Source: an uncultured Armatimonadota bacterium
Lineage (GTDB): Bacteria > Armatimonadota > Armatimonadia > Armatimonadales > Armatimonadaceae
DNA: 34,146 bases
Direction of reading: 5' to 3'
Assembly (NCBI GenBank): GCA_903910385.1
Contig: CAIVZM010000057.1
Span: 1-34,146 of the forward strand
Every line of letters begins with the position of its first letter. Position 1 is the first letter of the stretch. The position numbers were made by a program, and so were the translations under genes. The notes below the pieces were generated by a model, which was not told where the DNA came from, ran no database searches, and saw only the letters and a list, made by a program, of their open reading frames with translations. This document shows, piece by piece, positions 1 through 34,146 of this stretch.

Positions 1-61
1 GTAAAAAGCCGGCGCGTTCCGAGGCGGCGTGGATATCGTTCAAGGGGATGCTCTCCGTCAT
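1..61 (-). CDS. Partial gene, start only, unknown function
   Basis: An ATG at 61 on the minus strand opens a frame that stays open to the window edge (20 codons, beginning MTESIPLND). There is no convincing Shine-Dalgarno, but a TAAGAT hexamer (68-73 on the plus coordinate) sits exactly 6 nt before the ATG, the spacing expected if transcription starts at the A of the start codon. Too little protein is visible to name a family. It is divergent from the valS leader. Confidence 0.45.
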   Translation of the reverse strand, partial: MTESIPLNDIHAASERAGFL

Positions 62-170
62 AGGGCTATCTTACCAAATCAGATTATTTTACCAGAGCGA
101 GGCTGGCTGCCAGATAAGGAGACTGATTCCTCTGATAAAAAAACGGAAAGCGAAGCGACATCAAAACGGC

Positions 171-199
171 TTGACGGTCACTATCGCAGACGATAAAAT
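171..199 (+). promoter_or_regulatory. Sigma-70 type promoter of the valS leader
   Basis: TTGACG at 171-176 and TAAAAT at 194-199 are separated by 17 bp, a near-consensus housekeeping promoter. Initiation would be near 206, just upstream of the T-box Stem I region. This leaves a leader of about 290 nt before valS. Confidence 0.8.
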
Positions 200-205
200 T
201 CGGTC

Positions 206-480
206 ACAATTGAATTTCCCGGTGTTGAATGGGAAGAGTAGGCGGAAACGTTTGCAACAGGGAGTTGCGGTCATCGACTGAGAGCCACAACACGCAAAAC
301 AACCGTCGAATGTCGCCCCGGAGTCGGACGGGCCCGCCCGTTACAGCGGAAAGAAGTGTAGGCGTCCGTCGTGCGACGGATGCCTGAACCGGGGTGGTAC
401 CGCGCACGGCATTTCATAGTGAGGCCCTGCGTCCCTGGCGATCTGTTATCGCTCTGGGGCGCGGGGCCTTTGCGTTTCCC
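206..480 (+). promoter_or_regulatory. T-box riboswitch upstream of valS (valine type)
   Basis: T-box leaders bind uncharged tRNA through a specifier codon in Stem I and through the tRNA acceptor end, and then prevent termination or open translation. Here the hallmark T-box element GGGTGGTACCGCG is at 392-404. Its UGGU can pair with a tRNA ending ACCA, as expected for tRNA-Val. The AGTA of the Stem I K-turn region is near 236-240 and a GAGAG element is near 279-284. Two Stem I strands can pair (GTTTGC near 249-254 with GCAAAAC near 293-299), placing GTC, a valine codon, at 305-307 in the expected specifier loop, followed by a purine. A terminator follows at 421-471. The T-box identity is firm from the conserved element and gene context. 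The specifier assignment is an inference from hand folding. Confidence 0.9.
421..476 (+). terminator. Attenuator terminator of the valS T-box
   Basis: GAGGCCCTGCGTCCC (from 421) can pair with GGGGCGCGGGGCCT (to about 470), with a loop around CTGGCGATCTGTTATCGCTC. The 5' arm carries the GCGTCCC seen in many T-box terminators. The tract after the stem is only TTTGCGTTT, a weak U-run, so termination may be partial or helped by factors. Confidence 0.75.
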
Positions 481-497
481 GCGCCGGAAGGAAAACG

Positions 498-3167
498 ATG
501 GAACTGCCGACACGATATGAGCCGCAAACGACGGAAGCGGAAATTTACGCAAAATGGCTGGAAGCCGGTTGCTTTCGCGGCGTCCCGGATGAACGCGAGA
601 AACGTTTCTGTATCACGATTCCGCCGCCCAATATCACGGGAGCGTTGCACCTCGGTCACGCCCTGAACAATACCATCATGGATACGCTGGGGCGTTGGAA
701 ACGGATGCAGGGTTACAACACACTGATCCTGCCGGGAACCGACCATGGCGGGATCTCCACACAGTCTGTGGTGGAAAAGCAAATCGCGAAGGAAAAACTG
801 ACGCGCTACGACCTCGGACGCGAAAAGTTCACCGAACGGGTGAATCAATGGGCGGACGAATACGGCGGGACGATCCTTTCTCAACTCAAGCGCCTCGGTT
901 GCGCCTATGACTGGGACAGAACCCGCTACACCCTCGACCCGAACTACCATGACGCCATTCTGACCGTGTTCGAAAAGCTGTACGCCGAAGGTTATATCTA
1001 TCTCGGCTACCGCATCGTCAACTGGTGCACCTTTCACCGCACAGCGATCTCCGATATCGAAGTGGAGCATGAGGAAGAGCACTCATTCCTCTACCATATC
1101 CGCTATGACTTTTCCGATGGTTCGGGTTCGGTGACGGTCGCGACCACGCGCCCGGAAACGATGCTGGGCGATACAGCGGTGGCGGTGAACCCGAACGATC
1201 CGCGCTACGCCGAACAGATCGGGAAGACATTCGTTCTGCCGCTCGTTGGACGGGAAATACCGCTCATCGGTGATGATTTCGCGCAGATGGAATTCGGCAC
1301 CGGCGCCGTGAAGGTGACGCCTGCCCATGACCCGAACGACTACGAGGCTGGAGTGCGGAACCACCTTCCGAGCATCACGGTTATCGGTCCGGATGGCGCC
1401 ATGAACGAAAACGCCGGAGTCTATGCCGGGCTTGACCGTTTCGAGGCGCGCAAGCAAATCCTCGCGGATCTGGAAGAACAGGGCTATCTGGTCAAAACGG
1501 AGCCGCACACCAAGCAGGTTGGGCGTTGTGATCGCTGCAAGATCGTGGTGGAGCCGCTTCTCTCGCGTCAATGGTTCTGCAAAATGACCGGGACACCGAT
1601 GGTGGAAAAGGCAATCGCCGCCGTGACCTCCGACGATGTGCGCTTCACGCCGCCGCGCTACAAGGAAATCTACCTGCGCTGGATGGAAAACCTGCGTGAC
1701 TGGCCCATTTCCCGCCAACTCTGGTGGGGACACCGGATGCCGCTCTGGCGCAATTTAGCAGGTGACGCCGACGATCAAACGTCATATGTGGTGGCGCGAA
1801 CCCGTGAGGACGCCGAAGCGAAAGCGGGAACGACCGAAATCGAACAGATCGAAGATGTGCTCGATACATGGTTCTCCTCCGCGCTCTGGCCATTCGCCAC
1901 CCTGGGTTGGCCGCAGTCCGATACCGACCTGAAGTACTACTACCCGACACAGGGACTGTTCACCGCGCAAGAAATCCTCTATCTGTGGGTCGCCCGCATG
2001 ATTATGACGGGCGAGGAATTTCTGGGTCAGAAACCCTTCGATGATGTCTATATCCATGCGACCATCCTTGATGAAAAAGGACGACGCATGAGCAAATCTC
2101 TCGGTAATGGCGTAGACCCGGTCGATCTGATCAACCTCTACAGCGCCGACGCCCTGCGCTTCATGCTCGCCCGCGAGGCGGGTCAACGTCAGGATATCCG
2201 CATCAAACCGATCCGCGAAGGCAAACAGGAGCAGGGTGAGCAGGCAAGAAATTTCTGCAATAAACTCTGGAACGCCTCCCGTTTCGCCCTGATGAATCTC
2301 ACGGCAACGGAAGCGAGCGCAACGCTTGCGGCGCCCCAAACGCTTATTGACCGATGGATTCTCTCGCGGCTCTCGCAAACGGCGCAGACGGTAAATGAAG
2401 CGCTGGAGACTTACAATCTGGACGATGCGGCGCGTGCGATCTATGAGTTCTTCTGGGATGATTTCTGCGATTGGTATATCGAAGCCGCAAAGCCCCGATT
2501 TCAGGGCGAAGGGGCGGATGCCGATGCCGCTCGTCGGACGCTCTGGTTCACGCTGGAACGCACCCTGCGCCTGATGCACCCGATTCTGCCGTTCATTACG
2601 GAGGCGATCTGGCAGGCGCTTCCCGGCGCGAAAGCGGCGGCGGGAGTGGAGTTCCTGATGTTCGCAGACTACCCGCAGAGCGGTGTCGCGCCTCGTGATA
2701 CAGTCGCCGAAGCCGAATGGGCGGCAGTTCAGGAAGTGACACGGGCGCTCCGCAACCTTCAGGCGGAAAACAACCTGAAAAAAGGCGGCCCTGCATTCTT
2801 CGCGCCCTCGGATGATGCCTCACGAGCCATTATTGCAGCAAATACGCCGATTATCGAGTTCCTCACACGCTTCACCCCGCTGGCTATGGGAACAGGTGCA
2901 GGGGAGACGGTCGCCATGCCGACACGGTACGGGGATGTGTCCTTGCCTCGTCCGGAGGCGTCTGCGGAAGATCTGGCGGCGGAAAAGGTGCGTATCGAAA
3001 AGGAAGTGGCGAAGATCGATAAAGACCTTGCCGGTCTAACTGTACGTCTTGAAAATCCGGCGTTCGTCGATTCCGCGCCGGAAGCGGTAGTAGCCAAAGC
3101 CCGCCAGCAGGCGGCGGAGTTACAGGATAAAAAATCGAAACTGACCGAGCGCCTCGGAGCGCTGTAA
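498..3167 (+). CDS. valS: Valine--tRNA ligase (ValRS)
   Basis: A cytoplasmic class I aminoacyl-tRNA synthetase that charges tRNA-Val and edits threonyl-tRNA-Val. At 889 aa it has normal bacterial length. The ATP-site HIGH motif is H51-L-G-H54 in PPPNITGALHLGH. The second signature reads RMSKS at residues 530-534, an Arg for the first Lys of KMSKS, which is tolerated in this family. The editing-domain border ISRQLWWGHRMP and the WFSSALWPF motif are present. A Lys/Glu-rich tRNA-binding coiled-coil arm fills about the last 70 residues. The start is set by GGAAGGA six nt before the ATG. It is preceded by a T-box leader, so expression should respond to uncharged tRNA-Val, and followed by a GC-rich hairpin. 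Identification is secure. Confidence 0.98.
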   Translation: MELPTRYEPQTTEAEIYAKWLEAGCFRGVPDEREKRFCITIPPPNITGALHLGHALNNTIMDTLGRWKRMQGYNTLILPGTDHGGISTQSVVEKQIAKEKLTRYDLGREKFTERVNQWADEYGGTILSQLKRLGCAYDWDRTRYTLDPNYHDAILTVFEKLYAEGYIYLGYRIVNWCTFHRTAISDIEVEHEEEHSFLYHIRYDFSDGSGSVTVATTRPETMLGDTAVAVNPNDPRYAEQIGKTFVLPLVGREIPLIGDDFAQMEFGTGAVKVTPAHDPNDYEAGVRNHLPSITVIGPDGAMNENAGVYAGLDRFEARKQILADLEEQGYLVKTEPHTKQVGRCDRCKIVVEPLLSRQWFCKMTGTPMVEKAIAAVTSDDVRFTPPRYKEIYLRWMENLRDWPISRQLWWGHRMPLWRNLAGDADDQTSYVVARTREDAEAKAGTTEIEQIEDVLDTWFSSALWPFATLGWPQSDTDLKYYYPTQGLFTAQEILYLWVARMIMTGEEFLGQKPFDDVYIHATILDEKGRRMSKSLGNGVDPVDLINLYSADALRFMLAREAGQRQDIRIKPIREGKQEQGEQARNFCNKLWNASRFALMNLTATEASATLAAPQTLIDRWILSRLSQTAQTVNEALETYNLDDAARAIYEFFWDDFCDWYIEAAKPRFQGEGADADAARRTLWFTLERTLRLMHPILPFITEAIWQALPGAKAAAGVEFLMFADYPQSGVAPRDTVAEAEWAAVQEVTRALRNLQAENNLKKGGPAFFAPSDDASRAIIAANTPIIEFLTRFTPLAMGTGAGETVAMPTRYGDVSLPRPEASAEDLAAEKVRIEKEVAKIDKDLAGLTVRLENPAFVDSAPEAVVAKARQQAAELQDKKSKLTERLGAL

Positions 3168-3184
3168 CGGTCGGATCGTCGCCG

Positions 3185-3212
3185 GGGGAAGCGCATTCCG
3201 CTTCCCCATAAT
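3185..3212 (+). terminator. Hairpin terminator after valS
   Basis: GGGGAAGCG (3185-3193) and CGCTTCCCC (3199-3207) form a perfect 9-bp stem with a 5-nt loop, 18 nt after the valS stop. The following ATAATTCTGT is only partly U-rich. Confidence 0.65.
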
Positions 3213-3240
3213 TCTGTAGAAACACCTGGAAAGAAAAGCG

Positions 3241-4986
3241 ATGCAAAGCGAAGGAAGAGTCATTGCGGCATACGCACTATCCGAAGTGATTCCGGCATTG
3301 CAGGCGATAGAGCAAGCGGCGCAGAACGGACTGTGGGCGAAAGGTTTTGTCGCCTATGAGGCGGCTCCGGCATTCGATCCGGCGCTGACGGTTCGTCAAC
3401 CCTCCGATGACCTTCCCCTCCTCTGGTTCACTCTATCGGAAACGAATCCGGCGGAGGAAAAGCCGGGTAGGGAAGAACGTGTTTCTTTTCTTCCCGAGTT
3501 TACGAGCGATACTTCACCCTCAGAGTGGGAGCGCTCTATCGCTGCTGTGCATGACGCTATCGGGCGAGGCGAAACCTATCAGGTAAACCTGACCCGACGC
3601 TTACGTGCGACATGGCCGCCTGATTGCGATGTCCATGCGGTGTATCACCGTCTCCTTACAGCGCAATCGGAAACGCCCTATGGCGCATTTCTGGATACGG
3701 GGCGTTTTCAAATCCTTTCCATCTCTCCCGAACTTTTCTTTGATTTGCGGGGGAATGTCCTGACTACACGCCCGATGAAAGGAACTGCCAGACGAGGACG
3801 CTGGCTCGAAGAAGACAATGCAATCGCCGCTGCGCTCACGGCTTCCGAAAAGGAACGTGCCGAAAATGTGATGATTGTCGATTTACTGCGCAACGATCTG
3901 GGTCGTATCGCCGTCCCCGGCACGGTGAAGGTCTCAGAGATGTTTTCCGTCGAGCGGTATCCTACCGTCTTGCAGATGACTTCCACGATCACGGCGACCC
4001 GTCGTGACGGCGTCGGGCTGGCGGAAATTTTTACCGCCCTGTTTCCTTGCGGTTCAGTGACGGGAGCCCCTAAAGTGCAGACGATGCGGCATATCGCCGC
4101 TCTGGAAAAATCCTCGCGTGGCGTTTATTGCGGCGCTGTCGGCATCGTTTATCCGGGCGGAGACGCTACCTTCAATGTCGCTATACGGACGCTCGTTCGG
4201 GACAGCGAAACCGGGATGGCGGAATATGGCGTCGGCGGCGGAATCGTCTGGGATTCGACAGCGGAACGCGAATGGCAGGAGATGGAAACGAAATCGGCGA
4301 TCCTGACAGCGCCCCCCCATCCAGAGTTCGATTTACTGGAAACGTTGCGTCTGGAAAACGGACAGTACCGCTTCTATGAAGGCCACCTCTCCCGAGTTGC
4401 CGCTACGTCCGCCTATTTTCAGCGCCCCTGCGACATTACTGCCTTCAAAATGGCGCTGGATCGCCTTGCCTTATCGCATTCGGAAGGGTTATGGCGCGTT
4501 CGCTTTTGTGTCGATGCCGCCGGACGCCCCAGAACCGAGATCGCACCGTTACAGGGCGCTTTTCAGGAGGAATTTTCGCTCACCGACTCATCGGCGGAAG
4601 CGCCCACCGCTTTGCGTTCGGTAACCCTTGCGGAACTTCAAATTTCTTGCAAGGACATTTTCCTCTACCATAAGACGACCCACCGCGCCGCCTATGACAG
4701 CGCCCGACATCGCGCCGATCTAGAAAAACGCCATTTGCTCGATGTTCTCTTATGGAACGAGGAGGGAGAAATCACCGAGTTTACTATCGGCAATGTCGTC
4801 GCCGAGATAGAAGGCGTTCTCTGGACTCCCCCCCGAACCTGCGGCCTTCTTAACGGCGTCTATCGTGAGGAATTACTGAGGCGAGGAGTGATTCGCGAGC
4901 GCATTTTGACAATTGCGGATGTGCGAAACGCTTCGCGGCTTTTTTTCATCAACAGCGTTCGCGGCGTGATTCCAGTCGCGCTATAA
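3241..4986 (+). CDS. pabB: Aminodeoxychorismate synthase component I fused to 4-amino-4-deoxychorismate lyase (PabB-PabC)
   Basis: Folate pathway enzyme making p-aminobenzoate from chorismate. Residues 1 to about 355 are the chorismate-binding domain, with GETYQVNLTRR, SPELFF, a PMKGT motif whose K180 corresponds to the catalytic Lys of the PIKGT signature, DLLRNDLGR, and GSVTGAPK. Residues about 365-581 are a fold-type IV PLP lyase domain starting FDLLETLRLENG, with Lys478 in YHKTTHR as the likely PLP lysine and EITEFTIGN as the cofactor-binding strand. The fusion combines the second and third activities on one chain; the glutaminase PabA is not in this window. The start is ATG 3241, with GGAAAG about 8 nt upstream. 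The Ile-to-Met change in PIKGT is mild. The stop overlaps the -10 box of ybaK. Confidence 0.92.
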   Translation: MQSEGRVIAAYALSEVIPALQAIEQAAQNGLWAKGFVAYEAAPAFDPALTVRQPSDDLPLLWFTLSETNPAEEKPGREERVSFLPEFTSDTSPSEWERSIAAVHDAIGRGETYQVNLTRRLRATWPPDCDVHAVYHRLLTAQSETPYGAFLDTGRFQILSISPELFFDLRGNVLTTRPMKGTARRGRWLEEDNAIAAALTASEKERAENVMIVDLLRNDLGRIAVPGTVKVSEMFSVERYPTVLQMTSTITATRRDGVGLAEIFTALFPCGSVTGAPKVQTMRHIAALEKSSRGVYCGAVGIVYPGGDATFNVAIRTLVRDSETGMAEYGVGGGIVWDSTAEREWQEMETKSAILTAPPHPEFDLLETLRLENGQYRFYEGHLSRVAATSAYFQRPCDITAFKMALDRLALSHSEGLWRVRFCVDAAGRPRTEIAPLQGAFQEEFSLTDSSAEAPTALRSVTLAELQISCKDIFLYHKTTHRAAYDSARHRADLEKRHLLDVLLWNEEGEITEFTIGNVVAEIEGVLWTPPRTCGLLNGVYREELLRRGVIRERILTIADVRNASRLFFINSVRGVIPVAL

Positions 4987-4987
4987 T
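4982..4987 (+). promoter_or_regulatory. -10 box of ybaK
   Basis: A perfect TATAAT lies over the pabB stop codon and 10 nt before the ybaK ATG. Initiation 7 nt downstream would leave a leader of only about 3-4 nt. No good -35 box is visible. Confidence 0.55.
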
Positions 4988-4997
4988 CTTTACCGCT

Positions 4998-5483
4998 ATG
5001 GCTGATAAATTTCCGGTCACACCCGCGATTCGGGCTCTCCGCGACGCACATATTCCGTTCGCAGAACATCTCTATGATTACGAAGAGCATGGCGGGACGA
5101 CGGTTGCCGCACGTGAGTTGGGAGTGGACGAACATTCGGTCATCAAAACGCTGGTGATGGAAACCGATACCGGAAAACCGCTGATTATCCTGATGCATGG
5201 CGACCGGGAAGTTGCAGTAGGAATGCTGGCGAAAGCGATTGGCGCAAAGAGCGTCTCCCCCTGCGATCCGGCGACAGCGCAAAAGCGAACCGGATATCTG
5301 GTTGGGGGAACCAGTCCCTTCGGAACGAAAAACCCGCTTCCTATCTATGCCGAAGCTACTATCTTCGATTTGCCGGAAATCTATATCAACGGCGGAAAGC
5401 GCGGGTTTTTGCTCTCCCTGTCACCGTCCGCCCTGACGGAAGTTCTGAAGGCGCAACCGGTCACGGCAGCCGTGCCCCGTTAA
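4998..5483 (+). CDS. ybaK: YbaK/EbsC-type aminoacyl-tRNA deacylase
   Basis: A 161-aa protein of the YbaK/ProX trans-editing family, which hydrolyses mischarged Cys-tRNA-Pro. K50 in SVIKTL corresponds to the conserved catalytic lysine. GGTSPFG and the EIYINGGKRGFLLSL segment are typical of the Cys-tRNA(Pro) deacylase branch, and the length matches a free-standing single-domain enzyme. No Shine-Dalgarno precedes ATG 4998; a TATAAT almost abuts it, suggesting a nearly leaderless transcript separate from pabB. The convergent neighbour ends only about 10 nt away. The family is certain; the exact tRNA substrate is inferred from similarity. Confidence 0.92.
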   Translation: MADKFPVTPAIRALRDAHIPFAEHLYDYEEHGGTTVAARELGVDEHSVIKTLVMETDTGKPLIILMHGDREVAVGMLAKAIGAKSVSPCDPATAQKRTGYLVGGTSPFGTKNPLPIYAEATIFDLPEIYINGGKRGFLLSLSPSALTEVLKAQPVTAAVPR

Positions 5484-5492
5484 GCGTCCTTA

Positions 5493-6503
5493 TTATAATT
5501 GTATTCCCACCATATAATCCCGGTAGAACGGAATGGTCGCCTGTAATCCTTCGCGGAAAGGGCGCGGCGTAAAATCAGGGAAAAGCGACTGGAACCGGGA
5601 CGTATCGGCAAACTGCGAACCAGGTTCAAAAACGCCCGTCGGGCCGGGTAATATTTCCGGTTCCGGGCCTTCGATTCCGAAATCATCACGTAGGGATTCT
5701 CGCATTGCGGCGATCACTTCTCCGGCGGCGGCGCGATACCCGGCAGGCAGGTTAAAGCCTATGCGAGCGAGTTTGCCATCGTCACGCCTAAGGGGAGCAT
5801 TGCCCCGGTTCGCCGCATCGTCAGCCAGAAGCCGTAATGCCTGCACGCAATCCTCAACAAAGAGGTATTCGCGTAACGCCTCCCCGGCAGACCCGGATGT
5901 CAGACGGGGTCTTTCTCCGGTGAGTAGCCGTCGGATGGTTCCCGGCACAATCCGTGACCAGAGCAGATCGCCCGGCCCGTAGATATTCACCAGTCGCGCT
6001 ACACGAATCGCCGGAGAATCGTATAGTCCGGCATAAACGCGGGCAATTTGATCCTGTTGCGCCTTTGAAAGCTCGTACAGACCGCCATTGCCAAATCCGG
6101 TCACATCCTGATCAGAGTAGGGAGACGGCGTCGTTGCGCCATACTGTTTATCGGAAGAAGCGATGACGGCGACACCGACCTCTTCACGCCGACAGGCTTC
6201 CAGCAAATTCCACGTCCCACCGACGTTGGTTTCCAGCACGGCACGCGCCCCTTCGGTCTGCGCTGCCGCCAGCGTAGAACAGGCTGCCAGATGGTAGACC
6301 GTCGAGGGTCGCACTTCCTGCATCACCCGACAGACCGCATCGAAATTGCGAATATCCAGAGGAATAAACCGAATATCCGGGGAGGATGCCTGCGGCGGAT
6401 TCCGCCCGACTCCCACTACCGTCGCGCCCGACTGCGCCAGTGTCATTGCTAGATTGCCCGCGATAAACCCGGAGATACCGGTAACGAGAATTGTTTCCGC
6501 CAT
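5493..6503 (-). CDS. NAD-dependent epimerase/dehydratase (extended SDR, sugar-nucleotide type)
   Basis: An extended short-chain dehydrogenase of 336 aa. TGISGFIAG at residues 8-16 is the NAD(P)-binding loop. Y143-ELS-K147 is the catalytic YxxxK pair, with SSDKQYG just before it. The segment around NIYGPGDLLWSRIVPGTIRRLL and EYLFVEDCVQAL is closest in style to CDP-glucose or GDP-mannose 4,6-dehydratases, but the substrate cannot be fixed from the sequence. I chose ATG 6503 over the upstream ATG 6512 because a TACTAT -10 box covers 6511-6516. This puts the transcription start at 6503 and would exclude the longer form. No other sugar-nucleotide genes are adjacent. Confidence 0.88.
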   Translation of the reverse strand: MAETILVTGISGFIAGNLAMTLAQSGATVVGVGRNPPQASSPDIRFIPLDIRNFDAVCRVMQEVRPSTVYHLAACSTLAAAQTEGARAVLETNVGGTWNLLEACRREEVGVAVIASSDKQYGATTPSPYSDQDVTGFGNGGLYELSKAQQDQIARVYAGLYDSPAIRVARLVNIYGPGDLLWSRIVPGTIRRLLTGERPRLTSGSAGEALREYLFVEDCVQALRLLADDAANRGNAPLRRDDGKLARIGFNLPAGYRAAAGEVIAAMRESLRDDFGIEGPEPEILPGPTGVFEPGSQFADTSRFQSLFPDFTPRPFREGLQATIPFYRDYMVGIQL

Positions 6504-6510
6504 ACGTTTC

Positions 6511-6540
6511 ATAGTAACCGGAAGTCGGGAGAGGAATCAA
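6511..6540 (-). promoter_or_regulatory. Promoter of the epimerase gene
   Basis: On the minus strand TTGATT (6535-6540) and TACTAT (6511-6516) are 18 bp apart. Seven nt separate the -10 box from ATG 6503, giving a predicted leaderless mRNA. Confidence 0.6.
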
Positions 6541-6564
6541 GGTTCTGGAACGAAAGAGAAGACC

Positions 6565-6613
6565 AAAAAGCGACGACCGCCGGAAAGCGTTTTATACTTT
6601 CCGGCGGTCGTCG
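6565..6613 (-). terminator. Terminator after tRNA-Gly
   Basis: A perfect 17-bp stem (6571-6587 with 6597-6613) has a 9-nt loop. Read on the minus strand it is followed by CTTTTT (6565-6570), so it ends the tRNA-Pro/tRNA-Gly transcript. The stem could slow polymerase from either side. Confidence 0.85.
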
Positions 6614-6621
6614 TTTCCGAG

Positions 6622-6692
6622 AGCGGGAGAAGGGAATCGAACCCTCGTTATCTGCTTGGAAGGCAGGAGCTTTACCATTAAGCTACTCCCGC
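6622..6692 (-). tRNA. tRNA-Gly (anticodon TCC)
   Basis: A cloverleaf is readable on the minus strand: acceptor GCGGGAG/CTCCCGC, anticodon loop CTTCCAA with TCC, T-loop GGTTCGATTCC, discriminator T. The 3' CCA is not encoded. Confidence 0.95.
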
Positions 6693-6722
6693 AAAACTTC
6701 TATAGTTTATGCGTCCCAGCAA

Positions 6723-6795
6723 TCGGGGCGACAGGATTCGAACCTGCGACCTCAACGTCCCAAACGTCGCGCGCTACCAACTGCGCTACGCCCCG
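6723..6795 (-). tRNA. tRNA-Pro (anticodon TGG)
   Basis: Minus-strand cloverleaf with acceptor CGGGGCG/CGCCCCG, anticodon loop TTTGGGA with TGG, T-loop GGTTCGAATCC and discriminator A. CCA is not encoded. It lies 30 nt upstream of tRNA-Gly in the same orientation, so the two are probably co-transcribed. Confidence 0.95.
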
Positions 6796-6857
6796 ATGGA
6801 GGACTTTACAACTCGCCGCCGTACGTTCCGGCAACGCGGCCCGCCCGGAGCGAAACT

Positions 6858-6863
6858 ATTATA
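6858..6863 (-). promoter_or_regulatory. -10 box for the tRNA-Pro/tRNA-Gly unit
   Basis: TATAAT on the minus strand lies about 62 nt upstream of the tRNA-Pro 5' end. No clear -35 hexamer accompanies it. Confidence 0.45.
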
Positions 6864-6953
6864 CCACACGCATTTTATCGTTCGCCGCACCTTTTCCGCT
6901 AAAAAAGTAACAGAGAAAAGGAGATTCGAGCAAGAGCGCCGCCCTTTGATTTG

Positions 6954-6959
6954 TATGAT
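6954..6959 (+). promoter_or_regulatory. -10 box of trmFO
   Basis: TATGAT, preceded by TTG, lies 7 nt before a TTG codon at 6967 and 13 nt before ATG 6973. The predicted transcript has a leader of no more than about 6 nt. Confidence 0.5.
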
Positions 6960-6972
6960 TCAATAGTTGCGT

Positions 6973-8334
6973 ATGAACGAAAATAGAGCGACAGTGACGG
7001 TTATCGGGGCGGGAATGGCGGGAAGCGAAGCGGCATGGCAGGCAGCGAACCGGGGGGCGAAGGTGCGCCTGCTGGAAATGCGTCCGGTTAAAAACACGCC
7101 TGTTCATCAGACAGACCGCGCCGCAGAAATTGTCTGCTCAAACTCGTTCAAAAGTAATCTGCTGACCAATGCCAGCGGACTTCTCAAGGAAGAGATGCGC
7201 CGCCTGAACTCGCTCATCGTACAGTGCGCCGAAGATACGCGAGTTCCTGCCGGGGAAGCGCTGGCAGTGGATCGGGAAGCGTTTTCCGACCTCGTCACTG
7301 AGCGCCTGGCAAGTCACCCCAATATCGAATTCGTGCGGGAAGAAGCGGCGGATATTCCCAACGAAGGAATCGTTGTTATCGCTTCCGGTCCGTTGACCTC
7401 AGACACGCTTGCCGCCCGCATCGGTGAGCTTACCGGGCGGTATGATCTTTATTTCTATGATGCAGTCGCGCCCATTGTGGATGCCGCCACCATCGATTAT
7501 GACAAGGTATTCCGCGCTTCCCGTTACGGCAAATCGTCCTCAGAGGGTGAGGAAAGCGATGAGGCATACCTCAACTGCCCTTTCGACCATAAACAAGATT
7601 TTCTGGCGTTCGTCGAAGCTATTTCCGCCGCTGAAAAAGCGCCGGTTCACGACTTCGAGGATATCAAGTACTTTGAAGCCTGTCTTCCGGTGGAAGAACT
7701 GGCGTCCCGTGGCGCGAAAACGCTGGCATTTGGTCCGATGAAGCCGGTCGGTTTGCTCGACCCCCGCGTTGGTCGCCGTCCCTATGCCGTCGTCCAATTA
7801 CGACAGGAAAATAAGGCAGCCACTCTTTATAATCTGGTCGGTTTTCAGACACGGCTCAAGTGGGGCGAGCAAAAACGGATCTTCCGCATGATTCCCGGTC
7901 TGGAAAATGCGGAGTTCGTGCGCTACGGAGTGATGCACCGCAATACATATATCCATTCGCCTACCCTGTTAGACCAAACGCTGCAACTGCGAAAAGACCC
8001 GCGTATCCTGTTCGCCGGTCAGATCGTCGGGGTGGAAGGCTATCTGGAATCCGCCGCGATGGGCGGACTTGCGGGAATCAATGCCGCCCGCCTCGCTCAT
8101 GGCGAATCAGCCTTGACATTTCCAGATGTTACCGCACATGGAGCATTGACAAACTATGTCGCCGCGTATGAAGGAAAAACGTTCGCTCCGATGAACGCCT
8201 GCTGGGGGATTTTCCCGCCGTTAGAGGGCGACCGCATCCGCGATAAGCGCGAACGCGGGTCAGCGATGGCAACTCGCGCCCTGACAGTTTATGACACCTT
8301 CACTCAGGAAAATTCGCTCACGCAGAACAAGTAA
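6973..8334 (+). CDS. trmFO: Folate/FAD-dependent tRNA (uracil-54-C5)-methyltransferase TrmFO
   Basis: Makes 5-methyluridine at position 54 of tRNA using methylenetetrahydrofolate and FAD. The N-terminal FAD-binding loop [10 protein letters not shown] is at residues 11-20. C55 in [10 protein letters not shown] and C237 in [10 protein letters not shown] correspond to the two conserved functional cysteines. [35 protein letters not shown]-type family blocks, of which only the start is quoted here (GFQTRLKW), run through the centre, and [12 protein letters not shown] closes the FAD domain. At 453 aa it has usual length. ATG 6973 is preferred; a TTG two codons upstream is equally close to the -10 box. 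It sits beside tRNA genes, although this need not reflect co-regulation. Confidence 0.96.
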
Positions 8335-8374
8335 GCGGGATTTCCATCGTTGCGGGTGAAACGATTGACAAGAC

Positions 8375-8413
8375 AAAAACGCCAGAGTGAATTCTATTCA
8401 CTCTGGCGTTTTT
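8375..8413. terminator. Bidirectional terminator between trmFO and tRNA-Ala
   Basis: A perfect 17-bp inverted repeat (8375-8391 with 8397-8413) has a 5-nt loop. One arm begins with A5 and the other ends with T5, so it works as an intrinsic terminator on both strands, for trmFO (plus) and tRNA-Ala (minus). Confidence 0.9.
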
Positions 8414-8430
8414 CATTTTATGGAATTTTA

Positions 8431-8503
8431 TGGAGCTGAGGAGGATCGAACTCCTGACCTCTACAATGCGAATGTAGCGCTCTCCCAGCTGAGCCACAGC
8501 CCC
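8431..8503 (-). tRNA. tRNA-Ala (anticodon CGC)
   Basis: Minus-strand cloverleaf: acceptor GGGGCTG/CAGCTCC with one G-U pair, anticodon stem CTACA/TGTAG around TTCGCAT with CGC, T-loop AGTTCGATCCT, discriminator A. CCA is not encoded. Confidence 0.95.
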
Positions 8504-8543
8504 GTTTAGTGTTGACCTGCCCAAAGGCAGGACAGCGAAACAG

Positions 8544-8572
8544 ATTGTAGCATAACTTCCGCTCGGGCGCAA
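8544..8572 (-). promoter_or_regulatory. Promoter of tRNA-Ala
   Basis: On the minus strand TTGCGC (8567-8572) and TACAAT (8544-8549) are 17 bp apart, about 40 nt upstream of the tRNA. Confidence 0.65.
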
Positions 8573-8646
8573 CCCGCTTTAGTCGGCGCAATTCCTAAAT
8601 TGAGAGGAAAACGGCCTCATAGCCTCCGCGAAATCACCTGATTTTC
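8573..8646. other. Divergent intergenic spacer between tRNA promoters
   Basis: This spacer separates the back-to-back promoters of tRNA-Ala and tRNA-Leu. I see no ORF, repeat or hairpin of note in it. The whole gene-poor stretch from 8335 to 8921 is otherwise filled by two tRNAs, their promoters and two terminators. Confidence 0.5.
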
Positions 8647-8675
8647 TTGACAGTTAGCATGGGGCGCCGTACAAT
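8647..8675 (+). promoter_or_regulatory. Promoter of tRNA-Leu
   Basis: A perfect TTGACA (8647-8652) and TACAAT (8670-8675) with 17-bp spacing lie 15 nt before the tRNA 5' end. Confidence 0.85.
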
Positions 8676-8690
8676 CCTCCTGCCGCTTCC

Positions 8691-8772
8691 GCCGAGGTGG
8701 TGAAATTGGCAGACACGCATGTCTCAGAAGCATGTGCCGCAAGGCGTAGGGGTTCAAGTCCCCTCCTCGGCA
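8691..8772 (+). tRNA. tRNA-Leu (anticodon CAG)
   Basis: A class II tRNA of 82 nt: acceptor GCCGAGG/CCTCGGC, anticodon loop CTCAGAA with CAG, a long variable arm TGCCGCAAGGCGT, T-loop GGTTCAAGTCC and discriminator A. CCA is not encoded. Confidence 0.95.
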
Positions 8773-8796
8773 TCCCACCAACCATAATCCGTACCG

Positions 8797-8835
8797 AACT
8801 GAGTCCGACGCACTTGCATCGGACTCAGTTTTTTT
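8797..8835 (+). terminator. Terminator after tRNA-Leu
   Basis: A 12-bp perfect stem (8797-8808 with 8819-8830) with a 10-nt loop runs directly into T7, a textbook intrinsic terminator. Confidence 0.92.
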
Positions 8836-8921
8836 GTAATTTTTCCGTATGAATGGCAGGTATTCCGGTTTTATCTGTCGAAAGATGCGTCCAACGACAT
8901 TATGAGTTAGGTCAAGAGGTC

Positions 8922-10232
8922 ATGGCATTTGGTAAATACAGCTTCGTTCGTTTTTTGCTTATAATCGTTTCTTTCCTTTGTATCGCTCCCCCTGCTACCG
9001 CACAGTTCGCCTCCCTCAATAGTGATCCTCTGTTCCGTATCACCTTGCCGCCGGGAAACCCTTATCGGCCGTCAGGAACCGTCACCTACACAATTGGCGA
9101 AGGATCTCCACGCGCTTTACTGCGTTACAAGGAGGTGACGATCAAGGTTATGCAGGGAGAACGCGAAATACTTTCGGTTCCGACAGATCGCCTACCGATA
9201 CGCTTCAAATGGGACACGACCTACGTTCCAGACGGCAGATATCAGATCCGTGTGGTCGTGACCGAGAAGAACGGCGTCGAGAAAATCGCAGATTACTGCC
9301 GCGCCGATGTCAGTAACGGACCACGCCTGCCCGAACAACCCACTTTACGGACCGCTCTCCCGTTACCGCATCCGAAGTGGAACGCCGCCACGATCCCGTC
9401 TAAACTGGCAGGGGGCGAAACGACGCTCTCGATTACCGACTGGCCATCCAGTGTGCCGGACACCATGACCCCGATTGTCTATGTGTTCAAAGATGGCATC
9501 ATGGTTAACACGCTGGCGGTTGGCCCCAATCCCAGCGGCGGTGACCGGGAATTCGTTATCAATACATCGGACTGGAAGAGCGGGACATACCGCTTTGTCC
9601 TGATGGCTGCGGACCTGGAAACCCGGCGCGAAGAAACCTGCGATGAATTTGTGGCGACGCTCGGCGGGTCAGGAACCAAACCGGCGACCGGGTTGGCTCC
9701 CCTTCCCAAACGGGATCAGTGGATTCCACGCAATGTCCCTTCCAATCTCCCACCCTATCCAACCTACGAACCGGGAGCGAGCAGCGGCGAAATCGAAGCG
9801 GTGAAAAAGAAACGTTTCGAATGGGTGCTGGCGGTAGCGCGAAGCGTCGGCGACCCGCACCCGGAAATTTGCGCGGCGCAGTTCGCGCAGGAGTCCGGAT
9901 GGGGCGAGCATATGTCCGGCGTCAATAATATGTTCGGAATCAAGGCTTCGCCGGGCGAGGATGCTACCGCAAAAGCCACGACCGAGTGGGACGGCAACGG
10001 ACAATATGCCACAACCGATTATTTCAAGAATTACACATCGGTGTACCAATGCATCGTGGATCGTTGCCAGCGATTCCTGAAAAGACCTCACTACGCGAAG
10101 TACTGGACGGCGCGCGGTTCTTCCGCAGCGATCCAGGCGCTTTACGACGGCGGATATTGCACCGATCCGGACTATGTGTCGGCTATTATGAACATCGTGG
10201 ATCGTCAGCAACGGCGCGTGGCGACACGCTAA
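8922..10232 (+). CDS. Exported protein with C-terminal glucosaminidase domain
   Basis: A 436-aa secreted protein. A signal peptide covers residues 1 to about 28 (KYSFVRFLLIIVSFLCIA, then ATAQ as cleavage site). Residues about 35-290 look like two beta-rich domains (GTVTYTIGEGSP, IRFKWDTTYVPDGRYQI, GTYRFVLMAADLETR) joined by a Pro-rich linker. Residues about 305-436 are a mannosyl-glycoprotein endo-beta-N-acetylglucosaminidase/FlgJ-like domain with the putative catalytic E324 in FAQESGWGEH and NNMFGIKAS, expected to cut peptidoglycan glycan strands. I chose ATG 8922, which has AGAGG just upstream and gives a clean signal peptide. An in-frame ATG at 8853 would bury it. The role in wall remodelling is inferred from the domain. 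Confidence 0.85.
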   Translation: MAFGKYSFVRFLLIIVSFLCIAPPATAQFASLNSDPLFRITLPPGNPYRPSGTVTYTIGEGSPRALLRYKEVTIKVMQGEREILSVPTDRLPIRFKWDTTYVPDGRYQIRVVVTEKNGVEKIADYCRADVSNGPRLPEQPTLRTALPLPHPKWNAATIPSKLAGGETTLSITDWPSSVPDTMTPIVYVFKDGIMVNTLAVGPNPSGGDREFVINTSDWKSGTYRFVLMAADLETRREETCDEFVATLGGSGTKPATGLAPLPKRDQWIPRNVPSNLPPYPTYEPGASSGEIEAVKKKRFEWVLAVARSVGDPHPEICAAQFAQESGWGEHMSGVNNMFGIKASPGEDATAKATTEWDGNGQYATTDYFKNYTSVYQCIVDRCQRFLKRPHYAKYWTARGSSAAIQALYDGGYCTDPDYVSAIMNIVDRQQRRVATR

Positions 10233-10285
10233 AGGGTAATGTCGAGGAAAAAAGAGGACTATCTCGGTTACCGTCCCGGTTTTCC

Positions 10286-10314
10286 TTTCCAAACCCTCAA
10301 CGCAGGGCTATAAT
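10286..10314 (+). promoter_or_regulatory. Promoter of aspS
   Basis: TTTCCA (10286-10291) and a perfect TATAAT (10309-10314) are 17 bp apart. Initiation near 10321 would start the RNA about 6 nt before the long leader hairpin. Confidence 0.65.
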
Positions 10315-10326
10315 GCGGGTAATTCG

Positions 10327-10386
10327 GACAGCAGTGAGCGGACAGCGACAAGGATTTATCCCCGACGCTGTCCGCTCACTGCTGTC
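10327..10386 (+). repeat. 21-bp perfect inverted repeat in the aspS leader
   Basis: Positions 10327-10347 and 10366-10386 are exact reverse complements, with an 18-nt loop that can itself form a short GGA/TCC hairpin. No T-run follows, so it is not a normal intrinsic terminator. It lies between the aspS promoter and the ribosome-binding site (CGGGAGTG). See findings. Confidence 0.85.
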
Positions 10387-10411
10387 TGCTGTATGACTTC
10401 GGGAGTGTGCA

Positions 10412-12244
10412 ATGGCGGAACTTAAGGCGTGGCAGAGGACAGTAACGTGCGGGGCGCTTCGGGCGGAGAACGCAGGCGAAGAGGTAACGGTGGCGGGATG
10501 GGCGGAGACGATCCGCGACCATGGCGGCGTGACCTTCATCGATTTGCGTGACCGAACCGGCGTCGTACAGATCGTGGTGGATTTGTCGCGTAATGAAACG
10601 TCCGAGGCGGCGCACGCCGAGGCGCAGAAGATTCGCGCCGAGTACTGTATCTCGGTGCGCGGGCGGGTGGTTCAGCGTATCGCAGGCGCGGAGAATCCCC
10701 ATCTTCCCACCGGAAGTATTGAAGTGGAAGCGCGGGAAATCATTGTCCATAACGCCGCGCGTCCCCTGCCTTTCCAGCTCAACGAAGACACGGTCACCAA
10801 CAATGAGGAAATGCGGATCAAGTACCGCTATCTCGACCTCCGGCGTCCGGCGATGTACCGTAAGATGTGGTTGCGGCACGAAGTCGTGCGGCGCGTCCGT
10901 TCGTATTTCTACAAGAACGATTTTCTGGAAATCGAAACCCCGATGTTAACCAAGTCCTCGCCGGAAGGCGCTCGGGACTATCTGGTTCCCTACCGCCTGG
11001 AACCGGGGCTTTTTTACGCCCTGCCGCAAGCCCCACAACAGTACAAGCAGTTACTCATGGTGTCGGGTATCGAACGCTACTTCCAGATTGCCAAGTGCTT
11101 CCGCGATGAGTCCCAACGCGCCGACCGTCAGCCGGAATTTACCCAGATCGACCTCGAAATGTCGTTCGTCACACAGGACGATATCCTGAACATGGTCGAA
11201 GGACTGATGATCGAAGTCGTGGACGGATTGGCGGAGGAAACGGGCAAGACGATCCTGCACAAGCCATTCCCGCGTATTCCCTACGATGAAGCGATGGCGC
11301 GTTACGGTTCCGACAAACCCGATATCCGCTTCGGTCTGGAGTTGACCGACTGCGGCGCGATTCTGGAAAACACGCAGTTCGCTGTCTTTCAGAATGTCTT
11401 GAAGTCTGGCGGTCTGGTCAAAGCCATCCGGTATCCCGGCGGAGCGAGTCTGCCGCGTTCCGGCATGGATGAACTGGTGAACCTCTCCCGCGAGTTCGGG
11501 GCGAAGGGCTTCGCGTACTTTCTGGTGGACGATGGCGGCGCGGTAACCCGTGGCCCGGTGGCGAAGTTCCTCTCCGACGAAGAAAAAGCGGCGATTGTCA
11601 CGGCGTCCGAAGCGCAACCCGGCGACCTGGTCGGTTTTATCGCCGACACGAAGGAAATGACCAACAAAGTCCTCGACCGACTGCGCCGCCTTATCGGCGA
11701 CAGGCTGGGGCTGATCGACAAATCCAAACTCGCCTATTGCTGGATCACCGATTTCCCGGTCTTTGCGAAGGATGAGGAGACCGGCGGGTGGACGTTCGAG
11801 CATAACCCATTCGCCCTGCCGCAGGAAGGTCATCTGGAGTGGATCGACTCCGACCCGGCGCGAATGCGGGCGTACTGCTACGACATGGTCTGTAATGGCT
11901 ATGAAGCGGCGTCCGGCGCGGTGCGAATCCACAAGCCCGAAGTGCAGGTTGCGATCTTCAAGAAGATGGGCCTCACCGACGAGCAGATCGAAGCGCGGTT
12001 CGGTCACATGCTCGACGCCTTCGCCTTCGGCGCTCCCCCGCACGCCGGAATGGCCCCCGGCCTCGACCGTATGGTGATGCTCCTCACCGACGATGAGAAC
12101 ATCCGCGAAGTCATCGCATTCCCCAAAATGGGCGGTGGTTATGACCCCCTGATGGACGCTCCTGCCACCGTCGAACAGAAGCAGTTAGACGAGTTGGGTC
12201 TCCGCATCATTGAAAAGGAGCCGGAGAAAAAGCAGGTGATTTGA
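10412..12244 (+). CDS. aspS: Aspartate--tRNA ligase (AspRS)
   Basis: Class II synthetase, 610 aa, bacterial type. An N-terminal OB-fold anticodon-binding domain (VAGWAETIRDHGGVTFIDLRD) covers about residues 1-110. Class II motif 2 begins F230-R-D-E and runs into DRQPEFTQIDLE. A GAD-type insertion lies around residues 290-420 (GAKGFAYFLVDDGG). Motif 3 is G550-L-D-R553. The motif 2 loop reads FRDESQRADRQ, where DEDLRADRQ is usual. Whether it is discriminating or also charges tRNA-Asn cannot be told from this window. The start is ATG 10412, with GGGAG about 7 nt upstream. The stop overlaps the start of the next gene as TGATG, implying translational coupling. Confidence 0.98.
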   Translation: MAELKAWQRTVTCGALRAENAGEEVTVAGWAETIRDHGGVTFIDLRDRTGVVQIVVDLSRNETSEAAHAEAQKIRAEYCISVRGRVVQRIAGAENPHLPTGSIEVEAREIIVHNAARPLPFQLNEDTVTNNEEMRIKYRYLDLRRPAMYRKMWLRHEVVRRVRSYFYKNDFLEIETPMLTKSSPEGARDYLVPYRLEPGLFYALPQAPQQYKQLLMVSGIERYFQIAKCFRDESQRADRQPEFTQIDLEMSFVTQDDILNMVEGLMIEVVDGLAEETGKTILHKPFPRIPYDEAMARYGSDKPDIRFGLELTDCGAILENTQFAVFQNVLKSGGLVKAIRYPGGASLPRSGMDELVNLSREFGAKGFAYFLVDDGGAVTRGPVAKFLSDEEKAAIVTASEAQPGDLVGFIADTKEMTNKVLDRLRRLIGDRLGLIDKSKLAYCWITDFPVFAKDEETGGWTFEHNPFALPQEGHLEWIDSDPARMRAYCYDMVCNGYEAASGAVRIHKPEVQVAIFKKMGLTDEQIEARFGHMLDAFAFGAPPHAGMAPGLDRMVMLLTDDENIREVIAFPKMGGGYDPLMDAPATVEQKQLDELGLRIIEKEPEKKQVI

Positions 12245-12978
12245 TGGAGATTTTCCCAGCAATCTTACTTGCAGAATGGTTGGGCAAGGTTCCGTCGATG
12301 AGCGAAATCGTCGAACTGGAAAACGCCCGCCTTGCTGGGGAGTTTCGGCTTGCTCACGGCCCCAAACAGCAGGAAATCATTTCGCTGACGATTGACGGTA
12401 AGCGGGCGTTAGCATTATTGGCGAATGGAGAGACACTCCCGCTAACGCCATCGCGCCTCTGTGACGAATTATGGAGGGTAGATGAGTCATGGGAACCCCA
12501 AACCCTCGGCCCGAAGGATTCCCAGATGGTTGGGACAGCGGGCGTCTATTATGTTATGTCGCAACTGGCATTCCGTGGCTTCCATGCCGCCGCAACGCAT
12601 GGTAATGCGCCCCATGTTGATATCCTTGTCGCAACGGCGGACGGCGGCAAGGCAATTTCCATTCAGGTTAAGCCGACAAAGTGGGCAGAGCGGCGACGGG
12701 GTCGCGGCGCAGGCAAAGTTCCTCAAGAGCTGCAATTTCCTTTTGGCAGCAAGGCGGCTCGGGCTAACCAGAGCGACCTCTTTTTCGCGTTCGTGGATTT
12801 GGGAGGATTTGGTGGGGATGGTAAGCCCGATGTCTACATTATGCCATCCTCGTTCGTCCATGACTATGTTCGTTTAAGGGGGTATGCGGCAGATGTTATC
12901 TGGCTTTCTATCAGGATCGCAGACGCTGCCCCTTACAAAGGGGCTTGGTCACTGTTAGAATATGCGTTGACGAGATAA
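12244..12978 (+). CDS. Hypothetical protein with PD-(D/E)XK-like nuclease fold signature
   Basis: A 244-aa protein of no firmly recognised family. Residues 97-143 have the layout of a PD-(D/E)XK restriction-type fold: GTAGVYYVMSQLAFRGF is a typical first helix, HVD126 supplies the acidic residue, and IQ141-V-K143 gives the QxK variant of the (D/E)XK pair. The next stretch is Arg/Lys-rich (WAERRRGRGAGK), suiting nucleic-acid contact. The first 95 residues are not recognised. ATG 12244 overlaps the aspS stop; ATG 12298 is an alternative start. The coupling to aspS and to a ribbon-helix-helix gene 3 nt downstream suggests a small accessory module. Nuclease activity is inferred, not shown. Confidence 0.6.
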   Translation: MEIFPAILLAEWLGKVPSMSEIVELENARLAGEFRLAHGPKQQEIISLTIDGKRALALLANGETLPLTPSRLCDELWRVDESWEPQTLGPKDSQMVGTAGVYYVMSQLAFRGFHAAATHGNAPHVDILVATADGGKAISIQVKPTKWAERRRGRGAGKVPQELQFPFGSKAARANQSDLFFAFVDLGGFGGDGKPDVYIMPSSFVHDYVRLRGYAADVIWLSIRIADAAPYKGAWSLLEYALTR

Positions 12979-12981
12979 AAC

Positions 12982-13323
12982 ATGAGAACGATAACCATAA
13001 CCCTACCTGACGCAATCGCTGAAGAATTGGAAGCGGACGCGAAAACTTCCGGGCGGAGCCTTGCGGATTTCGCCGGGGAGAAGTTCGCCATCGCTTACAA
13101 CGCCGTCCCGACGTTGCTACCGGGTGACGGCGCTCCGAATACGAAGTGGGTGGATGGCAAACCCGTTTATGTCCGCCCGGATACTCCCCCGGCGTGGCTG
13201 ACGCAAATTGAGCCAGAGAATCCGCCGACGGATGGTACAAACGGTCTGCACCGTATCGTGGGGCAATGGCCCGGCGACGAAACCGATGAAGAAATAGAGG
13301 CGGCATTGGAACGGCTATCGTGA
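12982..13323 (+). CDS. Small protein with N-terminal ribbon-helix-helix-like segment
   Basis: 113 aa. The first 45 residues (RTITITLPDAIAEELEADA, then SGRSLADFAGEKF) match the CopG/Arc ribbon-helix-helix pattern: a beta strand of alternating residues followed by two helices. This is typical of antitoxins and small DNA-binding regulators. The rest is Pro-rich and acidic at its end (DETDEEIEAALERL). It begins 3 nt after the PD-(D/E)XK-like gene and its stop overlaps the start of a 35-codon ORF. An antitoxin role is possible, but no recognised toxin is beside it. Confidence 0.65.
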   Translation: MRTITITLPDAIAEELEADAKTSGRSLADFAGEKFAIAYNAVPTLLPGDGAPNTKWVDGKPVYVRPDTPPAWLTQIEPENPPTDGTNGLHRIVGQWPGDETDEEIEAALERLS

Positions 13324-13427
13324 GAAAGCCCGCGCCACAACCGCCACTCTATCAGCCGGATACCAACGATTTCGACCATTTAAACGATCTTTTTCTCACA
13401 CGCATCTGGATTGACCCGAAACAATGA
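13320..13427 (+). CDS. Possible 35-aa small protein overlapping the RHH gene
   Basis: GTG at 13320 overlaps the preceding stop as GTGA and opens a 35-codon frame ending at TGA 13425-13427. The peptide begins MRKPAPQPP and ends IWIDPKQ. The overlap style matches neighbouring translationally coupled genes and fills the gap before the GNAT gene. No family is recognised, and the frame is short enough to occur by chance. Confidence 0.35.
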   Translation: MRKPAPQPPLYQPDTNDFDHLNDLFLTRIWIDPKQ

Positions 13428-13443
13428 CTGAGGAATCATTTCT

Positions 13444-13890
13444 GTGGCTATAGGATTCTTCGAGCGGGAGATGACCGAGGCGGAGTTCGCTCGGATGAAT
13501 GCTGGATTCGATGAGCACACGATAGAACATCACAATCCGATTCAGACCTCGGAGCGGCATGGCTTTGTGGTCACGGACGGCGATTTGTTCGTCGGATGCT
13601 CCAGCGGACTTGCCTATAAGAACGGCGCAGACTACAACGGATGGTTCTATCTGAGCGATCTGTTTGTCGAAAAGGCGTACCGGGGGCAGGGGATCGGCGC
13701 GACGCTTCTGGCAAAACTGGAAGAAAAGGTCGCATCGCTCGGCGTGCAACACATCTGGACGGAAACGGCAGGCTACGAAGCGCCGGGATTCTATCTTCGA
13801 CAGGGTTATTCCGTCCTTTACGAACAGGAAAACTGGTACGCGACGGGGCATCACCGGGTTATCCTGAGAAAGACGCTTGAGGCGAAATAG
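13444..13890 (+). CDS. GNAT-family N-acetyltransferase
   Basis: 148 aa, a complete single GNAT domain that transfers an acetyl group from acetyl-CoA. The acetyl-CoA pyrophosphate loop is R80-G-Q-G-I-G-A in AYRGQGIGATLL, preceded by the FYLSDLFV strand. GFYLRQGYSVLYE is the usual C-terminal motif B region. The substrate is unknown. The start is GTG 13444, with TGAGGA upstream. The stop TAG shares its G with the GTG start of the methyltransferase, so the two are probably translated together. Confidence 0.88.
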   Translation: MAIGFFEREMTEAEFARMNAGFDEHTIEHHNPIQTSERHGFVVTDGDLFVGCSSGLAYKNGADYNGWFYLSDLFVEKAYRGQGIGATLLAKLEEKVASLGVQHIWTETAGYEAPGFYLRQGYSVLYEQENWYATGHHRVILRKTLEAK

Positions 13891-14696
13891 TGGACGATGT
13901 CGCCCGGTTCAATATCGACCGATGGCAAACTCTTGTGGAGGCGAACGCTCCCTTTACCCGTCCCTTACTGAATCTGGATGCAGAGACGGCGCGGGAACGG
14001 TTTGACCTGGAAGGGTTATTCGCCGATCTGACGGGGAAGGATGTCCTGTGCCTTGCCGGAGCGGGCGGTCAGCAGTCGGCGGCTTTCGCTATTCTGGGAG
14101 CGCAGGTGACCGTGTTCGACCTCTCGGAAGCGCAATTGAATCGCGACCGGGAAGCGGCGGCGCACTATCAAATTCCGATTCAGACAGTACAGGGAGATAT
14201 GCGCGATTTGTCCGGGTTCGCCCCGGCATCGTTCGATCTGGTCTATCAACCCTATTCCCTCGGCTTTGTACCGGATGCCCGTGTCGTCTTTGCCGAAGTG
14301 GCGCGAACATTGCGCCCCGGCGGAATGTATTTCTTTGCGATGCACAACCCGTTTTATTGCGGGTTGTCCGAAGCGCACTGGAGCGGCGACGGCTATTCCC
14401 TGAAATTGCCGTATACCGATGGCGCAAGAGTGAGCATACCCGACCCGGAATGGGTCTATTCCCAGAGCGAAGCCGCAAGCGTTCCCGCAAATCACGGGCA
14501 GCGAGAATCACGGGAATACCGACAAACTCTGGGCAAGGTGATGAATAGTCTGATCGGGATGGGATTTTCTCTGGCGCATTTTTCGGACACGCGGGATTTC
14601 ACCGGCGATTCCGAGGCGGAACCGGGTACATGGGATCATTTCATTTCCATCGCTCCGCCCTGGCTGGCGTTCTGGTGGCGTTACGAACCCGTGTAA
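13890..14696 (+). CDS. Class I SAM-dependent methyltransferase
   Basis: 268 aa. A Rossmann-like methyltransferase domain covers about residues 45-155. Motif I is VLCLAGAGGQ (52-61), motif II ends in VFDLSEAQL, GDMRDL is the adenine-side acidic motif, and RTLRPGGMYFFAM is the post-III strand. This pattern matches ubiquinone/menaquinone-like and small-molecule methyltransferases (Methyltransf_11 type). The substrate is unknown. The C-terminal third (YSLKLPYTDGARVSIPDPEW) is likely the substrate-binding part. The start GTG 13890 overlaps the GNAT stop by one base. Confidence 0.85.
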   Translation: MDDVARFNIDRWQTLVEANAPFTRPLLNLDAETARERFDLEGLFADLTGKDVLCLAGAGGQQSAAFAILGAQVTVFDLSEAQLNRDREAAAHYQIPIQTVQGDMRDLSGFAPASFDLVYQPYSLGFVPDARVVFAEVARTLRPGGMYFFAMHNPFYCGLSEAHWSGDGYSLKLPYTDGARVSIPDPEWVYSQSEAASVPANHGQRESREYRQTLGKVMNSLIGMGFSLAHFSDTRDFTGDSEAEPGTWDHFISIAPPWLAFWWRYEPV

Positions 14697-14734
14697 ATAC
14701 AATCCCGGTAAAGGAAAACGCCCTCGAATTCGAG

Positions 14735-14740
14735 TATAAT
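14735..14740 (+). promoter_or_regulatory. -10 box upstream of the HAF-repeat gene
   Basis: A perfect TATAAT lies 37 nt before ATG 14778, just after a CTCGAATTCGAG palindrome. No clear -35 hexamer was found. Confidence 0.45.
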
Positions 14741-14777
14741 CACAACGGTCAATACCATACTTTTCTGAAGGTGATTT

Positions 14778-15860
14778 ATGCAATCAGGCAGTTCCCTATC
14801 ATCGGGCGTGCGCAGAAATATGATCACGCTATGCCGCATTACGGTAGCGGTGACATTTGTCCTGCTTGCCCTTGCCTTTCTAAATGAGAGAGGGAAACTC
14901 CGACGAACGACGCTGACATCAACGGCGCGACCTTCGTATGATTTGCAGATTGCCACCCTCCCGGGTTTTCCCTTCAGTAGCGTCACTGCGTTGAACAATC
15001 AGGGAACGGCGGTCGGTATAGCCTGGACCGAGGAAATGGACGAGATTCATTCGTTCATCTGGCGGGACGGTAAAGCGGTCGAATTGAAGCGCCCGAGCGG
15101 CATACGCCATTGTATTGCCGTCGATATCAATGACCGGGGCGATGTTGTCGGGGCGGGAATGAAGGACAGTGGTCCTGTCGTCGGAATTATCTGGGGCGCG
15201 GATCGAAAAACAACGATTATTGCGCTTAAAAATCAGATGGTCTTTCCGCAGAGCATCAATAACGCCGGAACGGTTTCAGGCCTTTATCAGACCACAGAAA
15301 GCGACAGCGCCCTCAAGGGGTTTCTCTGGACTGCAGGTAAACTGCGTGAGATCGGCGCGTTTCAGCCCCTTTCTCTCAATGATGCGGACGATATGGCAGG
15401 CGTTCGATTTACCGGCGCGGGCGAGAAATCACGCATCGAACCGGTCCTTTATCAAAAAGATAAAAGGTTGACAATCCTTCCCCGACCTCGCGGATTCGAT
15501 CATGGCCTGGCATACGATATCAACAGTCGCAGCGATTGTGTCGGCGGCGTTTTCGGGCAAGAAACGACTATTCAAGCGGTACTCTGGGAAAGCGGCAAAG
15601 CGCGGTTTCTCTCCTCCCGTCCCTCACTCGCCTACGGCGTAAACGATGCCGGACAGGCGGTCGGTCTCGCCGTGCGCGATTTTTATTACGAAGCAGCCCT
15701 TTGGGATGGTAAGCAGGAAATTTTTCTCAATGACACTGTTTCTCGCCGCGCCGGATGGAATCTTTTTGCCGCAATTCGTGTGAACCAACGCGGACAAATC
15801 GTCGGTTTGGCGACTAAAGGCGATTTATCGCAGGGTTTTCTCCTGACTCCACGAAAATAG
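14778..15860 (+). CDS. Membrane-anchored or secreted HAF-type repeat protein
   Basis: 360 aa. A hydrophobic segment at about residues 14-34 (MITLCRITVAVTFVLLALAF) is a signal anchor or signal peptide. The rest is built of about seven repeats, each with a core like ALNNQGTAVG, DINDRGDVVG, INNAGTVSG, LNDADDMAG, DINSRSDCVG, VNDAGQAVG and VNQRGQIVG. They start near residues 70, 115, 160, 202, 246, 287 and 335. This is the pattern of the HAF extracellular repeat, and a period of 42-48 residues repeated seven times suggests a beta-propeller. The function is unknown. ATG 14778 has AAGGTGA a few nt upstream; ATG 14820 is possible. Confidence 0.75.
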   Translation: MQSGSSLSSGVRRNMITLCRITVAVTFVLLALAFLNERGKLRRTTLTSTARPSYDLQIATLPGFPFSSVTALNNQGTAVGIAWTEEMDEIHSFIWRDGKAVELKRPSGIRHCIAVDINDRGDVVGAGMKDSGPVVGIIWGADRKTTIIALKNQMVFPQSINNAGTVSGLYQTTESDSALKGFLWTAGKLREIGAFQPLSLNDADDMAGVRFTGAGEKSRIEPVLYQKDKRLTILPRPRGFDHGLAYDINSRSDCVGGVFGQETTIQAVLWESGKARFLSSRPSLAYGVNDAGQAVGLAVRDFYYEAALWDGKQEIFLNDTVSRRAGWNLFAAIRVNQRGQIVGLATKGDLSQGFLLTPRK

Positions 15861-15954
15861 GCAGAAAACAAGCCATATCAAAGCGCGAAAAATAGGGAAG
15901 TTTCGGGTATAACGGCGTATCACTCCGCGAGTTCAGCGCGTACAGGAGCCTTCG

Positions 15955-18900
15955 TTGCCCAATTTACGATTCCGTGCCTTCCTGATAGTCGTACTTTCCT
16001 GTCTTCTTTCCACCGGCGCCCGTGCGCAAAACGCCCCTGATATCTACGCCATTACGAACGCGCGTATTATGATAGGCGGCGGAAAAACCATTGAGAAGGG
16101 GACGATTGTCCTCCGTGATGGACTTGTCGCCGCTGTGGGTGAGAAAGTCGCGCCGCCCGCCGATGCGCGTATTCTCGATGGCGCCGGAGTCACGGTGTAT
16201 CCGGGAATGGTGGATGGATACACAAAGATCGGGATGCCCGCTGGGAGCGAATACCCGAAAGAGGCGCGAGGCGATTCGTACAACGTCCTGAAAGTGCGAT
16301 CGGATGTAGCGGCGACGACGCTGTACAAGCCCGACAACGCCGCAACCGAAGCGCGGCGAAAACTGGGTTTTGGCGCAATGTTGGTCTCTCCGGGCGTTGG
16401 ACTATTTACCGGAACCTCCGCCGTTTTCTCTACGGGCGAAGGTGATGCCTCGGGAATGACGCTACGCCCCGCTGTGGCATCACACATTGACTGGACAGCG
16501 GAAGACCCGACGGGCGACTACCCGGAATCGCTGATGGGCGAAATCGCCGCTATCCGGCAGGCGCTGTATGACGCTCAGATCGCCGATGCGCGACTCACGG
16601 CGTACGAGCGTGATCCGAAGGGAAAATCACGTCCCGTCGTCTCCCGGCAGGTTCTCGCTTTGCGCCCGGTGGTTCAGGGAAAACTGCCCCTGGCGTTCCA
16701 TGCCGATTCCGCCGCCGATATGCGTCGCGTTCTGGCATTGTGCCGAGAATTCAAAATTGCGCCGATCATCGAAGGTGGGCGTGAAGGCTACCGGATCGCG
16801 GACGAGCTCAAAGCGGCGAAGGCGACCGTACTTCTGTCCGTGGCGTTGCCGGAACCGCCGAAGGTAAAGAAGGGCGACGAAGACCCCACGACGCTTCAAG
16901 GCTTCCGCTACCGCGCTTCCCTGCCGCGAACCGCCGCAATTCTGGCGAAGGCGGGTGTGAACTTCGCCTTTACCACTATCGGATTGAGCGCCGTCAATGA
17001 CTACCCGAAGAATATCCGCAAGTTTATCGCGGCGGGTCTCCCGGAAGAGGCGGCGGTGACTGCGGCGACAATAGCTCCCGCAAAAATCCTGGGCATTGAT
17101 CGCCAGTTGGGAACGCTGGAAATTGGCAAGATCGCCAATCTGGTCGCCGTTTCCGATGGGACACTCTTCGCGCCAAAGTCGAAGGTGAAATATGTTTTCG
17201 TAGACGGCAAGCAAGTCCAAATCGACATCCCGAAGGTGACGACGCCCACAGGAAGCGCAGCAGTGAAACTGGCGGATATTCCGTTGCCTCCCGGCGTCAC
17301 AAAGGAGATGGCCCTCGAAACGCTCAAGAAGCAACCGGAAGTCGCCCGCCCCTTCCTCCCAGCAGGCGTGACCATAGAACAGGCGATCGCCGCCCTGGAG
17401 GGAAAAACGCCGGAAGAGAAACCGGCGGAAACCAAAAAAGAAGAGGATGCGCCCAAAGCCCCACCGGTCGTTGGCGAGGGCTTGATTCCGCCCCTGCCTC
17501 CGGCGGTAGCGTCCTCCTTCATACTGCGTGGCGCGACCGTGTGGACTGCCGGGCCGCAGGGAACTCTGCCCAATGCCGATATCTTTGTCCGTGACGGCAA
17601 AATTGTCGCTATCGGCGCCGGGTTGAAAGTTCCTGCCGGAACAGCCGAAATCAACGCGAAGGGGAAACATATCTCCCCCGGAATGATCGACTGCCACTCC
17701 CACACCGCTATCGATGGCGGCGTGAACGAGGGTAGTAACATCATCACGGCGGAATGCCGCATTCAAGATGTCATCGATGCGGATGATGTAAATATCTATC
17801 GTCAACTGGCAGGCGGCACGACGGCGGCGAACATTTTACATGGCTCCGCGAATGCGATTGGCGGTCAAAACGCCGTTCTGAAATGGCGCTGGGGGAAATC
17901 GCCGGAGGAGCTGTTTTTGAAGGGAGCCCCGGCGGGAATCAAGTTCGCGCTGGGCGAAAACCCCAAGCAGAGCAATTTCTCGTTCCCCGGACAGGTTCCC
18001 CGTTACCCGGCGACACGTATGGGCGTCGAAAAAGTGATTCGGGAAGGGTTCCTCAAAGCGAAGGACTACCAGCGCCAGTGGGCGGAGCATCGCGCCGGAA
18101 AGCGGGACGCCCCTGCCCGTGATCTGCAATCCGAAGCCCTGGTCGAGATCATGGAAGGCAAGCGCTACGTCCATTCCCACTGCTATCGTCAGGACGAAAT
18201 CCTGATGCTGATGCGTCTGGCGGAGGACTTCGGCTTCCGTATCCGCACATTCCAGCACGTTCTGGAAGGCTACAAAGTCGCGGACGAAATGGCGAAGCAT
18301 GGCGTGGGCGGTTCGACATTCTCTGACTGGTGGGGCTTCAAAATCGAAGCCTATGACGCTATTCCCTACAACGGCGCGTTGATGACCGAACGTGGCGTCA
18401 ATGTGTCCTTCAATTCCGACTCCTCCGAACTGGCGCGACGACTGAACCTCGAAGCGGCGAAGGCGATCAAGTACGGCGGCATCGCGCCCGAAGAAGCGAT
18501 CAAGTTCGACACGATCAACCCGGCGAAGCAACTGGGCATCGATAAAATGACCGGTTCGCTGGAAGTCGGGAAAGACGCCGATATCGTCGTGTGGAGCGGT
18601 TCGCCGCTTTCTTCCCTCTCGATCTGCGAAAAAACCTTCGTCGACGGAACCCTGTACTTCGACCGCGCCGCCGACCTTGCCGCCCGCCCGGCGCTGGAAG
18701 AGGAAAAGAAGCGTCTTGCCGCCGCAGAAAAGCCAGAGGAGAAAAAGCCCGAAGACAAAAAGCCTTCCCCAACCACGCTTAAACCAGCGGGAAGCGGTCT
18801 TACCCTCGTGGGGCAAACATCCCTGAAGCCGGAAACGCCGTCTGCGAACGTAACGCCATCGTTCCCGCGAGCGTCGGTTCCTCTGGCAGCGCTACGCACC

Positions 18901-20298
18901 GGCGATAAGGCGATCCGTGCTATTGTCGGTGGGACGGTGCATACTGTCAGCGGGGCGATTATTCCCAATGGCGTCATTGTCATGGCAAACGGGAAGATTG
19001 CTGCGGTCGGCGCGGCGGATACTGTGAAGATTCCAGAAACCGCGGAGAAAATCAATGCCGCCGGGCTTCATGTTTATCCCGGCATGTTCGATGCCGATAC
19101 CACACTGGGCATCAGTGAGATCGATTCGATCCGCGCCACCAACGACATCCGGGAAATCGGGGAGTTCAACCCGGAATTGAAGTCCGTCATTGCGGTCAAT
19201 CCGGATTCGGAACGGATTGGCGTGGCGCGGCAGGGCGGCATTTTGAACGTTGTCACCGCCCCGGCAGGCGGCGTTCTCAGCGGCATGGGCGGCGTTATCT
19301 GCCTCGATGGCTGGACATGGGAAGACATGGCGCTTTCGCCGACTTCCGGTCTTTACCTGAACTTTCCAACCATGGGTCAGCGGCGTTTCCGCGAGACGGC
19401 GCATCGCTGTGAGGAAACCTCCGGTTCGCCCGACGACGAACTCGATACCGATCCTAACTTCCGCTCCGGTGCGTTCGTCCCGGCTGGTTCGCGTGATTCG
19501 CAGGCTCTGCGCTTTGGGCTGCTTCCCAATACGGCGTTCGGAGCGCAACAGGGCGCCCGCCGTCGCGCCGTCGTGAGCGCCGGCGATGAAGATGAAGAAA
19601 AAGCGGCTCTTAAACCGCTCAATAATTTCTTCGACACAGCAAAACGCTACCGCGATTCTCGCAAGGCGGAAGGCAAGGACGGCGTCCCCACACATGACCG
19701 CGATCCGAAACTGGAAGCGATGTTGTCCGTACTGGACGGAACCGTCCCGGTGTTCGTTCGCGCTGACCGTGAGAAAGATATTCGCTCGGCGGTCAACTGG
19801 GCGAAAGGTGAGGGAATCCGTATCGTGATCGTCGGCGGACAGGAAGCGGATAAAGTCGCAGACTTCCTCGCGCAGGAAAAAATTCCGGTAATTCTGGGGC
19901 CTGTCTTGAACCTCCCCCGCTCGGATGACGCGGCTTATGACGACGCCTACGCTATCCCGGCGAAGTTGGCGAAAGCGGGCGTCCCGTTCTGCCTCTCGAC
20001 AGGGGACGCCACCAATGTCCGCCGTCTGCCAAACCATGCCGCTATGGCGTCAGCGTTCGGTCTGTCCCCCGAAGAAGCGTTGAAGGCGATCACGCTTTAC
20101 CCCGCCCAGATTACAGGGGTAGGCGACCGTCTCGGTAGCATCGATGCCGGGAAACAGGCCGACATCCTTCTGACGAACGGCGATATATTGGAAGTGTCGA
20201 CGGAAATCAAAGGGGCATATGTTGCCGGAGTCCCGGTCAGTCTGACTAACAAGCAGACGCGCCTGAATGATAAATACAAAGCCAGACCGAAAAAGTAG
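15955..20298 (+). CDS. Giant exported protein with three amidohydrolase modules
   Basis: 1447 aa, secreted (signal peptide 1-25 ending ARAQ). Three amidohydrolase-type modules lie at about residues 28-440, 522-920 and 989-1435, joined by Lys/Glu/Pro-rich linkers near 484-505 and 922-940. Only the middle module keeps metal-site residues: H581-S-H583 after PGMID, K663 in AGIKFALGENP, H740/H742, H768 and D822. It most resembles imidazolonepropionase-like amidohydrolases. In module 1 the HxH position reads Y89-T-K91, and in module 3 D1048-T-T1050, so both are predicted inactive. The start TTG 15955 is supported by CAGGAG 7 nt upstream and the signal peptide. A TATAAC box is at 15908-15913. The substrate is unknown; cyclic amide or peptide hydrolysis is the family norm. 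Confidence 0.88.
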   Translation: MPNLRFRAFLIVVLSCLLSTGARAQNAPDIYAITNARIMIGGGKTIEKGTIVLRDGLVAAVGEKVAPPADARILDGAGVTVYPGMVDGYTKIGMPAGSEYPKEARGDSYNVLKVRSDVAATTLYKPDNAATEARRKLGFGAMLVSPGVGLFTGTSAVFSTGEGDASGMTLRPAVASHIDWTAEDPTGDYPESLMGEIAAIRQALYDAQIADARLTAYERDPKGKSRPVVSRQVLALRPVVQGKLPLAFHADSAADMRRVLALCREFKIAPIIEGGREGYRIADELKAAKATVLLSVALPEPPKVKKGDEDPTTLQGFRYRASLPRTAAILAKAGVNFAFTTIGLSAVNDYPKNIRKFIAAGLPEEAAVTAATIAPAKILGIDRQLGTLEIGKIANLVAVSDGTLFAPKSKVKYVFVDGKQVQIDIPKVTTPTGSAAVKLADIPLPPGVTKEMALETLKKQPEVARPFLPAGVTIEQAIAALEGKTPEEKPAETKKEEDAPKAPPVVGEGLIPPLPPAVASSFILRGATVWTAGPQGTLPNADIFVRDGKIVAIGAGLKVPAGTAEINAKGKHISPGMIDCHSHTAIDGGVNEGSNIITAECRIQDVIDADDVNIYRQLAGGTTAANILHGSANAIGGQNAVLKWRWGKSPEELFLKGAPAGIKFALGENPKQSNFSFPGQVPRYPATRMGVEKVIREGFLKAKDYQRQWAEHRAGKRDAPARDLQSEALVEIMEGKRYVHSHCYRQDEILMLMRLAEDFGFRIRTFQHVLEGYKVADEMAKHGVGGSTFSDWWGFKIEAYDAIPYNGALMTERGVNVSFNSDSSELARRLNLEAAKAIKYGGIAPEEAIKFDTINPAKQLGIDKMTGSLEVGKDADIVVWSGSPLSSLSICEKTFVDGTLYFDRAADLAARPALEEEKKRLAAAEKPEEKKPEDKKPSPTTLKPAGSGLTLVGQTSLKPETPSANVTPSFPRASVPLAALRTGDKAIRAIVGGTVHTVSGAIIPNGVIVMANGKIAAVGAADTVKIPETAEKINAAGLHVYPGMFDADTTLGISEIDSIRATNDIREIGEFNPELKSVIAVNPDSERIGVARQGGILNVVTAPAGGVLSGMGGVICLDGWTWEDMALSPTSGLYLNFPTMGQRRFRETAHRCEETSGSPDDELDTDPNFRSGAFVPAGSRDSQALRFGLLPNTAFGAQQGARRRAVVSAGDEDEEKAALKPLNNFFDTAKRYRDSRKAEGKDGVPTHDRDPKLEAMLSVLDGTVPVFVRADREKDIRSAVNWAKGEGIRIVIVGGQEADKVADFLAQEKIPVILGPVLNLPRSDDAAYDDAYAIPAKLAKAGVPFCLSTGDATNVRRLPNHAAMASAFGLSPEEALKAITLYPAQITGVGDRLGSIDAGKQADILLTNGDILEVSTEIKGAYVAGVPVSLTNKQTRLNDKYKARPKK

Positions 20299-20375
20299 CC
20301 TCGCAGAAGAGTATTTCGTGCAAGGGAATCGGTCACGCGGCATCCGGTGAGACGGCAAGGAAAGTAAGCGAATTC

Positions 20376-21272
20376 ATGAGACGCGAATTACGGTTAGCGA
20401 CACGTGGTTCGGCGCTGGCGCTCTGGCAGGCTCACCGGGTCGCGGATTTATTGCAGGCGGCGGGCGTCAGCGTTGAACTGTCGATTATAAAAACGACGGG
20501 GGATGCCCGACAGGATATTCCCCTGCAGGCTATGGCGGGCCGGGGGGTCTTCGTCAAGGAGATCGAAAACGCCCTCTTGCAGGGAGAAGCGGATATCGCC
20601 GTTCACTCCGCCAAGGACTTGCCGTCCGGCGATACCGAAGGACTGACTCTGGCGGCGTTCGGTGAGCGCGCCGACCCTCGTGACGCCCTCGTTTCCCGAA
20701 GCGGAGCAGGATTGGGTGAATTACCCGAAGGATCGGTTATCGCAACCTCGGCGCCGCGTCGGGTGGCGCAGTTGAAGCGGTTTCGACCGGATTTGCAGTT
20801 CACCGATATTCGGGGAAATGTCGATACACGCTTGCGCAAATTAACCGAAGGCGCAGCAGACGCCCTGGCGCTCGCCTGTGCGGGACTGGACCGGTTGGAA
20901 CGCTCGGACGTTATCACGGAACGACTACCGATAAAGATTTCTTTGCCACAGGTCGGGCAGGGATGTATCGCCGTACAGTGTCGCGCCTCGGATTCAGAAA
21001 CTATCTCCCTTCTTCAGGTTGCCGTAGATCATCCGCCCACACGAGACGCTGTACGAACGGAACGCGCTTTTCTTAACCGGATTGGCGCCGGATGCACGGC
21101 GCCTATCGCCGCTCACGCCCGCATCACCGCCGAGGGGACATTCCGCCTGACCGCTTTTGCGGCGTCTGCGGATGGCTCTCTGGCGGATTATTTCTTCGCA
21201 GACGGTGAACCGGGAACGGAATTAGCGGATGTTGTGTTCCGGATGTTACCGGACGGGATAAAATACCGATGA
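20376..21272 (+). CDS. hemC: Porphobilinogen deaminase (hydroxymethylbilane synthase)
   Basis: Cytoplasmic tetrapyrrole enzyme that joins four porphobilinogens. 298 aa, slightly short of the 310 or so typical. LATRGSALALWQA opens the protein and VHSAKDLPS contains the conserved active-site region. C240 in IGAGCTAPIAAHA is the dipyrromethane cofactor cysteine. The start is ATG 20376, preceded by AAGGAAAG. Its stop TGA overlaps the nadB ATG as ATGA, so the two are co-translated. No other haem gene is adjacent. Confidence 0.97.
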   Translation: MRRELRLATRGSALALWQAHRVADLLQAAGVSVELSIIKTTGDARQDIPLQAMAGRGVFVKEIENALLQGEADIAVHSAKDLPSGDTEGLTLAAFGERADPRDALVSRSGAGLGELPEGSVIATSAPRRVAQLKRFRPDLQFTDIRGNVDTRLRKLTEGAADALALACAGLDRLERSDVITERLPIKISLPQVGQGCIAVQCRASDSETISLLQVAVDHPPTRDAVRTERAFLNRIGAGCTAPIAAHARITAEGTFRLTAFAASADGSLADYFFADGEPGTELADVVFRMLPDGIKYR

Positions 21273-22891
21273 GCATACAGAGCGTCATGGAAAACAATCG
21301 TCGCATTTTCGACTTCGTCGTTTTAGGTTCAGGCATTGCGGGAATCACATTCGCGCTACAGGTCGCGGACATGGGCAGTGTCGCACTGGTTACCAAGAAA
21401 GACCGAACTGAAAGTAATACAAACTGGGCGCAGGGTGGCATCGCTGGCGTTCAATCCCCGGATGATTCCTACGAACTACACATCAAAGACACACTGATCG
21501 CGGGAGCGGGGCTCTGTCATGAGGATGCCGTTGATGTCCTTGTCCGGGAAGGGCCCGCCCGTATCCATGAGTTGATCGACTTTGGCGTCAATTTCACCAA
21601 GGAATCGGACGGCGACATCGCTCTGACGATGGAAGGCGGGCACTCACGCCATCGCATCGCATTTCACAAAGATTTGACCGGGCAAGAGATCGAACGCGCT
21701 CTCGTGGCGCAGGTCGCGGCGCATCCTGCTATTACCGTCTTCGAGCACCATAGCGGCATCGATCTTGCCAAATCGATGGATGAGACCGAAGTGTGCGGCG
21801 TCTATGTTCTGGATACAGTCAGCGAGGCGATCGAAACGTTTGTTGCGCGTATCGCCGTCTTTCTGGCGACCGGCGGTTGCGGCCATGTTTATTCCCATAC
21901 CACAAACCCTTCCATCGCTACCGGGGACGGCGTGGGAATCGCGTTCCGGGCCGGGGCGAAGGTGGCGAATATGGAATTTATTCAGTTCCATCCGACCACG
22001 CTTTACTATCCGGGCGCACGTTCTTTCCTGATTTCTGAGGCGGTACGCGGCGAGGGTGGCATTCTGCGCGATAAAAGCGGCCGCGCCTTCATGAAAGAAT
22101 ACGATGAACGGGGGACGCTCGCACCCCGTGATATCGTCGCCCGTGCGATTGACGCCGAAATGACGCGTGAAAACGCCCCCTGCATGTATCTGGACATCAC
22201 GCATAAACCGGCGGCGGAAATCAAAGAGCGGTTTCCTACGATTTACGCAAAATGTCTATCCTACGGCATTGACATGACCAAGGAGCCGATCCCAGTCGTC
22301 CCGGCGGCGCATTATATGTGCGGCGGAGTCGTCACAGATTTGAACGGAAAAACAAACCTCAAGGGGTTGTTCGCTTCCGGTGAGGTATCCTGTACCGGCG
22401 TCCACGGAGCGAATCGACTTGCCTCTAACTCGCTTCTGGAAGGACTGGTCTTTTCGCATCGCGCCGCGCAATGGTTGCGACAGCATGGCGACCAGATCGC
22501 CAACGACGGAGAGGATGTCCCCCCATTCCGACCGTATCGGGGCCGCGTTCAGGAAGCGGAAACGGACGCCCTGAAGCGTCGTATCCAGAACGCCATGACC
22601 AAGTATGTCGGCATTGTCCGAAGCAATGAACGGCTCGCCAAAGCGGATGCCGCTCTTTCGGTGATCGCGGATGAAGTGGACGCTCTGTATGCGACCTGCC
22701 GCCCGACCGAAGACCTGCTGGAACTCCGTAACCTCTATCTGGTGGCGCAGTTGATCATCCGCTCCGCCCTGGCGCGTCAGGAATCGCGCGGCCTGCACTA
22801 CACCACCGACTACCCGCACACCGTCGAGGAAGAGCGGCATGACACCATTATGGTCAAGCGCAAACGCACCGACTTCGTGTTGATCAGTTAA
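21269..22891 (+). CDS. nadB: L-aspartate oxidase
   Basis: First enzyme of de novo NAD synthesis, oxidising L-aspartate to iminoaspartate with FAD. 540 aa. The FAD loop GSGIAG is at residues 20-25. TNWAQGGIAG, the GHSRHRIAFH-type substrate loop, QFHPTT and HYMCGGV are family hallmarks. The C-terminal helical domain ends in the usual RRESRGLH-like region (here QESRGLHYTTDYP). It overlaps hemC by 4 nt. nadA and nadC are not in the window. An alternative start is ATG 21287 (MENNRRIF). Confidence 0.96.
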   Translation: MSIQSVMENNRRIFDFVVLGSGIAGITFALQVADMGSVALVTKKDRTESNTNWAQGGIAGVQSPDDSYELHIKDTLIAGAGLCHEDAVDVLVREGPARIHELIDFGVNFTKESDGDIALTMEGGHSRHRIAFHKDLTGQEIERALVAQVAAHPAITVFEHHSGIDLAKSMDETEVCGVYVLDTVSEAIETFVARIAVFLATGGCGHVYSHTTNPSIATGDGVGIAFRAGAKVANMEFIQFHPTTLYYPGARSFLISEAVRGEGGILRDKSGRAFMKEYDERGTLAPRDIVARAIDAEMTRENAPCMYLDITHKPAAEIKERFPTIYAKCLSYGIDMTKEPIPVVPAAHYMCGGVVTDLNGKTNLKGLFASGEVSCTGVHGANRLASNSLLEGLVFSHRAAQWLRQHGDQIANDGEDVPPFRPYRGRVQEAETDALKRRIQNAMTKYVGIVRSNERLAKADAALSVIADEVDALYATCRPTEDLLELRNLYLVAQLIIRSALARQESRGLHYTTDYPHTVEEERHDTIMVKRKRTDFVLIS

Positions 22892-22907
22892 GCTGGTGAG
22901 CGAAACA

Positions 22908-22956
22908 AATCCGGGGCGGATCAGAAATAGCGGATCAGAAATATACGCCCCGGATT
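22908..22956. terminator. Hairpin between convergent nadB and the DUF4432 gene
   Basis: AATCCGGGGCG (22908-22918) pairs perfectly with CGCCCCGGATT (22946-22956). The loop region is almost entirely two tandem copies of a 14-bp unit. No T-run follows on either strand, so termination strength is uncertain; the position between convergent genes suggests a shared terminator. Confidence 0.55.
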
Positions 22957-22980
22957 CATCCTCGGAAGTCTCAGGAAGCC

Positions 22981-24012
22981 TTATTCGGGCAAGACTTCGA
23001 TGGTTGTCCAGAATTCGCGCACTTCGCCGGGAGCGATATGCTGGAGACGACCCGCTTCCCGCTCGGCGGCGCGACCATAGACCCGGCAATTGGCAGGTTC
23101 GATACCACAGACATACTCACCCTGCCCCATCATTTTCCACTGCGTCAGATGCGGGAAAACTTCTTTATCGTAAGTGATTTTGACGCCGAAATTTAAAGCG
23201 CGGTTGTGCATGGTAATTGTGGCGATACCGTCCTCGTCCGCTCTGGGATGGTGGAAGAAACATTGCTCCTCATAACCAGAGATGGGCGCATCCAGATGCA
23301 GGGCATGATCCAGACCGCTTTCCGCAACTGGGTCACGTGGTTCGGAGGGGGCTTCGGCATCGAAACTGATTTCCGTATGCTCGGAAACCAGCGGCCAACC
23401 GAAGTTCACATGGTATAGCAACATCAAAGGGACGGTCTTGAAACCGAGGTTCTCGACCCGGTCTTCGATAGTCAGAGCGTTCCCGCCCAGTTCGGTGATG
23501 ATATGCCGTGTCAGGCGCAGATTCTCTCCGAAGACAATCGCCTCACGCATCGTTCCGGCGACGACGATTTCCGCCTCATCGCCTTCCCATTCCGTCCCTA
23601 TGTATGTCTCTTCCGCCGGGCTATGGGATAGTCTTCCGTGAATACCGAGCGATTCGCCATTATCTTCATTGGCGGCGCCGGCATTGATCATGCCGCAACC
23701 GGTGAGCAGACCGCCATGAAAGGTACGTAGCCATCCGCGCCCTTCCGAATCGAAGGCATGGGGGTGTCCTGCGCCCGTTGCGGAGACCCAGGCAAAAGGC
23801 ATTCCGTTCCAGGACGCCTGCGCGATATCCATGCCACGCGAGAGGAGAACGGTATAGTCCAGACCGCCGCCAGACCGCACTCGCGCCGCCTTGACATCAT
23901 TCCGTACCCCGTCATTGTAGGTAAAACTTTCCGCTCCCGCGATTTGCTGTAAGTCGCCCACGCGTTCCAGCAGTTCCCGCTTCGTCCATTCGCGCCCGAA
24001 TAATTGCGCCAT
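22981..24012 (-). CDS. DUF4432 family aldose-epimerase-like protein
   Basis: 343 aa. The beta-rich sequence with LLSRGMDIAQASWNGMPFAW, FHGGLLTGCGM, GIHGRLSH and YHVNFGWP matches the DUF4432 branch of the galactose mutarotase-like superfamily. Family members are thought to act on carbohydrates; the exact reaction is not established here. The histidines in FHGG, GIHGR and YHVNFG are candidate active-site residues. ATG 24012 has a strong GGAGGA ribosome site 9-10 nt upstream. It lies downstream of the sigma factor gene in the same orientation, but a terminator separates them. Confidence 0.85.
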   Translation of the reverse strand: MAQLFGREWTKRELLERVGDLQQIAGAESFTYNDGVRNDVKAARVRSGGGLDYTVLLSRGMDIAQASWNGMPFAWVSATGAGHPHAFDSEGRGWLRTFHGGLLTGCGMINAGAANEDNGESLGIHGRLSHSPAEETYIGTEWEGDEAEIVVAGTMREAIVFGENLRLTRHIITELGGNALTIEDRVENLGFKTVPLMLLYHVNFGWPLVSEHTEISFDAEAPSEPRDPVAESGLDHALHLDAPISGYEEQCFFHHPRADEDGIATITMHNRALNFGVKITYDKEVFPHLTQWKMMGQGEYVCGIEPANCRVYGRAAEREAGRLQHIAPGEVREFWTTIEVLPE

Positions 24013-24110
24013 CGCTTTCTGTCCTCCAAAAATTCCTTTTATGCTGGAATGAGTGTAGCGCAGACGGCGAAGAAAAGGAAACTGCAGAGGGAACCGATGC
24101 CAGGAAAAAT

Positions 24111-24139
24111 AAAAAAGGAGCAGGAAATTTTCCTGCTCC
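24111..24139 (-). terminator. Terminator after the sigma factor gene
   Basis: GGAGCAGGA (24117-24125) and TCCTGCTCC (24131-24139) form a perfect 9-bp stem. On the minus strand T6 follows directly (24111-24116). Confidence 0.9.
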
Positions 24140-24179
24140 CTTCGCGCTTTTGTTGAGCATCTCTTACCAGAGACGTTCC

Positions 24180-25094
24180 TTATTGCAGATATTCTCGCAA
24201 CTTGCGGGAACGCGCCACCGAACGTAACTTTCGCAACGCCTGCGCTTCAATCTGGCGAACACGTTCGCGGCTGATATTGAGTTCCTCGCCGATCTGCTGG
24301 AGAACGGTGGAGGAATCGCCATCAAAAGCGAAACGTCGGCGGATAATCAATCTTTCACGCTCGTCCAAAGTTTCGAGAATACGGTGAATTTCTCCGCGCA
24401 TCTCATTACCGATAAGTTCTTCCTGCGGGTCAGGCGAGGTCTTATCATAAAGCAGGTTGCCCAGGCTGGTGTTTTCCTCATCCCCGACGGGCATATCCAG
24501 AGAGACAGGCTCCTGAGTGGTGCTGAGTAGCTGAGAGATTTTACGGGCGGGAATGCCCGTTTTCTGCGACAACTGCTCCACATTAGGCTCTTCGCCGCTT
24601 TCGCGCCGTACCTCCGCTCGCGCCCGCTCGATTTTACGGAGCGATTCGGAGACATGGGCGGGCAGTCGAATGGACTTGGATTTATTGTCAACGGCTCGAC
24701 CGATAGACTGACGAATCCATTGACTCGCGTAGGTAGAGAAACGGTAGCCCCGCGTACAATCATACCGTTCCGTGGCGGTAATCAGTCCGATGACCCCTTC
24801 CTGTATCAGATCATCTAAGGGAATACCGGATGATCGATACGCCTTGGCGATGGAAATAACGAGTCGGATATTACATTCGACCAGACGATCCTTGGCGGCG
24901 GCGCTTTCCGCCCCACCTCGGGCGATTTTCCGCGCGAGATAAATTTCCTGCTCCGGAGTGAGCAAGGTATTGCGCGTCAAACGGCTGATATAAGAATGGC
25001 TCTCGTCAGCGACAGCGGGCGGGGTTGTGGAATTTCCTCCCGACCATTCGGCGACGCCCCCTTCCGGTTCCGTCCGGGTAACGACTTCTGCCAT
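24180..25094 (-). CDS. RpoD/SigA-family (group 2) RNA polymerase sigma factor
   Basis: 304 aa sigma-70 factor lacking the long N-terminal region 1.1 of a primary sigma, hence probably group 2. The first 30 residues are low-complexity. Region 1.2 is near 35-60. Region 2 spans about 70-145, with DDLIQEGVIGL, RYDCTRGYRFSTYASQWIRQSI for core binding and -10 recognition, and KSIRLPAH. Region 3 is about 150-230. Region 4 is about 240-304, with a helix-turn-helix at TVLQQIGEELNISRERVRQIEAQ of which the core is IGEELNISRERVRQIE. I chose ATG 25094, which has AAGGAG 5 nt upstream; GTG 25100 would overlap that site. No anti-sigma gene is adjacent. It could be the principal factor in a lineage with short sigmas, but a stationary/stress role is more likely. 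Confidence 0.93.
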   Translation of the reverse strand: MAEVVTRTEPEGGVAEWSGGNSTTPPAVADESHSYISRLTRNTLLTPEQEIYLARKIARGGAESAAAKDRLVECNIRLVISIAKAYRSSGIPLDDLIQEGVIGLITATERYDCTRGYRFSTYASQWIRQSIGRAVDNKSKSIRLPAHVSESLRKIERARAEVRRESGEEPNVEQLSQKTGIPARKISQLLSTTQEPVSLDMPVGDEENTSLGNLLYDKTSPDPQEELIGNEMRGEIHRILETLDERERLIIRRRFAFDGDSSTVLQQIGEELNISRERVRQIEAQALRKLRSVARSRKLREYLQ

Positions 25095-25100
25095 CGACAC

Positions 25101-25503
25101 TCCTTCTATGTCGTGTGTGACCTTCCCTGCACTTGACAGGTAATAGTCTTTTCCCTGACCAACGCTGGCGGGAGCCTATAGGGCAACGAAACAAGACCGG
25201 GGCGATAAGCCGCCTTGAATCCCGACACCTTTTTTCGAACCGCAGCAATTAAGGAAAAGATACCTATAAGTACAATACAAACTGCGAATGCGCCAACGAA
25301 AAAGAGGTTTTGGAAGACCGAATTCTTTTTTTCCTGTGAAGAGCCGGAAACAGTAAAGGAAGGATGAACTCACCCGGTCAAAATCGGTTTCACCATTATT
25401 ATTCTTAATTCCTTCCTGATTAACACATTTTTTTTCGGAATCAGGATTCAGGAAGCGAAGTCCGCTGTCCGAAACGCGTTTTCGCACCCGACTCCCGGTC
25501 TGA
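25101..25503. other. Intergenic region upstream of the sigma factor and EVE genes
   Basis: About 400 bp between divergent genes, more AT-rich than its surroundings. It has T7 and T8 runs and two mutually exclusive 8-bp stems: TCCTGATT (25414-25421) with AATCAGGA (25439-25446), or CTTCCTGA (25412-25419) with TCAGGAAG (25448-25455). No convincing promoter for the sigma gene could be chosen by eye. An open minus-strand frame across here runs into the EVE gene and looks spurious. Confidence 0.4.
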
Positions 25504-25509
25504 ATGATG

Positions 25510-25515
25510 CATAAT
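25510..25515 (+). promoter_or_regulatory. -10 box of the EVE gene
   Basis: CATAAT ends 6 nt before ATG 25522, giving a predicted leaderless transcript. The intervening AAAGGT could alternatively be read as a Shine-Dalgarno, but it would sit too close to the ATG. Confidence 0.5.
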
Positions 25516-25521
25516 AAAGGT

Positions 25522-25986
25522 ATGGCATACTGGCTGATGAAAAGTGAACCGAGCGTCTTCTCTATAGACGATTTAAAGCGCGAGGGGCAGACCTGCTGGG
25601 ACGGCGTCCGCAATTACCAGGCGCGAAACTTCATGCGTGACCAGATGAAACTCAGCGACCGGGTGTTGTTCTACCATTCGAATGCAACGCCGACCGGGGT
25701 GGCAGGCATCGCGGAAATCGTTCGCGAAGCGTATCCCGACCATACGGCGTTCGACCCAGCAGACCCGCATTACGATCCCAAAAGCGATCCTAACGCCCCA
25801 ACCTGGGTAATGGTGGATATTGGCTATGTGGCCACCTTCCCCCGCTTTGTGACTCTGGACGAAATCAAGGCGGAACCCGGTCTTGCTGGAATAGTAGTAG
25901 CGCAGAAGGGTTCCCGGCTCTCTGTGCAGCCAGTTTCCGAAGAACATTTCAAATTCCTGTGCATGTTAGGAAAACATACATTATGA
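25522..25986 (+). CDS. EVE domain-containing protein
   Basis: 154 aa, a single complete EVE domain (PUA-like fold), related to THYN1. EVE domains bind modified bases in DNA or RNA. The N-terminal YWLMKSEPSVFSIDDL and the WDGVRNYQARNFMRDQM block, with VLFYHSNA following, are the classic signature. The central PTWVMVDIGYVATFPRFV strand completes the fold. Two in-frame ATGs at 25504 and 25507 would add 5-6 residues upstream of the conserved MxYWLMKSEP start and overlap the -10 box, so ATG 25522 is preferred. No modification or restriction gene is adjacent, so the target is unknown. Confidence 0.93.
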   Translation: MAYWLMKSEPSVFSIDDLKREGQTCWDGVRNYQARNFMRDQMKLSDRVLFYHSNATPTGVAGIAEIVREAYPDHTAFDPADPHYDPKSDPNAPTWVMVDIGYVATFPRFVTLDEIKAEPGLAGIVVAQKGSRLSVQPVSEEHFKFLCMLGKHTL

Positions 25987-26117
25987 TAATCTGACGAAGC
26001 TTTTCAGGGCAATTGGTGTACGATAACGCGTCTAACCTACAACGCAAAGAAAACGAGAACCCTCAGGAAGTGCGAACGGGCGATCAGGACGTTCAAATCA
26101 GGACGCCGTAGCGCCTA

Positions 26118-26145
26118 TTGTTTTCGAGCGGTTTCCGGCTATAAT
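26118..26145 (+). promoter_or_regulatory. Promoter of the M61 peptidase gene
   Basis: TTGTTT (26118-26123) and a perfect TATAAT (26140-26145) are 16 bp apart. The predicted leader is about 34 nt. Confidence 0.6.
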
Positions 26146-26185
26146 ATTCCATTCTCCGCTTTGGGAACAGGATATTAACCACTTC

Positions 26186-28039
26186 ATGCGTCCTCTGGTT
26201 ACTTTCGCTTGCGTTATATTGTACCTTCTCGGCGTTTCACTTCCAGTAATAGCTGCCCCGCCACAGATCGAATACACCGTCACTATGACCCGTCCTTGGA
26301 CACATCTGCTGGAAGTCGAAATGCGCGTCACTGGACTGAATCCGGCGGAACGCACTATTGATCTTTCCCTTCCGTTATGGACGCCGGGATCGTATCTGGT
26401 ACGCGAATATGCGCGGAATGTGCAGGACTTTTCGGCGCTCAATGAGACCGGAAAAATCATCTCGTGGGCGAAAACGCGCAAGAATATCTGGCGAATCGAA
26501 AAAGATGGGACGTCGGCGCTGACCGTCCGCTATCAGGTGTATGCCAATGTTTTCGCCGTTCAGCAGGCGGAAGTGACCGATACCCACGCTTTCTGGAACA
26601 ATGCGACGGCGCTCATGCATATCGCCAATCGCCGGGATGTTCCCTCAACGGTCGTGGTGAAACCGCCCCAGGGTTGGAAGGTCGCCACGGGGTTGACCCT
26701 GGTTCCCGGAAAGCAAAATGTCTTCTCTGCGCCGGATTTAGACACGCTGTATGACTGCCCCATAGAGGTCAGCGATTTTGTCGAGGTGAAATTTCAGGCG
26801 ATGGGGAAGCCGCATCGTATCGTGATTGATGGAACCGGAAATTACGATCCAGAACGATTGAAGAAAGATCTTGGCAAACTCGTCGAAACGCAAGCGGCGA
26901 TGCTGGGCGGTCTGCCCTACGACAACTATACGTTTATTCTGCATTTGCGCGGCGGGGGCGGTCTGGAACATAAGAACAGTACGGCTCTCGGTTACTCCGC
27001 CAACGGGTTCAAGCCGGATAACGTCTATCGTAATTTTCTGGGCCTTGCCTCTCACGAGTTCTTTCACCTCTGGAATGTCAAACGGATCAAGCCGGACGCC
27101 CTCGGCCCCTTTGATTATGACAATGAAAACTATACCCGTCTCCTCTGGGTAGCGGAGGGCATCACTTCCTACTACACCAACCGTCACCTTCTTCGCGCCG
27201 GGTTCCTTTCCGCCGAGGATTATCTCAGAAGCGTCGCCAGCGATGTTGCAGGAGTGGAGCGGACGCCGGGTCGTCTGAAAATGAGCCTGGAAGAAGCCAG
27301 TTTCGATGCATGGATCAAGTACTATCGCCCGGATGAAAATGCGCTCAATTCCTCTATTTCCTATTATGGCAAGGGTTCGGTCGTCGGGATGTTGCTGGAT
27401 TTGACTATTCGCCAAAAAACCAACGGGGCGAAGTCGCTGGATGATGTGATGCGAACTCTGTGGACGGACTATGCCCTCAAAAATAAGAACTATACTCCAC
27501 AGGACTTTCAAAAGATTTGTGAAGCGACGGCAGGAGGAAGTCTGGATGCCTTCTTCGCCCGGTCGGTGCGTGGGCGCGAGGAGTTGGATTATGATGCCGC
27601 TTTTGCAGCGGTCGGTCTGCGCTTACAGCGTGTCGCAGAGGGAGCCGACGGCAAACCGCTTCCGTCAGAAGCGTATCTCGGTGCGGGGCTTGCCGCCGAT
27701 CCGCTGGGCGCAAAAGTGACCGCTCTCCCCTCAGATTCTCCTGCCTACGAACAAGCCTTGATGGTCGGCGACGTGATTATTGCGGTGGATGATCAGCGCT
27801 TGACGACGCCAGACATTCTCAACGACCGCATACGAGAAAAAAAGGCGGGTGACGCCATCACGCTAACCCTGTTCCGCTTCGATGTTTTAAAAACCATGAC
27901 CTTGCGTCTCGGTTCTCGCCCACGTCCGGACTATCGCCTTGTCCCCCTTCGCAATGCCTCCCCATCCGCAAAGGATTTATACAAAGGTTGGACTAACGAA
28001 AAGTTCCCGGATGGAAACAGCGGCCCCGTCGGACGTTGA
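26186..28039 (+). CDS. Exported M61 family metallopeptidase with PDZ domain
   Basis: 617 aa glycyl-aminopeptidase-like enzyme. The signal peptide is residues 1-23 (FACVILYLLGVSLPVIAA). The N-terminal beta domain (about 25-200) contains LPLWTPGSYLVREYARNV, a family hallmark. The zinc site is H290-E-F-F-H294 with E324 in WVAEGITSYY as third ligand. GGGGLEHKNS precedes it. A C-terminal PDZ domain lies near 500-585 (DSPAYEQALMVGDVIIAVDDQ). It likely trims peptides in the periplasm or at the surface. The gene ends about 30 nt from the convergent lysS, with no clear terminator between them. Confidence 0.93.
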   Translation: MRPLVTFACVILYLLGVSLPVIAAPPQIEYTVTMTRPWTHLLEVEMRVTGLNPAERTIDLSLPLWTPGSYLVREYARNVQDFSALNETGKIISWAKTRKNIWRIEKDGTSALTVRYQVYANVFAVQQAEVTDTHAFWNNATALMHIANRRDVPSTVVVKPPQGWKVATGLTLVPGKQNVFSAPDLDTLYDCPIEVSDFVEVKFQAMGKPHRIVIDGTGNYDPERLKKDLGKLVETQAAMLGGLPYDNYTFILHLRGGGGLEHKNSTALGYSANGFKPDNVYRNFLGLASHEFFHLWNVKRIKPDALGPFDYDNENYTRLLWVAEGITSYYTNRHLLRAGFLSAEDYLRSVASDVAGVERTPGRLKMSLEEASFDAWIKYYRPDENALNSSISYYGKGSVVGMLLDLTIRQKTNGAKSLDDVMRTLWTDYALKNKNYTPQDFQKICEATAGGSLDAFFARSVRGREELDYDAAFAAVGLRLQRVAEGADGKPLPSEAYLGAGLAADPLGAKVTALPSDSPAYEQALMVGDVIIAVDDQRLTTPDILNDRIREKKAGDAITLTLFRFDVLKTMTLRLGSRPRPDYRLVPLRNASPSAKDLYKGWTNEKFPDGNSGPVGR

Positions 28040-28068
28040 TTGCAAAACCGGGGCGCTGTTTTCATATT

Positions 28069-29640
28069 CTATTCGTCGGTTTTTTCCGCGCCCTCGGGAC
28101 GCAGCAGCGGGAAGAAAATAATTTCGCGGATATTTTCCGCGCCGGTGAATATCATCGCCATGCGGTCGATGCCCCCACCGAAACCGCCGGTCGGGGGCAT
28201 ACCGTATTCCAGAGCGCGAAGAAAGTCTTCGTCCATGGGTTGGGCTTCTTCATCACCCTGTTCTTTCAATCGGGTTTGCGCCTCGAAACGCTCTCGCTGA
28301 TCAATGGGGTCATTGATTTCTGAGAAGGCGTTCCCCAGTTCCGCGCCGCACATATAAACCTCGAAGCGGCGGGTCAGGCTGGGGTTATCCGGTCGCTTAC
28401 GAGCAAGCGGGGAAGTGTCCAGCGGAAAGTCCGTTATAAAGGTCGGTTGGATCAGTTTTGGTTGCGTAAACCGCTCATGCAGTTTCTCAATAATCCCACC
28501 GATCTGGGTTTCTTTGGACGAGTCGATACCTACGCTTTCCAGCGCCGCGCGTGCGCTTTCCAGCGTCCCGAAGGCGTCCGGCGGGATTCCCGCATTCTCT
28601 TGTATTCCCTGTAGCATGGGCAGACGCGCCCAGGGCTTGCTGAAATCGATTTGCGTCCCATCGGGTCGGGTCAGGATATCGCCGCTGGTCAGCATGCGGC
28701 AGACATGGCGATACATTCGCTCCGTCAGATCCATCATGCCTTCCAGATTGGTGTATGCCTGATATAACTCCAGCAAAGTGAATTCCGGGTTATGTCGTGT
28801 CGAAACGCCTTCATTACGGAAAACGCGCCCGATCTCATAGACCTTTTCCAGACCGCCGACAATCAATCGCTTGAGCGGCAGTTCCAGAGAGATACGCAGA
28901 TGCAGATCCATCTTCAGGTCGTTATGGTGCGTATTGAAGGGTCGCGCCGTCGCGCCGCCGGCATCCACCTGCAAGACCGGGGTTTCCACTTCCAGAAAAC
29001 CTTCGTCGTCCAGAAACTGACGAATAGCGCGCGTGATCTTGATGCGGGAAATCAGTAGATCACGGGATTCACGATTGACGAACAGATCGACATAACGAAG
29101 TCGTTGCCGGAGTTCCGGGTCGCTCATACGATCCGCGACTTTCTGCTCGCCAGTTACCTTGTCGCGGTATTCCTTGCCCAGCATTGCGCCGACATCGCGT
29201 AACGCCTTGGCGAGAAAGGTGACCGTGCGGGCATGGATCGACTTGTCACCCTTTTGCGTTTCAAAGACAAAACCTTCCACACCGACAAAATCGCCCAGAT
29301 CGAGGTTCGCCTTGATCAGTGCGTAATCTGCCGTGGGATCATCCTTACCTTCGGGGCCGAGGTAGATTTGCCCGCGCCCGGAGTCGTCCAGAATATCCAG
29401 AAAATTCCCGCGCATGGAAACGACGCGCCCGGCGACTTTGACCGTTTTCAGATTCAGTTCGTCGAACTTTTCGCGGATATCCGCCGCCAGATGCGTCCGC
29501 TCGAATGTTTCCGGTCCGAAGGGGTCTTTACCTGCCGCCCTCAGGGCTTCCAGTTTAGCCAATCGCTCCGGGGTCGCGCCGGACGCCTCAATCAAACTCG
29601 TCTGTTCTGTCGATGTTTCTGCCAAACCGCACACGCTCAT
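28069..29640 (-). CDS. lysS: Lysine--tRNA ligase, class II (LysRS)
   Basis: 523 aa. The OB-fold anticodon domain is at about 60-160 (VKVAGRVVSMRGNFLDILDD). Class II motif 2 is FRNEGVSTRHNPEF (274-287) and motif 3 is GFGGGIDRMAMIFTG (486-500). The region linking the OB-fold to the catalytic core lacks the usual LPEKWHGL stretch. In its place is a longer segment DVGAMLGKEYRDKVTGEQK, then MSDPELRQRLRYVDLFVN. It is otherwise complete. Start ATG 29640 lies on the minus strand about 22 nt after a TATACT box. The Shine-Dalgarno is weak. No T-box is seen. Confidence 0.97.
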   Translation of the reverse strand: MSVCGLAETSTEQTSLIEASGATPERLAKLEALRAAGKDPFGPETFERTHLAADIREKFDELNLKTVKVAGRVVSMRGNFLDILDDSGRGQIYLGPEGKDDPTADYALIKANLDLGDFVGVEGFVFETQKGDKSIHARTVTFLAKALRDVGAMLGKEYRDKVTGEQKVADRMSDPELRQRLRYVDLFVNRESRDLLISRIKITRAIRQFLDDEGFLEVETPVLQVDAGGATARPFNTHHNDLKMDLHLRISLELPLKRLIVGGLEKVYEIGRVFRNEGVSTRHNPEFTLLELYQAYTNLEGMMDLTERMYRHVCRMLTSGDILTRPDGTQIDFSKPWARLPMLQGIQENAGIPPDAFGTLESARAALESVGIDSSKETQIGGIIEKLHERFTQPKLIQPTFITDFPLDTSPLARKRPDNPSLTRRFEVYMCGAELGNAFSEINDPIDQRERFEAQTRLKEQGDEEAQPMDEDFLRALEYGMPPTGGFGGGIDRMAMIFTGAENIREIIFFPLLRPEGAEKTDE

Positions 29641-29692
29641 TTCTCAGGAAAATCTTTCCGTCAGTATATCAGGCGGAAAGTGCGGAGCGTAA

Positions 29693-29752
29693 AAAAAAGA
29701 GAGTGTGGAGCGTAAGGCATATCAATGCATTTACGCCCCATGCTCTCTTTTG
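29693..29752 (-). terminator. Terminator after the 87-aa gene
   Basis: Two 21-nt arms (29695-29715 and 29731-29751) pair almost completely, with two G-U pairs and one mismatch. On the minus strand the stem runs into T8. It lies just upstream of lysS and keeps its transcription separate. Confidence 0.8.
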
Positions 29753-29773
29753 AATGCTTCCCAGCAGGGTCGC

Positions 29774-30037
29774 CTATCGAGTTTTGAAGGTGACGCGTGT
29801 GATGTCGTCCCATAGGTAATAAACCACTTCAGCGGAAGGATTTTTACCCTTGTCCCGCGCGGTTTCGTCAATAATGTAGTGTTCGTCCGTACGGACTTCG
29901 TTGGAGTTGTAGTCCGGGATAGCGACAACATAAGAGCCGATATACAGGCTCAAGATGCCGCCTTTCGGAACCACAATTTCGTTTTCGACGAGCCAGTTAT
30001 TATGTATGAGTAGATTTTTCCAGTATTCTGAGCGCAT
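29774..30037 (-). CDS. Hypothetical 87-aa protein
   Basis: No family recognised. The sequence begins MRSEYWKNLLIHNNW and is rich in aromatic and beta-forming residues (LSLYIGSYVVAIPDYN, VVYYLWDDITRVTFKT), suggesting a small beta-rich cytosolic protein. No signal peptide or transmembrane segment is visible. ATG 30037 has an AAGGAAGTGAGG purine tract upstream, and the gene ends in its own strong terminator, which argues that it is real. A TATCAT box lies about 55 nt upstream. Confidence 0.6.
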   Translation of the reverse strand: MRSEYWKNLLIHNNWLVENEIVVPKGGILSLYIGSYVVAIPDYNSNEVRTDEHYIIDETARDKGKNPSAEVVYYLWDDITRVTFKTR

Positions 30038-30146
30038 GACGCCTCACTTCCTTATTAGCGGAGTTTTGTTTTTCCGATATTAGCCATGATACCAAAGAAA
30101 CTCATAAAATCGGATTAGGGACAACGTTGGCGAAGTGGATATCACT

Positions 30147-30878
30147 TCAACCTCTCATCAGCCATAGTAGAACGAGGAGCGGAATATCCGCCGCAAGCGC
30201 ATGGACAACAATCGGCCAACCCAGACGGTGCGTATTCTCATAGATCCACGTCAAAAAGACCCCTGCCAGAAAAACGATGCAGACACTCAACAGAGCAGGC
30301 AGGGGAGGCAGAAGAACGCGGGCAGGCAGATAATGCCACGAAGCGAAGAATAGATTTGTCAAAATCAGGGCGCGCGGCGAGGCGCCGAACCGGCGCCGTA
30401 GCAACGGATACAGCGAACCACGCCAGAAAAACTCCTCGGCGGTGGGGTTGACCAGCGCAAAATACGGAAAAAGGTAGGTATAGGAGGTCGGTGGCAAACC
30501 ATACTCGATCAATGCCGAGCGCAATAAGGCGGGATCGAAAAAAATCGAACCGATACGCGGGTAGAGGAGCAAAGCCGCAGCATTAACCAGAAAGCCGGTC
30601 AGCAAAACAAACAGCGCCAGATACTTTCCGCTCAAGGGGAAACGCTGTCGCACCGAAATTGGTGCGGCGGAACGCAACGCGAACCCTCCGGCGAGGCACA
30701 ATGCGTGGTACAGCGCAAAAGCGGCGACCGCAGAGTGAAATCCGTACAGACCCAGCGAGACCAGTAGCCAGGGCGAAAGTCCCAATCCCAGCGCCAATGT
30801 CAATCGCTGATTTGAGGGAGTGGCGGATGACATCGTGGTCATTGAATCAAAGGATGTCTCTTCCTCCGGGCGTTGCAT
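30147..30878 (-). CDS. CPBP family intramembrane metalloprotease
   Basis: 243 aa integral membrane protein with about six to seven hydrophobic helices. The CPBP (Abi) motifs are in order: E148-E149-x3-R in AEEFFWRG, H182 in FFASWHY, and H226 in VVHALAAD. These are the metal and catalytic residues of the Rce1-like glutamic/metallo protease fold. Bacterial members serve in protein processing or bacteriocin self-immunity; the target is unknown. ATG 30878 is chosen because a TACAAT box ends 5 nt upstream. An in-frame ATG at 30929 would add 17 residues lying across that box. Confidence 0.85.
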   Translation of the reverse strand: MQRPEEETSFDSMTTMSSATPSNQRLTLALGLGLSPWLLVSLGLYGFHSAVAAFALYHALCLAGGFALRSAAPISVRQRFPLSGKYLALFVLLTGFLVNAAALLLYPRIGSIFFDPALLRSALIEYGLPPTSYTYLFPYFALVNPTAEEFFWRGSLYPLLRRRFGASPRALILTNLFFASWHYLPARVLLPPLPALLSVCIVFLAGVFLTWIYENTHRLGWPIVVHALAADIPLLVLLWLMRG

Positions 30879-30883
30879 ACCTG

Positions 30884-30889
30884 ATTGTA
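30884..30889 (-). promoter_or_regulatory. -10 box of the CPBP gene
   Basis: TACAAT on the minus strand, 5 nt before ATG 30878, consistent with a leaderless transcript. The -35 box is not clear. Confidence 0.4.
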
Positions 30890-30968
30890 CGCCCTTCCCT
30901 CGCCCCATTGCGAAGGACTTTTGACTCAAAAAACCACGATTATCCTTTAGATCGATCCGACGCTCCGC

Positions 30969-32138
30969 CTAAAAGACGGCCTGTTCGGTTTCCTTATCGA
31001 AGATGTGGGCGTTGGTCGGATCGATGATGACATCAATCGGCGCCCCTTCTTTGGCAGTCGTGTCCGCTTCGATTTCGGCGACGAAGGTCTGACGTCCGGC
31101 GTTCAGGAACAACGTGGAGACCGCACCCATCGGTTCGATAACGTCTACCGTCATACGCACCGGCGTCTCACCGGCGAGGGCGGACGGGGCAAGGGCTTTG
31201 TCGTGAATGTCCTGAGGCCGAATCCCCAGAACCACCTGACGACCGACATAATCGTTCAGCTTCGCCGCCCGTTCTTCCGGAAGACTCAACTTGAATTCGC
31301 CTGTGTCAATAGTCGGTCTTGCGCCATTTCGGACTACCTGCGCCTCCATGACAAAGTTCATTGATGGCGTCCCAAGGAATCCGGCAACAAACATGTTGGC
31401 GGGCGAATGATAAAGCTTAAGCGGCGTGTCGCACTGCTGTAAGACGCCGTCCTTCATGACGGCAATGCGTTGCCCCATCGTCATGGCTTCCACCTGATCA
31501 TGGGTGACATAGATAGTGGTCGCCTTCAGATCACGGTGCAGTTTGATGAGTTCCGCGCGGGTCTGGACACGAAGCTTAGCATCCAGGTTGGATAGCGGTT
31601 CGTCCATGAGGAAGACCTGCGGGTCACGTACGATAGCGCGTCCCAGAGCGACGCGTTGCCGCTGTCCGCCGGAAAGCGCTTTGGGCTTTCGATCCAGCAG
31701 ATGCGTGATATCGAGACGCTTCGCTGCCGTTTGAATACGTCCATCGATCTCGCTTTTGATCTCTGCGGTTTTCCCCGGATTCGACAACTGCTGAAGAAAA
31801 CCGGGAAGCATGCGCAAACGCAGACCGAAAGCCATATTGTCATAGACGCTCATATGCGGATAAAGAGCGTAGTTCTGGAAGACCATCGCGATATTACGGT
31901 CGCGGGGAGCGATATCGTTGACGACCCTGTCGCCAATCAGAATTTCACCGCCCGTGATTTCTTCCAGCCCTGCCAGCATCCGCAAGGCGGTGGATTTACC
32001 GCACCCAGACGGACCGACGAGTACCAGAAACTCTCCATCCCGGATTTCGAGGTTCAGGTTCTTGACGGCATGGACCTCTTTTTTGGTCTGCTGGTCGGTA
32101 TAGACTTTATCTAAATTGCGAAACGTGACGCTTGCCAT
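30969..32138 (-). CDS. Sugar ABC transporter ATP-binding protein (MsmX/UgpC/MalK type)
   Basis: 389 aa ATPase of the carbohydrate uptake-1 family. Walker A is GPSGCGKST (42-50), the signature is LSGGQRQRVALGRA, Walker B is VFLMDEPLSNLDA, and the switch His is in YVTHDQVEAM. A C-terminal MalK-like regulatory TOBE domain covers about 260-389. Between the Q-loop and the signature is an extra stretch (LPGFLQQLSNPGKTAEIKSE) longer than in typical MalK. No permease or sugar-binding gene is adjacent, so it may energise several sugar importers, as MsmX does. It is driven by a consensus promoter at 32189-32218. Confidence 0.92.
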   Translation of the reverse strand: MASVTFRNLDKVYTDQQTKKEVHAVKNLNLEIRDGEFLVLVGPSGCGKSTALRMLAGLEEITGGEILIGDRVVNDIAPRDRNIAMVFQNYALYPHMSVYDNMAFGLRLRMLPGFLQQLSNPGKTAEIKSEIDGRIQTAAKRLDITHLLDRKPKALSGGQRQRVALGRAIVRDPQVFLMDEPLSNLDAKLRVQTRAELIKLHRDLKATTIYVTHDQVEAMTMGQRIAVMKDGVLQQCDTPLKLYHSPANMFVAGFLGTPSMNFVMEAQVVRNGARPTIDTGEFKLSLPEERAAKLNDYVGRQVVLGIRPQDIHDKALAPSALAGETPVRMTVDVIEPMGAVSTLFLNAGRQTFVAEIEADTTAKEGAPIDVIIDPTNAHIFDKETEQAVF

Positions 32139-32188
32139 CGGCGGCGGGTCGCTCTCTTTCGTATAAAAACGGGGTATTTCTAAACATG

Positions 32189-32218
32189 ATTATACGGTCG
32201 GTAAGGAAAAAGTGTCAA
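32189..32218 (-). promoter_or_regulatory. Consensus promoter of the sugar ABC ATPase
   Basis: On the minus strand a perfect TTGACA (32213-32218) and a perfect TATAAT (32189-32194) are 18 bp apart. The leader is about 44 nt, indicating strong constitutive expression. Confidence 0.85.
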
Positions 32219-32278
32219 GCGAACGGTGGGACTCGCCCGAAAAGCGCCGTCGGAGCATCTTCTTTCCGGGTAAGGCGC

Positions 32279-32307
32279 TTCTCAAAAGGCGAAGGTTCCT
32301 GTAAAAT
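32279..32307 (+). promoter_or_regulatory. Promoter of the BMP lipoprotein gene
   Basis: TTCTCA (32279-32284) and TAAAAT (32302-32307) are 17 bp apart. Six nt separate TAAAAT from ATG 32314, so the mRNA should begin at the start codon. Confidence 0.65.
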
Positions 32308-32313
32308 CGTCCC

Positions 32314-33390
32314 ATGCGCACATCTTTCGCCGCTTTTTCGCTTCATCGTTTCTCATGGCTGATTTGTTTTCTGCCGCTTGCCGCCGGTTATCTGACCGGA
32401 TGTAGTCCTGCTCCAGAAAGCGCCACGCCTTCGCCTTCCGTCGCGGATTCAACGACGCCCGCTTCCACGCCTGTGGCAGGGAAAAAGATCAAGGCGGGAT
32501 TGGTCACCGATGTCGGCGGAGTCAATGATAAATCGTTCAATGCTTCCGCCTGGGACGGAATGCAGAAGGCGCAAAAAGAGGTTGGCGCAGAGATTAAATA
32601 TACGGAATCTCGTGTCAATGCCGATTATGTGTCGAATCTGACCCAATACGCGCAAAACGGTTATGATGTGGTCTTCGCCGTTGGCTTTCTCATGCAGGAT
32701 GCCGTCAAAGATGTGGCTCCGAAGTATCCGAACGTAAAATTCGCCATCATTGATGGCGATGCGCCCAATTTGCCCAACTGCCTGAGTATCAAGTTCCGCG
32801 AAGAAGAGGGTTCTTACCTCGCTGGCGCTCTGGCGGGACTGGTGACCAAAACGAACGTGATCGGTTTCGTCGGCGGGATGCAGATGCCCCTGATTGAAAA
32901 GTTTGAAGCGGGATACGAAGCGGGCGCGAAAGCCACCAATCCGAAAGTATCGGTAAAGGTAGGCTATGCCGGGAAGTTCGACGATCCCCAGAAAGGTCAG
33001 GAACTCGCTTTATCGCAAATGGGCGCGAAGGCGGACATTATTTATCACGCGGCGGGGAAGACAGGAATCGGGGTTATCAAGGCGGTACAGAACAAAGGAG
33101 CCGGATTCTACGCCATTGGCGTGGATAAGGATCAGGATGGCGAAGCTCCCGGTCGCGTCCTTACCTCTATGGTCAAGCGCGTCGATGTCGCTGTCGCCAA
33201 TGCCATCAAATCCGCCGCCGAGGGGAAATTTCAAACAGGAACCATCGTCCTTGGGCTGAAAGAGGACGGCATCGGGCTTTCCCCGATGCAGTACACCAGG
33301 AAAGATATTCCGCCTGCCGCTTTGAAAACGATTGAGGAACTCAAGGCGAAAATTATCGCCGGATCGTTGAAGCCCCCGACATCGAAGTAG
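32314..33390 (+). CDS. BMP family ABC transporter substrate-binding lipoprotein
   Basis: 358 aa lipoprotein. A hydrophobic signal with lipobox LTGC gives Cys30 as the lipidated residue, followed by a Ser/Thr/Pro-rich tether (about 31-55). The mature part is a periplasmic-binding fold of the basic membrane protein (BMP/PnrA/Med) family: GLVTDVGGVNDKSFNASAWDG, VGFLMQDA, FREEEGSYLAGALAG and GFVGGMQMPLI are family blocks. Such proteins bind purine nucleosides. No cognate permease is next to it, and the divergent sugar ATPase is of a different class. Start ATG 32314 lacks a Shine-Dalgarno and abuts a -10 box. It ends 5 nt from the convergent rhodanese gene. Confidence 0.93.
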   Translation: MRTSFAAFSLHRFSWLICFLPLAAGYLTGCSPAPESATPSPSVADSTTPASTPVAGKKIKAGLVTDVGGVNDKSFNASAWDGMQKAQKEVGAEIKYTESRVNADYVSNLTQYAQNGYDVVFAVGFLMQDAVKDVAPKYPNVKFAIIDGDAPNLPNCLSIKFREEEGSYLAGALAGLVTKTNVIGFVGGMQMPLIEKFEAGYEAGAKATNPKVSVKVGYAGKFDDPQKGQELALSQMGAKADIIYHAAGKTGIGVIKAVQNKGAGFYAIGVDKDQDGEAPGRVLTSMVKRVDVAVANAIKSAAEGKFQTGTIVLGLKEDGIGLSPMQYTRKDIPPAALKTIEELKAKIIAGSLKPPTSK

Positions 33391-33395
33391 ACGTT

Positions 33396-33959
33396 TTACG
33401 GCATTCGGGACGCAGGATTCGTGGCCGCCCGATTCCAGGGCATCCATTGCAGGATGGATATCATCGGGCAGATGCCCAGAGTCGCTGTTATAAAGAGCAT
33501 AAAACCAATAAAAGCCGCGCCATAGTGAAACTGCGGAGCGACCAGAAAACCCAGAAGGCTGAAGATACTGACCAGTAGCCCTGCCACCAGCCGCACCTGA
33601 CGCTCCAGCGACATTATGTCTCTGTGCCCGGTCGTGGATATCGTTGACAGACCTGCCGCTTTCCATGCGACAGTCCCGCCTGCGACATCCGCAATTTCCG
33701 TCACGCCCAACGCCCGTAGTCGCTCTGCACCCATCAGACTCCGGGAACCATGCTGACAGATAACCAGAACAACTTTATCGTTTGGAATTTCCCCGGCGCG
33801 TCGTTCGAGATCCGGCAGAGGAATGCATTCCGCTCCCACCGCCCGGCAGGCGGCAAACTCTCCCAAACTACGAACATCGATCAAAACCGCTTTACCGTCC
33901 CGGAGAAGATCCTGCGCTTCCTGCGGCGATACCCGTGACTTCATGTACTTATTGCTCAC
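33396..33959 (-). CDS. Rhodanese domain fused to a DUF2892-type membrane domain
   Basis: 187 aa. The N-terminal rhodanese domain (about 8-108) carries the active-site loop C68-Q-H-G-S-R, with C68 as the sulfur-accepting cysteine. The C-terminal part (about 120-175) has two hydrophobic helices (VAGLLVSIFSLLGFLV, then GFMLFITATLGICPM) like the YgaP/DUF2892 family, so it is a membrane-bound sulfurtransferase. The start is either GTG 33959, 8 nt after a TATATT box, or ATG 33944. A presumed insertion sequence begins about 70 nt upstream of the start and may separate it from distal control elements. Confidence 0.85.
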   Translation of the reverse strand: MSNKYMKSRVSPQEAQDLLRDGKAVLIDVRSLGEFAACRAVGAECIPLPDLERRAGEIPNDKVVLVICQHGSRSLMGAERLRALGVTEIADVAGGTVAWKAAGLSTISTTGHRDIMSLERQVRLVAGLLVSIFSLLGFLVAPQFHYGAAFIGFMLFITATLGICPMISILQWMPWNRAATNPASRMP

Positions 33960-34008
33960 TCTAACGGAATATATTGTTCCTTTTTATCGAAAATAGGCAA
34001 GAAAACCT

Positions 34009-34025
34009 CCGTGGCTTGTCCACGG
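34009..34025. repeat. Small hairpin beside the presumed insertion-sequence end
   Basis: CCGTGG (34009-34014) pairs with CCACGG (34020-34025) over a 5-nt loop, extended by two more pairs with one G-U. It ends 2 nt before the CAGGGC that may open the insertion sequence. Confidence 0.4.
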
Positions 34026-34027
34026 GG

Positions 34028-34146
34028 CAGGGCTATTCAGTTATTTTGTTATTGTGGGTAAACTATAGGCATGGCTATAGAAACGGTTCCTCCCTTAATG
34101 GATTTCTTGAAGCAAGTACCCGATTTTCGCAGTCGGCATGGCAGAC
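34028..34146 (+). mobile_element. Probable left end of an ISAs1-like insertion sequence (cut by the window)
   Basis: CAGGGCTATTCAG at 34028-34040 has the CAGGG-type start expected of an inverted repeat in this family and lies 43 nt before a transposase-like start codon. The right end and target duplication are outside the window, so the border is provisional. Confidence 0.45.
34071..34146 (+). CDS. Partial transposase, ISAs1/DDE_Tnp_1-associated N-terminus
   Basis: ATG 34071 opens a frame to the window edge (25 codons). PPLMDFLKQVPDFRSRHGR resembles the start of the DDE_Tnp_1-associated domain of ISAs1-family transposases, which typically reads LLxxLxxIPDPRxxxGRR. A TAAACT hexamer ends 6 nt before the ATG. 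Only the N-terminus is visible, so integrity cannot be judged. Confidence 0.6.
   Translation, partial: MAIETVPPLMDFLKQVPDFRSRHGR

Follow-up and report, generated by a model that had tools for sequence, protein, structure and literature searches.

The three-module gene of the window (the whole stretch of DNA analysed, 34,146 nucleotides of a contig from an uncultured Armatimonadota bacterium) probably encodes the fused form of an exported metalloamidohydrolase complex, composed of a catalytic module 2 and of two dedicated pseudoenzyme subunits, modules 1 and 3. Module 2 would be the sole catalytic subunit and would cleave an amide-like bond by means of H581, H583, K663 (probably carbamylated), H742, H768 and D822. 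Modules 1 and 3 would each have lost activity once, in an ancient ancestor; they would pack against module 2, be needed for assembly and stability, and probably shape or gate its active site. The subunits would be supplied by two or three genes in most bacteria and would be joined, in the window, via flexible charged linkers.

The search against Pfam assigned three stretches of the 1447-aa protein to Amidohydro_1 (PF01979; E 1.6e-42), which makes it a member of the amidohydrolase superfamily. The exported ORF proposed by the first-pass annotation was confirmed by its TTG start, the AGGAG preceding it, these three stretches and a Sec-type signal peptide recognised by inspection (LPNLRFRAFLIVVLSCLLSTGARA followed by QNA). 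The linkers, described there as rich in Lys and Glu, contain 23-24% K+E at residues 430-515 and 905-975 vs 12.5% in the whole chain. The protein encoded just upstream, at positions 14778-15860 of the window, matches the HAF repeat (TIGR02913).

Table 1. Features of the three-module gene and its product (positions in the window; m1, m2 and m3 are the module types 1, 2 and 3 across relatives)
Feature	Position	Strand	Basis
Three-module amidohydrolase gene, 1447 aa	15955..20298	+	ORF listing and Pfam
AGGAG, likely ribosome-binding site of the TTG start	15944..15948	+	Sequence; six bases upstream
Signal peptide, residues 1-24	15955..16026	+	By inspection
Module 1, residues 25-429, putative pseudo-amidohydrolase	16027..17241	+	PDB 3ooq E 1e-16; m1+m2 model; clade m1
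Y89-T90-K91 at the HxH position of module 1	16219..16227	+	Sequence, alignment
Linker 1, residues 430-515, Lys/Glu/Pro-rich	17242..17499	+	Composition; partly low pLDDT
Module 2, residues 516-904, putative catalytic amidohydrolase	17500..18666	+	PDB 3ooq E 8e-56, Z 47-49; metal-site conservation
H581-S-H583, predicted beta-1 metal ligands	17695..17703	+	93/93 m2
K663, probable carbamylated Lys, beta-4	17941..17943	+	92/93 m2; predicted strand
H742, predicted beta-5 ligand	18178..18180	+	93/93 m2
H768, predicted beta-6 ligand	18256..18258	+	93/93 m2
D822, predicted beta-8 ligand and general base	18418..18420	+	93/93 m2
Helix and Lys/Glu-rich linker 2, residues 905-975	18667..18879	+	Composition; disordered in model
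Module 3, residues 976-1447, putative pseudo-amidohydrolase	18880..20295	+	PDB 3ooq E 1e-34; m2+m3 model; clade m3
D1048-T1049-T1050 at the HxH position of module 3	19096..19104	+	Sequence, alignment

We then aligned 256 modules (93 m2, 84 m1 and 79 m3) and compared their residues at the metal site. The results showed that the ligand set of active binuclear-type amidohydrolases (HxH, Lys, His, His, Asp) is present in module 2 and absent from modules 1 and 3. HxH, the beta-5 His, the beta-6 His and the Asp were found in all 93 m2 sequences, and the Lys in 92 of them. HxH is gone from m1 and m3, and the ligand positions hold varied residues in nearly all of the 84 m1 and 79 m3 sequences; the beta-6 His is replaced by Gly in 72/84 m1 and 73/79 m3, and was counted as His in none. 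A complete metal site occurs in no m1 or m3 examined. The first reading of the window protein was therefore right in confining HxH to the middle module (YTK, HSH and DTT in modules 1, 2 and 3, respectively), and in placing the downstream Lys, His and Asp residues there (K663, H742, H768 and D822). The same combination of one intact and two degenerate sites was observed in the triple fusions L135, L136, L139 and L140, from another family of the window's phylum, and in that of genome G068 (L137). Since this pattern recurs in 93 module-2, 84 module-1 and 79 module-3 sequences, it exceeds chance. We infer from the conserved ligands that module 2 is the only catalytic module, with a binuclear-type site, and that it acts by hydrolysis. 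Its K663 lies in the motif GIKFALGEN, at the position which we take to be that of the carbamylated Lys in other amidohydrolases, and is probably carbamylated itself. Glu668 of the GEN motif (92/93) was considered as a bridging ligand and was rejected because the two-gene relatives described below have a Thr there and yet keep the Lys, and because this Lys occupies the carbamylated-Lys site of the family.

Alternative metal ligands were also sought in the two degenerate modules. Neither a His nor a Cys is conserved to 80% among the 84 m1 or the 79 m3 sequences, and hence nothing points to an alternative His/Cys metal site in modules 1 and 3. The residues that are conserved are of another kind: module 3 keeps the acidic set E1055 (0.99), D1064 (0.99) and E1067 (0.97), located in the loop that follows HxH in module 2, and module 1 keeps Q202 and D206 (both 1.00). 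These residues could mean that modules 1 and 3 act in ligand binding or regulation rather than as structural partners, their pseudo-active-site mouths binding a substrate, a product or a cation and thereby controlling module 2. We regard this as possible but rather unlikely, since the same residues could equally serve a subunit interface and no conserved His or Cys accompanies them. The earlier suggestion of pseudoenzyme modules beside an active one thus stands, and they are ancient and conserved; of the roles then listed for them (scaffold, substrate capture or regulation) none is singled out, the evidence being compatible with assembly, gating and ligand binding.

The structures of the two-module segments m1+m2 and m2+m3 were predicted with AF2. 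Both models showed a barrel fold with a beta domain formed by the N- and C-terminal parts. Comparison of the module 2 model with PDB 3ooq, a Thermotoga maritima amidohydrolase that the records consulted leave uncharacterised, gave a Z-score of 47-49 at about 2 A rmsd, while the models of modules 1 and 3 matched amidohydrolases at Z about 23-24. The 3ooq protein is related to module 2 over its full length (E 8e-56, 32% identity) and shares with it the motifs HSH, GSAN-GGQ, GLK..GENP, HAH, IEHG and D; among solved sequences it is also the one closest to modules 1 and 3. It differs in being a single 396-aa module with no partner in the chain. The packing of the modules was read from the pTM alone, which was 0.85 for m1+m2 and 0.86 for m2+m3, the latter from an alignment with only nine rows containing both modules. 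Because by our own reasoning near-equal domains that are not placed relative to each other should give about half, these values correspond to a confident predicted packing of module 1 on module 2 and of module 2 on module 3.

Several searches were made for clues to the substrate. The window protein reached no NCBIfam equivalog cut-off (best score 142 bits vs a cut-off of 500); those missed include Xaa-Pro dipeptidase, HutI, NagA, PhnM, hydantoinase and dihydroorotase, and the relatives of the trio likewise remained below the NCBIfam cut-offs. No conserved neighbour gene was found at the trio loci, where the largest cluster among 397 neighbour ORFs was present in 4 loci, and gene context therefore gives the substrate no anchor. 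We commit ourselves to an amide bond as the one that module 2 would hydrolyse; our guess as to the substrate is a carboxylate-bearing compound, either peptide-like or N-acyl.

Two-gene relatives, in which an m2-like gene that has all the ligands adjoins a degenerate m3-like gene as in the trio, were observed in the window's own genome (contig C75; L047:9680-12375), in two relatives from its phylum (L144 and L145) and on two Sphingomonadales plasmids, from Qipengyuania citrea and Novosphingobium resinovorum (pSA1) (L142:4812-7606 and L143:4629-7528). Unlike the trio they have no module 1, and their substrate may differ; in the 90-row tree described below, the own-genome pair falls outside the m2 and m3 clades. 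The Q. citrea pair is located directly after a peptide MFS transporter and the own-genome pair adjoins a prolyl oligopeptidase, which are weak hints of a peptide and come from two-gene relatives only. A specific role of the complex as dipeptidase or isopeptidase of the cell envelope would agree with these neighbours, and with the presence of prolidase-like and isoaspartyl dipeptidase structures among the fold neighbours after 3ooq. We nevertheless doubt it, since after 3ooq many amidohydrolase families tie as fold neighbours of module 2 (Z 24-26), deaminases and triazine hydrolases included, with isoaspartyl dipeptidase at Z about 24; the unmet equivalog cut-offs and the lack of conserved neighbours of the trio also weigh against it.

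We then determined the distribution of the three modules. A scan of GTDB contigs with the module 2 alignment gave at least 583 relatives, and module profiles made in this analysis were run over the best 80 of these loci, which are not an unbiased census because they are the top-scoring ones. Among these 80, the arrangement m1m2 + m3 was found at 38 loci, three separate genes at 15, m1 + m2m3 at 5, m2m3 + m1 at 2 (L091 and L102), a single triple ORF at 1 (Thermoanaerobaculales, 1394 aa) and m1m2 without an adjacent m3 at 8, the others being cut by contig ends or odd. The order read at L091 and L102 shows that the gene order of the trio is not fixed. The trio occurs, within the best 80 of at least 583 loci, in at least 12 phyla: Planctomycetota, Acidobacteriota, Fidelibacterota, Bacteroidota, Pseudomonadota, Verrucomicrobiota, Armatimonadota, Ignavibacteriota, Eiseniibacteriota, Actinomycetota, Krumholzibacteriota and Zixiibacteriota. 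Where m3 was not adjacent to m1m2, it was found elsewhere in the genome in 8/8 cases (E 1e-121 to 1e-173), for some of which the m1m2 contig ends early. In the m1m2 proteins of Planctomycetota and other relatives, the segment between the two modules is longer, in some by about 100 residues, and contains a D..G.W motif that recurs among them; the segment has no Pfam name (L084:4072-7380, for example), and the window protein has only a short linker there.

Within the window's phylum, 45 of 201 genomes contain m2 at E<1e-100. All 45 gave an m1-profile match (E<=1e-35; counted as profile matches) and 43 an m3 match (E<=1e-60), the loci of the two others (G008 and G010) running into contig ends. 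Genomes of the same family encode the same triple protein, whose complete or almost complete copies have 1265-1481 aa, with module identities to the window protein from about 28% (module 1, most distant genus) to 72% (module 2, nearest). In two genomes from other families of the phylum (G024 and G030), module 1 is a separate ORF that overlaps a fused m2m3 ORF. The architecture, which the first-pass annotation had allowed might prove common and already characterised, is not rare as a single-chain fusion, but no description of it was found in the open-access literature searched. On a Hymenobacter volaticus plasmid (L141:3472-7478), the region of m1 and m2 is split over several frames, while the m3 gene occupies a single frame.

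A hydrophobic N-terminus was found in 68/80 m1, 19/24 m2 and 55/63 m3 free-standing ORFs of the 80-locus set, by hydropathy only (a signal-peptide-like mean of >=1.9 in the stretch before the module), which suggests that the free-standing genes of relatives mostly carry export signals. We favour modules 1 and 3 as obligate partner subunits because the trio occurs in nearly every state of fusion and fission, its members are present even when unlinked, they have their own putative signal peptides and their packing is confidently predicted.

In a quick 90-row tree made without bootstrap, with three long-branch rows and without PDB 3ooq and the Sphingomonadales plasmid pairs, each of m1, m2 and m3 is set apart by a single branch (SH-aLRT 99, 100 and 100, respectively). 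The tree shows them as three separate and apparently ancient clades that travel together. Counting of fusion-state changes on the m2 tree gave minima of 6 for m1-m2 and 4 for m2-m3, so the trio was repeatedly fused or split and yet kept whole. Pairwise dN/dS, with dS saturated in some pairs, was 0.05-0.11 for m1, 0.07-0.20 for m3 and 0.04-0.10 for m2; purifying selection acts strongly on the dead modules 1 and 3. Their divergence is nevertheless faster than that of module 2, at about 40% or less identity to relatives vs roughly 50-70%.

Such modules might themselves be catalytic, through an unusual metal site or without a metal, and they do keep the fold, the 3ooq match spanning both of them; we consider this very improbable, as the canonical ligand positions vary freely and neither has a His or Cys at 80%. 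That they are left over from a tandem duplication and decaying, retained only through fusion to an active enzyme, would account for their faster divergence but can practically be dismissed, being already contradicted by their retention as separate genes in many species, unlinked in some, by dN/dS far below 1 and by each forming one clade across phyla.

Dead members of the superfamily kept as partners, as the pseudoenzyme subunits proposed here would be, have a precedent in the inactive dihydroorotases associated with aspartate transcarbamoylase in Pseudomonas putida and in the fungal CAD-like pseudo-DHOase; the P. putida protein is required for holoenzyme assembly, according to the title of a reference cited in PMC4581275. 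The likeness of the trio to these assembly partners is drawn from co-occurrence and predicted packing. The active partner there has another fold and acts in pyrimidine synthesis, whereas the trio combines dead and live paralogues, two of them dead and all putatively exported. Nothing relevant to the trio was found in the open-access literature searched on amidohydrolase pseudoenzymes, tandem amidohydrolases and 3OOQ/TM0814. Since the annotation, where present, reads 'amidohydrolase family protein', two of the three subunits carry the label of an enzyme that they probably cannot be.

A bolder version, which we hold to be plausible though still tentative, is that this widespread exported metallohydrolase works only as one live and two dead paralogous subunits, that the dead ones build part of the substrate chamber, and that the trio predates, or has spread among, the at least 12 phyla. 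If the proposed complex is real, a common exported enzyme complex has been overlooked so far and would be well suited to the question of why copies without catalytic activity are retained in evolution; because the trio exists as three, two or one gene, its assembly, its allostery and the consequences of fusion would be directly comparable. Assays of isolated module 2, the usual approach, might then show inactivity for the wrong reason. Runs of 3-6 amidohydrolase modules with complete and degenerate metal sites mixed, sometimes with two modules per chain, were also observed (L129, L130, L131, L132 and L134), and these clusters are possibly a second, larger kind of live/dead assembly.
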